Positions 1 to 64,000 of a stretch of 64,000 bases of DNA are shown in pieces. The notes beneath the pieces were generated by a model. It did no database searches. It had not been told where the DNA came from and saw only the letters and a program-made list of their open reading frames with translations. The first letter of the stretch is position 1. Each line of letters starts with the position of its first letter. Origin of the DNA: Capnocytophaga sp. ARDL2 (GTDB lineage: Bacteria > Bacteroidota > Bacteroidia > Flavobacteriales > Flavobacteriaceae). The stretch spans positions 744,001 to 808,000 of the forward strand of contig NZ_CP168034.1 in NCBI RefSeq assembly GCF_041530365.1, read 5' to 3'. Made by a program: the position numbers and the translations under genes.

Positions 1-816
1 CGTTTCGAACGACACATCAAAGCCGGACATGGTGGCGACGGTGGTAGCTCGAGAAGCACAGGTGCAGACGGAGTGGACAGATACATCGATGTACCACTGG
101 GTACCGTGATAAAAGACAAAGAAACAGGAGAATTTATCTTTGAAATCACCGAAGATGGTGAAGAAAAAATTCTTGCCAAAGGTGGAAAAGGTGGTTTGGG
201 TAACTGGCATTTTCGCTCATCGACCAATCAAACGCCACGATATGCTCAGCCAGGATTACCAGGGGAAGAGTTGGATATCATCATGGAGTTGAAAGTATTG
301 GCAGACGTTGGGTTGGTAGGATTTCCAAACGCAGGAAAATCGACCTTGCTTTCTGTGATGACTTCGGCAAAACCAAAAATCGGAGATTATCCGTTTACGA
401 CTTTAAAACCCAATTTGGGAATTGTAGAATATCGTGATTTCAAATCATTTGTAATTGCAGATATACCAGGGATTATCGAAGGAGCTGCCGAAGGAAAAGG
501 ACTCGGACATTATTTCCTGAGACATATTGAAAGAAATTCAACTTTGTTGTTTTTGATTCCAGCCGATACAGCCGACATTAAAAAAGAATACGAAATCTTG
601 TTGGACGAATTGAGGAGATATAATCCCGAATTGTTGGACAAAGACCGATTGATTGCCATTTCAAAATGTGATATGCTCGACGACGAATTGAAAGCCGAGT
701 TAAAAGAACAATTAGATAAAGAATTTGGCGATATGCCGTATTTGTTTATTTCTTCAGTAGCTCAACAAGGATTAATAGAATTGAAAGACACACTTTGGAA
801 AATGATTAACAAATGA
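1..816 (+). CDS. obg: GTPase Obg/CgtA, 3' part (gene begins before the window)
   Basis: The reading frame is open from base 1. It starts inside the glycine-rich Obg fold ([16 protein letters not shown]) and runs into a GTPase domain with the P-loop [10 protein letters not shown], the switch segment [10 protein letters not shown], the G3 motif ADIPGI and the NKxD-equivalent SKCD. Obg proteins are ribosome-associated GTPases needed for large-subunit maturation and stress signalling. Only roughly the first 100 residues are missing. The C-terminal extension of some Obg proteins is absent: the gene ends right after the G domain. A strong bidirectional terminator follows. The identification is secure; the start lies outside the window. 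Confidence 0.96.
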
Positions 817-825
817 TAAGATGTC

Positions 826-863
826 AAAAAAACTGCTTCTAATCACTGAGGCAGTTTTTTTTT
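826..863. terminator. bidirectional hairpin terminator between obg and the converging lipoprotein gene
   Basis: A14-bp stem (AAAAAAACTGCTTC paired with GAGGCAGTTTTTTT, one G-T pair) with an 8-nt loop has A-rich and T-rich flanks on the two sides. It can therefore end transcripts from obg (+) and from the converging gene at 877-1221 (-). Confidence 0.8.
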
Positions 864-876
864 ATTTTAATATATT

Positions 877-1221
877 TTATTTCAACGGCATGGTCAATTT
901 TTCAACTACCAAAAATGGAAAATATTGTTCCATAGTGTTACAAATGGGAATTTCTTCTTCTGTTGGCAATCTGAAATGTAAAAAGTGAGTTTCGTGAAAA
1001 TCTTCTGTAATTGGAGAATTTATCAAAGCAAAAACATTACCTGTTTGATTTTCTGGAATATTTTCCTCGGGATAATTCAATTGTACCAATACCTGATTTC
1101 CACAATGATTTGAGTTTAAATGAGTAAAATAAACTGCATTGTTTGGAAAGGGGTCGTTTGGTTCATCACACGAAAACATTGATGAAAATACAAAAAGTAT
1201 AAAAAATAATTAGGTTTTCAT
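877..1221 (-). pseudogene. small lipoprotein gene with a nonsense codon in its signal peptide
   Basis: Read from the ATG at 1221, the frame gives MKT, a TAA stop (1210-1212), then LFFILFVFSSMFSCDEP and about 95 further residues. The hydrophobic stretch ending in a Cys is a lipoprotein signal peptide, so the stop at codon 4 breaks it. The remaining open frame starts at an internal ATG (1179) and would give a 100-residue protein lacking the signal. I do not recognise the mature domain; it is rich in Asn, Pro and Glu and contains one further Cys-containing turn. Either this is a recently inactivated gene or the stop is a sequencing error. No function is proposed. Confidence 0.6.
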
Positions 1222-1289
1222 AATTGTATTTTTCTTCAAAGTTAATCAAAAATATAGGTTAAATATATTTTCTACATCATAAAAAGTTT

Positions 1290-1297
1290 TATTTTTG
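1290..1297 (+). promoter_or_regulatory. -7 box of the bacilliredoxin promoter
   Basis: TATTTTTG matches the Bacteroidota -7 consensus TAnnTTTG and lies 25 bp before the start codon at 1322. No clear TTG -33 box is visible. Confidence 0.5.
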
Positions 1298-1321
1298 TGG
1301 AAATAAATAAAAGTTAGAATT

Positions 1322-1732
1322 ATGTATCCACAAGAAATTGTTATTCCTATGCAAGAAGAATTGACTTCTGCAGGATTTCAAGCACTTCATACACCAGAAG
1401 AGGTAGAAACAGCATTGGCAAAAGAAGGGACTACTTTGGTTGTAGTAAACTCAGTTTGTGGTTGTGCTGCAAGAAATGCAAGACCAGGTGCCATTATGAG
1501 TTTGAACAATGCTAAAAAACCAAATCATATCGTAACCGTTTTTGCAGGTGTTGATAGAGAGGCAGTTGATGCTGCAAGAGAAAAAATGTTTCCATTTCCA
1601 CCGTCATCGCCTTCTATGGCTTTGTTTAAAGATGGAGAGTTGGTACACATGTTAGAGAGACATCATATCGAAGGTCATTCTGCTGATATCATCTCTGAAA
1701 ACTTGAAAGGAGCATACGACGAATTTTGTTAA
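1322..1732 (+). CDS. bacilliredoxin, BrxA/BrxB (YphP/YqiW) family
   Basis: This is a 136-residue thioredoxin-fold protein with the diagnostic CGC active site (SVCGCAARNARPG, about residues 45-57), the SLNNAKKPNH segment and a C-terminal Cys. It has the usual length for the family. Bacilliredoxins remove the low-molecular-weight thiol from mixed disulfides on cytosolic proteins in bacillithiol-producing bacteria, and many Bacteroidota make bacillithiol. The gene stands alone between converging transcription units with its own promoter and a strong shared terminator. The family assignment is firm; the choice between BrxA and BrxB is not possible here. Confidence 0.92.
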   Translation: MYPQEIVIPMQEELTSAGFQALHTPEEVETALAKEGTTLVVVNSVCGCAARNARPGAIMSLNNAKKPNHIVTVFAGVDREAVDAAREKMFPFPPSSPSMALFKDGELVHMLERHHIEGHSADIISENLKGAYDEFC

Positions 1733-1776
1733 TCTATAACAAAATCATATGTAAGAAGTGTTTTACTCCAAAAAAT

Positions 1777-1807
1777 AAAAAGGCAACCTAAATTTAGGTT
1801 GCTTTTT
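1777..1807. terminator. bidirectional terminator between bacilliredoxin gene and polA
   Basis: A near-perfect palindrome (AGCAACCTAAATTTAGGTTGCT core) is flanked by A-tracts on the left and T-tracts on the right. It lies in the convergent gap between two stop codons and can serve both strands. Confidence 0.85.
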
Positions 1808-1814
1808 AGTTTTA

Positions 1815-4625
1815 TCAATGTGCTTCCAACCAATTGTCTCCAATTCCGATTTCTACTTCGAGGGGAACAATCATTTGGAAAGCGTTTTCCATTTCTTCTT
1901 TGATGAGTTTACTTGCTGTTTCGATTTCGCTTTTCGGTACATCAAACACCAATTCGTCGTGTACCTGTAGCAACATACGAGTTTGCAAGTTTTCGGTTTG
2001 TAATCGCTTGTGAATATTTATCATTGCAATTTTAATAATGTCTGCGGCACTTCCTTGTATCGGTGCGTTGATGGCGTTTCGCTCTGCCGCTCCTCTTACC
2101 ACTGCATTTTGCGAATGTATATCTTTTAGATACCTTCTACGCCCCAAAATGGTTTGTACATATCCATGTTCTCTTGCAAATTCGATTTGGCGGTCGATAT
2201 AATCACGCAATTTTGGATAAGTGGCATAATAAGTATCAATCAAGGCTTTACTTTCCGAGCGTGTCAAATCTGTCTGCTGACTCAAACCAAAGGCTGAAAC
2301 TCCGTAAATAATACCAAAATTCACAGTTTTGGCATTGCTTCTTTGTTTGCGTGTAACTTCCTCTAAAGGTACATTAAACACTTTTGCTGCCGTAGCTCGG
2401 TGAATGTCTTGTTTTTGGTTAAACGATTCAATCATAGTAGGTTCTTGACTCATCGCAGCAATGATACGCAATTCGATTTGTGAATAATCGGCGGCCAACA
2501 ATACATGATTTTCGTTTCGAGCTACAAACGATTTTCGAACTTTTTGTCCTCTATCGGTACGGATAGGAATGTTTTGCAAATTGGGATTGTTTGAACTCAA
2601 ACGGCCAGTAGCTGCCACCGCTTGCATATAATCGGTGTGTACTCTTCCTGTATTTGGGTTGATTTGAGTTGGTAAGGCATCTACATAAGTATTTTGCAAT
2701 TTTACGATTTGTCGCCATTCCAAAATATTGCGAACTACTTCGTGTTCTTTTGCCAAATCGCTCAAAATTTCTTCACCTGTGGCATATTGACCTGTTTTTG
2801 TCTTTTTGATTTTTCCTGAACCCAATTTCAATTTTTCAAACAAAATCACTCCCAATTGTTTAGGAGACGCCAAATTGAAATCTTCTCCAGCAATTTCGTA
2901 AATTTTGCTTTGTAATTGCTGAGCTTCAATAGACAATTCTTCCGAAAGTTGTCGCAAATAATCAACATTCAGACGAATTCCTTCCGCTTCCATCGATGCC
3001 AAAACAGCAACCAACGGACTTTCAATTTTTTTAAATAAATCAAAAGTATTGGCATTCACCATTTTTGGATGAAAAACTTCTTTCAATTGTAAGGTAATAT
3101 CGGCATCTTCACCTGCATATTCTTTTACTTCTTCTACGGCAACATCACGCATTGACAGTTGATTTTTTCCTTTTTTGCCAATGAGAGTTTCTATTGAAAC
3201 AGGCGAATATTGTAGATAAGTTTCCGACAACACATCCATATTGTGCCTCATATCTGGATTGATGAGATAATGAGCAATCATGGTGTCGTAAATAAAACCT
3301 TTAACCTCAATGTTGTATTTTTTCAATACTTTGATGTCGTATTTTAGATTTTGACCGATTTTTGTAATGTGTTCGCTTTCAAAAAACGGTTGTAATATTT
3401 GTAAATATTCTTTGGTTTGTTCTTCGTTTTTGCAAGGAATATAATAGGCTTTTCCCTTTTCAAAACTAAACGAAATTCCCACCAATTCGGCTTGAAGTGG
3501 GTCGATATGAGTAGTTTCCGTATCAAAACAAACTTCCTTTTGATTCATCAATGATTCTAAAAGGAAATGCACAGCCGCACTTCCTTCAATCAATTGATAA
3601 AAATGTGGTGTGTTTTGAATGGTTTTGTAATAACTTGGGTCGGTGATTTCTGTTTCGCTATCTCCTACTTCAAACAACGAAAATTGCTCTTGAGTACGAG
3701 GTTTTGAAGCAGAAATAGTTATAGCTTCTATCATCGGATTTTCGTCAGAAAACAGTTTGTCGAACTGCTCTTTCATGCGACGAAATTCCAATTCTTGAAA
3801 CAAAGCGTCGGTTTTTTGCACATTGGGCTTGTCGAGTTTAAAAGCCACTTCGTCAAACTCTACCGGGCAATCCAACAGAATACGAGCCAATTCTTTAGAA
3901 AGCAAACCAAGTTCTTTAGAAGCCTCGATTTTTTCTTTCATTTTACCTTTCAGCAGGTGAGTATTTGCCAAAAGATTTTCCATAGAGCCAAATTCTGCCA
4001 AAAGTTTTTTCGCAGTTTTTTCGCCCACACCAGGCAACCCGGGGATATTATCTACCGCATCGCCCATCATACCCAAGAAATCGATAACTTGGATAGGGTC
4101 TTGCACTTCAAATTTTTCTTTTACTTCTTTTACGCCCCAAATTTCGATACCGTTGCCCATACGAGCCGGACGATACATAAAAATATTTTCAGAAACCAGT
4201 TGAGCATAATCTTTATCAGGCGTAACCATATATACCTGAAAACCTTCTTTTTCGGCTTTTTTTGCCAAAGTACCAATCAAGTCATCAGCCTCAATACCAG
4301 CCATCTCGATAATGGGAATGTGCATGGCTCTCAAAATCTCTTGAATATAGGGTACAGCGATGCGAATCGCCTCTGGAGTTTCGTCGCGATTGGCTTTGTA
4401 TTCGGTAAAAAGTTCGGTACGCACGGTGCTACCACCTTTGTCGAACGCAACGGCAAGATATTCAGGTTTTTCCCTGCGGATTACATCCATTAGCGAGTTC
4501 ATAAACCCCATAATTGCCGAGGTATCCAACCCTTTTGAATTGATACGAGGATTTTTAATAAATGCGTAATATCCTCTGAAAATCAACGCGTAAGCATCGA
4601 GTAAAAAAAGTCTTTTTTGTGTCAT
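1815..4625 (-). CDS. polA: DNA polymerase I
   Basis: This 936-residue protein has all three Pol I domains. The N-terminal 5'-3' exonuclease (about 1-290) has AFDKGGSTVRTELFTEYKANR and the helix-hairpin-helix GLPGVGEKTAKKLL. A 3'-5' exonuclease follows with an intact first DEDD motif (FDTETT), so proofreading is probably active. The A-family polymerase domain has DYSQIELRI, the O-helix region RSNAKTVNFGIIYG and the catalytic QVHDELVF. It acts in repair synthesis and Okazaki fragment maturation. The start codon is preceded by a short AT-rich leader with no Shine-Dalgarno, as usual in this phylum. Confidence 0.97.
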   Translation of the reverse strand: MTQKRLFLLDAYALIFRGYYAFIKNPRINSKGLDTSAIMGFMNSLMDVIRREKPEYLAVAFDKGGSTVRTELFTEYKANRDETPEAIRIAVPYIQEILRAMHIPIIEMAGIEADDLIGTLAKKAEKEGFQVYMVTPDKDYAQLVSENIFMYRPARMGNGIEIWGVKEVKEKFEVQDPIQVIDFLGMMGDAVDNIPGLPGVGEKTAKKLLAEFGSMENLLANTHLLKGKMKEKIEASKELGLLSKELARILLDCPVEFDEVAFKLDKPNVQKTDALFQELEFRRMKEQFDKLFSDENPMIEAITISASKPRTQEQFSLFEVGDSETEITDPSYYKTIQNTPHFYQLIEGSAAVHFLLESLMNQKEVCFDTETTHIDPLQAELVGISFSFEKGKAYYIPCKNEEQTKEYLQILQPFFESEHITKIGQNLKYDIKVLKKYNIEVKGFIYDTMIAHYLINPDMRHNMDVLSETYLQYSPVSIETLIGKKGKNQLSMRDVAVEEVKEYAGEDADITLQLKEVFHPKMVNANTFDLFKKIESPLVAVLASMEAEGIRLNVDYLRQLSEELSIEAQQLQSKIYEIAGEDFNLASPKQLGVILFEKLKLGSGKIKKTKTGQYATGEEILSDLAKEHEVVRNILEWRQIVKLQNTYVDALPTQINPNTGRVHTDYMQAVAATGRLSSNNPNLQNIPIRTDRGQKVRKSFVARNENHVLLAADYSQIELRIIAAMSQEPTMIESFNQKQDIHRATAAKVFNVPLEEVTRKQRSNAKTVNFGIIYGVSAFGLSQQTDLTRSESKALIDTYYATYPKLRDYIDRQIEFAREHGYVQTILGRRRYLKDIHSQNAVVRGAAERNAINAPIQGSAADIIKIAMINIHKRLQTENLQTRMLLQVHDELVFDVPKSEIETASKLIKEEMENAFQMIVPLEVEIGIGDNWLEAH

Positions 4626-4696
4626 GTTGCAAAGATAGGGAAAAATAGTGATTTGTAATTAGTAAGCAGAGGAGAGAGAAAGATTGAAAAATAGAA

Positions 4697-4722
4697 AATG
4701 AGGCATACAATGTACCTCATTT
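4697..4722 (-). terminator. hairpin terminator after tcdA
   Basis: AAATGAGG and CCTCATTT form a stem around a short loop just downstream of the tcdA stop codon (reading the minus strand), followed by a T-rich tract. Confidence 0.6.
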
Positions 4723-4740
4723 GTTTTAATAAAAATAGGA

Positions 4741-5457
4741 TTATCTTTTTAATAAATAAGTGATTACATGTTCGGCAGAATGAAGTCCAAAAAGAGCAGG
4801 CATCCAACTATTGGTTCCGAAAAAGGATTTTTTAAAGTTGGTTCCGTCAGTTTTTTTTAGGCTACTTTCATCAGGTTTTTCCAAAGAATAAACAGCTTTT
4901 ACCCCTTTGCTTATTCCCAATTTTTTCAAGCGTTTTCTGATGACTTTTGCCAATGGACATACATCCGTTTTGCAAATGTCTCTTACTACTATTTTGTTGG
5001 ATTGCATTTTTCCACCTGCCCCCATATTGGAAATTACTTTGACTTTTTTCTTTTTTGCAGCAACGATTAGATGCAATTTGGGTGTAATAGAGTCGATGCA
5101 ATCTACAACATAATCAAATTCTTCTGTAACGATAGCTTCCGCACGCTCGGGAGATAAGAATTCTTGTATTTTTGTGAGGTTTAGTTCAGGATTGATGTCC
5201 AGCAAACGAGCAGCAACTACTTCTACTTTTGGTTGTGTTACTGTACTGTGCAAAGCTGGTAATTGTCTGTTGATGTTGGTAATATCGACGGTGTCGCCAT
5301 CTACGATTGTGAGATTTCCTACTCCCGCACGTGTGATAAATTCGGCTGCAAATGACCCTACGCCTCCCAGTCCTACAATTAGTATATTTGCGTTTTTTAG
5401 TCTTTCAATCCCTTCGGTTTTAAATAATAATTCTGCTCTTTCTTGCCAGATTGCCAT
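4741..5457 (-). CDS. tcdA: tRNA threonylcarbamoyladenosine dehydratase (ThiF/E1-like)
   Basis: A 238-residue single-domain E1-like protein with the Rossmann nucleotide loop GLGGVGSFAAE, the NINRQLPAL segment, DCIDSITPK and a conserved CPLAKVIRKRLK region. This matches TcdA (CsdL/YgdL), which activates and cyclises t6A37 in ANN-decoding tRNAs. It lies 4 bp downstream of the TatD-family gene, so the two are probably co-transcribed. A generic ThiF-family adenylyltransferase is the alternative, but length and motifs favour TcdA. Confidence 0.9.
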   Translation of the reverse strand: MAIWQERAELLFKTEGIERLKNANILIVGLGGVGSFAAEFITRAGVGNLTIVDGDTVDITNINRQLPALHSTVTQPKVEVVAARLLDINPELNLTKIQEFLSPERAEAIVTEEFDYVVDCIDSITPKLHLIVAAKKKKVKVISNMGAGGKMQSNKIVVRDICKTDVCPLAKVIRKRLKKLGISKGVKAVYSLEKPDESSLKKTDGTNFKKSFFGTNSWMPALFGLHSAEHVITYLLKR

Positions 5458-5461
5458 TTTG

Positions 5462-6100
5462 TTAGTCTTTAAAAAGTTGTTTGAAATTTTTTTCTATTAT
5501 CGCTTCTACATTTTTGTTTAAAAGATTTGAAGCCTTATCATAAAGTTCATCAATAATGATTGATTGATTTGCGTCTGTTTCTAGGAAAATACATTCAACA
5601 GATACGTTTTTAAAAGTATGTTGAACTTTAGGATTTTCAAGTAAATGATGACCAAATGAAAGATAATTTCCATTTTTTATGAGCCAATTTGCTACTTGAA
5701 TATTTTTTGAAAATCCATGAAAAATCATTGGAATATTTGTAGTAAACTGTTTTTTTAGCTCCATAATTTCTTGAAAAGCACCTACACAATGCACGATGAT
5801 TGGTTTATTTACCTGAATTGCCAAATCGATTTGTTGTAAAAAAACTTTTTTCTGAAGGTTAAAATCAACGGAGATTTTTTTATCCAAACCACATTCTCCT
5901 ATTGCTAAACATTTTTCTTTTTTTAAATGTAGAAAAAGATTATGAAGATTTTCTTCAGAAAATTGATTTTCAATATACCAAGGATGAATTCCTATTGAAT
6001 AGTTTTCCTTTGATGAAAAAACGTCTTTAGGATAATGATTAATCAATTGAAAATGATCACTGTTTTCAATAGGAAAATGTGTATGAATATTGTATTTCAT
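5462..6100 (-). CDS. TatD-family metal-dependent hydrolase (short form)
   Basis: This 212-residue TIM-barrel-like protein has the metal-binding HTHFP near the N-terminus, GIHPWY, IGECGLDK, PIIVHCVGAF and a late LETDAN motif, in the order expected for TatD-type DNases. It is about 45 residues shorter than typical TatD, as in many Bacteroidota versions. The family covers 3'-5' exonucleases and D-aminoacyl-tRNA deacylases; the exact activity cannot be read from sequence. The base composition is AT-richer than its neighbours. The gene lies immediately upstream of tcdA. Confidence 0.85.
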   Translation of the reverse strand: MKYNIHTHFPIENSDHFQLINHYPKDVFSSKENYSIGIHPWYIENQFSEENLHNLFLHLKKEKCLAIGECGLDKKISVDFNLQKKVFLQQIDLAIQVNKPIIVHCVGAFQEIMELKKQFTTNIPMIFHGFSKNIQVANWLIKNGNYLSFGHHLLENPKVQHTFKNVSVECIFLETDANQSIIIDELYDKASNLLNKNVEAIIEKNFKQLFKD

Positions 6101-6125
6101 TTTGAAATATTATTATAAAAATGAT

Positions 6126-7481
6126 TTATTCTATCATTTTTTCTAAATCTTTCCAATCAATACCTCCGTAATTACCCGAACTCATAAATAACCAAACGAT
6201 ATTTTCGCCTTTTTGACTGTTGAGAAAATCGTACAATGGAGTTGGAGAGGTGAACACTTTCAAATCATTTCTTCCAAAGGCTTGATAAATTTCCTCTGCC
6301 GACATAGGTTCTAACTTTTTGATTTTTACGGTTTCGTCATGGAAAAATACGATAGGTAGATCTGCCTTGTCCAAGGCTCCTTTGTATTGCGAAATAAACT
6401 CTGGATTCAAACTCGAATAGGTGTGCAATTCCAAACAAGCAATGACTTTTTTGTTTGGATATTGAGCTTTTACTGCCTGAACAGTAGCTGTAACTTTACT
6501 TGGTGAATGTGCAAAGTCTTTGAAAATCACACTGTGAGTATTTTCTCCGATTTTTTCCAAACGCTTGGCAGCACCTGTAAAAGTGGCGATGGCTTCGTAA
6601 AAATCAGCTTCGTCTATACCCATGTTTTGGCAAATCCATTTGGCTCCTGCAAGGTTGCTCAAATTGTGTTCGCCAAATACCTCAATTGGCATTTCACCAT
6701 CGGGAGTATGCAACAAGGTCTGACCGTTTTCTATGCTGTATTCAGGCAATTGATACGGCATTTTTCGGATAGGTTTGTCGGTATTTTCTACCAAATCTTT
6801 TACTTCGGCATCGTCGCTGTTGTAAACCAAAATACCACCGTTTATGATTTTGTCTATAAAAATAGCAAACTGCTCTTTGTAGTTTTCAAAAGTAGGAAAT
6901 ACATTGATGTGATCCCATGCAATACCGCTAATTAACGCAATATTAGGTTGGTAGAGATGAAATTTTGGTCGTAAATCCAAGGCTGAAGAAAGGTATTCGT
7001 CGCCTTCGATTACGATAAATTCGTTTTCGTGGGTTAGTTTTACCATATTGTCAAAGCCTGGTAATTGAGCCCCCACGAGATAGTCAACAGCTACACCGTG
7101 GTAATTCATCACATGGAGTATCATAGAAGTAATCGTAGTTTTTCCGTGCGAACCACCAATGACTACACGTGTTTTGTTTTGCGATTGTTGGAAAATAAAC
7201 TCAGGATAAGAGTAGATTTTTATCCCCAATTCTTTGGCTTTTAGCAATTCGGGGTTGTCTGCTTTAGCATGCATTCCCAAAACGATAGCGTCTAAATCGG
7301 TTGTGATTTTTTCGGGAAACCATCCCATTTTTTGGGGCAATAAACCTTTGGCAGCTAAACGCGAACGCGAAGGTTCGAAGATTGCATCATCGCTTCCTGT
7401 GACGATTTCTCCTTTATCGTGAAGAGCCAAAGCCAAATTGTGCATTGCACTACCACCAATTGCTATAAAATGTATTTTCAT
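6126..7481 (-). CDS. mpl: UDP-N-acetylmuramate: L-Ala-gamma-D-Glu-meso-DAP ligase (murein peptide recycling)
   Basis: A 451-residue Mur-ligase family enzyme: N-terminal MKIHFIAIGGSAMHNLA, ATP-binding GGSHGKTTITSM, the IEGDEYLSSALD segment characteristic of Mpl, and the C-terminal ligase domain with KDFAHSPSKV. Mpl attaches recovered murein tripeptide to UDP-MurNAc in the cytosol. The frame is open 30 codons further upstream, but I place the start at MKIHFIAIGG because Mur ligases begin there and the extra segment resembles no Mur domain. It ends about 25 bp before the TatD-family gene. Confidence 0.93.
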   Translation of the reverse strand: MKIHFIAIGGSAMHNLALALHDKGEIVTGSDDAIFEPSRSRLAAKGLLPQKMGWFPEKITTDLDAIVLGMHAKADNPELLKAKELGIKIYSYPEFIFQQSQNKTRVVIGGSHGKTTITSMILHVMNYHGVAVDYLVGAQLPGFDNMVKLTHENEFIVIEGDEYLSSALDLRPKFHLYQPNIALISGIAWDHINVFPTFENYKEQFAIFIDKIINGGILVYNSDDAEVKDLVENTDKPIRKMPYQLPEYSIENGQTLLHTPDGEMPIEVFGEHNLSNLAGAKWICQNMGIDEADFYEAIATFTGAAKRLEKIGENTHSVIFKDFAHSPSKVTATVQAVKAQYPNKKVIACLELHTYSSLNPEFISQYKGALDKADLPIVFFHDETVKIKKLEPMSAEEIYQAFGRNDLKVFTSPTPLYDFLNSQKGENIVWLFMSSGNYGGIDWKDLEKMIE

Positions 7482-7581
7482 GTTGTTTCTTTTTAGTGTT
7501 ATTAAATTTTCAAACTCATAACCAGCATACTCAAAAAAGGCATGGCTTTTTGGTAGGTTAAAGTTTAGCATTCGAAATCAT

Positions 7582-8431
7582 TTATTTTCTAAATACAATC
7601 AATTTTGCATTAATGAGCTGAGCAGGGTTATTCGGATTTTTTACTAGAACATTTGAAATATTAAGTGACGAGCTGACCAATTGCTCTATTTTATTTTTGC
7701 TTTCTGTAGGAAAACTTTGGTATTTCTCAGTCGGAATAATGACAACTAATTCAAATGTATTTGTAGAGGTTGTATACAAATAATTGAATACTTTTCGTGG
7801 GTTTTGTATTTGCCACATTCCTCGGATTCGCAAATTGGTAATTCCCAAAGGGTCTACGCGGTTTACTCGTCCCAGTTCATTGGTTTCTGCCAATTCTACA
7901 TTTGGAATTTCATTGATTCCCGCGGTGATTTTCTGTTTGATAATCTGATAGGTTTCGTGAGTGGCGGCGTAAATCGTTCCGTAAACCATCCATAAAGATT
8001 TGAGGGCATCATCTGAGGTGTGTCCTACACAATATATTAAATCTTTTTCTGTCCATTCTTCGCAAGTTTTACAAGCCTGTGTTATCATTTTGCTATCGGC
8101 TTGAACACTGGCTTTGGGATAAGAGCTCTTAAGAGCTAAATCAGAATTGGCACTTTGTGTCTTTTTTACCTCAATAGCATCGCCTACTTTTATCATTATA
8201 TTGGGGCGATGATTCTGATTGCCTAACTACGAAAATACTTGGTTGTAGGCTTTCATTTTTTCTTGTTTGTTTTCTACAAGAAAAGCATTGGCAAAGGCAT
8301 CTTTTACAAAGGTTTCTAATGCTTCTCCTACATTATTCATTCGGTTTCGTCCTGAATAATGAGCTTTTAATATCATAAATAGGATGCTGAATAATATTTG
8401 CAATTGCTTCTAATATATTTGTTGTCATCAT
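7582..8431 (-). pseudogene. NgoPII-like type II restriction endonuclease, broken by a frameshift and an in-frame stop
   Basis: Joining two frames from the ATG at 8431 rebuilds a protein of about 280 residues: TTNILEAIANIIQHPIYDIK, a shift near 8365, HYSGRNRMNNVGEALETF..., a TAG at about 8226, then LGNQNHRPNIMIKVGDAIEVKKTQS and 190 further residues. The remaining frame (from 8196) holds the PD-(D/E)xK-like GDAIEVKK, SSYPK, CKTCEEW, DPLGITNLRIRGMW and NPRKVFNYLY, which I recognise as the NgoPII family cutting GGCC. The ATG overlaps the methyltransferase stop (ATGA), the expected RM operon layout. Two independent lesions indicate real decay of the nuclease beside an intact methylase. Confidence 0.85.
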
Positions 8432-9453
8432 AGTACCTTTTCTAAAACTTGTTGTTTAGGTTCGTTGGCTTTCAATTGTTTTTTGATACTTTCGGCTAAA
8501 AAATAGGCCAAATTTACAGGCACTGCATTTCCAATCATTTTGTATCCTGCTGCGATGTTTTGGTAATGAAAAATGAAATCATCTGGAAAAGTTTGGATTC
8601 TTGCACATTCTCTCACGCTTAATCTTCGGTATAAATGTTCTTTTCCTGGAACAAAAATTCGCACATTCTGCTCTATAAATTCCATTTTCGGAGCTTGTGG
8701 ATGGATGGGTGCGTGACGACCTCCTGCCTGAATGGTAAAGGATTGTTCTTCCCAACTTCTTACGCGGTTTCTCGACATATAAATGGTAGAAAATCCGCCA
8801 GTCATATATTCGTGATTTGGAAAAAAACAATCCGAGCCGTTAGTTTTATTGGTTTCTTTGGCTGGTAAAACATTTTCTTGTAAATCGAAAATCGTATCTT
8901 GAAGCGTCTGTTTAGGAAAATTGGGCTTTTCAAACTGATAGGTAAAGCCTAAATCTTTGCGTATTCCCACAAAAATAACTCGTTTGCGGTCTTGGGGGAC
9001 ATTGTAATCACAGGCATTGACCATCTCAAAAGACAATTCATAGCCAATACCTGCTTTTCTAAACAATTCTTTGATGTTTTCCAAGGCTTCGGAATGCCGA
9101 CCGAGTAGCATTCCGCTCACATTTTCGGCAAGGAAAAATTTAGGTTGTTTGGCTTCTAAAATTCGGATAAAATCAAAAAATAACTGTCCTCTTTTGTCTT
9201 CGATGCCTTTCATAGCTCCTGCCTCGCTCCAGCTTTGGCACGGTGGTCCTCCGATGATTCCATCACAATCTGGTACTTCTTCTGAGGGAATGTTTACAAT
9301 ACTTCGCTTATCCAGTTGAGTATTTGGATGATTTTTTTGGTAAGTTTCCCAAATTTCTTTATCGTATTCATTTGCCCAAATGACATCAAACCCTGCTTTT
9401 TCAAATCCAAGGTCTAATCCTCCAGCCCCTGCAAAAAATGATACTATATTCAT
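8428..9453 (-). CDS. DNA (cytosine-5) methyltransferase, HaeIII/NgoPII-like (probable GGCC specificity)
   Basis: A 341-residue m5C methyltransferase with motif I FFAGAGGLDLGFEKAGF, catalytic motif IV GGPPCQSWSEAG, motif VI FLAENVSGML, motif VIII QDRKRVIFVG, and motifs IX-X RRLSVRECARIQTFPDDF and MIGNAVPVNLAYFLA. All motifs are intact, so it should be active. The GGCC specificity is inferred from the closely linked NgoPII-type nuclease remnant and overall resemblance to M.HaeIII. Its first 75 bp are repeated at 12258-12333 beyond the Dpn block. With its nuclease partner dead it would act as an orphan epigenetic or protective methylase. Confidence 0.92.
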   Translation of the reverse strand: MNIVSFFAGAGGLDLGFEKAGFDVIWANEYDKEIWETYQKNHPNTQLDKRSIVNIPSEEVPDCDGIIGGPPCQSWSEAGAMKGIEDKRGQLFFDFIRILEAKQPKFFLAENVSGMLLGRHSEALENIKELFRKAGIGYELSFEMVNACDYNVPQDRKRVIFVGIRKDLGFTYQFEKPNFPKQTLQDTIFDLQENVLPAKETNKTNGSDCFFPNHEYMTGGFSTIYMSRNRVRSWEEQSFTIQAGGRHAPIHPQAPKMEFIEQNVRIFVPGKEHLYRRLSVRECARIQTFPDDFIFHYQNIAAGYKMIGNAVPVNLAYFLAESIKKQLKANEPKQQVLEKVL

Positions 9454-9459
9454 TGTAAT
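9383..9459 (-). repeat. 5' end of the cytosine methyltransferase gene, member A of a direct repeat
   Basis: This covers the start codon and first 24 codons of the methyltransferase. It matches 12258-12333 with two differences in about 76 bp. Both differences are third-position changes that leave Gly and Leu unchanged. Confidence 0.9.
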
Positions 9460-9635
9460 TTATTCGTTTTTTTGAATGTTGAAAGACAATTGATTCTTTC
9501 TTTAAAAAGTTTCGCAATTTACGACTTTTTACTTGATGTGTTTCTTTAATTGTTTACCATCGCTTTTTTAACAGATTTTAGGAATTGAAAAAAAAATCAG
9601 TGCAAAAAAGTCCTAGAGTTGCAATGCCCCCAAAC

Positions 9636-9725
9636 AGATTTACAGCAGGCTTTCACAAGATAAGAATACTTTAGGGTTGGGAAATTTTGCGTTTTTCTAA
9701 CTCCCTTAAAACCATTTTTTCTCTG
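9636..9725. repeat. intergenic repeat flanking the Dpn block, copy A
   Basis: The segment containing AGCAGGCTTTCACAAGATAA, GGGTTGGG and a CTAAC tail recurs in the same orientation at 12053-12142 with about 75-80% identity. The two copies bracket the Dpn genes. The rest of the 295-bp gap between the methyltransferase and the methylase fragment holds no gene that I can see and no trace of a dpnB nuclease. Confidence 0.7.
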
Positions 9726-9748
9726 AAAAACAAAAAAAAATCAGTGAG

Positions 9749-10387
9749 TTACAGAGAAGACAGATTAAGTTTTTGAATGTACCTTTGTGTGATAATAGGA
9801 TTATTGAGTTCTATTTTTCTGTTTTTACTGATTTGTAGATATTCTATTTCTTTCTCGATGCCTACGAATTTTCGGTTTAATAAATTGGCAGCAATGCCTG
9901 TGGTAGAACTTCCCGTAAAAGGGTCAAGAATCCACGCATCAGGGTGGGTAGACGCTAAAATCAATCGCGTTAAAACTGATAGGGGCTTTTGCGTAGGGTG
10001 TTTGCCACACGATTTTTCCCAAGGGGCAATGGCAGGGAGTTTCCAAACATCTTTCATCTGTTTGTTGCCGTTGAGTTGTTTCATCAGTTCGTAATTGAAA
10101 TAATGTGGAATTTTTTCGTGTTTTCTCGCCCAAATGATTTGCTCTGTAGAATGGGTAAAGTAGCGACACGAAAAGTTGGGTGGCGGATTGGTTTTTTCCC
10201 AAGTAATGATATTGAGGATTTTAAAGCCCAATTCGGTAAGGATTTGCCCCACCGAAAAAATATTGTGCATTGTTCCGCTAATCCAAATGGTGGCATCATC
10301 TTTCATTTTATCACGAACGAGCGAAAGCCATTGGCGATTAAAATTGTTGATAAATTGAAAGCCTTGTGATTTGTCCCAACGAGAATT
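9749..10387 (-). pseudogene. 3' fragment of a DpnA-like N6-adenine methyltransferase (catalytic DPPY part missing)
   Basis: Read from just after the dpnD-like stop, the frame gives SRWDKSQGFQF...NNFNRQWL, then IWISGTMHNIFSVG, ITWEKTNPPPNF, KHPTQKPLSVLTRLI and the AdoMet motif I at the end, LDPFTGSSTTGIAA. This is the order of a beta-class methylase such as DpnA, whose catalytic DPPY motif comes first. That N-terminal part is absent: the match starts directly behind the stop codon of the preceding gene, with no start codon of its own until an internal ATG at 10306. The protein would be inactive. It marks the downstream border of the DpnI cassette. Confidence 0.85.
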
Positions 10388-10558
10388 TTAATCTTTACAA
10401 ACTTCTATTTCTTTTGAAACAAAGTCATCGGAATCCAAAACGATTTTCTCTTTTTTATAAAGTTTCTCAATTTTTTGTACTGCCTCTTGTTCGTCTTTTG
10501 CCTCAATCGAAACAATTCTTGATAAGGTTTCTTTTACTTCTATTTTATAGGTTTTCAT
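10388..10558 (-). CDS. DpnD/PcfM-family small protein
   Basis: A 56-residue protein starting MKTYKIEVKETLSRIVSIEA, with KDEQEAVQKIEKLYKKEKIVLDS-type charged helices and a C-terminal IEVCKD. It matches the DpnD/PcfM family, the small second gene of the pneumococcal DpnI cassette, of unknown biochemical role. Its ATG overlaps the end of the DpnI-like gene by 14 bp, so translation is probably coupled. Its TAA is the junction to the methylase fragment that follows. Presence of dpnC and dpnD together in the original order supports transfer of a complete DpnI cassette. Confidence 0.85.
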   Translation of the reverse strand: MKTYKIEVKETLSRIVSIEAKDEQEAVQKIEKLYKKEKIVLDSDDFVSKEIEVCKD

Positions 10559-11324
10559 AATTTATTTTTTTGTATTTTCCTCTTCCTGTAAATTCTATAA
10601 TTCCTTTGTCTCTTAAAATTTGTAATTGCTGACGAATTTTATCTTTAATAAAATGATTATTAGGATATTTTAGTTGTAATTTTTCTTCAAATTGATAAAC
10701 TTCTTCAAGTGTAAAATTATCTTTTTTTATTGAATCTACACAAGTCATAATATCTAAAATCCAACCTTTTGAAGCCTTACTTTGTTGGCGTAGAAAAAGG
10801 GTTTTATTGAATGAATCTTTTACAATTTTTTGATTGATTACTTGTGAATTTTTTACCAAAAATACTTTTCCAGCGTCTGAAACTTTTGAAATATCAATAT
10901 TACAACCGACCCAACCCGCACGCCTTGCAGTGTCTTTTAAAGGCGGTCTTTTAATGATGATTTCTGATGTGAAAAATTGCTTTGGAATGATTAAAAAATC
11001 GTTTACTTTCCAGTCTTTTGTATATGTTAAAAAGAAAAAATTCGGATTATTTTCTGAATTAATGCGTTCAATCATAACAGAATATGCTCCATCAGTGATG
11101 CTATTCGTGAGTTTTCCCCTTTTGCTTTTTAGTTCAAATTCTTCGTTACATTTCTTGCAATAGAAATCCGCTACTGGACGATTGTTTTCAAACTCCATCA
11201 AAGGATTTTCTCCACAATTTGGACAATATGAATTGTGTAAAACCCAATTTTCTGTTAATACTCTTGCAATTTGGGAATTACTCGTATAGCCTTGAATTAA
11301 ATTGGTATCGAATGATAAATTCAT
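10545..11324 (-). CDS. dpnC: DpnI-like type IIM restriction endonuclease (cuts methylated GATC)
   Basis: This 259-residue protein resembles R.DpnI along its length: TSNSQIARVLTENWV, a zinc-ribbon with CPNCG and CKKC, the catalytic PVADFYC...EEFELKSKRG (D, E and K of the PD-(D/E)xK site present), NPNFFFLTYTKDW, ARRAGWVGCNID, and a C-terminal winged helix with KIRQQLQILRDKGIIEFTGRG. DpnI cleaves GATC only when the adenine is methylated; both domains read the methyl group. It starts in an ATGA overlap with the truncated Dam-like gene, so it is coupled to it. It should be active, and harmless to the host only if host GATC sites are unmethylated, which fits the loss of both flanking adenine methylases. 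Confidence 0.93.
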   Translation of the reverse strand: MNLSFDTNLIQGYTSNSQIARVLTENWVLHNSYCPNCGENPLMEFENNRPVADFYCKKCNEEFELKSKRGKLTNSITDGAYSVMIERINSENNPNFFFLTYTKDWKVNDFLIIPKQFFTSEIIIKRPPLKDTARRAGWVGCNIDISKVSDAGKVFLVKNSQVINQKIVKDSFNKTLFLRQQSKASKGWILDIMTCVDSIKKDNFTLEEVYQFEEKLQLKYPNNHFIKDKIRQQLQILRDKGIIEFTGRGKYKKINYENL

Positions 11325-11914
11325 TTGTTTAAGTTACTTTTGTATGTTTGCTCAAAATCGCCACATAAAATTTCTACTTTCTGCAACGCCTCACTGACCG
11401 CCAAAAGATTTTCTGTATCGCAAATGGTGGGATTTTTGTAGCTTCCCATCGGTACATTAAATTCATTTTTACGATTTACACGATACAAGCCATTGAAACA
11501 AGTTCGGTTTAAGAAAATAAACAACGCCGACTGACTGGTTTTTTCTTCCTTTCGAGTATTGTACAAAGCTCTTTTGTCGTAATAATATTGTTTTTTCTTT
11601 TCGTCGTTTCCGTCTAAATCGTGGTACTCATTTTGCAAAATTTCGAGAGTAGAAATCAATTCGTTAGGATTCGAAGCTATTGTTTTGTAGGTATTGATAA
11701 GGTCTTGGTTAATATCATTAATCACCGCCTTTTTCAAATTCGGAAAATTGTTCAACATCCAAAACAAAACCGCTCCGCTCCCTACAAAAGGTTCGATATA
11801 GGTAAAATTACCTTGCACAAGTTTTGAAGGTAAATTTCTTTCTATTTCCGAAATCAGTTGCGTTTTGCCTCCTGCCCATTTTAGAAAGGGCTTGGCTGTT
11901 TTGGTATTTTGCAT
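11321..11914 (-). pseudogene. 5' fragment of a Dam/DpnM-type adenine methyltransferase lacking its catalytic motif
   Basis: The 197-residue open frame has the Dam N-terminus PFLKWAGGKTQL, motif I YIEPFVGSGAVLFWML, NDINQDLINTYK and the recognition segment NRTCFNGLYRVNRKNEFNVP, then VEILCGDFEQ. It stops where Dam enzymes continue into the catalytic DPPY motif and about 80 further residues. The natural family length is 270-285. Its stop overlaps the DpnI start codon. The fragment could bind AdoMet or GATC weakly but cannot methylate. It is the upstream border of the DpnI cassette. Confidence 0.88.
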
Positions 11915-12002
11915 AGTGTCTCTCTATTGTGTGGGCAAAAATAGAACTTTTTGATAAATTTTAGGTTCATTCGCTTTTTAAAATAAAAGAATTGAAAGAT
12001 AT

Positions 12003-12053
12003 TCTTCCCTCCTTGGAAAAGCCCCCTCTACTTGGGAGAGGGTTGGAGAGAGG
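12003..12053. repeat. palindromic GC-rich repeat, intergenic member of the family also found inside leuS and mod
   Basis: The motif CCCTCTACTTGGGAGAGGG followed by TTGGAGAGAGG matches the layout of the arms inside leuS (47908-47940) and mod (61108-61141): CCCTCTC, short loop, GAGAGGG, then a G-rich tail ending GAGAGG. Confidence 0.65.
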
Positions 12054-12142
12054 ATTTGCAGGAGGCTTTTGCAAGATAAAAATACTCTGGGGTTGGGAGA
12101 AATTTCACATTTTTTCTAACTACTTAAAAATTAACCTGTTTT
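12053..12142. repeat. intergenic repeat flanking the Dpn block, copy B
   Basis: The partner of 9636-9725 in direct orientation. The shared core includes AGGCTTT, CAAGATAA, AATACT, GGGTTGGG and TTTTCTAAC. Confidence 0.7.
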
Positions 12143-12257
12143 TTTTCTTCAAAAGAAAATGAATCTTTTGCTTGTTTGCAAAATTTTTTCAGAATAAATA
12201 TTTTTGCCATTGCTCAACAAACTTGAAAAGTAGATAATGAAAGACAAAAACACAACC

Positions 12258-12333
12258 ATCAAACCCTGCTTTTTCAAATCCAAGGTCCAATCCTCCAGCT
12301 CCTGCAAAAAATGATACTATATTCATTGTAATA
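12258..12333 (-). repeat. orphan 5' fragment of the cytosine methyltransferase gene (direct repeat, member B)
   Basis: This is a 76-bp copy of the methyltransferase start (74 of 76 identical to 9383-9459), with ATG but no continuation. Together with copy A it brackets the whole Dpn block of about 2.9 kb in direct orientation. Both mismatches are synonymous. Confidence 0.9.
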
Positions 12334-12384
12334 TTTTTTGATTGAATCAGCACCTCGCAATAAAGCAAGGTGATGGTTTAAATT

Positions 12385-13767
12385 CTACAATTTCTCAAAA
12401 AACTCTTGCAACATTCTCACACCAGTACCCGTTCCACCCTGTCCTTTGTAGTTTTCTGGAGATTCGGTAAAGGCAGGTCCTGCTATGTCGATATGTACAA
12501 ACGGAGCTTTGGCAAAATGCTCTAAAAATTTACCAGCGGTAATCGTTCCAGCATAGCGACCGCCAATGTTTTTCATATCCGCCACTGTCGATTTTAGCAA
12601 TTCTTTGTAATCGTCCCACAGGGGCAATTGTATCATACGCTCGTGAACTTTGGCTCCTGCATCAATGAGTTGCTTGTTTATCGATTCGTTGGCATTACTC
12701 ATCATACAAGCCGTACGCGTTCCGCCTACGACTAAAGCCGCTCCAGTCAAAGTCGCTGCGTTGATAATCAATTTTGGATTGTAGCGAGTAGCATAGCTAA
12801 TCGCATCTGCCAAAATCATACGACCTTCGGCATCGGTATTTAATACTTCGATAGTGGTTCCGTCCATCATCGTTATCACATCGCCAGGGGTATAAGCCTC
12901 ACCACCAGGACGATTGTCCGTTGCAGGAATTAATCCGATAATGTGTACATCCAATTTATTCAACGCCGCAGCATACATTGCACCAGCCATCATAGCCGCA
13001 CCTCCCATATCCGATTTCATCAAATCCATAGAACCTGCGGTTGGTTTCAACGAAAGTCCACCTGTGTCGTAAACCACACCTTTTCCTACCAATACAATTG
13101 GTTTTTCGTTTTTAGGTTTGGCTGGTTTGTATTCCAAAATTGTGAAAGTTGGCGGTGTAACCGATCCTTTGTTTACTGCCAATAATCCCCCCATTTTTAG
13201 TTCTTCGATTTCAGATTTTCCAAGAACTTTTACACTAAACTGAGCCTCAGCACCCAATTCTTCGATTTCTTTAGCCAATTGCGGAGCTGTTAAATACGAA
13301 ACAGGTTCGTTTACCATATTTCTTGCCCAAAAAACCGCTTTGATGATATTGTTTAATTTGTTGATTTGCTCCTCACTAACATCTCCTACAATGCCAACTG
13401 TTTCCAAGGCATATTTTTTTTCATCTGCATCGGAAAAATATTTCAAAAATTGATAGTTTGACAAACACAAACCTTCAGCTATAGCTAAAACTTTTTCACC
13501 ATTTCCAATGATTGAAATTTTCTTTACTTTCTTGTCGATTTTCGTGCGAATGTTGTGTCCTACCAAACGCATTTTTTCCAAACAATCCTGTTCTTTTATA
13601 AAAAAGTAGTAATCATTTCCAATTTTTACAAAATCTTCTTTGTCCTCCGAAGATTGAAATTGAGTGAAAGAATCTTTCAAAAAATCAGGTAAATCAATAG
13701 TAGTTGGTTCGTTTTGAAGTAAATATACTTTTACGCTTCCTTGAGCTTGTTGAAATTTATGTATCAT
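12385..13767 (-). CDS. pepA: leucyl aminopeptidase, M17 family
   Basis: A 460-residue protein with the M17 signature NTDAEGRMILADA, the metal and active-site segment VGKGVVYDTGGLSLKPTAGSMDLMKSDMGG, and the ASATLTGA-equivalent NAATLTGAALVV. It releases N-terminal residues, preferably Leu, from peptides in the cytosol, using two metal ions. The N-terminal domain is divergent, as usual. It is a stand-alone gene whose 3' end faces the mobile RM region. Confidence 0.95.
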   Translation of the reverse strand: MIHKFQQAQGSVKVYLLQNEPTTIDLPDFLKDSFTQFQSSEDKEDFVKIGNDYYFFIKEQDCLEKMRLVGHNIRTKIDKKVKKISIIGNGEKVLAIAEGLCLSNYQFLKYFSDADEKKYALETVGIVGDVSEEQINKLNNIIKAVFWARNMVNEPVSYLTAPQLAKEIEELGAEAQFSVKVLGKSEIEELKMGGLLAVNKGSVTPPTFTILEYKPAKPKNEKPIVLVGKGVVYDTGGLSLKPTAGSMDLMKSDMGGAAMMAGAMYAAALNKLDVHIIGLIPATDNRPGGEAYTPGDVITMMDGTTIEVLNTDAEGRMILADAISYATRYNPKLIINAATLTGAALVVGGTRTACMMSNANESINKQLIDAGAKVHERMIQLPLWDDYKELLKSTVADMKNIGGRYAGTITAGKFLEHFAKAPFVHIDIAGPAFTESPENYKGQGGTGTGVRMLQEFFEKL

Positions 13768-13864
13768 GATAATTTTTTAATCAATAAAGTTAAAGCTACA
13801 AAAATAGTGAAAAATTAAAGTTGGAAATAAAGCGAAAAATAAAAAAGCTGTTTTTTTGTTGAAA

Positions 13865-13896
13865 TTGAGTTGTTTAAAATATTTTTATTACCTTTG
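13865..13896 (+). promoter_or_regulatory. rpsA promoter
   Basis: TTG at 13865-13867 and TACCTTTG at 13889-13896, separated by 21 bp, match the Bacteroidota -33/-7 consensus. They predict a leader of about 115 nt before the rpsA start. Confidence 0.75.
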
Positions 13897-14015
13897 CATA
13901 CTTTTTCTGGAGAATAAGGATTGAGAAAAGGTAGAACTATTCATTAAAATTAACAACTTCTATTTTCATTCTTCATTACAATCCTGCTGAAAATAGAATA
14001 CAAATTAAATCAGAC

Positions 14016-15776
14016 ATGTCTGAACAAAACACAAACTCACAAGAGTTTTTAGATTCTTTCAACTGGGAGAATTACGAAAACGGAATTGAGGCAATCGATG
14101 TTCAAAATCTTAAAGAATTTGAAGATTTAGTAGAAAAAACTTTCATCTCTACAGACGAAGAAGAAGTTGTAGAAGGTGTAGTTGTAAGAATCACTGAAAG
14201 AGATGCAATCGTTGACATCAACGCAAAATCTGAAGGTGTAATTTCTTTGAACGAATTCCGTTACAATCCAAACTTGAAAGTCGGAGACAAAGTAGAAGTT
14301 CTTATCGATGTAAGAGAAGACAGAAACGGACAATTGGTACTTTCTCACAGAAAAGCTCGTACAATCAAAGCTTGGGATAGAGTATTGGCTGCTCACGAAT
14401 CTGGAGAAATCGTAAACGGATTTGTAAAATGTAGAACGAAAGGTGGTATGATCGTAGATGTATTCGGAATCGAAGCATTCTTACCAGGTTCTCAAATTGA
14501 TGTAAAACCTATCCGTGATTACGACCAATTTGTAAACAAAACTATGGAGTTCAAAGTTGTAAAAATCAACCACGAATTCAAGAATGTTGTAGTTTCTCAC
14601 AAAGCATTGATCGAAGCTGATATCGAAGAGCAAAAACGCGAAATTATCGGTCAATTGGAAAAAGGTCAAGTATTGGAAGGTGTGGTTAAAAACATTACTT
14701 CCTATGGTGTATTCATCGACTTAGGAGGTGTTGACGGATTGATTCACATCACTGACTTGTCTTGGTCTCGTATCAACCACCCATCAGAAGTATTGGAATT
14801 AGACCAAAAATTGAATGTTGTAATCCTTGATTTCGATGACGAGAAAACTCGTATCCAATTAGGATTGAAACAATTGAACGCTCATCCTTGGGACGCTTTA
14901 GATGCTAACTTGAATGTTGGTGATAAAGTAAAAGGTAAAGTAGTAGTTTTGGCTGATTACGGTGCCTTCATCGAAGTAGCAGAAGGTGTAGAAGGATTGA
15001 TCCATGTATCTGAAATGTCATGGTCAACTCACTTGCGTTCAGCTCAAGATTTCGTAAAAGTAGGTGATGAGGTTGAAGCTGTAATCCTTACTATCGACAG
15101 AGATGAGCGTAAAATGTCTTTAGGTGTGAAACAATTGACAAACGATCCATGGGCTGATATCGCTGTAAAATACCCAGTGGGATCTAAACACACAGGTACA
15201 GTTCGTAATTTTACAAATTTCGGTATCTTTGTAGAATTGGAAGAAGGAATCGACGGATTGGTGTACATTTCTGATCTTTCTTGGACTAAGAAAATCAAAC
15301 ACCCATCTGAATTTGTAAATGTAGGAGACAAATTGGAGGTTGTAGTATTAGAATTGGATGTAGAAGCTCGTAAACTTTCTTTAGGACACAAACAAACTAC
15401 AGATAATCCTTGGGATGCACATGAGGCTGTTTACGGTGTAGGTTCTGTACACAATGGAACTATCGCTGACTTGAACGACAAAGGTGCAACTGTAAACTTT
15501 GAAGAAGATGTAGTAGCTTTCATTCCAACTCGTCACTTGGAAAAAGAAGACGGTAAAAAGTTGAAAAAAGGTGATGCTGCAGATTTCAAAGTAATTGAGT
15601 TTAATAAAGAATTCAAAAGAGTAGTAGCATCTCACACAGCTACTTTCCGTGAGGAAGAAGAAAAAGTTGTAAAAGCTGCTGAAGAGAAAGCTGCAACTAC
15701 TGCAACTGAAAAGACTACATTAGGAGATATCGACGCTTTGGCTGAATTGAAAGCTAAAATGGAAGGTAAAAACTAA
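14016..15776 (+). CDS. rpsA: 30S ribosomal protein S1
   Basis: This 586-residue protein has six consecutive S1 (OB-fold) repeats, starting near residues 53, 137, 222, 307, 392 and 478. Repeats 3-5 are the most canonical (GVFIDLGGVDGLIHITDLSW, GAFIEV, GIFVEL). An acidic N-terminal tail precedes them and a charged Ala/Glu/Lys tail ends the protein. S1 recruits mRNA to the 30S subunit, which matters particularly in this phylum where Shine-Dalgarno sites are rare. Codon use is strongly biased, as expected for a highly expressed gene. Confidence 0.97.
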   Translation: MSEQNTNSQEFLDSFNWENYENGIEAIDVQNLKEFEDLVEKTFISTDEEEVVEGVVVRITERDAIVDINAKSEGVISLNEFRYNPNLKVGDKVEVLIDVREDRNGQLVLSHRKARTIKAWDRVLAAHESGEIVNGFVKCRTKGGMIVDVFGIEAFLPGSQIDVKPIRDYDQFVNKTMEFKVVKINHEFKNVVVSHKALIEADIEEQKREIIGQLEKGQVLEGVVKNITSYGVFIDLGGVDGLIHITDLSWSRINHPSEVLELDQKLNVVILDFDDEKTRIQLGLKQLNAHPWDALDANLNVGDKVKGKVVVLADYGAFIEVAEGVEGLIHVSEMSWSTHLRSAQDFVKVGDEVEAVILTIDRDERKMSLGVKQLTNDPWADIAVKYPVGSKHTGTVRNFTNFGIFVELEEGIDGLVYISDLSWTKKIKHPSEFVNVGDKLEVVVLELDVEARKLSLGHKQTTDNPWDAHEAVYGVGSVHNGTIADLNDKGATVNFEEDVVAFIPTRHLEKEDGKKLKKGDAADFKVIEFNKEFKRVVASHTATFREEEEKVVKAAEEKAATTATEKTTLGDIDALAELKAKMEGKN

Positions 15777-15796
15777 TCAGTGAGTATAAGTTTTAA

Positions 15797-15834
15797 AACA
15801 AAGGCTGTTCCAATCGGACAGCCTTTGTTGTTTT
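15797..15834. terminator. terminator between rpsA and the converging secreted-protein cluster
   Basis: AACAAAGGCTGT pairs with ACAGCCTTTGTT around a 9-nt loop in the convergent gap. A and T tracts on both sides make it usable in both directions. Confidence 0.85.
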
Positions 15835-17314
15835 ATCCTTTATGTTGATTGAGCAATGCTGGGTTTGTATTTTGTGGATAGACAAAAAAGATTTTGTGAT
15901 CTTCTACTTCTCCAAAGTTTGCTGGAGCAGTTGGGCTTGTATATGTTTCGTTTTTACTAAAATAGCGTAACCTTGTATAAGTAGTTTTTGGCTTGACTGA
16001 TGACGGAATTGTCCATGAAAGTGTAACAAATCCGTTGTTAATGTCTTGATAGGTCAATTGTTTGGTTTGTCTTTCGCTTTCGTCAAAAACACCGTTTAGA
16101 TTAAAATCTATCCAGCCTGAGATATAATCGTTGATTTCACCGTTTTTGAATGGAATATTTACGATGATTTGATTGTTCCAGGCTCTGATTTGATTGTTTG
16201 AAATTCTGATGAAGTTTTCTGGCCAAGCATCTTCTTCTTTTATACCAGCACTTCCTGTGATATTATCCCCCATAGCATCATCTGAATCATAAGTAACGTT
16301 GTCATGGTCAGGTGGACTTGAACCTAAATATTTTCCGTCTGTCAATTCCAAACCACCTGGATTATATTCTTTTGTGTTGATATTTACTGACGTATTTGTA
16401 ACAGGAATTCCGTCGGATTTTATCTTTAAATTTTGAATCAAATGCATTGGGGATCCATATGATTGAGGAGCGTCTCCTAAATCAGATAAAGGGGTGAGTA
16501 CACCTACAGCTAAAGCGGTTTTTCCAGAACCTTTTAAATTTACTTTAAACGAGACGCTAAAGTCATTGGCTGCATAGGCATCTTTTGTAAATTCTAAAAT
16601 GGCAACTCCTCCTGTATTAGTGTTGTTTCCCTTCGAGAAAAATATTTGTTGCAAATTGTGAGTAATCATTTTTTTAGATATTAAATATTGATTAGAAGCT
16701 GTGTTTTTTCTAATATCGATAATATTCCAATTTCCAATAGCTTCTGCTTTTAAATGTTCGTTGGTAGGTGCTAATGATTCTGCATCTGCAAATGCTAAAC
16801 CTGTCAAACGAATGGGGTTATTGTTTAAAGTAGCTTTGGCTGAAAAGGTAACTTCAATTTCATATTTTTCTAATCTGTTTACTATTCCTGCTATTAATTT
16901 ATTATTTGCTCCAATTCCTCCAATGTTGTACAATTTGTCCATCGAGTCTCCAGTATATGTTCCAGGTTTGTAGCTTGCAATCAAATTGTTTTTTTGGGCA
17001 AGAGATAAATTAAAATTCGGTCTATTGATTTCGGTGATTTCAACTTCTATACACATATAGTTATTACCTTCTAAATGTAAAGAAGCTCTTGATTTGTCAC
17101 CAATTTTGATAGGTTGCCCATGATTCCCATAAGGAAATTGAGAAACATTTGCTAAAGTAGAACCCCATGTAAGCCAAACAATGTCCTTCTTATAAGGACT
17201 GTCACCTCCTGTTGCATACGATGCTGTTACTACTTGATTTGGAAAACAAGGTTGAGAGTAATTTTTTGTTGAAAAAAGTGAAATTAACAAGAGATATGAA
17301 AATAAATTTTTCAT
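15833..17314 (-). CDS. secreted GEVED-domain surface protein
   Basis: This 493-residue protein starts with a Sec signal peptide (FSYLLLISLFSTKNYSQP). The first part is an extracellular beta-rich region with MYNI-type and LGDAPQSYGSP motifs as in CshA/SdrD-like adhesins. The C-terminus has SGWIDFNLNGVFDESE and NFGEVEDHKIFF, the GEVED domain, which carries a calcium-loop-like DFNLNGVFDE. It has no C-terminal sorting domain that I recognise. It is the last gene of a four-gene minus-strand cluster, 12 bp from the preceding gene. An adhesive or structural surface role is inferred. Confidence 0.75.
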   Translation of the reverse strand: MKNLFSYLLLISLFSTKNYSQPCFPNQVVTASYATGGDSPYKKDIVWLTWGSTLANVSQFPYGNHGQPIKIGDKSRASLHLEGNNYMCIEVEITEINRPNFNLSLAQKNNLIASYKPGTYTGDSMDKLYNIGGIGANNKLIAGIVNRLEKYEIEVTFSAKATLNNNPIRLTGLAFADAESLAPTNEHLKAEAIGNWNIIDIRKNTASNQYLISKKMITHNLQQIFFSKGNNTNTGGVAILEFTKDAYAANDFSVSFKVNLKGSGKTALAVGVLTPLSDLGDAPQSYGSPMHLIQNLKIKSDGIPVTNTSVNINTKEYNPGGLELTDGKYLGSSPPDHDNVTYDSDDAMGDNITGSAGIKEEDAWPENFIRISNNQIRAWNNQIIVNIPFKNGEINDYISGWIDFNLNGVFDESERQTKQLTYQDINNGFVTLSWTIPSSVKPKTTYTRLRYFSKNETYTSPTAPANFGEVEDHKIFFVYPQNTNPALLNQHKG

Positions 17315-17325
17315 AATAATTAGCT

Positions 17326-18066
17326 TTAAGGTTTTACAGCAAAAACAATATTCATAAACGAAGCATTGGTTGCATCTGAGGTTGCAATTACTTTATATCT
17401 TAGTTTTCCATCGTTGGTTACACTTACATTGCTGTAAACAGTGTTGTCAAAATAAGTGATGTAATAATCCAATTCATTGGCTGGTAAAACAGGTAATGTG
17501 GTTGTTCTGTTTGGGTTTGCAACGCTATTTGAACCAGTGAGTTCGAATTGCTCTTTGTAAATTTTATATAAATCTACCGTAAAAGTAGCAGTAGAATTAT
17601 TGTAAGTAATTAGACTCGGATTTGTAATATGGTCAGGATGTAAAGGCAATACAACCGACGGCATATAGAAAAATTTTGGCATAGGTGTTTTCAGCGAATT
17701 TATCAAATCAGTCGAATTGATCAATCGAGTCCATTTTCCTGATGTCGTAGCTGTTGCTTTTTCCCAATAATAAAAACCTGGAGTAACGGTGGTATTTCCA
17801 GAGCCCGATGTTGTTGTGTTGTAAACAATCAGAGAGTTTGCTGTGTGAGTGGTATTATTTGGTATCCCTGAAATAGGTTGAAAAGTTGTAGTATTGATCA
17901 AAGCTACTCTTGGAAATAAAACCCCTTTTGAAGTTGAGGTCATATCTAAAACGGTAGCTTTGTTGGGTTTGTCGGTTCCAAAACCTTGTTGAGCATACGA
18001 ATAGTGAGCACTTAAAAAAAGAGCTCCTATCCATAATACTCTATTATTTATGAAAGATTTTTTCAT
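17326..18066 (-). CDS. secreted protein with the GFGTxxP...KGVLFPRV head motif
   Basis: A 246-residue protein with a signal peptide ending SYAQQ, followed by GFGTDKPNKATVLDMTSTSKG and LFPRVAL, then TVTPGFYYWEKATATTSGKW. The same N-terminal module begins the next two genes upstream, so the three are paralogues in this segment. The C-terminal half differs and looks like a beta-rich binding domain (LPANELDYYITYFDNTVYSNV). I do not recognise a named family. It probably sits on a surface fibre assembled by this cluster. Confidence 0.65.
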   Translation of the reverse strand: MKKSFINNRVLWIGALFLSAHYSYAQQGFGTDKPNKATVLDMTSTSKGVLFPRVALINTTTFQPISGIPNNTTHTANSLIVYNTTTSGSGNTTVTPGFYYWEKATATTSGKWTRLINSTDLINSLKTPMPKFFYMPSVVLPLHPDHITNPSLITYNNSTATFTVDLYKIYKEQFELTGSNSVANPNRTTTLPVLPANELDYYITYFDNTVYSNVSVTNDGKLRYKVIATSDATNASFMNIVFAVKP

Positions 18067-18082
18067 TGATAAAAATCATTTG

Positions 18083-19873
18083 TTAATTTCTACCTAATAT
18101 AATCCAATTTGTCCCATTTGATTTGATAATCCAACCTTGGTATGGTAGAGAACCGTAAGTCAATATTTCGTTGTTGTATTTGATGTTTACATATCCATCA
18201 ACTTCAACTGTATTAGTCAATTTGATATTGATTACTTGACCTTTTGCGGCTGTTGCAGGTGGTAAAACAATGTCGTAATCAGTATTAGTTGCCGTTGCCG
18301 AAATGTTTACTTCTTGTACATACGCAGAATAATCTGTGATAGAGACAACATTTAATGTGTTGCTTGTAGTAGCAGCTATAGATTGAGCTATAGTGCGAAC
18401 TTTGTTTTCACTATCAACTACCAAAATGCTATTTTCTGTATCAACTTTTTGTAATCCAGCTAAAGCCAATGTATTTGTTGCATCTGTAATAATTGTAGTA
18501 GCTTTGTTTAATGTTCCACCCAATTCGATTATTGTTCCATTTTTGTTTAGACCATTGCTGGCAGTAACAGTGTTATTCAAAGCTGTTTGGTCAATCCATC
18601 GAACTATTCCGTCAGCACCTGTAACCAATACTTTTGAATTTCCAACAGATTTGATGTCTTCTGCTTGGATGGAGCCGTTGGTTATTTCAGTAGAACCGAT
18701 CGATTTAGCTTTTATTTTGATGTGAGTGTCAATCAAAACAGCGTTTGCCAATGAAGAATCTTCATTGTTTCCAATAACGATTTTTCCGTCAGTTGTCAAT
18801 GTTTTTCCCAATGAAGTAGAAAGTGTTTGGTAGGTAACATTTCCATTTGCGTCAGAAATTGCCACACGACCAGCTTCTCCTGTACCACCATCCAATTTTG
18901 TAGCTGTTACCGCTTTGTTTTCAATTTTAGCAGTTTTTACAGCGTTATCAGCAATTTTTTCTGCAGTAATACCGCTATCGCTAACTTTGATAGAAGCGTC
19001 TTTTAACACAGAACCATCGCCACCAGTAACAGTGATAGAAGTGTCTCCATTTGAAAGGTTTTTACCTGTAATGGTTTGGTTTTCGATAGCGTTGCTAATA
19101 ATATCAGCTACATTTGCTTGTTTCAATGTTCCATCAGGATTCAAAACCATGATTTTGTCTGACCAAGTGTTAAAAGCACCAGTACCTGTCTTTGGCATAT
19201 CTGTCAAACCTGTGATTTTGATAGAGCCGGTGTTTTGAACATTCAATGCAACATCACCAGCGATGTTTCCTCCTAAAGAGATTTGGTTTTCATTTTTAGT
19301 CAATCCGTCACCAACAACGATACCTTCAGCAATTACTTCGTTTGGGTCTACCCAAGTGGTAGTCAAAGTTCCGTTTGAGGTTTGTTTTGTAACCAAAACT
19401 TGATTGTTGGTTCCTGATTTTATTTGACTTGGATTTAATGAACCACCGATGTTTTGCAAATGTAAAGCACTTTCTACCACTTCTACTTTATATTCTGTAT
19501 TGTTTGGGTTGTTTGTAGAAGTAGCAGATGTAACAGTGGTAGTTGTACTATTTACTACAGAGCTTGTTTTGTCAATGTTGCTCGACATGATGCGTACCCA
19601 TTTGTTTGTTTCCCAATAGTAGAAACCTGGTGTAACGTCATTTGCAGTATTGGTGTTGTAAACCAATAAAGATTGAGCGGGCTCGGTTACAGGAGCAGCA
19701 ACAGTTGTAGCTGTCAATTTCAATCGAGGGATGAGTAAACCTCTTTTTGTAGAAACGATATCTACAGCCGAAGATTTATCTGGGGTGTTTGTACCAAAAC
19801 CATGTTGAGCAAAAGTTTCAGTAGAATATATTGTGAAAAAAGCTACTGTCGCCGTAAGTATAATTTTTTTCAT
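18083..19873 (-). CDS. large secreted fibre-like protein with beta-repeat shaft
   Basis: This 596-residue protein has a signal peptide ending TFAQH, then the shared module GFGTNTPDKSSAVDI...RGLLIPRLKL and VTPGFYYWETNKWVRI. The long middle is built of degenerate repeats of the type ITAEKIADNAVKTAKI and DANGNVTYQTL, as seen in trimeric phage tail fibres and similar beta-structured shafts. A small beta domain with GYVNIKYNNEILTYG and GWIIKSNGTNWIILGRN closes the protein. A surface fibre or adhesin role is inferred from architecture only. It is the second gene of the cluster. Confidence 0.65.
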   Translation of the reverse strand: MKKIILTATVAFFTIYSTETFAQHGFGTNTPDKSSAVDIVSTKRGLLIPRLKLTATTVAAPVTEPAQSLLVYNTNTANDVTPGFYYWETNKWVRIMSSNIDKTSSVVNSTTTTVTSATSTNNPNNTEYKVEVVESALHLQNIGGSLNPSQIKSGTNNQVLVTKQTSNGTLTTTWVDPNEVIAEGIVVGDGLTKNENQISLGGNIAGDVALNVQNTGSIKITGLTDMPKTGTGAFNTWSDKIMVLNPDGTLKQANVADIISNAIENQTITGKNLSNGDTSITVTGGDGSVLKDASIKVSDSGITAEKIADNAVKTAKIENKAVTATKLDGGTGEAGRVAISDANGNVTYQTLSTSLGKTLTTDGKIVIGNNEDSSLANAVLIDTHIKIKAKSIGSTEITNGSIQAEDIKSVGNSKVLVTGADGIVRWIDQTALNNTVTASNGLNKNGTIIELGGTLNKATTIITDATNTLALAGLQKVDTENSILVVDSENKVRTIAQSIAATTSNTLNVVSITDYSAYVQEVNISATATNTDYDIVLPPATAAKGQVINIKLTNTVEVDGYVNIKYNNEILTYGSLPYQGWIIKSNGTNWIILGRN

Positions 19874-19908
19874 AAAGTAAAATATGTGATATAAGAATTA
19901 TTATTTGA

Positions 19909-20754
19909 TTAAAATTTATTTACTATTCGCCATTGAGTACCATCGGAAACAAATTCCCATCCTGAAAAAGGAAGAGCCGTATATAATCCCTGAGGAACTC
20001 CAAATATATTACCTGTTACGGTAATGTAATAGTCTTCGTTTGTGTCTTCTTTTTTGATGATTAGTCTTTTGCCTTTATTGTTGATTGCACTTGGTAAAGT
20101 AAGGTTGACATTAGAAGTACTTGCGTTACCCAATAAAATACTATCTTCGAAAGACACAGTATAGTTGTTGTTGATGATTTTTATATTATTGATGTTTTCA
20201 ATGTTCAAATCCAATTCTCCTGATTGACTAACTGAAATAGTAGGTGCGATTTCTTTTTCTTTTACTACACCATATTTTGCCGATTCGTTGTTGAGAGCAC
20301 CTTTTGCAATGTCAACATTAGTTTTCCAGGTAGTGTGATTTAAATTGTTTGAATCTATGGCAGCAACAACTTGAGTGAAATTTCCATTTTCAAGAGCAAT
20401 TGTTTTTTGATTTTCCAAAATCAATTGTTCAATAACTTCTGTAGAAACCTCGGTTTGAGTTATGATTTTATGCCATTTGTCCTCATACCAATAGTAGTAT
20501 CCTGGAGAAATGTTTTCATTGTTGGTTGTATTGAAAACTAAAAGGCTATTTGCATAAGTACCATTGCTTGCAGTTTGTACAGTAGTAATATCTGTTGTGT
20601 CTTGAAGCGTTACTCTTGGTATTAAAATACCTTTATTGTATGCAACCACATCAAGTATGGCAGATTGATTTGGATTGAGTGTGCCAATACCCACTTGGGC
20701 ATAAGTCCCCAAAGTCGTCATAATAAATACGATAACAAGTAAAGATTTTTTCAT
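19909..20754 (-). CDS. secreted fibre-like protein, first gene of the cluster
   Basis: A 281-residue protein. I place the start at the ATG at 20754 because a clear signal peptide (MKKSLLVIVFIMTTLGTYA) begins there; the frame is open 31 codons further. Next comes the shared module QVGIGTLNPNQSAILDV...KGILIPRVTL and ISPGYYYWYEDKW. The C-terminal domain ends GWEFVSDGTQWRIVNKF and parallels the end of the 596-residue neighbour. Likely the most upstream gene of a four-gene transcription unit read leftwards from a 190-bp gap divergent to thrS. Confidence 0.65.
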   Translation of the reverse strand: MKKSLLVIVFIMTTLGTYAQVGIGTLNPNQSAILDVVAYNKGILIPRVTLQDTTDITTVQTASNGTYANSLLVFNTTNNENISPGYYYWYEDKWHKIITQTEVSTEVIEQLILENQKTIALENGNFTQVVAAIDSNNLNHTTWKTNVDIAKGALNNESAKYGVVKEKEIAPTISVSQSGELDLNIENINNIKIINNNYTVSFEDSILLGNASTSNVNLTLPSAINNKGKRLIIKKEDTNEDYYITVTGNIFGVPQGLYTALPFSGWEFVSDGTQWRIVNKF

Positions 20755-20882
20755 ACGACTATTTAAAATGTTTACAATTAGTAAATTTCTGAGTGCAAAA
20801 TTACTGATAAATAATTTAATTGAGGTGAAATGTTTAAAAAAAGTCAAAAAATATTTTTTAGCAATGACTTTTTTACTTTATT

Positions 20883-20913
20883 TTGAAAATTTATTGATAA
20901 AATCCTATATTTG
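20883..20913 (+). promoter_or_regulatory. thrS promoter
   Basis: TTG at 20883-20885 and TATATTTG at 20906-20913, separated by 20 bp, fit the phylum consensus and lie 33 bp before the thrS start codon. Confidence 0.8.
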
Positions 20914-20946
20914 CACACTAATTTAATTTCTCATTACAAAAGAAGT

Positions 20947-22885
20947 ATGATAAAAGTTACACTACCTGACGGTTCTATAAAAGAAGTTGCCTTTGGAACT
21001 ACTCCGCATGAGGTGGCTCTAAGCATTAGTGAAGGGTTGGCTCGAAATGTGATTTCGGCAAAATACAATGATATCATTGTAGAAACCAGCACTCCTTTGG
21101 TGACCGACGGAAGTTTGGTGTTGTTTACATGGAACGATAAAGAAGGAAAACAAGCTTTTTGGCATTCGACTTCGCATGTAATGGCACAGGCAATTCAAGA
21201 ACTATTTCCTAATAGTCAATTGACTATCGGACCAGCGATTGAAACAGGTTTTTATTATGATGTGGACTTTGGTGATGACAAAATCACTGAGGCTGACTTC
21301 AAAAAAATCGAAGATCGCGTGTTGGAAATTGCAAAAGAAAAACACGATTTCAAAATGCGTTCGGCTACCAAAGCAGAAGCCTTGGAATTGTACAAAAACA
21401 ATCCCTACAAAACCGAATTGATTCAAAATTTGGAAGACGGAACGATTACATTTTGTGATCACTCTACATTTACAGATTTGTGTCGTGGAGGGCATATTCC
21501 AAATACAGGAATCATCAAAGCATTCAAAATCATGAATGTGGCAGGTGCGTATTGGAGAGGAGACGAGAAAAACAAACAATTAACTCGCGTATATGGTGTT
21601 TCATTCCCTAAGCAAAAAGATTTGACAGAATATTTGCAATTGTTGGAAGAAGCTAAAAAACGCGACCATAGAAAATTAGGAAAAGAATTGGAATTCTTCC
21701 ATTTCTCACAGAGAGTAGGGCAAGGGTTGCCATTGTGGTTGCCAAAAGGTGCCGCTTTGCGTGATAGATTGGAGCAGTTCTTGAGAAAAGCAGAAAAAAG
21801 CGGGTTACGAACAAGTAGTTACACCACATATCGGACAAAAAGAATTGTATGTAACTTCTGGACACTATGCAAAATATGGAGCCGATTCTTTCCAACCGAT
21901 TCACACGCCAGCAGAAGGTGAAGAATTTTTGTTGAAACCGATGAACTGTCCTCACCACTGTGAAATTTTTAACGCAAAACCTTGGTCATACAAAGATTTG
22001 CCAAAGAGATACGCAGAATTTGGTACAGTATATAGATACGAGCAATCGGGAGAATTGCACGGATTGACGCGTGTAAGAGGATTTACTCAAGACGATGCAC
22101 ACATTTTCTGTACGCCAGACCAATTGGACGAAGAATTCAAGAAGGTAATTGACTTGGTGTTGTATGTGTTTGGTTCTCTTGGGTTTCAAAACTTTACAGC
22201 ACAGGTTTCTGTAAGAGATTTAGACAATCCAGACAAATACATTGGTTCGGTAGAAAACTGGGAAAAGGCAGAAAATGCAATCATCAATGCGGCGAAGGAC
22301 AAAGGATTGAACTATGTAATCGAATCGGGAGAGGCAGCGTTTTACGGTCCAAAATTGGATTTCATGGTAAAAGATGCATTGGGTCGTAGTTGGCAGTTGG
22401 GAACAATCCAAGTGGACTACAATTTGCCAGAGCGATTTGATTTGACATACAAAGGTTCAGACGACAAGTTGCACCGTCCAGTGATGATTCACAGAGCACC
22501 ATTTGGATCAATGGAACGATTCATTGCCATTTTGTTGGAGCATACAGGCGGACATTTCCCATTGTGGTTGATGCCAGAACAAGTAATCATCTTGTCTTTG
22601 AGTGAAAAATATGAAAAATATGCTCAAAAAGTATTACATTTGTTGGAAAATAACGATATTCGTGCCGTAGTTGACGATAGAAACGAAACTATCGGTAAGA
22701 AAATCCGTGAAGCCGAGCTAAACAAATTCCCATATATGTTGATTATCGGAGAAGAGGAGGAAAACTCTCAAACAGTTTCGGTAAGAACACAAGGAAATGC
22801 AGGAAAGGCAAATACAACTATCAGTACAGTAGATTTCATCGATTTGATTCAAGAAGAAATCAATAAATCCTTGAAATCGTTTTAA
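20947..22885 (+). CDS. thrS: threonine-tRNA ligase, interrupted by an apparent one-base frameshift
   Basis: The first frame (20947 to about 21797) holds the TGS domain [17 protein letters not shown], the editing domain with [16 protein letters not shown] and DLCRGGHIP, and the start of the catalytic core. The second frame holds [36 protein letters not shown] and the anticodon-binding domain, 645 residues together. The join falls in a run of six A at 21793-21799: the ThrRS pattern ...AEK(K)[12 protein letters not shown] needs either one A fewer or two A more. As the gene is essential and both halves are perfectly conserved, a sequencing error or slippage at the A tract is more likely than loss. 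It heads the thrS-infC-rpmI-rplT group. Confidence 0.9.
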
Positions 22886-22929
22886 TAAGAAATAAATGTT
22901 TAACCGCTTGGAAACAAGCATAATACTTT

Positions 22930-23493
22930 ATCACCATAGCTTTAAATAGTAGAAGAGGTAATAATCCTCGCGAAGAAAAGAAAGATTTGCATAGAATAAA
23001 CAATGCAATCAGAGTTCCGGAAGTACGTCTTGTAGGCGACAATGTAGAACCAGGAGTTTACAAATTGGCTCAAGCCATGCAACTGGCAGATGAGCAGGAG
23101 TTGGATTTGGTAGAAATTTCTCCAAATGCAGAACCACCTGTTTGTAAAATTATCGATTACAAAAAATATTTGTACGAGCAGAAAAAACGCGAAAAAGTAC
23201 TAAAAGCTAAATCAGCACAAATCACTGTGAAAGAAATTCGTTTTGGACCTCAAACGGATCAACACGATTATGATTTTAAAAAGAAAAATGCTGAAAAATT
23301 TCTGAAAGAAGGTTCGAAAGTAAAAGCCTATGTATTCTTTAAAGGGCGTTCGATTATCTATAAGGAACAAGGGCAAATTTTATTGTTGAAATTGGCTCAA
23401 GACCTTGAAGAATTTGGAAAAGTAGAGGCAATGCCTGTATTGGAAGGTAAAAAAATGACTATGTTCATTGCACCTAAAAAGAAAAAACAATAA
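22930..23493 (+). CDS. infC: translation initiation factor IF-3, probably started at a rare ATC codon
   Basis: The protein contains [43 protein letters not shown] and the C-terminal [17 protein letters not shown]...[14 protein letters not shown], so IF-3 is certain. No ATG exists in frame upstream of the conserved N-terminus. The frame continues to a TAA at 22921-22923, leaving ATC at 22930 (giving [18 protein letters not shown]) or ATA at 22936 as start; a TTG at 22987 would cut off conserved residues. Rare AUU/AUC starts are a known feature of infC and allow IF-3 to limit its own synthesis. It lies 44 bp behind thrS. Confidence 0.9.
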
Positions 23494-23541
23494 ATTTGCA
23501 AAATATTTTAGTAAGTAGAACATTAATAAAAGTAGGAAAAG

Positions 23542-23739
23542 ATGCCTAAAATGAAAACTAAATCTAGTGCTAAGAAGCGTTTTACCGTTACTGGCTCTGG
23601 AAAAATCAAAAGAAAACACGCTTTCAAAAGTCACATCTTGACTAAAAAATCTAAAAAGCGTAAATTAGCTTTAACTCACTCTGGTTTGGTACACAAAGCA
23701 GATGAAAGAAGTGTAAAAGAACAATTGAGAATCGTTTAA
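23542..23739 (+). CDS. rpmI: 50S ribosomal protein L35
   Basis: A 65-residue basic protein, [20 protein letters not shown]...[15 protein letters not shown]..., with the standard L35 pattern and length. It lies between infC and rplT in the conserved order. Confidence 0.97.
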
Positions 23740-23848
23740 TCTTCAATTATTCTTTGGTTAACAAATTTTAATTAATAACCCTGGAGTGGGCGTGTAAAAA
23801 CAAAAGTAGAGTCTTACTCTCGCCTTACTACAAAAAAAACAGAAAAAT
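23740..23848 (+). promoter_or_regulatory. 109-nt leader between rpmI and rplT, possible L20 autoregulatory RNA or processing site
   Basis: The gap contains a small hairpin (AGAGT-CTT-ACTCT) flanked by GGGCG and CGCC segments that could pair at longer range. L20 represses its own operon by binding leader RNA in other bacteria. The pairing here is read by eye only, so the function is a guess. Confidence 0.35.
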
Positions 23849-24193
23849 ATGCCAAAAGCAAATAATGCAGTTGCCTCAAGAGCAAGAAGAAAAAGAATTC
23901 TGAAACAAGCTAAAGGTTTCTTCGGAAGACGCAAAAACGTTTGGACAGTAGCTAAAAACGCGGTAGAAAAAGCAATGCAATACGCTTACCGCGATAGAAA
24001 ACAAAAGAAAAGAAATTTCCGTTCATTGTGGATCATGCGTATCAACGCAGGTGCTCGTTTACACGGATTGTCTTATTCTCAATTTATGGGTAAAGTAAAA
24101 GCTAATGGAATCGAGCTAAACCGTAAAGTTTTGGCTGACTTAGCAATGAACCACCCTGAAGCTTTCGCAGCTATCGTAAACAAAGTAAAATAA
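23849..24193 (+). CDS. rplT: 50S ribosomal protein L20
   Basis: A 114-residue protein, [20 protein letters not shown]...[22 protein letters not shown]...[13 protein letters not shown] pattern with [17 protein letters not shown]. Length and motifs are typical of L20, an early large-subunit assembly protein. A strong terminator follows. Confidence 0.97.
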
Positions 24194-24231
24194 ACCATTC
24201 GTTAAACCTGTTTCTGACTTACTAAATATAC

Positions 24232-24258
24232 AAAACCACCTCGAAAGGTGGTTTTTTT
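24232..24258. terminator. terminator after rplT
   Basis: AAAACCACCT-CGAA-AGGTGGTTTTTTT is a perfect stem with a T tract, in the convergent gap to the ComF-like gene. Confidence 0.9.
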
Positions 24259-24271
24259 GTCTCTAAGAATA

Positions 24272-24961
24272 TTACTTTGCTACCGCCATACACAAGATGC
24301 TGACTTTGCAGTCGTTTTCACTTTGTAAAACATTTACAAAATGGGTCAATGTAGTACCCGTAGTCACTACATCGTCAATCACAATTACGTGTTTGCCATT
24401 CAAATCTATTTTGTTTTTTATTTCGAATAAATCTTTGTTTTTTAATCGCTCTTTTTTATTTCTCAACGCCTGAGCCATAGTGTTTTTTGTACGGATGATA
24501 TGATTTTCTAAAATAGGAATATCAAAGTGTTGACTGATTTTTTTGGTAAAACCATCCAATTGATTATAACCTCTTTTTTTTAATTTATCAGGATGAAGTG
24601 GTATTTTGATTAGATAATCCGCTTGTTGAAAAATGGGGTGATTATCATACAGCTCAATCGTTTTGTCTGAAAACAGTTCTCCAATTTTTGGCAGATTTTT
24701 ATACTTTAAATGATGAATAAGTATTTTAGAATTTTCATCATGATCATAAGTCATCAACCCTATCAAATATTCAAATGAAAATTTACCAAAAAAACGTTCT
24801 TTTAGATAGACGAGATTGTCGTTTGAAGACGGAATCCAATTAGATTCAGAATCACATTTAGGGCAAATAAACTTTTCATTAGCAAACAAATGATTGTCAC
24901 AAATTATACAAGTATTTGGGAAAAATAAATCATGTATTATATGTAAAAAGCGGGCAATCAT
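24272..24961 (-). CDS. ComF-family phosphoribosyltransferase-like protein
   Basis: A protein of 229 residues from the ATG at 24961, or 245 from an ATG at 25009. The zinc-type pair CIICDN...CPKCDSE sits near the N-terminus, KIPLHPDKLKKRGYNQLDGF in the middle and the PRPP-binding loop HVIVIDDVVTTGTTLTHF at the end. ComF proteins act in DNA uptake during natural transformation in competent bacteria and are near-universal in this phylum. I prefer the downstream start because family members begin just before the LFFPNTCIIC segment. It is divergent from dnaN. Confidence 0.85.
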   Translation of the reverse strand: MIARFLHIIHDLFFPNTCIICDNHLFANEKFICPKCDSESNWIPSSNDNLVYLKERFFGKFSFEYLIGLMTYDHDENSKILIHHLKYKNLPKIGELFSDKTIELYDNHPIFQQADYLIKIPLHPDKLKKRGYNQLDGFTKKISQHFDIPILENHIIRTKNTMAQALRNKKERLKNKDLFEIKNKIDLNGKHVIVIDDVVTTGTTLTHFVNVLQSENDCKVSILCMAVAK

Positions 24962-25055
24962 TGAACAATCATTTTTATATTGAAAAAAGAGATTTATAAA
25001 ATTACTCAAAAAACGATTAATATTGTTGAAAATCCAAAGAAAAAAGACAGATACA

Positions 25056-25086
25056 TTGCTTGTTGTAAAAAAAATAAATATATTTG
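25056..25086 (+). promoter_or_regulatory. dnaN promoter
   Basis: TTG at 25056-25058 and TATATTTG at 25079-25086, spacing 20 bp. The predicted transcript begins about 30 nt before the dnaN ATG. Confidence 0.8.
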
Positions 25087-25122
25087 TTCATTAAATATTT
25101 TGCAATAGAAAACGTTTATCTA

Positions 25123-26241
25123 ATGAAATTTATAGTATCAAGTACATATTTGCTAAAACAATTGTCGGTTTTAGGAAGTGTAATCGCAAGTAATAATACA
25201 TTACACATTTTAGATAATTTTTTATTTGAATTGAATGAAAATCAGTTGCATGTGTCTGCTTCAGATTTGGAAACAACGATGACAGCAACTTTAGAAATAG
25301 AATCTACAAGTGTCGGAAGTATCGCAGTTCCAGCAAAATTATTGTTGGAGACTTTGAAATCTTTCCCAGAGCAACCGTTGACATTTGTAGTAAACGAAGA
25401 GACAAATGATATCGAAATTAGTTCGTCTTTTGGTAAATATTCATTGAAATATTTGCCTGGAGATGAGTTTCCTAAAGCAGAAATTATCGAAGAGCCATTG
25501 AGAGCTACTATTTCTTCTGAGATTTTGGCTACAGCTATCAGCAAAACGATTTTTGCAACAGGAAATGACGATTTGCGTCCAGTGATGTCAGGGGTGTTTT
25601 TCCAGTTTTCACCAGCAGGAATGGTCTTTGTGGCTACTGATGCTCATAAATTGGTAAAATATTCAAGAAAAGATGTGGTTTCAGAGCATGAAACAAGTTT
25701 TATTATGCCAAAAAAACCATTGAATATTTTGAAAAATAATTTGGTTACTGAAGATGAAGTGGTGATAGAATACAACGAATCAAATGCGAGATTTTCATTT
25801 GACAATTACACATTGATTTGTAGGTTGATTGATGGGAAATATCCAAATTATGAAACAGTAATTCCAAAAGAAAATCCAAACAAAATGGTTATTACTCGTT
25901 CGCAATTTTTAGGATCAGTACGTCGTGTAGCAATTTATTCAAATAAAACAACTCATCAAATTCGTTTGAAAGTAGCAGGTAGCGAATTAAATATTTCGGC
26001 AGAGGATTTGGATTATTCAAACAAGGCAGACGAACGTCTCACTTGTAGCTACAATGGAGATGATATGCAGATTGGATTCAATTCAAAGTTTCTAATTGAA
26101 ATGTTAAACAACCTACAATCAGACGATATCCAATTGGAAATGTCGTTGCCAAACAGAGCTGGAATTCTTACACCTGTTGACGGTTTGGACGAAGGCGAAG
26201 AGGTGTTGATGTTGGTAATGCCAGTGATGCTTAATAATTAA
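25123..26241 (+). CDS. dnaN: DNA polymerase III beta subunit (sliding clamp)
   Basis: A 372-residue protein starting MKFIVSSTYLLKQLSVLGSV, with the three clamp repeats (VPAKLLLETLKSFPE, RPVMSGVFFQFS..FVATDAHKLV, and QIGFNSKFLIEMLNNL..) and the C-terminal hydrophobic LMLVMPVML that forms the client-binding edge. I start at 25123 because the clamp fold begins there; the frame is open 13 codons upstream but that part overlaps the promoter. dnaN is here unlinked to dnaA. Confidence 0.96.
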   Translation: MKFIVSSTYLLKQLSVLGSVIASNNTLHILDNFLFELNENQLHVSASDLETTMTATLEIESTSVGSIAVPAKLLLETLKSFPEQPLTFVVNEETNDIEISSSFGKYSLKYLPGDEFPKAEIIEEPLRATISSEILATAISKTIFATGNDDLRPVMSGVFFQFSPAGMVFVATDAHKLVKYSRKDVVSEHETSFIMPKKPLNILKNNLVTEDEVVIEYNESNARFSFDNYTLICRLIDGKYPNYETVIPKENPNKMVITRSQFLGSVRRVAIYSNKTTHQIRLKVAGSELNISAEDLDYSNKADERLTCSYNGDDMQIGFNSKFLIEMLNNLQSDDIQLEMSLPNRAGILTPVDGLDEGEEVLMLVMPVMLNN

Positions 26242-26245
26242 CAAT

Positions 26246-26280
26246 AAAAAAGCCTTGTGAAAAACTCACAAGGCTTCTTG
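26246..26280 (+). terminator. terminator after dnaN
   Basis: AAGCCTTGTGA pairs with TCACAAGGCTT over a 5-nt loop, followed by a T-rich tail. Confidence 0.85.
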
Positions 26281-26299
26281 TTTATATCCATTTTTTTAT

Positions 26300-26998
26300 A
26301 TGAAAAATATTATTGCAGCCAGTACCTCTACTGTATATGGGTCGGGTTATTTGGAATATTTGTTGCCAGAAATAGAGTGTCATTTTTCTGGAATAGATGA
26401 AGTGCTTTTTATTGCATACGCTCGTGCGGGTGGAGCTACTCATGATGAATATACTCAAAGGGTGCAAAATGCTTTGAATGTTATTGGAAAAAAAGTTGTT
26501 GGATTACATGAATTTCATCAACCAATAAAAGCAATTCAAAACGCACAAGCTATTTTTGTTGGAGGAGGAAATACATTTTTATTGGTTCAGCAATTGTATA
26601 AAAATGATTTGATTGCACCATTGAAAGAAAAATTAACATTAGGTACGCCCTATGTAGGATGCTCAGCGGGAAGTAACATTGTTGGTTTGACAATGGGCAC
26701 CACCAATGACATGCCGATTGTTCAAGTGCCAAGTTATCAAACCTTAGGAATGTTGCCCTTTAATATCAATCCTCATTTTTTAGACAAACCGATTGATAGT
26801 AAGCATAAAGGAGAAACAAGAGAAGAAAGAATATTTGAATTTCACAAACATAATATTCAACCTGTAATTGGTTTGAGAGAAGGGAGTTGGATTGAAATAA
26901 AAGGAGATGAAATACAGTTGAAAGGCGAATTGACTGCCAAATGGTTTGAACAAGGAAAAGAACCTATTGAAATATCTCCTGGAAAAATCACTTTATAA
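26300..26998 (+). CDS. pepE: dipeptidase E (alpha-aspartyl dipeptidase), S51 family
   Basis: A 232-residue protein with the nucleophile elbow [10 protein letters not shown], the preceding [15 protein letters not shown], and NINPHFLD with the catalytic His. These are the hallmarks of the S51 Ser peptidase PepE, which cleaves Asp-X dipeptides in the cytosol. It starts 20 bp behind the dnaN terminator and is followed 11 bp later by lolD, so the two may be co-transcribed. Confidence 0.92.
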
Positions 26999-27009
26999 GA
27001 ATTAGAGAT

Positions 27010-27684
27010 ATGATCAAAGCAAAAAACATAAACAAGCACTTTGGAGACAATCAAATTTTAAAAAACATAGATTTGACGGTTGCAAAAGGAGAAATTGTCA
27101 GTATAGTAGGAGCGTCAGGGGCAGGAAAAACGACTTTGTTGCATATATTAGGAACATTGACCGAAGCAGACAAAGATACTCAGACAGCGTTGGAAATCAA
27201 CAATCAATCAATAGTAGGATTATCAACAAAAGATTTGTCTGATTTTCGCAATAAACATTTGGGTTTTGTCTTTCAATTTCATCAGTTGTTGCCAGAGTTT
27301 ACAGCATTAGAAAATGTACTTTTGCCAACGATGATAGCTGGAAGAGAACAAAAAGAGAGTAAAGAAGAGGCAATGAAATTGCTTGCTCATCTGGGATTGG
27401 AGCATAGAGCAAACCATTTTCCGGAGCAATTGTCGGGTGGTGAACAACAAAGAGTTTCAGTAGCAAGAGCGTTGATCAACAAACCAGCGGTGGTGTTTGC
27501 AGACGAACCATCAGGAAATTTAGATACACAATCGGCTGAAAAATTACATCAATTGTTTTTTGACCTACGCAATCAATTGGGTCAAACCTTTGTGATAGTA
27601 ACACACAATGAAATTTTGGCTAATATGGCAGACCGAAAACTCGTAATGAAAGACGGTAGAATTATAGAAGAAGTAAGAAAATAA
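27010..27684 (+). CDS. lolD: ABC transporter ATP-binding protein, LolD-like
   Basis: A 224-residue ATPase with Walker [13 protein letters not shown]-loop [18 protein letters not shown], signature [15 protein letters not shown], Walker [13 protein letters not shown] and switch VTHNE. The [11 protein letters not shown] segment and size are typical of LolD/MacB-type exporters, which extract lipoproteins from the inner membrane. The membrane partner (LolC/E) is not adjacent, as is common in this phylum. MacB-like export is the alternative role. Confidence 0.85.
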
Positions 27685-27711
27685 AAAACCTCCTAAAATA
27701 GGAGGTTTTTT
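27684..27711. terminator. terminator between lolD and the DUF4293 gene
   Basis: AAAAAACCTCCTAAAATAGGAGGTTTTTT is a perfect palindrome with A and T flanks, usable from both converging genes. Confidence 0.9.
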
Positions 27712-27740
27712 AACGCACTAATAAACTAAGATAATAGGTT

Positions 27741-28151
27741 TTATCGTATTCTATCGGCAGATTTTACAAGATCTTCGTCCTTCTTTATGGCTCTGTTTGC
27801 AAAGGCTAACAGAAAGATAGAAACAAGAGGAAGAAGCATCCCAATACCCTTCTCAGAAACTTGTGTTTCTCCGGATAAATTTAGCGATCGAAATACAAAC
27901 AATCCTAGTAAAATAAAGTTCAATATCATGTTCAATCTGTTTACCACAAATTGAGTCTGTCTCTTTTTATATTGTAAAATGGCATACATTGACAAAGCAG
28001 CCGAACTCGCAAATAGCAAAGTGTACCACGTATTCATTCCAGCTATATAACTAGTGCCATCTGCCAAAGTCCATAAAGGAATAACCAATGAAAGGCCTCC
28101 AGCAACAGCAAATGCCAAAAACATATAAACAGTTTGTATCCTTTGTATCAT
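27741..28151 (-). CDS. DUF4293-family four-helix membrane protein
   Basis: A 136-residue protein from the ATG at 28151 (MIQRIQTVYMFLAFAVAGGL). Four hydrophobic segments are at about residues 6-26, 41-60, 72-90 and 104-122. MIQRIQT(V/L)YLxL is the characteristic opening of the DUF4293 family, confined to Bacteroidota and usually next to rho, as here. No function is known. It is divergent from rho across a 345-bp gap. Confidence 0.88.
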   Translation of the reverse strand: MIQRIQTVYMFLAFAVAGGLSLVIPLWTLADGTSYIAGMNTWYTLLFASSAALSMYAILQYKKRQTQFVVNRLNMILNFILLGLFVFRSLNLSGETQVSEKGIGMLLPLVSIFLLAFANRAIKKDEDLVKSADRIR

Positions 28152-28496
28152 ATTTTTTTGAATAGAGTGCAAATATATTATTTTTTTTGTGTAAATTGTG
28201 ATAGATATGCAAAAAAATTGTAATATTGCAATGTAAATAAAACGGAAGCGATTTGTTTTGAGTTTTTTACATAATCAAAACTAATGTGATTAACGTAAAA
28301 CAGACTTCTGTGTATAACTTCTATGTCAATTTTTAATCTGAATTTACTATAAAAATTTGATTTTGATAACTAAGGTCTTAATTAGACATGCTATTTTGTA
28401 TCTAAAAGATAATTTTACCTAAAATATAGTTTAGTCAACTTTGATAGTTTTAAAGATAAATTGACTTCATAAAAAAGAAAAATAGTTCAATAATAT
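28152..28496. other. 345-bp gap upstream of rho
   Basis: I see no gene in it. It is AT-rich, contains the small palindrome TTGTAATATTGCAA near 28225 and could hold a long rho leader. Long leaders are common for autogenously controlled rho genes. Confidence 0.5.
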
Positions 28497-30131
28497 ATGT
28501 TTGATATATCAATATTAAATGATAAAAAACGCGATGAATTAAAAGAAATTGCGAAAGTGATGGGATTGAAAAACTTTCAAAATTTCTCAAAAAGCGTTTT
28601 GATAGATCTGATTACTAAAGCAGCAAACGAAAATTCTACGCAAACAGAGCAGAAGGTTGAAAAGGAAGAATCATCTTCTGAAAACCAGCGTCCTAAAAAA
28701 GAAAAACGCACAAGAATTAATCGTGAGCAAAAGACAGATACCAAGCGTCGAGTAAGAAAAGAAGCGGAAGAGAAAGAAGAACAAGAAGTAGAAGAAGAAA
28801 AAGCTTATGTCAGAAAATCATTACCTGTAGAAGAGGAAGATGAAAATGCTTTTGACGACATAGATGCTGATTTGTTTGATGTAGAGGAAGAGTCAGAGCA
28901 AGAAACAGACGACGATACTGAACATAATGACGAGGAACAAGAAGATCGCTTTGGTAAAAACCCAGTAAAAATCAATTATAGAGATTCAGCGTATGAGTTT
29001 GAAGGGCTTATTGAAACTGAAGGGGTACTTGAAATTATCAAAGACAAAGTGCAAAAAGACAAAGAAATAGGATTTTTGCGTTCTTCGGATTATAATTATT
29101 TTACTTCACCAGATGATATTTATTTGTCTCAATCTCAGATACGTAGAATGGGGTTGAAAAATGGAGATACAGTACGTGGTATCGTGCGTCCACCAAAACA
29201 AGGAGAAAAATTCTTCCCTTTATTGGAGGTAAAAACCATCAATGGACATGCACCTGATGTAATCAGAGATAGAATAGGATTTGAACATCTCACACCAATA
29301 TTCCCCACGGAAAAATTCAACTTAGGAGCACCAGGAGCGTCGCTTTCTACACGAGTGATTGACTTATTTGCACCGATAGGCAAGGGACAAAGAGGAATGA
29401 TTGTGGCACAACCAAAGACTGGTAAGACTACTTTACTGAAAGAAATTGCCAATACTATAGCAGCCAATCATCCAGAGGTTTATATGATTGTTTTGTTGAT
29501 AGACGAGCGTCCAGAGGAAGTCACAGATATTCAAGAATCAGTAAAAGCAGAGGTAGTAGCATCTACGTTTGACGAGTCAGCAGAGCGTCATGTGAAATTA
29601 GCTGAAATGATTTTGGAAAAGGCAAAACGTTTGGTAGAAACAGGATTGGACGTTGTGATTTTGTTGGATTCGATTACGCGTTTAGCTCGTGCATACAATA
29701 CGGTACAGCCAGCTTCTGGAAAAGTGTTGTCAGGAGGTGTTGATGCAAATGCGTTGCAAAAACCAAAACGCTTTTTTGGTGCCGCTCGAAATATAAAAAA
29801 TGGAGGTTCCTTGACGATTATAGCAACAGCTCTTACAGACACGGGGTCTAAAATGGACGATGTGATTTTTGAAGAGTTTAAAGGAACAGGAAATATGGAG
29901 TTGCAATTAGACCGTAGAATTTCTAATCGTAGAGTATTCCCGGCGGTAGATTTGACATCATCTTCTACACGTAAAGATGATTTGCTGTTAGACAAAGAAG
30001 TGCTTGACAAAATGTGGATTATCAGAAAACATATTGCAGATATGAATCCAGTAGAAGCAATGAATTTGATTTTTGATAAATTGAAAAAATCTCGCACCAA
30101 TGATGAATTTTTTCAAACAATGAATGAATAA
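28497..30131 (+). CDS. rho: transcription termination factor Rho
   Basis: A 544-residue hexameric RNA helicase. The N-terminal helix domain ([20 protein letters not shown]) is followed by a long acidic and basic insert (about residues 45-150, [15 protein letters not shown]), then the RNA-binding cold-shock-like domain, the P-loop [15 protein letters not shown], Walker [17 protein letters not shown], the Q/R loops [23 protein letters not shown], and the C-terminal [16 protein letters not shown]. Such inserts between the N-terminal domain and primary RNA site are typical of this phylum's Rho. Confidence 0.97.
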
Positions 30132-30141
30132 ATAATTAAAC

Positions 30142-30176
30142 ACAGACCTCCCAAAAAGGAGGTCTGTTTTTGTTTT
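30142..30176 (+). terminator. terminator after rho
   Basis: ACAGACCTCC pairs with GGAGGTCTGT over a CAAAAA loop, followed by a T-rich tract. Confidence 0.88.
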
Positions 30177-30446
30177 ATGTCAAGACGAAATTAATCGTGT
30201 TGCAAAATAGTTGACATAATGCACATAGGAAATTTATTGTTTGAATGAAAATATAATATAAAACAATTGTAATTTAACTTTTTACTATAAATTTTATCAA
30301 TAATTTATTCAATAGGTAAAAGAACGAAATGTCCATTATAGATAATTTCGGTTAATGATTTTGTACTTATAATTTGAATTATTTTCTGAATAAGAGAATA
30401 TTTTTCATATATTTGAAAAAACAATTATAGTCAAAAAAACAAACTC

Positions 30447-31031
30447 ATGAAACGATTTCCTTTAATAGCTTTTGCTATGGTATTGGGAAGTTGTCTTTTT
30501 GAAACAGAAACCACACTTCCCGAGTATAAACCATTACTATTTTTTGAAGATTTTCAATATGAAAATGTTGAAAATTTTACCAATTCCTCTTGGGAGTCAA
30601 TTTCTACTCAAGGTAGTAGAATGTGGACGTTCAAAACATTTTCAAACAATGGGTATGTAGAATTTTCAGCGTATAATAGTGAAGAAAATACAAACGAAGC
30701 TTGGCTGATTTCACCAGAAATAGAACTCAACCCTTCAAAAGAATATTTTTTAACCTTCAAAACAGCCCAACATCATTTAGTCGATACTACACAAAACGGC
30801 ATACATTTATATATAGTACCCTCCGTAGAACAAGATTTACAACAAATTTCAGTAAAAGAAATTCCGTTCAACAAGCCATTGCCTGAAGATGCCAATTATC
30901 AATGGAAAGCATCAGGGATTATATCAATAAAAAATCATACAGGAAAAATTAAAATAGCTTTCAAAGCCACAGGGGGAACCTCTTCCACCATGTCTGGAGC
31001 CTATATGATAGATGAATTAAAATTGTTTTAA
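30447..31031 (+). CDS. lipoprotein with choice-of-anchor-J-like beta-sandwich domain
   Basis: A 194-residue protein. The signal peptide ends AMVLGSC (Cys17), a lipobox. The mature part has FFEDFQYENVENFTN...W, the phrase NEAWLISPEIELNPSKEYFLTFKTAQHH and a C-terminal KIKIAFKATGG..YMIDELKLF. This is the pattern of the cleaved-adhesin/choice-of-anchor-J beta-sandwich found in many Bacteroidota surface proteins. It ends 2 bp before the next gene, so the two form an operon. It probably sits in the outer membrane; the ligand is unknown. Confidence 0.75.
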   Translation: MKRFPLIAFAMVLGSCLFETETTLPEYKPLLFFEDFQYENVENFTNSSWESISTQGSRMWTFKTFSNNGYVEFSAYNSEENTNEAWLISPEIELNPSKEYFLTFKTAQHHLVDTTQNGIHLYIVPSVEQDLQQISVKEIPFNKPLPEDANYQWKASGIISIKNHTGKIKIAFKATGGTSSTMSGAYMIDELKLF

Positions 31032-31033
31032 CC

Positions 31034-32380
31034 ATGAAAAAGCTAATATTTTTATTTTTTATCGTAGTGTCTATATTGTATAGTTGTCAAAAAGATGAGC
31101 AATATTCACCAGAAGGAATAGATTTTCAAGAATGGGAAACCAATTTTTCGATACAAGAACTCAATCAAAACGCTTCGGACACTATACAAACCGTTACAAA
31201 TGATGTAATTATCTCTGGATACGTAATTTCTACGGACAAAGACGGAAGTTTCTATAAAACAATTGTATTACAAAACCAAGAAAAAACACATGGAGTTTCC
31301 CTGTCTGTAGATGCGTATAGTCTATATACGTACGTAGATTTTGGAAGAAAAATATATGTCAATCTCAAGGGGATGAGTTATGTAAAACAAAATGGAACTT
31401 TGCAAATAGGAACAGAAAATTCTGGTAAAATTTCTCCAATAGCAAGTGAAATTTTTCAGTCTCAAACAGCAATTTCAACTAAAAAAAAATCTCAAGAAGA
31501 GTTGATAAAAGTAGTCAAACTCTCAGATTTAAAGACAAATGAACATCTCAATCAACTTTTTAAAATAGAAGATGTACAATTTTCGGAAGAGTCGATAGGG
31601 CAAAAATATTACGAAGAATCCAAAGCTTACATGGGCTATCATACACATAAAATTGATCAAATAACCACAGAAGGAACCTCGTTTGTCAACACACAAATCA
31701 ATCAATATGTCAAATTTGTAAACGAGACAGTGCCTATTCAGAGAGGGGAAATAGTTGGGGTACTTACCAAAAGAGGATCGTCATACAATTTTGTGCTCAA
31801 TCAGTTGGAAGATGTACAACTCACACGAGGGCGGTATTATCCGTTTTCTATGTTAAAATCAGAAAATGAAGAGTTTGCAATATCAATCAACGAGTCATTC
31901 GAAACATATTTAAACAATCAAACACTATTTGCACCCTATATCAATGCCTATGTACACGGCGGAAAATATTGGCAGTTACGCAGTTATCAAGGCAATAAAT
32001 ATTTACAAAGCACAGCCTATGGCAATAGTGAGTCGATTACTGAGAGTTATTTCATTGTTCCAGTGTATTTTAATGGAAGCAATACCCTATCATTTCAGAC
32101 CAAAGACGGCTATTATAGAGGAGATGTTTTAAAGGTGTATTACGTCAAAGCAGCCGAATTTCAATGTCAGCAACCTGTAGATTTTGAAAATTTGATAGAA
32201 ATAACAGACCATTTTACCATCTCCAAAGACAACGAAAGTGGGTACGGAAGCACTTTTGTCGATAGTGGTACCTATCAATTTCCGTCGCAGTTGGTAGGTG
32301 AGGGCTACATAATGTTTACCTATAAAGGCAATCCCGAGCTGACCACGACAATGCAAATTGACAATATAATATTTCAGTAA
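31034..32380 (+). CDS. DUF5689-type surface lipoprotein
   Basis: A 448-residue lipoprotein with a signal peptide ending ILYSC (Cys18) and then QKDEQ. The Cys-Gln-Lys-Asp-Glu start matches the surface-export signal reported for Capnocytophaga canimorsus lipoproteins, so surface exposure is likely. Next comes the DUF5689-like OB-type domain (DVIISGYVISTDKDGSFYKTIVLQ, GRKIYVNLKGM) and a second beta-sandwich with SFETYLNNQ..YVHGGKYWQLRSYQGNKYLQSTAYG resembling the domain of the preceding gene. Such pairs often accompany secreted nucleases or phosphatases, but none is present here. Function unknown. Confidence 0.78.
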   Translation: MKKLIFLFFIVVSILYSCQKDEQYSPEGIDFQEWETNFSIQELNQNASDTIQTVTNDVIISGYVISTDKDGSFYKTIVLQNQEKTHGVSLSVDAYSLYTYVDFGRKIYVNLKGMSYVKQNGTLQIGTENSGKISPIASEIFQSQTAISTKKKSQEELIKVVKLSDLKTNEHLNQLFKIEDVQFSEESIGQKYYEESKAYMGYHTHKIDQITTEGTSFVNTQINQYVKFVNETVPIQRGEIVGVLTKRGSSYNFVLNQLEDVQLTRGRYYPFSMLKSENEEFAISINESFETYLNNQTLFAPYINAYVHGGKYWQLRSYQGNKYLQSTAYGNSESITESYFIVPVYFNGSNTLSFQTKDGYYRGDVLKVYYVKAAEFQCQQPVDFENLIEITDHFTISKDNESGYGSTFVDSGTYQFPSQLVGEGYIMFTYKGNPELTTTMQIDNIIFQ

Positions 32381-32831
32381 GAAAAAGGTTATTTGGGCGT
32401 GCCACTCCGCCCGTTCCTCCTCGTACCTCGTCGGCACGAGCTAGGTGTCGCGTCGTCCGCTATATCTTTTGTGTCGGCATTCGCCACCACAAAAGGATGC
32501 CGCTCCCACCGCTCACGCAAATAGTTGCAAAAAGGAATATTTTTTTACAGTATATATTGTAGAGTTAAATCCAACTTCGCCAAAGTTGAAACCACTGAGT
32601 TAATATTTTGACGAAGTTTTTTTAATCCGATAGATACATAGACTACATAGGTTATTCTATACGCAAAGGTCTCTGTTTCCTCCAAAAGCATAGCATCTCT
32701 GTTTTTTTGTTGTAAAAAGAAAAGAAACAGCGACAATCCGTGTAATTTGCGAGAGAATTCACAAAGCGTATCGAAAGTATCCGTTGAAAACCAATTGTTT
32801 AAAAAATATTTCAAAATTTTTCTTCAAAACA
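32381..32831. other. gap before the rrn region with a GC-rich element and a short palindrome
   Basis: The first part (32390-32525) is strikingly GC-rich compared with its surroundings and has no promoter-like features. Around 32566-32625 lies the palindromic motif AACTTCGCCAAAGTT with a partner TTTTGACGAAGTTT. An 89-codon minus-strand frame (32545-32814) spans that region, but I see no family motif or start signal and do not call it a gene. Confidence 0.5.
32390..32525. repeat. GC-rich intergenic element
   Basis: The segment starts TTGGGCGTGCCACTCCGCCC, continues with CTCGTCGGCACGAG, GTCGCGTCGTCCGC and ends CCGCTCCCACCGCTCACGC. Similar blocks starting TTGGGCGTGCC are, from memory, dispersed in many Flavobacteria genomes. 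Only one copy is in this window, so repetition is not shown here. Confidence 0.5.
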
Positions 32832-32864
32832 TTTGGAAGATAACAAAAACTTGTTCTATCTTTG
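32832..32864 (+). promoter_or_regulatory. tRNA-Val promoter
   Basis: TTTG at 32832-32835 and TATCTTTG at 32857-32864, spacing about 21 bp, 21 bp before the tRNA gene. Confidence 0.7.
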
Positions 32865-32885
32865 CAATCCGTTCAAAGAGATAGG

Positions 32886-32960
32886 GGGCGATTAGCTCAG
32901 CTGGTTCAGAGCACCTCGTTTACACCGAGGGGGTCGGGGGTTCGAATCCCTCATCGCCCA
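32886..32960 (+). tRNA. tRNA-Val (anticodon TAC)
   Basis: A 75-nt cloverleaf: acceptor GGGCGAT/ATCGCCC, D arm with GCTC..GAGC, anticodon stem CCTCG/CGAGG around TTTACAC (anticodon TAC), T arm with GGTTCGAATCC, discriminator A. CCA is not encoded. It has its own promoter and precedes the rrn promoters. Confidence 0.95.
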
Positions 32961-32987
32961 CGAAAGAAAAAAAACTAAAAAAAAGTT

Positions 32988-33019
32988 TTGTGTTTTAGAA
33001 AAAAAACTTTCTACTTTTG
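32988..33019 (+). promoter_or_regulatory. rrn promoter P1
   Basis: TTG at 32988-32990 and TACTTTTG at 33012-33019, spacing 21 bp. It is followed by the initiation-region sequence CATCCGCTTT. Confidence 0.75.
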
Positions 33020-33052
33020 CATCCGCTTTAGAAACGAAGCGTTTTGTAAGTA

Positions 33053-33061
33053 GGGGGGGGG
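33053..33061 (+). repeat. G9 homopolymer between the rrn promoters
   Basis: Nine consecutive G in an otherwise AT-rich stretch between P1 and P2. Such tracts slip easily. Confidence 0.8.
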
Positions 33062-33096
33062 TAAAAACTTTAACAAATTTTTTAACAAAATAAATT

Positions 33097-33127
33097 TTGG
33101 TAGTTTTAAAAATTCTTTCTACTTTTG
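33097..33127 (+). promoter_or_regulatory. rrn promoter P2
   Basis: TTG at 33097-33099 and TACTTTTG at 33120-33127, spacing 20 bp. The initiation region CACTCGCTTT parallels that of P1, so the two are duplicated promoters. Confidence 0.75.
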
Positions 33128-33255
33128 CACTCGCTTTCTGAGAGGGGAGTGAAAGTAAAACAAGAGACGATCATAGAAAATATTTTATTGAATTAACAGC
33201 ATACCTGAGAGAACAAGTAAAGTTGGGATAAAACATCATTAATATAAAAAATATA

Positions 33256-34771
<1,516 letters not shown>

Positions 34772-34837
34772 TAGAGATGTCCGACTTTACCTCTCGCTGT
34801 TGGTTCAAATAAATGGATAAAATAGAAGGATATACAG

Positions 34838-34911
34838 AGTCTCGTAGCTCAGCTGGTTAGAGTACTACACTGATAATGTAGGGGTCGGCAGTTCGAGTCT
34901 GCCCGGGACTA
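34838..34911 (+). tRNA. tRNA-Ile (anticodon GAT)
   Basis: A 74-nt cloverleaf in the 16S-23S spacer: acceptor AGTCTCG/CGGGACT, anticodon stem CTACA/TGTAG around CTGATAA (GAT), T arm GCAGTTCGAGTCTGC. The D stem closes with one G-T pair (GCTC/GAGT). Confidence 0.95.
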
Positions 34912-34989
34912 CTAGTATTAAATAGGAAATTCTAGAAGTTGAGCAGTTATGCGGTAGATAAGGCAAAACAAATAACTCGTAGAATGTAT

Positions 34990-35063
34990 GGGGAATTAGC
35001 TCAGCTGGCTAGAGCGCCTGCCTTGCACGCAGGAGGTCAAGGGTTCGACTCCCTTATTCTCCA
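34990..35063 (+). tRNA. tRNA-Ala (anticodon TGC)
   Basis: A 74-nt cloverleaf: acceptor GGGGAAT/ATTCTCC, anticodon stem CCTGC/GCAGG around CTTGCAC (TGC), T arm AGGGTTCGACTCCCT. It follows tRNA-Ile in the usual spacer order. Confidence 0.95.
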
Positions 35064-35179
35064 CAAATCCGAGAGGAAGACAAGTTCATAGACATATTGG
35101 GAAAACACAAATAGATAGAAAAATAAAAAGCACGATTTTTTGTGATAGAGATATTACAAGAGATAAAAAGAGCACAATA

Positions 35180-38046
<2,867 letters not shown>

Positions 38047-38143
38047 CTCTAAGAGTTGCTTTTATAAAGTATCAATAGAAGTGTTTTACAATATGTACGA
38101 TATTCCTGCTAAATTAGATAATATAAATTAGCAGAACCGATTT

Positions 38144-38252
<109 letters not shown>

Positions 38253-38260
38253 TTTTTAGA

Positions 38261-38286
38261 AAGACAAGAGCAATCTTGTCTTTTTT
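38261..38286 (+). terminator. rrn operon terminator
   Basis: AAGACAAGA-GCAA-TCTTGTCTT stem with a GNRA loop and a T6 tract, 8 bp behind the 5S gene and only about 48 bp before the next start codon. Confidence 0.9.
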
Positions 38287-38333
38287 ATAACTTAAAAAAT
38301 TATTTTTAATTAATGTAAATAAATTTAATGCTC

Positions 38334-39191
38334 ATGAAAAATTTTAGAAAAATTGCCTTAGGGGTATTGTTGTCCGCTCAAGTGTTGACAACTTTTTATT
38401 CTTGTTCTTCGGATTCGTCTGTCAATCAAGAAAGTGAGTCGTTGTCAGTTGCTAATGGAAATTTTGAGGAGACTATTAGGGAAAGAAAAATATTTTCGTA
38501 TAATAAAGAATTGCGTATTTTCTCAGATGATCAGCTCAAAAAAATAGGTGAAGACCATAATATTTTTTTGAAAGGGATTTTAATGAAGAATGACCAAGAT
38601 AAAATATTAACTTTAGAGGAACTTAAAGAAAATGTCATTAGGAAGTATCCATTGTTAAGTAGTTATAAGGAATCTACGGATTTAGTTATAGACAATTCAC
38701 ATTCCTTAACTATAGATGATTTTAATTTGTTGATAGATAAGAATTCTAATTTAGTTAATAATGCTTGGGCTTTAAAGAGCTTTGTTTCTGAAACAATTAT
38801 TTTAACAGAGGAATATACAGATTACGATAGTTTTGTTAGTTCACTTAATTTAATTAAAAATAAGGCGAAAAGAGATCTTATAGGGGTAGATTTAGATGCT
38901 TATTTAGTTTTTGTATCTGTTTTTGAAAATTCAGTAAAGTTTTGGTTTGAAGAGAATAATTATGTATCTTATTCTATATCTAGTAAACCTTCGAGAAGTG
39001 ATGTTGCAAGAGCAGATGGACTTTCGGCTTCAATAGGTTTTCTTACATTGGCTGCAGTTACTTCTGGGGTTGCTATTGCAGCAGGGTCTGGAGGGCTTGC
39101 TACTCCTGCGATTGTAGTTGTAATGGAGCTTTTGGGGGTTGGTTTTGGAGCTGCTTTAAGTTCTGCAGCTGTGATTATAGGAGTGGGATAA
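38334..39191 (+). CDS. lipoprotein with hydrophobic Gly/Ala-rich C-terminus, candidate contact toxin 1
   Basis: A 285-residue protein. The lipoprotein signal ends TTFYSC (Cys24), followed by SSDSSV. The first 88 bp are identical to those of the gene at 39856, but the mature parts differ. A helical charged region (about 40-200) contains SVFENSVKFW, which aligns with SVSIAINSLEYW in the second protein. The last about 50 residues (SIGFLTLAAVTSGVAIAAGS...) are hydrophobic with small-residue spacing, like membrane-inserting bacteriocins. A small two-helix membrane protein follows. I infer an outer-membrane-anchored toxin paired with an immunity protein. No named family is recognised, and a structural lipoprotein remains possible. 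An ATG 6 bp upstream is also available. Confidence 0.7.
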   Translation: MKNFRKIALGVLLSAQVLTTFYSCSSDSSVNQESESLSVANGNFEETIRERKIFSYNKELRIFSDDQLKKIGEDHNIFLKGILMKNDQDKILTLEELKENVIRKYPLLSSYKESTDLVIDNSHSLTIDDFNLLIDKNSNLVNNAWALKSFVSETIILTEEYTDYDSFVSSLNLIKNKAKRDLIGVDLDAYLVFVSVFENSVKFWFEENNYVSYSISSKPSRSDVARADGLSASIGFLTLAAVTSGVAIAAGSGGLATPAIVVVMELLGVGFGAALSSAAVIIGVG

Positions 39192-39314
39192 TATTTAAAA
39201 TAACCTGTGTTCGAGATAAGAAAAACAAAAAAATATTGTAAAAAAAGATAATAACTGTCGTATTTAACGTTTTGAATATTAAGTATATAATCCGAATTAG
39301 GGGGTAGGTTTGGT

Positions 39315-39560
39315 ATGAAAGTAATAATTTATATTTTATGCACTGTTTCTACTGTTTTGATGGTACTATTGGTGTTTATTGCATTGATTTTAATAGAACT
39401 AAATGAAAAAGGAGTATATAAAAAAGAGTTACTTATAGGTGATTTTAAGTATGCACTTTTGATTGTTTTTCCATTGGTTGTAATTCAATTTGTTATTTTG
39501 CAATTCATTCGTAGGAAAGATTATATGAAAATAAGAATGATACAAGAAAAAGTAGAATAA
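39315..39560 (+). CDS. small two-helix membrane protein, candidate immunity protein 1
   Basis: An 81-residue protein with two hydrophobic helices (about residues 3-27, ILCTVSTVLMVLLVFIALIL, and 46-65, YALLIVFPLVVIQFVILQF), a short charged loop and a basic C-terminal tail (RRKDYMKIRMIQEKVE). It starts 123 bp behind the lipoprotein gene. The parallel position and topology of the 67-residue gene behind the second lipoprotein suggest that each lipoprotein has its own membrane partner, as for bacteriocin immunity proteins. This role is inferred from context only. Confidence 0.65.
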   Translation: MKVIIYILCTVSTVLMVLLVFIALILIELNEKGVYKKELLIGDFKYALLIVFPLVVIQFVILQFIRRKDYMKIRMIQEKVE

Positions 39561-39578
39561 AGGTAATATAAGATGAAA

Positions 39579-39632
39579 CTAATAGCGCCAATGGTACTGC
39601 GTAGTAGCGTGGGAGAGTATGTCGCCGCCTTT
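39579..39632 (+). repeat. 3' half-fragment of a 5S rRNA gene
   Basis: AATAGCGC..ATGGTACTGCGT..TAGCGTGGGAGAGTATGTCGCCGCCTT repeats the last about 52 nt of the 5S gene with four differences in two pairs, so it came from a different 5S allele. It lacks the 5' half and is not a functional 5S gene. A terminator follows it, as behind the complete 5S. Confidence 0.92.
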
Positions 39633-39636
39633 TTTT

Positions 39637-39661
39637 AAAAACAAGGGAAACCTTGTTTTTT
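39637..39661 (+). terminator. terminator behind the 5S fragment
   Basis: AAAAACAAGG-GAAA-CCTTGTTTTT stem with a GNRA loop. It has the same design as the rrn terminator at 38261 but a different stem sequence. Confidence 0.88.
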
Positions 39662-39757
39662 AGAATCAAAAACATTATTTTAATTAAGTGTGAATAAATT
39701 GTTACTTTATTCTTTTATCATTTTTGTATTCTTAATAATTTGCTATCATTGGATATG

Positions 39758-39765
39758 TATTTTTG
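39758..39765 (+). promoter_or_regulatory. possible -7 box for the second lipoprotein cassette
   Basis: TATTTTTG fits TAnnTTTG and lies 90 bp before the ATG. No properly spaced TTG is present, so this is tentative. Confidence 0.35.
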
Positions 39766-39855
39766 TTGTTGCTTTGCGTTGTCAATAAAGTGAATATATC
39801 CTTTGTGATATTTAGTTAAGAGTAAGTATTTGTATTAATTTTAAATTTATATATC

Positions 39856-40755
39856 ATGAAAAATTTTAGAAAAATTGCCTTAGGGGTATTGTTGTCCGCT
39901 CAAGTGTTGACAACTTTTTATTCTTGTTCTTCGGATTCGTCTGTTAGAGAAGAAAGTGAATCACTATCTGTAAAAACATATAACAAAGGTTCTTTCTTTA
40001 ATGATTTTTCAGATTATTGGACAATTGGTAGATTGCACAATGAAGGTTTAGAATATGTTTATTCTGAAATAGTTAGTAAAAATAATTTTACTTTGATGGA
40101 TTTTTCTAATATGCTTACCGAGGTGAAGAAAGGTACTTATAATTTTACCAAGGGCATAGATTTTTCAAAACATATTTCCTATTCCGATTATTTATCTATT
40201 TATAGTATGTATGATAATGTTTTGTATTCTCAGTTTGTTGATATAAAAAAAGGAGATTATGATTTTAATATGGTAGATTCGATAAAAAAAGAAGTTTCTT
40301 TGACTTCTAAACAAGAAAAATATTTATTAGAGTTGGATACTGTAATTTCTAATTACGATTTAGATAGTATTCAACTTTTGGAAGAACTTTCTAAATTAAA
40401 AAGAGAAATAGTGACTCATTGCAGCAAAGAAGAACAATTTATACTTTTAGCATCTGTTTCAATCGCTATAAATTCTCTTGAATATTGGACTGTAAATTTA
40501 GATAAATGGATGTCTATTGGAAATAATAGAAATACTATATTAAGTAAAGGTAATAGAAATGATGAAGAATGGAGGTGGTTTAAGTCTACTATAAAATCAA
40601 TGGGAAAATCTGATGTAGTAGGGGGAATTATCGGAGGAGCATCGGGGGCTTTAGCAGGTGGAGTAGGAGCCGCACCAGGTGCTGTTGGGGGAGCATGTTA
40701 TGCTTCGGCAGGTAGAGCAATAGTAGCATTAACAGAAAGATGGGGATTATGGTAA
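39856..40755 (+). CDS. lipoprotein with glycine-zipper C-terminus, candidate contact toxin 2
   Basis: A 299-residue protein sharing the exact signal sequence (88 identical bp) with the gene at 38334, Cys24 included, but with an unrelated mature part apart from the core SVSIAINSLEYW. The last about 50 residues read DVVGGIIGGASGALAGGVGA, then APGAVGGACYASAGRAIVAL and TERWGLW: dense GxxxG/AxxxG spacing as in class II bacteriocins and glycine-zipper contact toxins such as Cdz. The stop overlaps the start of the next small membrane protein gene. I infer a surface-anchored toxin; experimental proof is absent. Confidence 0.72.
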   Translation: MKNFRKIALGVLLSAQVLTTFYSCSSDSSVREESESLSVKTYNKGSFFNDFSDYWTIGRLHNEGLEYVYSEIVSKNNFTLMDFSNMLTEVKKGTYNFTKGIDFSKHISYSDYLSIYSMYDNVLYSQFVDIKKGDYDFNMVDSIKKEVSLTSKQEKYLLELDTVISNYDLDSIQLLEELSKLKREIVTHCSKEEQFILLASVSIAINSLEYWTVNLDKWMSIGNNRNTILSKGNRNDEEWRWFKSTIKSMGKSDVVGGIIGGASGALAGGVGAAPGAVGGACYASAGRAIVALTERWGLW

Positions 40756-40943
40756 AAAACAAAACTTTAGGTAAGTTTCTATTGCTATTGATGGTTTATT
40801 CTTTAGGCATGTTTCTTGGGGAATTTTTAATTGATATATTATTTAATATCAGAAGAGACCCTTTTTATAAAGAATTTCTAACAAGTTTTTTTATTGCTCT
40901 TATTTTAGCTTATGCTACAATGCGATTGATTAGAAAGAGTTGA
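40740..40943 (+). CDS. small two-helix membrane protein, candidate immunity protein 2
   Basis: A 67-residue protein with helices at about 11-33 (KFLLLLMVYSLGMFLGEFLID) and 46-62 (FLTSFFIALILAYATM), and basic ends. It overlaps the lipoprotein gene by 16 bp from the ATG at 40740, or 7 bp from the ATG at 40749. Such tight overlap implies coupled synthesis, as expected for a toxin-immunity pair. Sequence similarity to the 81-residue counterpart is not evident; only size and topology agree. Confidence 0.65.
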   Translation: MGIMVKNKTLGKFLLLLMVYSLGMFLGEFLIDILFNIRRDPFYKEFLTSFFIALILAYATMRLIRKS

Positions 40944-41138
40944 TTATAAAAATTTATTTTTCCCTTGATGATTGTTTTATTTTAGAGTTGTTTAAACTTT
41001 TCAAATAAAATTTATTACAAATCCTAAATACAATATTGTAATTCAAGTTGTATTTGGGATTATATTTTTTGTAATTTGTAGAAAAAATATGCCTTCTCTC
41101 TTTCAATGTTTAACTATATGATATATAATATCACAAGC

Positions 41139-41179
41139 AATATAGACCAATCGTTTTCTTATAACAATTGGTCTATATT
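41139..41179 (-). terminator. terminator of the aspartate kinase gene
   Basis: AATATAGACCAAT pairs with ATTGGTCTATATT around a 15-nt loop, 11 bp behind the stop codon. A second imperfect palindrome (AATCC.AAATACAA/TTGTATTT.GGATT, 41026-41066) lies beside it and may end the lipoprotein cassette. Confidence 0.7.
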
Positions 41180-41189
41180 TAATGACATT

Positions 41190-42437
41190 TTATTTCGAAA
41201 TGATTTGAATGGTGTTTCTATTGATTTGTTGTAATAATATTTCTTTGTTTTTACATATTTTATCAATAGATTCTGACGTAAAATGACGTACAGTGTATAA
41301 ATTTACATTTTTATTGTACGTTATTGCAAATTGATTTTTTAGTTCTGCATACAATATGTCAAAATTTTCAAATTTATCTTCAACACAAACTGAAAAACTT
41401 ATTGCTGAGTTTTGAATAACCTGAACTTTTATTCGATATTTTGCAAATAATTTGAATATTTCACTAACTTGATTTTCTAGTATAAACGAAAAATCTTTTG
41501 ATGAAAAGGATATCAACAATTGATTTTTCTTTACTATAAAACACGGAGTGTAAGGTACTAAATCCAAACCACGTGATACAGCAGTACCTGCTTTTTCTGG
41601 TTGTATAAATGATTTTACATACAGTGGAATTTCCTTTTTTTGCAACGGTTGTAACGTTTTTGGGTGTATTACTGATGCTCCGTAAAACGACAATTCGATG
41701 GCTTCTGTATAAGAAATTTGTTGCAATTGTATGTAGTCTTCAAAATAGCGTGGATCTGCATTGAGTACACCCGGTACATCTTTCCAAATGGTAAGACTTT
41801 TAGCATCCAAGCAGTACGCAAAAATCGCTGCCGAATAGTCTGAGCCTTCTCTTCCCAATGTAACCGAAAAGCAATTGGCGTCCGAACCAATAAATCCTTG
41901 GGTTACATAGATATCATTTCCTTTTATTTGTTGAATGTTTTCTTCAGTAAGTTTCCAATCTACGATGGCCTCGCGATAAGTATTGTCGGTTTTGATTAGA
42001 TTTCTTGCATCTAACCATTGATTATTAAATTGAATTTCATTTAAATATTCACTCAGAATTGTAGTTGAAAGTACCTCTCCCATAGAAACAATTTGATCGT
42101 AAACAAAGTTGTATAAAGGAGATTTGTTATTGTCTAAAAACAATTTTAATTGAGAAAATAACATTGAAATTTTTTCAAAAACACGATGATTTTTATTCTC
42201 AAACAATTGATTGACTATTTCTAAATGATATTTTTCGACAAAGTCGATTTTTTCATTGAGTGTATTTTTATTATGAAAAATAGCAGCTACTACTTCCTCC
42301 AAGGCATTGGTGGTCTTTCCCATAGCCGAGGCAACAATTACCCCTTTTGTAAAGTTAGTTTGTTTTAATACATTGGCTACGTTTCTAATAGCATCTGCAT
42401 CTTTAATAGATGCTCCACCAAATTTGTATATTTTCAT
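41190..42437 (-). CDS. lysC: aspartate kinase (monofunctional)
   Basis: A 415-residue kinase with the N-terminal KFGGASIKDADAIRNVA, GVIVASAMGKTTNALEEVV, the active-site TLGREGSDYSAAIFA and the ATP segment WKDVPGVLNADPR, then a shortened regulatory part with ACT-like segments (SFSSKDFSFILENQVSEI). It phosphorylates L-aspartate, the first step to Lys, Thr and Met. It stands divergent from fbp, an arrangement I recall from other Flavobacteriaceae. Confidence 0.92.
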   Translation of the reverse strand: MKIYKFGGASIKDADAIRNVANVLKQTNFTKGVIVASAMGKTTNALEEVVAAIFHNKNTLNEKIDFVEKYHLEIVNQLFENKNHRVFEKISMLFSQLKLFLDNNKSPLYNFVYDQIVSMGEVLSTTILSEYLNEIQFNNQWLDARNLIKTDNTYREAIVDWKLTEENIQQIKGNDIYVTQGFIGSDANCFSVTLGREGSDYSAAIFAYCLDAKSLTIWKDVPGVLNADPRYFEDYIQLQQISYTEAIELSFYGASVIHPKTLQPLQKKEIPLYVKSFIQPEKAGTAVSRGLDLVPYTPCFIVKKNQLLISFSSKDFSFILENQVSEIFKLFAKYRIKVQVIQNSAISFSVCVEDKFENFDILYAELKNQFAITYNKNVNLYTVRHFTSESIDKICKNKEILLQQINRNTIQIISK

Positions 42438-42638
42438 AATGAATTTCTTTTTTCACAAAAATAAATAAGAAAAAATATATTTTCCACTGATTTGAAAAAT
42501 ATATCTGTTTTTTTTCAATAATTTTCTTTTATTTATGGATATTTGTAGCTTGATTATATTGTAAGGCGGTATGGTTTTTGAATACTTTAGTAACAATAGA
42601 ATCGCTACAAAATACAAACACATAAAGGTTCACAATAT

Positions 42639-43640
42639 ATGGACAAAAAATTGATTAGTTTAGGGGAGTTTATCAAACAAAAATCTCTGTATAATACATG
42701 CAGTCAAAACGAATTGAACGAACTATTGACTGCTATTCGATTTGCTGCAAAACGAGTTTCTTTGAAAGTAAATCAAGCGGCTTTGACAGGAATAACTGGA
42801 GCTTTGGGGAGTGAAAACGTTCAAGGCGAAGAGCAACAAAAATTGGATGTAATCGCTGATGAAATTTTTATTAATACCTTGATCAATAGAGATGTAATCT
42901 GTGGTATAGCATCGGAAGAAAACGAAGATTTTATCAATATTCCAGGGTTACATAACGATAATTCCAATAAATATGTCATTATGATAGACCCTTTGGATGG
43001 ATCGTCAAATATAGATGTAAATGTTTCGGTTGGAACGATTTTTTCTATTTACAAACGTGTTTCGCCTGTAGGAAGTCCAGTTACGATAGATGATTTTTTG
43101 CAAGAAGGAAATAAACAAGTAGTAGCAGGATATGTGATTTATGGAACTTCAACGATGTTGGTTTATACCACTGGAGAAGGTGTAAATGGTTTTACATTAG
43201 ACTCAAGCTTGGGTACGTTCTTTTTGTCGCATCCCAATATGAAAATTGATGTAGATGGTAAAATCTATTCCGTAAACGAAGGAAACTATTCTGAATTTTC
43301 TAAAGGAGTCCAAGAATATATAGATCTTTGCAAGGATACTCTAAATAAAACAGCATATAGTGCAAGATATATAGGTAGTTTGGTAGCAGATGTACATCGT
43401 AATATTTTGAAAGGTGGTATCTACATGTATCCCGAAACACAATCAAAACCAAATGGAAAATTGAGATTGTTGTACGAATGCAATCCATTTGCCATGATTA
43501 TTGAGCAAGCAGGAGGTAGTGCAACTGATGGTACACGAAGAATTATGGACATCAAACCCTCAGAATTGCATCAGCGAGTACCTTTTTATGCAGGTTCAAA
43601 AAATATGGTTGAGAAATTAAAGAATTTAAAAAATGAATAG
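42639..43640 (+). CDS. fbp: fructose-1,6-bisphosphatase class I
   Basis: A 333-residue enzyme with [21 protein letters not shown], the metal-binding ASEENEDF and [41 protein letters not shown] and [19 protein letters not shown]. All catalytic residues are present. It catalyses the gluconeogenic hydrolysis of fructose-1,6-bisphosphate. It is followed 4 bp later by a lipoprotein gene, so the two share a transcript. Confidence 0.96.
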
Positions 43641-43643
43641 ATT

Positions 43644-44084
43644 ATGAGAAAATTAAATCAATTACATTGGATGTTTTTTGCTTTAGCGTTTATTGCATTG
43701 TTTTCTGCTTGTACTAAGGAGGAAGTGATTATCAAACCCAAAGTAGAAATCATAAGTCCCACTCCTAATACGGTGTTTTATTATGGAGAAAAAGTAAAAA
43801 TGAAGTTGTCTTTTGATGATACAGACGGTATTCAGGCTTATAGCTATGGGTTGATTCCTCAAAATTTGAATGGAACTAACTATGATTTTGAGAAAAAAAT
43901 GTCATTAGGTGCTTTTGTAACCTATTTTGAAATCGAACATGAAATCGAATTGCCAAAAAAATATTCAGCTACTCAAAACTATGATGATGGCGAATATGTG
44001 TTGAGAATTATGGCAGAAGATTACAAAGCAAATCTCACAGTAAAAGATGTTTTGATTGTTATCAAAAATAAAGAAGAAGAATAG
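43644..44084 (+). CDS. DUF4625-like surface lipoprotein
   Basis: A 146-residue lipoprotein. The signal peptide ends ALFSAC (Cys23), followed by TKEE, a K-(D/E)2 motif of the surface-export type. The mature part is one Ig-like beta-sandwich (PKVEIISPTPNTVFYYGEKVKMKLSFDDTDG...DGEYVLRIMAEDYKANLT), the pattern of DUF4625-type domains. Co-transcribed with fbp. The function is unknown; a structural or ligand-binding surface role is likely. Confidence 0.75.
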   Translation: MRKLNQLHWMFFALAFIALFSACTKEEVIIKPKVEIISPTPNTVFYYGEKVKMKLSFDDTDGIQAYSYGLIPQNLNGTNYDFEKKMSLGAFVTYFEIEHEIELPKKYSATQNYDDGEYVLRIMAEDYKANLTVKDVLIVIKNKEEE

Positions 44085-44091
44085 AAAAATG

Positions 44092-44134
44092 AAAAAAATA
44101 CGGTTGTTCAATTATCGAACAACCGTATTTTTTC
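44092..44134 (+). terminator. terminator of the fbp operon
   Basis: AAAAAATACGGTTGTTC pairs with GAACAACCGTATTTTTT over a 7-nt loop. It is a perfect 17-bp stem. Confidence 0.92.
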
Positions 44135-44141
44135 AATTATA

Positions 44142-44451
44142 ATGAAAAAAATCAAAAAAATGAGGAAAATACTATAACCGACGGAAAGCCTATCATAAGA
44201 ATATGTTATCATTATCATGAAAATGGAAAAGAAAAAAATGAGAATGGGATGAAATAAGTGCTGGTTTTTCTTTGACTATTCATTTTGATAAGAAAGGGTG
44301 GACAATCAAACAAGAAAACGAAACAACTGTTTATCTTATTGAATATGAAAGAGAAGATGAAAAGGGAAATTGGCAAGAATTTACGGAAATCGAAGATGAA
44401 ATTTTTATTACAAAACATATAATAAGAAAATTGGAATATTATGAAAAGTAA
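44142..44451 (+). pseudogene. decayed paralogue of the following 178-residue gene
   Basis: Two frames together give coding-like text: EENTITDGKPIIRICYHYHE..NGKEKNENG, a shift near 44255, then EISAGFSLTIHFDKKGWTIK and EDEKGNWQEFTEIEDEIFIT, ending LEYYEK. The end parallels the next protein's EDKQGNWTTKTDEQ...KITYYE. The stop overlaps the next start codon. There is no signal peptide left. It is a frameshifted remnant. Confidence 0.6.
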
Positions 44452-44977
44452 AATAATAGTAGCAGGATTGTTTGTATGGATTAGTCAATTGGTTGTTGCC
44501 CAAACTGATTGGGAAAGATACGATTTGAAAGGAAAAGTACAATCTGTAACAGCTACCACCATCGAATATTCAGGTGGTTGTGAAATGACGATGAAATATT
44601 TTATAGATACGGTGGTTTCTGATTTTTCAGAAGATGGAAAATTGATACGAAAAGTTTGGAAGAGAGGAAATCAGATTTTTCAAATTCAGCATTTTTCTTA
44701 TAAAAAAGGAAGAACCATTTTGACGGTAGAATTTTTTAAAAATGGAGTAAAGTCTGGAACCAAAACCTATAAATACAAACCACAAAAAGAGAAAAAAATA
44801 TTTAAAAGAAGGGAATTAGAATCGTTTTCTAAAGAACGTTACGATTATAGTATTTTGCAACGTTCGGTTTATCTAAAATTGAAAGAAGACAAACAAGGAA
44901 ATTGGACTACCAAAACAGACGAGCAATATCCTTTTTGCAAGCGTACCAATACTCGAAAAATAACGTATTATGAATAA
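44441..44977 (+). CDS. secreted protein of unknown function (GNW-type repeat protein)
   Basis: A 178-residue protein with a signal peptide (FVWISQLVVAQ). The mature part begins TDWERYDLKGKVQSVTATTIEYSG, a pattern seen in small Bacteroidota proteins with repeated D/E-x-x-GNW segments (EDKQGNWTTKTDEQ). Basic in the middle. I recognise no catalytic motif. The frame continues beyond its stop in a further coding-like remnant, so the gene may itself be a truncated version of a longer one. Confidence 0.6.
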   Translation: MKSKIIVAGLFVWISQLVVAQTDWERYDLKGKVQSVTATTIEYSGGCEMTMKYFIDTVVSDFSEDGKLIRKVWKRGNQIFQIQHFSYKKGRTILTVEFFKNGVKSGTKTYKYKPQKEKKIFKRRELESFSKERYDYSILQRSVYLKLKEDKQGNWTTKTDEQYPFCKRTNTRKITYYE

Positions 44978-45139
44978 ACGATTTATTTTACTATTGATTT
45001 CGGAATAGGAGAGCCACCAGCTTTTTTGCCTCTGCATTTTAAAATAGATGGAAAAACTGGAGAAGCGGAAGAATATATTGATGAAACGGCGGATTTTACA
45101 ATAAAAATGGTTAAATTAAAATCGTTTATATCAAAGTAA
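44978..45139 (+). pseudogene. in-frame C-terminal remnant behind the 178-residue gene
   Basis: Directly after the TAA and in the same frame the DNA reads IYFTIDFGIGEPPAFLPLHF, then DGKTGEAEEYIDETADFTIK and a final stop at 45137-45139. No start codon precedes it. It is probably the tail of another small secreted protein of this decaying cluster. Confidence 0.45.
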
Positions 45140-45257
45140 AAGTTTTTTATAAAATATCTCAGACAAACAATTTTTAGTAATTTTGTAGCTTTACAAAAAT
45201 TTTGACTCACACCCTATTTGACCTAATTGGAAATATGGAATAATAAAATAGTTGACA

Positions 45258-48200
45258 ATGCACTATAATCACAAAGAAATCGAAGCTAAATGGCAAAAAT
45301 ATTGGGCAGAAAACCAAACTTTTAAAGCCGAAAATAATTCTACAAAAGAGAAATTTTATGTATTAGATATGTTCCCATATCCATCGGGAGCAGGATTGCA
45401 CGTGGGGCATCCGCTTGGGTACATCACATCGGATATTTTCGCACGATACAAACGTCACAAAGGCTTTAACGTGTTGCATCCGCAAGGGTACGATTCGTTC
45501 GGATTACCTGCCGAGCAATACGCCATACAAACAGGACAACATCCTGAAAAAACTACTCGTGAAAATATCGCTCGTTATCGCGAACAACTCGACAAAATCG
45601 GTTTTTCGTTCGATTGGAGTAGAGAAGTACGCACTTCCAACCCAGATTATTACAAATGGACACAATGGATTTTTATTCAATTGTTCAACTCTTGGTACAA
45701 TCAAGAAACAGACAAAGCCGAAGATATTACAACCTTAGTAAAACATTTTGAAAAAGAAGGAAATACCAACGTTAAAGCAGTATGCGATGAAAAAACACCA
45801 TCGTTTACAGCAACAGAATGGAATGCTTTTTCAGATGTGGAGAAGCAACAAATCTTATTGAATTATCGTTTGACATTTCTTGCAGAAACCGAAGTAAATT
45901 GGTGTCCTGCTTTGGGAACGGTGTTGGCAAACGATGAGATTGTCAATGGTGTTTCGGAGCGTGGAGGACATCCTGTTGTGCGTAAGAAAATGACACAATG
46001 GAGTATGCGTATCACAGCGTACGCTGATAGATTATTGAAAGGATTGGACACTATTGATTGGAGTGACTCTGTCAAAGAAAGTCAACGCAATTGGATAGGA
46101 AAATCAAAGGGAGCGAAAATTATTTTCCCCCTAGCCCCCGAAGGGGGAACAAATGCAGAGGCGGATAAATCGTCCAAGCAAGGGTATATGACAGGAGGGA
46201 ATAATGCTCATCTTTTGGTTGAAAAAGCAAAAGATTTACGAAATAATATGACCCAAGCCGAAACTATTCTTTGGGAGGAGTTAAAATCTAAGAAATTAGA
46301 TGATAAATTTAGAAGACAGCACGTTATTGGGGATTATATCGTTGATTTTGTATGCCTTGCCAAAAGGTTGATTGTAGAAGTCGATGGAGGATATCACAAT
46401 GCTGAAAATCAACAGATTTTAGATAAAGAACGAACAGATTTTCTAAATGAATTCGGTTTTGAGGTTATTCGATTTACAAATGAAGAAGTTATTGCTGATT
46501 TAGAGAATGTTCTTCAAAAAATACAAGAAAAATTAGCTTCAAAAGTTGATGTCCGAGAAGAAATTAGTGTGAGTGCATCGGTTTGTCCCCCTTCGGAGGA
46601 ACGGGGGATTGAGGTATTTACAACAAGACCAGACACCATTTTCGGTGTAACTTATCTCACTTTGGCTCCTGAACACGAATTGGTTTTACAAATCACAACC
46701 GAAGCACAAAAACAAGCCGTTTTGGATTATATCGAGGAGACATCTAAGCGTTCGGAAAGAGATAGAATGGCGGATACCAAAACCATTTCAGGTGTATTTA
46801 CAGGGGCGTACGCCGAGCATCCGATTACCAAACAACCCATTCCGATTTGGATAGGCGATTATGTGTTGGCAGGTTACGGCACAGGGGCTGTAATGGCAGT
46901 TCCTGCGGGTGATGAACGTGATTATGCCTTTGCAAAACATTTTGTAGGTGTAGAAGGGATGCCTGAAATTATCAACATTTTTGATAAAGATATTTCAGAA
47001 AACGCATATACTGAAAAAGGCGGATTTGCTTTACAAAATTCAGATTTTCTCAACGGAATGGATTATAAAGAAGCTACCGAAAAAATTCTTTCCGAATTGG
47101 AAAAATTGGGCGTTGGAGAGGCAAAAATCAACTATCGTTTGCGTGATGCGGTGTTTTCGCGTCAAAGATATTGGGGAGAGCCATTTCCAATTTATTATGT
47201 AAACGGACTACCTCAAACCGTTGATACGCAATATTTACCAATCGAATTGCCAGAAGTAGAAAAATACCTCCCAACCCAAGACGGACAACCACCTTTGGGG
47301 AACGCCAAAGAATGGTATTGGGATACTAAAACAAATCGTGTTTGTTCCCCTCCTTCGGAGGGGCAAGGGGAGGCTGTTTATCCTCTTGAACTCAACACAA
47401 TGCCAGGTTGGGCGGGGTCGTCTTGGTATTGGCTTCGCTATATGGACGCACACAACGAAAAGGAATTTGCCTCACAAGATAGCCTAAATTATTGGCAGAA
47501 TGTAGATTTGTATATCGGTGGTAGCGAACACGCCACAGGGCATTTATTATATTCAAGATTTTGGAATAAATTCCTGAAAGATAGAGGTTTTATACAATCC
47601 GAAGAGCCTTTCCAAAAAATGATAAATCAAGGAATGATTTTAGGGACGAGTGCCTTTGTGTACCGATTGGAAGGTACAAATACTTTCGTTTCCAAAGGAC
47701 AAATTGGCGACAAAAAAGTACAAGCCATTCACGCCGATGTTTCACTTGTAAATGCTTCATCGGAATTGGATATTGAAGGGTTTAAACAATGGCGACCTGA
47801 TTTTGCCGATGCGGAATTTATTTTGGAGAATGGAATCCCCCTAGCCCCCGAAGGGGGAACTAAGGGCGTAAATGCTACAAATAGTTTGCCATCAACAGGC
47901 TCAAAAGCTCCCTCTCCTTCGGAGAGGGCGGGGGGAGAGGCTTATATCGTCGGACACGAAGTAGAAAAAATGTCAAAATCCAAATATAATGTCGTAAATC
48001 CTGATGATATTTGTGAGCAATACGGAGCGGATACGTTGCGTTTGTATGAGATGTTTTTAGGTCCGTTGGAACAAGCAAAACCTTGGAATACAGCAGGGAT
48101 TACAGGTGTTTCGGGCTTCTTGAAGAAGTTTTATAACTTGTATTTCGATGGCGATGCGGTTTCCATTTCTGATGAAGAACCGACCAAAGAAGAATACAAA

Positions 48201-48647
48201 ATCTTGCATACGCTCATCAAAAAAGTGGAATACGACATTGAGAATTTCTCGTTCAACACGTCGATATCAGCATTTATGATTGCGGTAAACGAATTGCAAA
48301 AAATCAAATGCAACAAACGAGCGATTTTAGAACCAATGGCAGTACTGATTTCGCCGTACGCACCGCACATTGCCGAAGAACTTTGGGAAGTTTTAGGTCA
48401 TAATGAAAGCATTAGCCGAGTGCCGTTCCCAACCTTTGAGGAAAAATATTTGGTGGAAAGCACGAAAGAATATCCGGTGTCGTTCAACGGAAAAGTGCGT
48501 TTCAAAATCGAATTGCCTTTGGATATGCCCAACGAAGAAGTGGAAAAAATCATCTTGGCAGACGAACGCACCCAAGCCCAACTCGGTGGCAACCCTCCGA
48601 AAAAAATCATCGTGGTAAAAGGGAAAATCGTGAATGTGGTGGTGTAG
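45258..48647 (+). CDS. leuS: leucine-tRNA ligase with an in-frame DUF559 domain and palindromic inserts
   Basis: A 1129-residue LeuRS with [16 protein letters not shown] (HIGH box, about 40-55), the editing domain with [24 protein letters not shown] and [19 protein letters not shown], the tRNA-binding [15 protein letters not shown], and [14 protein letters not shown] (about 904). Three stretches are foreign: residues about 290-451 in the editing domain just before TTRPDT, holding a complete DUF559 domain between palindromes; about 697-705; and about 860-894 just before the KMSKS loop. Without them the length would be about 930, normal for the family. All frames are kept open, so the protein is probably made. 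The ATG at 45258 is preferred over a TTG at 45252. Confidence 0.95.
46126..46608 (+). mobile_element. in-frame insertion in leuS: palindromic arms around a DUF559 (VSR-like) nuclease domain
   Basis: The left arm is CCCCCTAGCCCCCGAAGGGGG and the right arm CCCCCTTCGGAGGAACGGGGG. Between them lies a complete DUF559 domain: [51 protein letters not shown]...[21 protein letters not shown]. The D...EVDG pattern is the family's PD-(D/E)xK-like site. There are no stop codons, so it is translated as part of LeuRS, between strands of the editing domain. DUF559 proteins are normally free-standing and about 120 residues long. Confidence 0.85.
47347..47373 (+). repeat. palindromic in-frame insert 2 in leuS
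   Basis: CCCCTCC-TTC-GGAGGGG followed by CAAGGGGAGG, translated as SPPSEGQGE at a variable loop before [11 protein letters not shown]. Confidence 0.75.
47836..47940 (+). repeat. palindromic in-frame insert 3 in leuS
   Basis: It begins with the same 25 bp as the left arm of the DUF559 insertion (TCCCCCTAGCCCCCGAAGGG..) and ends with the arm CCCTCTCCTTCGGAGAGGG plus a G-rich tail. It is translated PLAPEGGT...[12 protein letters not shown] between FILENG and the KMSKS region. The arms look like an emptied version of the larger insertion. Confidence 0.8.
48567..48646 (+). repeat. leuS 3' end, member A of a direct repeat
   Basis: The last 80 bp of leuS match 51906-51985 at 75 of 80 positions. 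All five differences are in third codon positions and synonymous. Confidence 0.92.
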
Positions 48648-48719
48648 GCACGAGGCAAAGAGGAGTTTAAACTATCTATATATTAGAAACTTTATTATTT
48701 TTGAGAAAATTTTTTCATT

Positions 48720-51700
48720 ATGTCAGAAGAGTTAAACCAAAGAGATTTAATCCATAACCCTGAAAAAATAGGGGATTTTGACTTCCGAAATATTGGAAGC
48801 ACTACGCTTATGCAGTTGAAGAACGCAGGGATTATCTCTGCAAAAAACTACAAAGATTTTGAAAAAAGGAAGCCCGATGCTATTATTTCTATTTCTAATG
48901 TGGTGAAATCCAGAATAAAAACTACTATTGGAATTGTTGAGCATAAAGATATTTCAAAATTTAAAACTCAAAAGCAAAAGAATTCTGCTATTCAACAAGG
49001 TTTGGAAGTTGCTGAAGTTTTAGAGGCAAAAATCTTAATAGTTACTGATACGAAAGAAACGATTTGGATTAATGCCTTGAATGGAGAGGAAATTACAGAC
49101 GAAAAAGGGCGAATTGTAAAAGAAAATTTTGATAAAAACAATGCTGATTTAGCGATACTTATCGAAAAAATTTATGATAGTTTGGATAAAGAAAACTCAC
49201 AAATTAGAGAACCTCGATTAAAAGACCCTACTCGATTGGCAAAAAGTATTTGGCAAGACCTTTGGATGGCGGCTGGGGCTACGCCTGAAAATTGTTTGTA
49301 TTCGTTTGTAGAATTGTTTATTTTCAAGTATTTGAGTGATTTAGGAATATTAAAAAATCATTTGAGTTATGCCAATTTAATGCAAATCTACAATGAATCG
49401 AGTGATGCAGAGGAGACACTTAGTTATTACGCAGGAACTATTCGAAAGGAAATAAAAAAACTTTTCAAACCTTCTAAAAAAGATAATACTACAATTATCA
49501 ATGGGACTATTTTTGTGAGTAAAGATGAGGAAGCTGTTAAAGGTTATGGAACAGTTTTTATAAAAATTTTAAAAAAATTTGGAGATGAAAAAGAAGGGGG
49601 TGGAGAGCTTAAAAATATTGACAGAGACTTTAAAAGTAAGCTCTTTGAAACTTTTCTAAAAGAGAGTATTAGTAAGAAAAATTGGGGACAATATTTTACA
49701 CCTCTTAGGGTGGTCCGTGCCATTGCCAAGATGGCTCAAAATGAAATTAAACCAAATATAACGCTCTGTGATCCAGCCTGTGGTGTGGGGAAATTTTTGT
49801 TAGAACCGCTTTTGGTGGATAATGATTTAGATGATTTTTTTGTTGTCAAAAACGGAAAATTAGAAAGCAAAATAAAACTCATAGGAATAGATAAAGGCTT
49901 TGATAAGGAAGAGCAAAAAACTATTATTTTGGCAAAAGCTAATATGCTTATTTATCTTTCTGATCTTATCCGAAAAAATGGAGGCATTACTGAACAATTT
50001 TCAGAATTATTCAATGAAACTTTTGAGCTAAAAACCAAAAATATTTTGGGAACTTTGCGTGATGTTCAGTATGAAAACAAAATCGACTTGATATTGACCA
50101 ATCCTCCGTATGTAACCACAGGGAGCAGTAATTTAAAAGACGAAATTAGCAAAGTTGATGAACTCAAAAAATTCTATACCGTTAATGGAATTGGCGTTGA
50201 AGGACTTTTTATGGAATGGATTATTCGTTCGTTAAAACCTGATGGAAAGGCTTTTGTAGTAGTTCCTGACGGAATTTTTAACAGGCAAGGCGACAAAAAC
50301 CTACGCCAATTTATCTTGGACGAATGTATTATTGACGGAATTATTTCTTTACCATTAAAAACATTCTTTACGACTCCGAAAAAGACCTACATTTTTGCCA
50401 TTACTAAAAAAATGAATAAGACGGAGAGACAGACTACCCCTGTTTTTACTTATTTGGTGAGTGAGATAGGTGAAAGTAGAGATACTTATCGTTTTGAAAT
50501 AGAACAAGATGATTTGAAAAATGCTGTTGATTATTACAATTTGTTTAAAGGAAATAAATTAGGGTTTGCAAAAATCAACAATGATAAGCGTTGTAAAATT
50601 CAGCCAATAGAGGAATTTAAGCCTGAAAATTATTGGAGTATAGATAGATGGTGGACTAAGGAAGAGCAGATTGAATTAGGAATTGTAGAGGAAGGTAAAA
50701 TCTTTAAAATAGAGGAATTTGCTGAGCTTGTAAGTGATATTTCTGAAACAATGAAAGATTATTCTGGTCTATTAAGAGAAGTATCTCAAAAAAAAAAAAT
50801 AGTCAATAATTTTAGGGAAATTGCCTTATCTAATGAAAGATATTTTAGCTTATTTATAGGAAAAAGATTATTAAAGAAGGATCTGATTAAGATTTCTGGG
50901 AATATTCCTATTTATAGTGCTAATGTTAAAACTCCTATCTCTTATCATACAGAGAGTAATATTTCTGATTTTGCTAATAATTTTGTACTATGGGGGATAG
51001 ATGGAGATTTTGAATTTAATTTTATTCCTAAAAATACCCCTTTTGTATCTACTGATCACTGTGGGGCAATTAGAATTTTAGAGGATAGTATATTGCCTGA
51101 ATATTTGATGATTCAGCTTGATAAGGTCAAGCATAAATACGGTTTTGACAGAGGATTACGTTCTTCATTAAAGAATATGAAAACCGTATCGATAGAAATT
51201 CCATTTGATGAAAAGGATAATATAGATATAGAAAAACAGAGAGAAATAATAGAAAAGTATGAATATATAGCATCATTAAAATCCAAAATAACAGAATATC
51301 AAAAACAAATAGAGGACTTGAATGTAGGGGTTGGAGAAGAGTATCCTACCAAACTAAAAACAATTAATGAAATATTTGACTTAAAAGTAAAGACAAATAC
51401 GAGTAAATTTACAAAGGCGTTTATAGAGGAAAATAAAGGAGACATTCCTGTATATTCAGCATCGAAAGATTTTGAAAGTGTTGATTATGGATATGTGAAA
51501 GATAATTTGCAAGGTATAAAATATTTTGAAAATTGTTTGACTTGGAATATAGATGGTTCTATTGGAAAAGCTCATTTCAGAGAAGGGAGATTCTCTTTAT
51601 CAGAGAAAGTAATTCCCTTAATTTTGAAAGAAGAAGTAAAAGATTATTTGGATATTTTCTTTTTGAAGTACGCTATTGAAAGTGAATTTTCTAAGCATTC

Positions 51701-51896
51701 TTTTGGATATACGAATAAAGCAGGTAAAAGTAAAATACAACATATTAAAATCTCTATTCCAATCAATTCAAAAGGAGAATTTGATTTAGAAAAACAAAAA
51801 GAAATCGCTGAGAAGCACAGAAAAATGGAAAATATAAAGAGAAGTATTTCAGAAGAGTTAGAAAAAATATCAGGTGTAGAAATGGATTATGAGTAA
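48720..51896 (+). CDS. single-chain restriction-methylation-specificity enzyme (type IIG/IIB-like with HsdM and HsdS parts)
   Basis: A 1058-residue protein. N-terminal nuclease domain: KPDAIISIS (PD at 52-53) and GIVEHKD (E74xK76) form PD-X20-ExK. Helical HsdM N-terminus about 160-330. Gamma-class adenine methylase: CDPACGVGKFLLEPLL (motif I) and LTNPPYV (motif IV). C-terminal two HsdS-type target-recognition modules, each ending in a coiled segment (EKQREIIEKYEYIASLKSKI and EKQKEIAEKHRKMENIKRSI). Together a complete RM enzyme in one chain. It is AT-richer than leuS and lies between two copies of the leuS 3' end, so it was acquired. Confidence 0.87.
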   Translation: MSEELNQRDLIHNPEKIGDFDFRNIGSTTLMQLKNAGIISAKNYKDFEKRKPDAIISISNVVKSRIKTTIGIVEHKDISKFKTQKQKNSAIQQGLEVAEVLEAKILIVTDTKETIWINALNGEEITDEKGRIVKENFDKNNADLAILIEKIYDSLDKENSQIREPRLKDPTRLAKSIWQDLWMAAGATPENCLYSFVELFIFKYLSDLGILKNHLSYANLMQIYNESSDAEETLSYYAGTIRKEIKKLFKPSKKDNTTIINGTIFVSKDEEAVKGYGTVFIKILKKFGDEKEGGGELKNIDRDFKSKLFETFLKESISKKNWGQYFTPLRVVRAIAKMAQNEIKPNITLCDPACGVGKFLLEPLLVDNDLDDFFVVKNGKLESKIKLIGIDKGFDKEEQKTIILAKANMLIYLSDLIRKNGGITEQFSELFNETFELKTKNILGTLRDVQYENKIDLILTNPPYVTTGSSNLKDEISKVDELKKFYTVNGIGVEGLFMEWIIRSLKPDGKAFVVVPDGIFNRQGDKNLRQFILDECIIDGIISLPLKTFFTTPKKTYIFAITKKMNKTERQTTPVFTYLVSEIGESRDTYRFEIEQDDLKNAVDYYNLFKGNKLGFAKINNDKRCKIQPIEEFKPENYWSIDRWWTKEEQIELGIVEEGKIFKIEEFAELVSDISETMKDYSGLLREVSQKKKIVNNFREIALSNERYFSLFIGKRLLKKDLIKISGNIPIYSANVKTPISYHTESNISDFANNFVLWGIDGDFEFNFIPKNTPFVSTDHCGAIRILEDSILPEYLMIQLDKVKHKYGFDRGLRSSLKNMKTVSIEIPFDEKDNIDIEKQREIIEKYEYIASLKSKITEYQKQIEDLNVGVGEEYPTKLKTINEIFDLKVKTNTSKFTKAFIEENKGDIPVYSASKDFESVDYGYVKDNLQGIKYFENCLTWNIDGSIGKAHFREGRFSLSEKVIPLILKEEVKDYLDIFFLKYAIESEFSKHSFGYTNKAGKSKIQHIKISIPINSKGEFDLEKQKEIAEKHRKMENIKRSISEELEKISGVEMDYE

Positions 51897-51905
51897 CTTA
51901 TAAAC

Positions 51906-51985
51906 CGCACCCAAGCCCAACTTGGTGGCAACCCTCCGAAGAAAATCATCGTGGTGAAAGGGAAGATTGTGAATGTGGTGGTGTA
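51906..51985 (+). repeat. orphan copy of the leuS 3' end (direct repeat, member B)
   Basis: An 80-bp copy with 94% identity to the end of leuS, including the last codons (VNVVV) and the position of the stop. With member A it brackets the RM gene exactly. Confidence 0.93.
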
Positions 51986-52001
51986 AAATAAAAAATAAAT
52001 T

Positions 52002-52928
52002 ATGAGTGGAGAAATTTCTAAATTAATAGGAGAAAGAGGAGAAGCAATAGCAAAATATATATTCGAAGAAATTTTTGGCTATGAGAACAATCTGTCAGGA
52101 AATGAAATAATGTGTCTTAATGGTGAAGAACATAAAAGAAGTGCTGCTAAAAAAGAAAGAACAACACACGGAATAGATGGCTTGATTGGCAATATAAGTC
52201 AGTTGTCAAATCGAGTTTTGGATATAGGTTACATATCTGTTAAAAAAACAGAAAAGATAGGGTATAACAAGACTGATCTTAGAAAACATATATCTGACAT
52301 CTCTCAAGGATTAGAATGCTTTAATAAAAGTAAAGTGTTATCTGATTTTAAAAGAAGATATTCCAACATAAGAAGTTCTGAAGTTCTTGGGATTTTGGTT
52401 TGGATTTCAGATAAAGATGACATTTATGATTCTATCCAAAATTACATAAAAGATATAAGCATTACCTCCTCCTTAACTAACACTATTATCATTTTAGATA
52501 ATAGAAGATTATCTTTTTTTATAGAAACTGTTTTACAAGATAAAAAAATATATAAGAAGGAAAAAGTTAAATTTGTATATCATAATTCAGGGTTAAATCC
52601 ATCAATTCAATCATACTATGGAGAAAAATTACCTTTTTTCTATCTTTATTCAAATATCATAGCAGTAAGAATTGAAGATAATGACAATGTATTTTTAAAA
52701 ATTTATTATTCTGAGGAATTTCAAGAAAATGTTTTTCGAGGAATGATGGATTTAGCAATAGACTATGATAAATTGGACTCTTTAGACAAGATAATCTTTT
52801 CGTTTCGTAATTATCAAAAATCTAAACACGAAAGAATGATAGATGAGATTTTGATAGAATACAATTCTTATATAAAAACGAGTAAAATAGAAATTTTAGG
52901 GCATATTCAAACATTGAAGAATTTATGA
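52002..52928 (+). CDS. GapS4a-like putative nuclease of an antiphage pair
   Basis: A 308-residue protein, very AT-rich. The N-terminal half reads GERGEAIAKYIFEEIFGYE, THGIDGLIGN and DIGYISVKKTEK, an arrangement (conserved Glu, then GID, then xSVK) like a PD-(D/E)xK nuclease core. LGILVWISDKDDIYDSI follows. From memory this resembles GapS4a, a subunit of the two-gene GAPS4 defence system; I cannot verify that here. The C-terminal half has no motif that I know. It overlaps the next gene by 4 bp (ATGA), so the two are translated together. Confidence 0.6.
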   Translation: MSGEISKLIGERGEAIAKYIFEEIFGYENNLSGNEIMCLNGEEHKRSAAKKERTTHGIDGLIGNISQLSNRVLDIGYISVKKTEKIGYNKTDLRKHISDISQGLECFNKSKVLSDFKRRYSNIRSSEVLGILVWISDKDDIYDSIQNYIKDISITSSLTNTIIILDNRRLSFFIETVLQDKKIYKKEKVKFVYHNSGLNPSIQSYYGEKLPFFYLYSNIIAVRIEDNDNVFLKIYYSEEFQENVFRGMMDLAIDYDKLDSLDKIIFSFRNYQKSKHERMIDEILIEYNSYIKTSKIEILGHIQTLKNL

Positions 52929-54031
52929 TAAAGAAAGTTCCACAAGGTGATTTATTAAGGCAATACCTATTGAAAAGTTCTATAAATCAAAATCTTTTAT
53001 TTACATTATTAAAAAATAGAGGGGTTTTACTGAAATCTAAGAAAAAAGAAACTACATTGCCGTATTTTTTAAAAACAATAGTTGATGCTGAGATTTTTGA
53101 TGAAATCCAAATGAAAGATTCTATTAAAGAAAAGCGACCAAAATTTACAAATGCATCAATTAAACTTAAAGAAAATTTTGAAGTAGAAAGATTAACAGAT
53201 TTAAAATTGAATTTACATTCAGATTTAATTGAAAATAAAGAGTTTAGATTAAATTATAGCTTTAAAAATGAACCTCAATTTTATGTTGATTTCGGAGAAG
53301 ACAAACAGAAAAAAGTTTCATTAGACATTGAAATAACGATAGAAAATCCATTAGAAAATTTTGGTTCGACACAGGTGGATAGAACTGCTAAAATTGATAT
53401 TGTACAAGAAGGAAATTCATTAATTATTAATAAAAATTATACGTCTCCTGAAACAAAAGAAATTATTGATTTTGTTGTAGGAAAGATTAGAACACATTTA
53501 AAACAAGAGGATTATATCAATAAAGAAGACGATTTTATTTCAATAAGATTTAATGATTTTGATAATAAAACGAGAGTTGAGTTTTTAAAATCGTTTAAAT
53601 TTTTGAATGAAAAAATAAAATACAAATCTATTATAGATGCAGATATAGAGTGTAAGGAAAAGTATGATAACATCGACAAATTATTAGAAAGTATTTCTAA
53701 TATGAAAATAAAAGGTAATTTAGAGAAACATCCTTTTTTAACTGATGAAGAGTATTATTCGAAAATAATTCTTTATTGCATAAAGATTGAATATGAATTC
53801 GATTTAGGTTTAGAAAAAGGAGAGTTTATTTTGGAATTATCTTTTCCTGAATTTGATTCTGAATCAGAAGAAGAGAATTATTCTAATCCTATCTTTCAAT
53901 TTTCAATTAATGTAACTAATTGCAATAATAAAGACAATATTAATAGGATAACCAATAAATTAGCTTTGCTTGTTGAAAAATATAAAAATGAAGTTTATAA
54001 TAGTATCATAGTATCCAACAGAAAAGACTGA
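52925..54031 (+). CDS. GapS4b-like partner protein
   Basis: A 368-residue protein starting MIKKVPQGDLLRQYLLKSSI, with LLKNRGVLLKSKKKETTLP and FLKTIVDAEIFDEIQ, which I match from memory to the GapS4b N-terminal pattern (GDxLRxxLxKS, RGI, xxxIP). The rest is beta-rich and acidic, ending in a helical segment. It is coupled to the preceding gene. The pair lies in a cluster of RM genes, which supports a defence role. If the match is wrong this remains an uncharacterised two-gene unit. Confidence 0.6.
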   Translation: MIKKVPQGDLLRQYLLKSSINQNLLFTLLKNRGVLLKSKKKETTLPYFLKTIVDAEIFDEIQMKDSIKEKRPKFTNASIKLKENFEVERLTDLKLNLHSDLIENKEFRLNYSFKNEPQFYVDFGEDKQKKVSLDIEITIENPLENFGSTQVDRTAKIDIVQEGNSLIINKNYTSPETKEIIDFVVGKIRTHLKQEDYINKEDDFISIRFNDFDNKTRVEFLKSFKFLNEKIKYKSIIDADIECKEKYDNIDKLLESISNMKIKGNLEKHPFLTDEEYYSKIILYCIKIEYEFDLGLEKGEFILELSFPEFDSESEEENYSNPIFQFSINVTNCNNKDNINRITNKLALLVEKYKNEVYNSIIVSNRKD

Positions 54032-54093
54032 GAAGATACGTTGCAATCAAGTAAAAAATATTATCAAAAATAATTTTATTAAAACCATTTCCC

Positions 54094-54101
54094 TATATTT
54101 G
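54094..54101 (+). promoter_or_regulatory. -7 box directing transcription into the 42-bp palindrome array
   Basis: TATATTTG fits the TAnnTTTG consensus. A transcript starting about 6 nt later would begin exactly at the first palindrome. The -33 region has only a T-rich stretch (54074-54080). Confidence 0.6.
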
Positions 54102-54107
54102 TGGCTG

Positions 54108-54289
54108 TTATGATTTCATAAATCATAAAGCGTAAGTAAAAGTATAGAATTATGAAAGCATAAAAACTCCAACGGAAATATGGGCGACCAATTATGAATG
54201 CATAATTAACTAAAAACAGAAGAAAACAATCCATTATGAATGCATAAATGTTTGGAAAGGGAACAAAGCAAGTATTTATGCAAACATAT
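54108..54289 (+). repeat. array of five TTATGnnnnCATAA palindromes at an exact 42-bp period
   Basis: Palindromes lie at 54108 (TTATGATTTCATAA), 54150 (TTATGAAAGCATAA), 54192 and 54234 (TTATGAATGCATAA) and 54276 (TTATGCAAACATAT, last base deviating). Every start is exactly 42 bp from the previous one. The four 28-bp spacers are unrelated in sequence. Each of the first four repeats also reads as a three-codon frame ATG-xxx-xCA-TAA. The array fills the gap between a promoter-like box and the DUF6261 gene. Sites for a regulator (42 bp is four helical turns), RNA hairpins or micro-ORFs are all possible. Confidence 0.85.
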
Positions 54290-54324
54290 ACCATAAAAAG
54301 TACAATCACTTAATTTTACCAATT

Positions 54325-55026
54325 ATGAAAAATTTACATTTCAACTCCAGAGTTACCGAAGTAGGCGATGTAGCCAATCGATTGGCAGACCTTTACAAAG
54401 GTACTGCTACCTTGCAAGACGATGCTTTTTTGAAAACCTTTTTTAAAGAATTAAAAACCCAAGGCGATGCCATCACCGAAGCCGTAAAGCGCGACAAAGC
54501 CGTATCACAGCTCGAAGATGCCGATGCCCAAAGAGACGAAGCCATTCGCGTGTTGGACAAGCTCCTAAAAGGCTATGAACACATCCCTGTGCAAGAGCTC
54601 AACGCTCACGGCAAAAAACTCTCTGCCATCTTTAAGAAATACGGCGTGAAAATCACCGAGGAAAATTATTCCAGTCAGTCTAACCTTGTAGATTCGTTGC
54701 TCAAAGACTTGTCGGCGGCGGAGGTGCAAGATGCTATTACGGCACTTTTGGGCGTTAGCGAGGCAATAGCAGGGATTCGTACAGCACAAAACAATTTTAA
54801 CAAAGTGCGTAGCCAGTACGAAAAGGATTTTGCACAGCAACAAAGCAAAGCCTCTGCCAGTAGCCTAAGAAAACCGCTTTTGCAACTTATCAACAAAAAA
54901 CTGATTCCGTATTTGGTAGCAATGATGCTCGTTGATGAAGCAAAATACACCGCTTTTGTGAGTGAAACATCCAAAATCATCGACGATATGAACGAGGTGG
55001 TCAAAGCCCGAGGCAAGAAAAAATAA
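54325..55026 (+). CDS. DUF6261-family protein
   Basis: A 233-residue, almost entirely helical protein: FNSRVTEVGDVANRLADLYK, KTQGDAITEAVKRDKAVSQLEDADAQRDEAIRVLDKLLKGYEH (about 52-95), KLSAIFKKYGVKITEENYSSQ and a C-terminal ITALLGVSEAIAGIRTAQNNF...ASSLRKPLLQLINKKLI. This matches the DUF6261 family of Bacteroidota, of unknown function. Its GC content is clearly higher than that of the GAPS4-like genes before it. The start context CCAATTATGAAAA resembles the repeats of the array in its leader. I expect control through that array. Confidence 0.75.
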   Translation: MKNLHFNSRVTEVGDVANRLADLYKGTATLQDDAFLKTFFKELKTQGDAITEAVKRDKAVSQLEDADAQRDEAIRVLDKLLKGYEHIPVQELNAHGKKLSAIFKKYGVKITEENYSSQSNLVDSLLKDLSAAEVQDAITALLGVSEAIAGIRTAQNNFNKVRSQYEKDFAQQQSKASASSLRKPLLQLINKKLIPYLVAMMLVDEAKYTAFVSETSKIIDDMNEVVKARGKKK

Positions 55027-55087
55027 TTGTATATAATCAAATGTTCATTTGACCCTTTTTTTTGTTTTGATAGAGGTAGAAAAATTG

Positions 55088-55135
55088 TAAACCACATAGA
55101 AATATAGAGTAAAATCTATGTATCTATGTGGTTTA
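55088..55135 (+). terminator. long hairpin behind the DUF6261 gene
   Basis: TAAACCACATAGA pairs with TCTATGTGGTTTA around a 22-nt loop. It may terminate the array/DUF6261 transcript. Confidence 0.6.
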
Positions 55136-55261
55136 ACTATAAATAGTACCCAAAATAATATTTAACGTGTTTAACTTTTTCCGCTCATAATTTTCTTCTT
55201 TACATCATAATTTTGCAAGTACAGCTTTTCCGTTGTAAATTTGTCGAGGTTGAAAAGATAA

Positions 55262-55298
55262 GCACTTTGTCAAAGTTCGAAACCTTGACAAAGTATAA
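55262..55298. repeat. short palindromic motif before res
   Basis: ACTTTGTCAAAGT with a partner CCTTGACAAAGT. The same motif recurs before rhuM (about 58240-58253), and a relative is at about 32568-32625. This is a dispersed small repeat. Confidence 0.6.
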
Positions 55299-55314
55299 AA
55301 AATATGATAGTGAA

Positions 55315-58230
55315 ATGAAACTAAAACAATTTCAATACGAAACGCAATCTTATCAGGAAGATTGTATCCGTAATATTGTGCAGATTTTTGAAAATTTGCA
55401 CGAGCAAGATTCTTTTGAAAAAACACTTACCGAACACAAAAACAAAAATCAATACTCTTTTTCTGTACAAAATGCCAAAAACATCGATATACTGATGGAA
55501 ACAGGTACAGGAAAAACCTTTACTTTCATCAAAACGATTTTTGAACTGAATCGAAATTTTGGTTACCAAAAATTCATTATTCTCATTCCCACGGTGCCCA
55601 TTCGCGAGGGAACGAAAACCAATTTGGAAGATACCAAAGCCTATTTCAAAGGGTTGTATGCCAATGAAAAGGAAAAAGAAATAGAAGTGTTTACTTACGA
55701 GGGCGGAAACATTTCGGCGGTCAATAATTTTATTCATTCACAACATTTGTCGGTGTTGATAATGACGCCAAGTTCCTTTTCGAGCAAGGATAATATTTTG
55801 AACAGACCTTTGGAACGCGAAATCAATAATTTATTCACTTACCAAAATCCAATCCAAACGCCCAAAACCTATTTGGAGTGTCTCAAACAGCTCAATCCGA
55901 TTGTGATAATGGACGAACCCCACCGATTTGACGGCGATGCATTTAAAAAGTATTTCGAAGGGTTTAATAATTATTACTTGCGTTTTGGGGCGACTTTTCC
56001 ACGAAAAAAAGACAGCGTACAGCTCTCCAATGTGGCGTATATGTTGGATAGTATTTCGTCTTTTCGCCAAAATTTGGTAAAGAAAATCGTGGTCTATACC
56101 CAAGATATTGTAGAGCGTATAGATACACTTGTGGGGATTGAAAAAAAAGGTTCCAAAAACATCGCTTTGATTGACACACTTAGCAATGGAACCATTGTGC
56201 GAAGAGAAGTAGGCGTGGGCGGAACATTTAATGAGGTAACTATCAAGAAAATCAACAAAGACAATATCGTATTGGAAAATGATACTATTGAAAAAGTAGA
56301 TTATTCCCTTACAGATGAGTCGCTCCGTGCGATGATTTCAAAAACTATTGAGATTCATTTTCAGAAAGAACAGATGCTTTTTGAGCAGGGTATCAAAGCC
56401 CTGTCCTTGTTTTTTATCGAAAGTGATACCCGCTTGTTTCGTGGCGATAATCCGAAAATTAAAATCATTTTTGAAGAAGAATTTAAAAAGAAATATGACG
56501 AGGTTATCGCTACCCTTGATGCCAATTCAGCCTACTATCACTATCTGAAAAACAGCTTTGATACGGACGGAAATTTGCAAGTGCATAAAGGGTATTTTTC
56601 GGGCGACAAAGGAAATACCGACCAAAAAGTAAAAGCAGGGGTAGATGAAATCTTGCGAGACAAGAAAAAACTTTTGTCCTTTGAGAGCCCTACGCGTTTT
56701 ATTTTCTCCATTTGGGCGTTACAAGAGGGGTGGGACAATCCCAATGTATTTACCATTTGCAAACTCTCTAACCAAGGAAGCGAAATCTCTAAACTGCAAC
56801 AGATAGGACGTGGGTTGCGTATCTGTGTGAACCAAAATCTGCAACGAAAAACTTTTAAAAATCTCAATAACAATCAAGAGGAATTTTGGAAAATCAACAA
56901 TTTAGATGTTGTCGTATCGAGCAAAGAACAAGGATTTGTAGAAGGTATTCAAAAAGAAATTTTAAGTAATTCGTTTCTTGTTTCTGAAAATTTTACCGAA
57001 AAAGAAATCATTCATATTTTAAAAGAAAAAACCACTTTTGATGATGATACTATTGATTTTTTGATCAATGATGTTTTGCGAGGCGAAAAATTGATTGTGC
57101 GTAAAGCGATTATTGATGGAGAACGCATCTTCGAAAAAGCCGATAATTTTGTTACGCTACTCAAAGAGCAAAATCTTCCTGCCGAGCAAGAAAAAGCCCT
57201 GTTACATGTGTTTGTCTCACCTAAGGAGCTGAATACTTTTATAGATAATGGCAACAATAAATCAGGAGATAAGAAAAAAATATTCATCAAGCAAAACCAT
57301 TTGCAGGAGTTCAAAACCCTTTGGAATACCATCAGCCAAAATGCCTTTTATGTATTGGATACATTGGACGAAAAAAGACAACAGCAACTCATTGAAAATA
57401 TCAAGACCGATATAGAAAATTTGCAAATCCATCAAGTCTTGTTACAAACCAAAAGAGAAATTCTCAATGTAGATAAAATAGACCGAAAAGATGCCATTAC
57501 TACCGAAATAGTGGGAGTGCAACAGCGTAAAAATCAAGTGGATATTTTGAGAATGGTACAATGGATAGCCAATAAAACCAAAACGCCACTTGCCTTTGTA
57601 GTACAGATTTTTAATGCGTTGAACGAGGTGTTTAAAACCCAAACCATAGCCAATAATCCTGCACAAGTGCAAAAGGAAATCGTAAAAATCATAGAAGACA
57701 ATCTCATCAATACTATAAAAGCCCATATCCGATACGACGGCATCAGCGGGAAAGCCCTTGCCAATGTATTTCAAACGGAAAATGACAAAACCTATCTCAA
57801 AGAAGGGAGTGTAGGCAAATTCCAAAAGGATATTGATACAGATTTTGCCCTCAAAGAAAAATGGATTTTTGAGGAAGTCATCGAGTACGATAGCGATTTT
57901 GAATTGGAAGTGATAGAAAAAGACCCCAATATTTCGGAAATAGCCATTTTTGGGAAGTTGCCAAAACTCAAAATCAAAACTCCTTTGGGCGAGTACAACC
58001 CTGATTTTTGCTACGCCATTAAAGGCGAACAAGGCAATAAAGTGTTTTTGGTGGTAGAAGCAAAAGGCTATGAAACCTCTGGCGATATTTCTAAAAAGGA
58101 AAAAGCTAAAATCGATTTTGCTAAAAAATATTTTGAGAAACTCAATGAATATTACAAAAAACAAAATATAAAAATCTCCTTTAAAGAACGAATAAAAGGA
58201 CAGCAATTATCGGCGTTAGTAAAAGGGTAA
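55315..58230 (+). CDS. res: type III restriction endonuclease subunit Res
   Basis: A 971-residue protein from the ATG at 55315 (MKLKQFQYETQSYQEDC), preferred because the Q-motif-like QFQYETQSYQ begins there. SF2 helicase motifs: I METGTGKTFTF, II IVMDEPHRFDG, V QEGWDNPNVFTICKL, VI QIGRGLRICVNQ. C-terminal PD-(D/E)xK nuclease: EYNPDFCYAIK...VFLVVEAKGYE. Type III Res translocates DNA and cuts 25-27 bp from the site together with Mod. Res here precedes Mod by 1.4 kb with two other genes in between, the reverse of the usual mod-res order. Confidence 0.93.
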   Translation: MKLKQFQYETQSYQEDCIRNIVQIFENLHEQDSFEKTLTEHKNKNQYSFSVQNAKNIDILMETGTGKTFTFIKTIFELNRNFGYQKFIILIPTVPIREGTKTNLEDTKAYFKGLYANEKEKEIEVFTYEGGNISAVNNFIHSQHLSVLIMTPSSFSSKDNILNRPLEREINNLFTYQNPIQTPKTYLECLKQLNPIVIMDEPHRFDGDAFKKYFEGFNNYYLRFGATFPRKKDSVQLSNVAYMLDSISSFRQNLVKKIVVYTQDIVERIDTLVGIEKKGSKNIALIDTLSNGTIVRREVGVGGTFNEVTIKKINKDNIVLENDTIEKVDYSLTDESLRAMISKTIEIHFQKEQMLFEQGIKALSLFFIESDTRLFRGDNPKIKIIFEEEFKKKYDEVIATLDANSAYYHYLKNSFDTDGNLQVHKGYFSGDKGNTDQKVKAGVDEILRDKKKLLSFESPTRFIFSIWALQEGWDNPNVFTICKLSNQGSEISKLQQIGRGLRICVNQNLQRKTFKNLNNNQEEFWKINNLDVVVSSKEQGFVEGIQKEILSNSFLVSENFTEKEIIHILKEKTTFDDDTIDFLINDVLRGEKLIVRKAIIDGERIFEKADNFVTLLKEQNLPAEQEKALLHVFVSPKELNTFIDNGNNKSGDKKKIFIKQNHLQEFKTLWNTISQNAFYVLDTLDEKRQQQLIENIKTDIENLQIHQVLLQTKREILNVDKIDRKDAITTEIVGVQQRKNQVDILRMVQWIANKTKTPLAFVVQIFNALNEVFKTQTIANNPAQVQKEIVKIIEDNLINTIKAHIRYDGISGKALANVFQTENDKTYLKEGSVGKFQKDIDTDFALKEKWIFEEVIEYDSDFELEVIEKDPNISEIAIFGKLPKLKIKTPLGEYNPDFCYAIKGEQGNKVFLVVEAKGYETSGDISKKEKAKIDFAKKYFEKLNEYYKKQNIKISFKERIKGQQLSALVKG

Positions 58231-58272
58231 GTTTTGGCACTTTGTCAAAGTCTGAAAAATAGTAAAAAGAAA

Positions 58273-59271
58273 ATGGAAAATCAAAATAAACAAATCATCA
58301 TCTACCAAACCACCGAAGATAACCAACTGAAAGTCCGTTTGGAAGACGAGAATATTTGGCTCACACAACAACAATTAGTAGAGCTTTACCAAACAAGTAA
58401 ATCGAATGTAAGTGAGCATATTAGCCATATCTTTGAGGAGGGAGAATTGCAGGAAAATTCAGTTGTTCGGAAATTCCGAACAACTGCCACCGATGGCAAA
58501 ACCTACAATGTAACACATTACAACCTTGATATGATTATCTCCTTGGGTTATCGCATCAAATCGCACATTGCTACCAAATTCCGTATTTGGGCTACAGAGC
58601 GTCTCAAAGAATACATCGTAAAAGGCTTTACCCTCAATGACGAACGCCTGAAAAACCTCGGCGGTGGCAACCATTGGAAAGAACTTTTAGATAGAATCCG
58701 CGATATTCGTTCGTCCGAAAAAGTAATGTATCGGCAAGTACTGGACTTGTACGCCACTGCTACCGATTACGACCCCAAGAGCAAAGTGAGTCAAGATTTT
58801 TTCAAAATCGTGCAGAACAAACTCCACTACGCTGCACACGGCAATACGGCAAGCGAGGTGATTTATTATCGTGTAGATAGCGACAAACCCTTTGCTGGGC
58901 TAACGAATTTCAAAGGCTCACAACCCACACAAGCCGAAGCAATGATTGCTAAAAATTACCTCAAAGAGCAAGAACTCAAAGTACTCAACAATTTGGTAGC
59001 GGCGTATTTTGATTTGGCAGAGCTCAACGCCATCGAAGAGCGAGAAATGAAAATGGCAGATTATGCACGAGAGCTAGACAATATCCTCTCCTCCACAGGG
59101 CGAAAAGTACTGACCGATGCAGGAAAAATCTCCACCGAAAAAGCCAAAGAAAAAGCCCTCACCGAATACCGAAAATACAACGCCAAAACCTTATCAAGCG
59201 TAGAGGAAAGCTATCTAGAAACCCTCCATCAATTGGAAAAACAAGCCAAAAAAGAAAGCAGGAAGAAATGA
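58273..59271 (+). CDS. rhuM: RhuM-family protein
   Basis: A 332-residue protein from the ATG at 58273 (MENQNKQIIIYQTTEDN). It has the family pattern NIWLTQQQLVELYQTSKSNVSEHISHIFEEGEL, VVRKFRTTATDGKTYNVTHYNLDMIISLGYRIKS and FRIWATERLKEYIVKGFTLNDERLK. RhuM proteins are frequent passengers inside type I and type III RM operons; their molecular role is unclear, and a DNA-binding KilA-N-like function has been suggested. It sits between res and mod. The gene is intact. Confidence 0.9.
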   Translation: MENQNKQIIIYQTTEDNQLKVRLEDENIWLTQQQLVELYQTSKSNVSEHISHIFEEGELQENSVVRKFRTTATDGKTYNVTHYNLDMIISLGYRIKSHIATKFRIWATERLKEYIVKGFTLNDERLKNLGGGNHWKELLDRIRDIRSSEKVMYRQVLDLYATATDYDPKSKVSQDFFKIVQNKLHYAAHGNTASEVIYYRVDSDKPFAGLTNFKGSQPTQAEAMIAKNYLKEQELKVLNNLVAAYFDLAELNAIEEREMKMADYARELDNILSSTGRKVLTDAGKISTEKAKEKALTEYRKYNAKTLSSVEESYLETLHQLEKQAKKESRKK

Positions 59272-59306
59272 ACGACAAACAAACATAAACCAATACCCCT
59301 TTGAAA

Positions 59307-59609
59307 ATGGAAAAGAATAAAATTATACAATACAAATCATTATTTGATGAAGTTGTACATTTCATTGAAAATGAAGTCAAAGAAAAAATAGAAGTGTGGT
59401 ATGCTCGTGAGCTACAATCGGTGTTAGGATATGCACGATGGGAAAATTTTTTGGTTGCTATACACAGAGCAATAGACTCGTGCAAAACACAGAATATCAA
59501 TGTGGATGACCATTTTCGTGACCTCACGAAAATGGTCTCTTTGGGAAGTGGCTCACAGAAGAATAATCATTTTTGTTCAAAACAAAAAACAAATCAAAAT
59601 GAACGATAA
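59307..59609 (+). pseudogene. 5' fragment of a DinD/BRO-type gene
   Basis: The 100-residue frame from the ATG at 59307 reads YKSLFDEVVHFIENEV, EVWYARELQSVLGYARWENF, IDSCKTQNINVDDHFRDLTK and MVSLGSGSQ. This is the N-terminal KilA/BRO-like half of DinD (DNA-damage-inducible protein D), normally about 280 residues. After GSGSQ it runs into unrelated codons and stops just inside the mod gene. The missing C-terminal part suggests that a deletion brought mod next to it. Confidence 0.75.
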
Positions 59610-61524
59610 ACAAGCATTCATAAACCAAGGATTTTCTGTACTGAACACAGAAAATCAAGAAAACAAATTGAAACAATTCTTAAAAGAAAATTATCCGTCT
59701 GTGCTAAAAGACGGCGGACTAAACCTTGCCGAGCTCAAAAACGTTTTAGGCTTACCCATTGATGAAAAAGTAAATGGCTATGGGCTGAACTTTGTAGGGC
59801 GTGGCGTGGCTCGTGCCAAATACGCACAAGAAACCCAAAAAGAATTATTGCTGAACCGAACACTAAGCAAGAACATCGACACCACCCAAAATATGGTACT
59901 CAAAGGCGATAATCTCGACAGCCTAAAACTGCTAAAACCCCATTACAGCGGAAAGATAAAATGTATCTACATAGACCCACCCTACAACACCAGTAGCGAT
60001 GAGTTTGTTTATCCCGATAAGTTTGACCGCCACGAAGCCCAAGTATTGGGTGTAGCCGACAGCCTCTCCGATGAGGATTTTGACCGAATGGAATTTTCCT
60101 TTAAAACCAAAAAAAGCCACAACGGATGGCTCACCTTTATGTACCCACGCCTTTTGTTGGCAAGAGATTTATTGGCAAAAGACGGCGTAATCTTTATCTC
60201 CATTGACGACAACGAACAAGCCAACCTCAAAATCCTTTGCGATGAAATCTTTGGGGAAGAGAATTTTATTGAACTTTTTTCTTGGGTTAAAACTGAAACA
60301 CCCGCAAATTTATCATTAAAAACTAAAAAAGCTGTTGAATATATTCTTTGTTATCAAAAAAATAAAGATAATACCAAATTTAAGGGATTACAGAAAGATA
60401 GCAAGAGTAGTAATGGTCTTATGAATCAAACAAATAGTGTAAAAGAACTTATTTTTCCAGCAAATATTATAGATACTTCTTTAAAAGATGGTGTATATGA
60501 AAAAGGTGAATATGGAACAAAAAATTATAAGATAGAGTTATTAAAAGATGTTGAAGTTAGAAAAGGTTTTTTTATAACTCCAATTCATTTAGTAGGGAAG
60601 TTTAAATGGTCTCAACAAAATCTTAATAAAGAAATAGATTTAGGAACTAAAATATCAATAAAAACAATTGCTTTTTCTCCATCTTATGAAAGATTAGAAT
60701 ATGAACCTGAAACTCCTTGGAATTTAATAAATCCTGATTTTGGTGTTGCAACTAATGAAACTGCATCTATCCAACTGGAAGAGTTATTACAAGGTAAATA
60801 TTTTGATTATTCAAAACCTATTTCTTTAATAAAGTACTTGATTGATTTTATTACCAAAGACAACGACATTATTTTAGACTTTTTCGCAGGTTCGGGAACC
60901 ACAGGACACGCCGTAATGGCACTCAACGCCGAAGACGGGGGCAACCGCAAATTTATCCTTTGCCAAATCGATGAGCCTATCGCCGAGGGCAAACCCGCCT
61001 ATCAGTTTTGTAAAGACAATGGTTTACCGCCCGTAATATCCAGCATCACCATCGAGCGTTTGAGGAGAGTATCCTCCCTAAATCCCTCCGAAGGAGGGAC
61101 TTCCAATAAAGGAAAAGCTCCCTCTCTTTCGGAGAGGGCGGGGGGAGAGGAATTTGGGGAGGATACGGACTACGGCTTTAAAGTCTTTGACCACACCGAC
61201 GCCCCACAACTCACCCAAGACGAAAACGGACAAATCCAGTTCCCTACCTTGCACCAAGATGCTTTGTCGCGTATCTATACGATGATTTTCAAAGTTGGTT
61301 TAGATGAGCCAAGCGAGGCTCCGCAAGAGGTTATAGAGAATTGTATCTACAAAATCGGCAACCATTATTACATCACCAATAGTGAGCAAATCACCAAAGA
61401 TGATTTTGCCACCACTATCAAAGATGCTACCCAAAACAGTGGTAAAATCTTTGTAGATGGCTGGACGGCAAGTCTCAACGCCACGCTACAACATTACAAA
61501 GAAGAGGTGCAAATCGTGTTTTAA
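59599..61524 (+). CDS. mod: type III site-specific adenine methyltransferase Mod, mosaic
   Basis: A 641-residue beta-class methylase: IDPPYNTSSDEFVY (motif IV, about 136), then a central recognition domain, then DFFAGSGTTGHAVMALN (motif I). The centre (about 60262-60855) is much AT-richer than both flanks with sharp borders, showing exchange of the recognition domain. Near the C-terminus the frame carries an in-frame palindromic insert (61067-61148, SLNPSEGGT...APSLSERAGGEE). Mod alone methylates one strand and directs Res. The start is placed at the ATG at 59599; it overlaps the DinD fragment by 11 bp. Confidence 0.92.
   Translation: MNDKQAFINQGFSVLNTENQENKLKQFLKENYPSVLKDGGLNLAELKNVLGLPIDEKVNGYGLNFVGRGVARAKYAQETQKELLLNRTLSKNIDTTQNMVLKGDNLDSLKLLKPHYSGKIKCIYIDPPYNTSSDEFVYPDKFDRHEAQVLGVADSLSDEDFDRMEFSFKTKKSHNGWLTFMYPRLLLARDLLAKDGVIFISIDDNEQANLKILCDEIFGEENFIELFSWVKTETPANLSLKTKKAVEYILCYQKNKDNTKFKGLQKDSKSSNGLMNQTNSVKELIFPANIIDTSLKDGVYEKGEYGTKNYKIELLKDVEVRKGFFITPIHLVGKFKWSQQNLNKEIDLGTKISIKTIAFSPSYERLEYEPETPWNLINPDFGVATNETASIQLEELLQGKYFDYSKPISLIKYLIDFITKDNDIILDFFAGSGTTGHAVMALNAEDGGNRKFILCQIDEPIAEGKPAYQFCKDNGLPPVISSITIERLRRVSSLNPSEGGTSNKGKAPSLSERAGGEEFGEDTDYGFKVFDHTDAPQLTQDENGQIQFPTLHQDALSRIYTMIFKVGLDEPSEAPQEVIENCIYKIGNHYYITNSEQITKDDFATTIKDATQNSGKIFVDGWTASLNATLQHYKEEVQIVF
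61067..61148 (+). repeat. palindromic in-frame insert in mod
   Basis: It starts with CCCTCC-GAA-GGAGGG and ends with CCCTCTCTTTCGGAGAGGG plus a G-rich tail. The second arm is 33 of 34 bp identical to the one in leuS (47908-47940). It is translated without disrupting the frame. Confidence 0.85.
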
Positions 61525-62019
61525 CGTATAAAATGCATACATCCATTGTGATAAATAAGGTAAATCCGAACAATATTTAGCTCCTTTAAATAAATTTTAT
61601 ATGATAATCTTTTATAAAAATGAAATTTTATTCCTTTTAAAGGAACCTTTTTTAAGTTCGAAGCAATATTCAGTAAGGTTTGGAAAAAATCCGGAATTAG
61701 AACCTGTGAAATTCAAGTTTATCATTTAACAAAACAGAAGAGGTGAATTTAAAGCTCACCTCTTCATTATAAACACCTAAAATTAATCCTTAAAAATCCT
61801 ATGTTTAGGTACTTATCCATTCGTTTTTGGACAAGTTTATTAGGCGAAATGTTTTTTGTCCCTTGTTTAGTTGAAAATGACAAATAGTAGATGATTTCTC
61901 TAAAAAGACAATCCTAAAGTGTGCGTTTTTTTTTTGATAAAAAAAAACTTTATGTTTTTTTTAAGGAGGTAATTCAGTAGTAAGTTGTATCTTTAGGGAA
62001 ATTTAAAAAATATAACATT
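61525..62019. other. 495-bp gap behind mod
   Basis: I see no gene. It contains a hairpin GAAGAGGTGA/TCACCTCTTC (61737-61765), a T-rich stretch and at 61963-61970 a full anti-Shine-Dalgarno complement AAGGAGGT that no start codon follows. A weak -7-like TATCTTTA lies at about 61987, likely serving the ytxH gene. Confidence 0.55.
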
Positions 62020-62343
62020 ATGAGTAGAACAGGTAATACATTAGTAGCTATTTTAGCAGGAGCAGCTGTAGGAGCAGTTGCGGGTATTTTATTAGCACCA
62101 GAAAGAGGTTCTGATACGAGAAAGAAAATTTCAAAAGGGTTTAAAGAAGGAAAAGATGAGGTAGCATGCAAGATTGAGGAGTTGAAAAACCAATTAGTAG
62201 GTTTGATTTCTTCTAAAAAAGAAAATATAGAGGATACAATCGAATCTTTTGTAGCTGATTCAGGTGATAAGGCTGATGAAGTAATCAACAAATTGGAAGA
62301 TAAAATTGCTCGATTGAAAGCAAAAGTTGAAAAACAAGCTTAA
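62020..62343 (+). CDS. YtxH-domain stress protein
   Basis: A 107-residue protein: one N-terminal Gly/Ala-rich membrane helix (VAILAGAAVGAVAGILLAPERG) and a long charged coiled-coil tail, the YtxH pattern (GxLLAPxxGxxTRKxI). Such proteins are envelope-associated and general-stress-linked. First gene of a three-gene unit; the next gene starts 22 bp later. Confidence 0.88.
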   Translation: MSRTGNTLVAILAGAAVGAVAGILLAPERGSDTRKKISKGFKEGKDEVACKIEELKNQLVGLISSKKENIEDTIESFVADSGDKADEVINKLEDKIARLKAKVEKQA

Positions 62344-62365
62344 GAACAAATTTAAAAGAGAAAAG

Positions 62366-62719
62366 ATGTCTTTGAAGGAGGAAATAAAAAACAATTTTTC
62401 AGAAATGCAAGCAGAGACAAGAGCCTTTGTCGATGCAAATATTAAATATTTTCAGTTGCTTGGTTTCAAGATTTCTGCGAAAGCATTTGGTTTGCTATTA
62501 AAAATATCGGCTATTACCCTAATGTGTGCTTTGGGGTTGCTTTTTTTGTCTTTTTCATTGGCATTTATGATTGGGCACGAGTTACAAAGCAACACCTTGG
62601 GATTTTTAATCGTTGCTGGAGTTTATTTTTTTATGGCATTAATGGTTTATGTTTTGAGAGAAACATTGATAGAGTTGCCTATTCTCAAAAAGCTTTCTGC
62701 AATATTTTTTAATAATTAA
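62366..62719 (+). CDS. phage-holin-like (holin-X) membrane protein
   Basis: A 117-residue protein from the ATG at 62366 (MSLKEEIKNNFSEMQAETRA). An amphipathic N-terminal helix is followed by two membrane helices (about 47-72 and 78-98) and a cytosolic tail, the layout of the holin superfamily III/Actinobacterial holin-X proteins. These are not lytic in this context; the gene regularly stands between ytxH and a DUF6327 gene in Flavobacteria. The frame is open 13 codons further but that part overlaps ytxH. Confidence 0.8.
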   Translation: MSLKEEIKNNFSEMQAETRAFVDANIKYFQLLGFKISAKAFGLLLKISAITLMCALGLLFLSFSLAFMIGHELQSNTLGFLIVAGVYFFMALMVYVLRETLIELPILKKLSAIFFNN

Positions 62720-62724
62720 TCATT

Positions 62725-62973
62725 ATGAAAAAAGATTTTAACAATTTTGAAGAGCTTAATAATGAGTTGGAGATTTTAAAGTTGGAGAGAGAACTTCAAT
62801 GGAGAAAGTTGACTCAAACATTTTCTAGTACTACTGAAAAATTGACTCCCAATAATTTTGCAAAAACTGCAGTTAGTAGTGCTCTGAGTGCATTTACACC
62901 CTCAGCTGGAAAATCTGTGATTGTTTCTCTCATTCTAAAGTTCATCATTAATAGACTTTTTAAAAGAAAATAG
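62725..62973 (+). CDS. DUF6327-like small protein
   Basis: An 82-residue protein: a charged N-terminal helix (NFEELNNELEILKLERELQW), an amphipathic middle and a C-terminal hydrophobic segment with a basic end (VIVSLILKFIINRLFKRK). It follows the holin-like gene after 5 bp. The position and pattern match the third gene of the ytxH unit (DUF6327 type, assigned from memory). The function is unknown. Confidence 0.7.
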   Translation: MKKDFNNFEELNNELEILKLERELQWRKLTQTFSSTTEKLTPNNFAKTAVSSALSAFTPSAGKSVIVSLILKFIINRLFKRK

Positions 62974-62982
62974 TTAAACGAA

Positions 62983-63027
62983 ACAAAAAACCACGAGTTG
63001 AAAATTTCAACTCGTGGTTTTGTTTTT
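62983..63027. terminator. terminator between the ytxH operon and rnr
   Basis: AAAACCACGAGTTGAAA pairs with TTTCAACTCGTGGTTTT, a long perfect stem in the convergent gap. It is bidirectional. Confidence 0.92.
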
Positions 63028-64000
63028 ATCCTTTCCTTACAAAATAAAAATCCAATTGTTTCTTTATCAAATCGGTGTTTTTTACTTTCACGACTATTTC
63101 ATCACCCAACTGTAATTTATTTCCGGTAACTTCGCCTACCATAGCATATTGCTTTTCGTCGAAAATATAATAATCGTCATCTAAATCGCGTACTCTAATC
63201 ATACCTTCGCATTTATTTTCGATGATTTCTACATAAATACCCCATTCGGTAACGCCTGAAATCACACCCAAAAATTCTTGGTTTTGATGGTCTTGCATAA
63301 ATTTTACTTGCATGTATTTGATGCTGTCTCGCTCTGCATTTACTGCCAAATTTTCCATTTGTGAGCAATGGCGACATTTGTCTTCAAACACCTCTTCGTT
63401 TGCCGACGCTCCACCGTCTAAATAATGTTGCAACAATCGATGAGCCATCACATCGGGATAGCGACGAATAGGCGAAGTAAAATGCGAATAATAATCAAAT
63501 GCCAATCCGTAATGTCCAATGTTTTCGGTAGAATATTGAGCCTTGCTCATACTGCGAATGGTGAGCGTGTCCACCAAGTTTTGCTCTCGATTGCCTTTTA
63601 CATCTATCAATAATTGATTGATAGACTGCGTCAGTGATTTTTTGTTTTTGAAATTCAATCCGTAACCAAATTTTGAAATGATTGATTGTAAGTTGAATAA
63701 TTTATCTTGGTCGGGTTCGTCGTGTACACGATAGACAAAAGTTTTGTTTTGCTTTCCGATAAATTCCGACACTTTTCTATTTGCCAGCAACATAAATTCC
63801 TCAATCAAATGATTGGCATCTTTGGCAACTTTGAAATACACACCTATGGGTTCGTCTTGTTCGTTTAAGTGAAATTTTACCTCTGCTTTATCAAAAGAAA
63901 TAGCACCATTTGCAAATCGTTTGTTTCTCAGTGTTTTTGCTAATTCATCCATCGTTTCCACCGCAAAAACGATGTCTTTTGAAAGCGTATAAGCCCCCTC
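63026..64000 (-). CDS. rnr: ribonuclease R, 3' part (gene begins outside the window)
   Basis: The frame is open to base 64000, reading EGAYTLSKDIVFAVETMDEL at the window edge. It shows the RNB domain C-terminal half (LAKTLRNKRFANGAISFD, KDANHLIEEFMLLANR, GHYGLAFDYYSHFTSPIRRYPDVMAHRLLQHYL) and a C-terminal S1 domain (GVISGVTEWGIYVEIIENKCEGMIRVRDL). RNase R is a processive 3'-5' exoribonuclease that degrades structured RNA. The N-terminal cold-shock domains and catalytic Asp cluster lie outside. Confidence 0.95.
   Translation of the reverse strand, partial: EGAYTLSKDIVFAVETMDELAKTLRNKRFANGAISFDKAEVKFHLNEQDEPIGVYFKVAKDANHLIEEFMLLANRKVSEFIGKQNKTFVYRVHDEPDQDKLFNLQSIISKFGYGLNFKNKKSLTQSINQLLIDVKGNREQNLVDTLTIRSMSKAQYSTENIGHYGLAFDYYSHFTSPIRRYPDVMAHRLLQHYLDGGASANEEVFEDKCRHCSQMENLAVNAERDSIKYMQVKFMQDHQNQEFLGVISGVTEWGIYVEIIENKCEGMIRVRDLDDDYYIFDEKQYAMVGEVTGNKLQLGDEIVVKVKNTDLIKKQLDFYFVRKG

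Follow-up and report, generated by a model that had tools for sequence, protein, structure and literature searches.

Genes of the protein family DUF6261 (PF19775) are preceded, in many Bacteroidota, by arrays of short palindromes that recur every 41 or 42 bp, and this pattern is family-wide. The palindrome itself is specific to the DUF6261 locus in front of which it lies, and matching arrays are also found elsewhere in some of these genomes, suggesting that repeat and protein are paired in a way not seen before. In the reading that we favour, and which stands about an even chance of being right, the array acts in cis and provides the DUF6261 gene with helically phased recognition sites, read by a locus-specific factor that is likeliest the DUF6261 protein. 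The array was initially annotated in a 64-kb stretch of DNA from Capnocytophaga sp. ARDL2 (hereafter the window; its genome is G000). In the portions of the literature searched (including PMC5771137, PMC2817692, PMC3733652 and PMC12306157), which covered HagB and palindromic repeats of Bacteroidetes, Chryseobacterium, Capnocytophaga and Flavobacterium and outside of which most subscription papers lie, no published description of palindrome arrays linked to DUF6261 was found; the name DUF6261 turned up there in a single paper, about Streptococcus.

The array of the window extends from 54108 to 54289, as delimited by palindrome matches and a chain search, and comprises five units with a period of 42 bp and four 28-bp spacers. 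Four of the units are exact TTATGnnnnCATAA palindromes, namely unit 1 (TTATGATTTCATAA, 54108-54121), unit 2 (TTATGAAAGCATAA, 54150-54163) and units 3 and 4 (both TTATGAATGCATAA, 54192-54205 and 54234-54247), whereas the fifth (TTATGCAAACATAT, 54276-54289) carries one mismatch. The initial annotation had described an exact 42-bp array with these five starts, and this is confirmed, every step measuring 42 bp. It had also proposed a promoter-type sequence from which transcription would start at the first repeat; TATATTTG, a match to TAnnTTTG, which we take to be the Bacteroidota-type promoter consensus, is indeed present on the + strand at 54094-54101, 13 bp 5′ of the first scored arm. The proposed likeness of the start-codon context to a repeat is weak, its TTATG lying 5 bp out of register and having no right arm. 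No other chain of at least three like palindromes at 39-44 bp occurs in the window, and none of 1000 dinucleotide shuffles of 54032-54324 produced one. Pattern counts are not significant alone (seven matches with at most one mismatch versus 4.9 expected); the improbable part of the array is its regular spacing, not the number of palindromes. The four bases 5′ of the five palindromes are GCTG, AGAA, CCAA, TCCA and GTAT. The four spacers had been said to lack any common sequence, and in fact they share little, with a mean pairwise identity of 0.375 versus 0.328 ± 0.031 after shuffling (8.4% of shuffles were as high), though an origin as diverged tandem copies is hinted at.

DUF6261 genes were gathered from the genome of the window, its genus, its family and its phylum, together with one further genus rich in them; genomes with DUF6261 numbered 3 of 61 in the genus, 8 of 299 in the family, 12 of 395 in the phylum and 56 of 118 in the DUF6261-rich genus. 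From the latter, 60 of 82 further matches (119 rows) were taken from the top, a few being skipped by hand. Dropped before extraction were L031 (identical to L001), L041 (Ns), L015 (stops), L016 and L042 (below the cut-off), L002 (a remnant) and L003 and L004 (doubles), and removal of L035, L064, L103 and L116 (short or truncated frames) left 127 of 131 leaders. Of 30 close-relative loci 23 were used, with L229 (a double of L001) and six partial matches set aside; among those 23, L243, L237, L248 and L256 (wrong frame) were left out as well. L039 stands outside the unit-step analysis and, like the A/T-tract chains L022 and L034, outside the half-site and promoter analyses.

Leaders of 450 bp were examined by counting palindrome positions regardless of their sequence. 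In the 127 leaders, pairs of palindrome centres peaked at lags of 41 bp (26 pairs) and 42 bp (27 pairs), with smaller peaks at 21 (14) and 82-84 (14, 8 and 17) and 1-10 pairs at other lags. No 41/42 peak was seen in the 450 bp downstream of the same 127 genes (1 and 0 pairs) or in the DUF6261 gene bodies, and 400 kb of random control stretches gave 10, 12 and 11 pairs at lags 40-42 versus a mean of 6.6, one orphan array included. A strict detector, defined by at least three like palindromes at 39-44 bp, found arrays in 37 of the 127 leaders, many of which are orthologues and hence not independent events, versus three at 20-25 bp, one at 74-79 bp and none in nine other spacing ranges; ten rounds of shuffled leaders yielded no array. 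With a relaxed detector (40-43 bp, lowest threshold) the arrays rose to 70 of 147 leaders, versus 0-1 in seven control ranges, and at a threshold of 4.0 it still found 41, versus none in the control ranges; the other 77 of the 147 leaders had no array even under the relaxed detector. The check proposed in the initial annotation, to look for the period in collected DUF6261 leaders, thus had a strongly positive outcome with both detectors and in the lag peaks. One leader with an array by the relaxed detector only (L040) belongs to a Melioribacteraceae genome, as judged by protein identity to a named record, and therefore the pattern reaches beyond Flavobacteriia. The second DUF6261 gene of the window's genome also has a 42-bp array, of different sequence and farther from the start codon.

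A closer view of 44 arrays, among which the A/T-tract chain L022 is still counted, shows that 113 of 116 unit steps measure 41 bp (45) or 42 bp (68), the other three being different. Either length corresponds to about four helical turns, and the step is kept even where spacers are only ~25% identical (L259, L053 and L079). Identity within arrays is 0.56 for the spacers and 0.91 for the arms, the latter being partly built in, because an array is detected only if its arms are alike and pair. Spacer identity is below 0.3 in seven of the 44 arrays and at least 0.48 in 30, as expected of diverged tandem copies; the initial annotation had held that such copies would speak against its proposal, and they are what most of the family has, while in the window they are only hinted at. 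In seven arrays spacer identity is at least 0.81 and nearly the whole unit is repeated, so that the palindrome may be incidental there; these include the second DUF6261 array of the window's genome, in which the dyad is imperfect. By eye, orthologue alignments show conserved arms and partly conserved spacers, one orthologue group has a second dyad half-way through the unit, in line with the 21-bp lag peak, and L231 and L232 differ in copy number by two 42-bp units, both like the neighbouring ones. Because 42 bp equal 14 codons, the arrays of L199 (4412-4924) and L170 give rise to long reading frames, which are probably spurious. The serial micro-ORFs that the initial annotation had considered are not general, since ATG and stop are missing from, for example, the L059, L060 and L012 palindromes.

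The sequence of the palindrome changes between close relatives. The half-site is TTATG in the window and TTCACT in L001 of Capnocytophaga cynodegmi (TTCACT...AGTGAA), whose protein is 73% identical to the window's; L230, at 74% identity, has GGACATTTGTCC (half-site GGACAT), and at 76% L259 has TTCACT again, with spacers that by eye are unlike those of L001. Across 42 arrays, palindrome similarity follows protein identity only loosely, with a Mantel r of 0.30, a value reached in none of 2000 permutations. Similarity by protein-identity bin is uneven (0.37, 0.37, 0.52, 0.42, 0.50, 0.39, 0.52, then 0.66 at 80-95%, n = 8, and 0.79, n = 1), being highest among near-identical proteins, whereas pairs that are 60-70% identical reach 0.39 versus a background of 0.37. 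Moreover, several DUF6261 genes in one genome come with several palindromes, as seen for L043 versus L051/L052 in genome G650, L058 versus L109 in G744 and L060 versus L126 in G832, and in G865 strict arrays occur in four of 14 leaders examined, with four different sequences.

The DUF6261 gene of the window (54325-55026, + strand) encodes 233 amino acids and matches PF19775 at 79.5 bits (cut-off 27), the only family found in the protein by Pfam profile search. Its AlphaFold model is predicted to be all-alpha (mean pLDDT 90.8, pTM 0.66), and fold comparison gave no informative relatives and no known DNA-binding fold among the matches listed. With a median pI of 7.7 (n = 146), DUF6261 proteins are not particularly basic. 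In UniRef, several Capnocytophaga members carry the name ‘Hemagglutinin protein HagB’. Some genomes have many copies; among 20 genomes, the highest number of relatives of the window protein was 17. The window gene sits in a defence island with GapS4a/b-like genes, a type I methylase that has a specificity domain, type III restriction-modification genes and RhuM; the two genes directly upstream (52002-54031) match the anti-phage GapS4a and GapS4b models at 230.9 and 215.4 bits, below the NCBIfam cut-offs of 270 and 300.

Elsewhere the surroundings vary. Among 72 neighbour ORFs of 18 DUF6261 loci, the only mutual matches were between L162 and L170, which share an efflux gene pair, and between two GTPase-like proteins, and no neighbouring gene was common to more than two of these loci. 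Some DUF6261 genes lie within operons, for instance between MoxR and DUF58 (L161) or 5′ of CysD/CysN-like genes (L163), and one (L174, genome G724) lies between Cas9 and Cas1-Cas2 in the same direction. At the cys operon, the genome of L263 is without a stretch of ~1.15 kb that holds leader, gene and ~100 bp after it, directly behind a shared promoter-like stretch, and the genomes of L261 and L262 show wider differences at the same place. L265 and L266 show, by eye, further short repeats of ~21-bp period, TTGACGTCAGAAA-like and TTGCCCGAA-like, which lie near CysD or upstream of it. In Capnocytophaga canis all that is left of DUF6261 is its 3′ end (L002, 3001-3063), followed by flanking DNA that resembles the window's, and a SAM-I/IV riboswitch match lies downstream of the C. 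cynodegmi gene (L001, 4829-4927).

Arrays away from DUF6261 genes, with palindromes or units matching DUF6261 leaders, were found in three genomes, that of the window (G000), G650 and G865. In a count of tandem pairs, the window's palindrome occurs at two places in G000, and a second array with this palindrome and a 42-bp period lies 283 kb away, at C1:1081649-1081872, between convergent genes. The palindrome in its central units is mostly TTATGCATTCATAA, and the outer units have sequences resembling TTTACTGGAGTGAA, the Capnocytophaga palindrome; both palindromes fill the same slot in an otherwise near-identical 42-bp unit. G650 holds orphan arrays like its leader L052 and one palindrome pair like L043, while 400 kb of the DUF6261-rich G865 contain five arrays, of which one belongs to a DUF6261 leader, three are intergenic orphans and the fifth lies within a coding repeat. 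In G311 there is no orphan pair of its TTCACT palindrome, and 400 kb from seven genomes of the window's genus in which no DUF6261 was detected gave no array. Twenty control stretches of 20 kb (12 from G650, eight from G000) contained one array at 39-44 bp, an orphan like the G650 leader L052; at other spacings these stretches had a single chain, at 30-35 bp, and G865 had two, at 30-35 bp and at 48-53 bp.

Six orphan arrays, a small sample, were compared with 164 leaders, four of them found blind and two by searching for known palindromes. Three of the four blind orphans match a leader of their own genome best (the G650 orphan at 1319 kb L052, and the G865 orphans L319 and L332 L341 and L251, respectively), and the fourth, L320, matches only leaders of other genomes. 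For the two palindrome-searched arrays the matches are partly by construction: for the G000 orphan the best leader is the window's own (E 1.6e-5), and the array at 2444 kb in G650 is closest to L096 and L097 of other genomes, with L052 of its own genome third. Two of the six orphans lie between convergent genes and four upstream of another gene, so that these four may control other genes.

Some arrays have a promoter-like element beside them, which may be on either side: TAnnTTTG precedes the array at some loci and follows it at others, and at many it was not found. It stands 11-15 bp 5′ of the array in four of 42 (the window and, at 11, 12 and 15 bp, L001, L059 and L230; ~1.6 expected by density) and within 60 bp after it in ten of 42, mostly from one subfamily (4.3 expected by density). 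The order of promoter-like element, array and gene in the former four would suit an RNA-level device, in which hairpins of a transcribed leader control expression or act as antitoxin RNA. Type III toxin-antitoxin systems have tandem units of ~40 bp directly before the gene, resembling the DUF6261 arrays in unit length and copy number. Such a device is nevertheless quite improbable. An array upstream of the promoter-like element is outside the mRNA from that element, and the chain of RNA hairpins offered by the initial annotation is weak here, since the hairpins of the folded window leader reach -0.3 to -0.9 kcal/mol each, all weaker than -1 kcal/mol, and the whole leader has a z of -1.68. No terminator-like site on the + strand and no Rfam match was found in 53900-55200. 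Within arrays, arm positions show one-sided changes in 49 cells (15 of them G-T), two-sided changes that are compensatory in two and of another kind in four, so that base pairing is seemingly not what is kept. Furthermore, the window conserves a short dyad and not the whole unit as type III antitoxins do, its spacers not being conserved. Type III toxins have the ToxN/AbiQ-type fold; the DUF6261 model is all-alpha and gave no informative match. Short palindromic repeats with unlike spacers of fixed length also recall CRISPR, and the initial annotation had seen in their fixed length and variable content the logic of an information-storing array, the spacers of which would be acquired from other DNA. 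This found no support, and we hold it to be extremely improbable: the four window spacers, trimmed to 22-24 nt, had no exact match in viral contigs (IMG/VR), an absence that alone is weak evidence; plasmids and phages gave only pieces of 26-40 bp at E values of 0.06 or worse; no cas gene was found among the window genes scanned; and both the spacers of 30 of 44 arrays, which look like diverged copies of each other, and the units by which L231 and L232 differ are signs of growth by unit duplication.

Two other readings were considered. A regulator encoded elsewhere could read each palindrome, DUF6261 being just one regulated gene; no DNA-binding domain is recognisable in the family, promoter-like elements directly adjoin some arrays and the four orphans upstream of another gene look regulon-like, but the different palindromes of one genome would call for several dedicated unlinked factors, and the two orphans between convergent genes fit poorly, so that we consider this reading unlikely. 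Rather unlikely, too, is a selfish satellite of the REP/BIME kind, whose units would be spread by recombination or a mobility enzyme, with DUF6261 as a passenger or mobility helper and no regulatory role. It could draw on the homology of orphan and leader arrays across whole units, on the copy-number change between L231 and L232, on the presence and absence of array plus gene at the cys operon and on the two palindromes sharing one slot in the G000 orphan, yet free duplication would hardly keep a 41/42-bp unit while spacers diverge to ~25% identity. REP-RAYT systems have a gene for a Y1/HUH tyrosine transposase and number tens to hundreds of repeat copies in each genome. Further marks of these systems are a gene between two repeats in inverted orientation (PMC2817692) and a GTAG or CGTC tetranucleotide head (PMC3733652). 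The DUF6261 arrays are like REP/BIME and RAYT systems in forming short intergenic palindrome clusters, in the occurrence of a gene's repeat elsewhere and in having several repeat types per genome; on the other hand, they lie in the leader only and not on both sides of the gene, keep a strict unit length and, in the window, have neither head. The Y1/HUH transposase (PF01797) was found in five of the ten genomes searched and was absent from that of the window, and 18 of 19 Y1 loci were without an array. A weak Y1_Tnp (RAYT-like) gene adjoins a DUF6261 gene at G650:C1:415693-415893 and at G744:C11:432622-432813.

DNA recognition by a symmetric factor is favoured by the whole-turn spacing, the conserved arms with few compensatory changes, the free spacers in many arrays, the weak window hairpins and the promoter positions on both sides, and among the readings of the initial annotation its four-helical-turn operator array fits best. 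Helically phased operator arrays and plasmid iterons display, near the promoter of a gene, repeats or dyads that share a single DNA face and have a gene-specific sequence. The DUF6261 dyads are likewise spaced by whole turns (lags of 21, 41/42 and 82-84; 113 of 116 steps), whereas they are chromosomal, at a four-turn spacing (two-turn in some loci), their palindrome switches between close relatives, and the protein has no known initiator or repressor domain. A symmetric factor would read the palindrome as a dimer and bind the units side by side on one DNA face, and the bound array, often beside a promoter, would set DUF6261 expression. The differing palindromes within one genome, together with the lack of a neighbour common to more than two of 18 loci, make the DUF6261 protein the likeliest factor, even though it carries no recognisable DNA-binding domain; the cognate orphan arrays, added to the gene-specific palindromes and the absence of a constant neighbour, likewise make it the best candidate. 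Orphan arrays may then be further binding sites that control other genes, act by titration or mark the chromosome. We infer this binding, the autoregulation and the role of the orphans from sequence patterns.

A wider proposal, possible but doubtful, is that DUF6261 and its arrays make up a self-specifying system of repeat and protein that has no transposase, in which each protein would read its own palindrome, specificity would switch fast between close relatives, cognate arrays would be seeded elsewhere in the chromosome and the unit of gene and array would come and go between operons. If true, Bacteroidota would have dispersed elements of a new class, whether DNA-addressing or selfish. The DUF6261 protein family is unexplained, and with the array there is now a function for it that can be tested; the locus-specific palindromes, in turn, are a ready-made matched set for learning how specificity changes jointly in a protein and its site. 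The same arrays could account for a class of intergenic repeats of Bacteroidota that might otherwise pass as reading frames, REPs or remnants of CRISPR.
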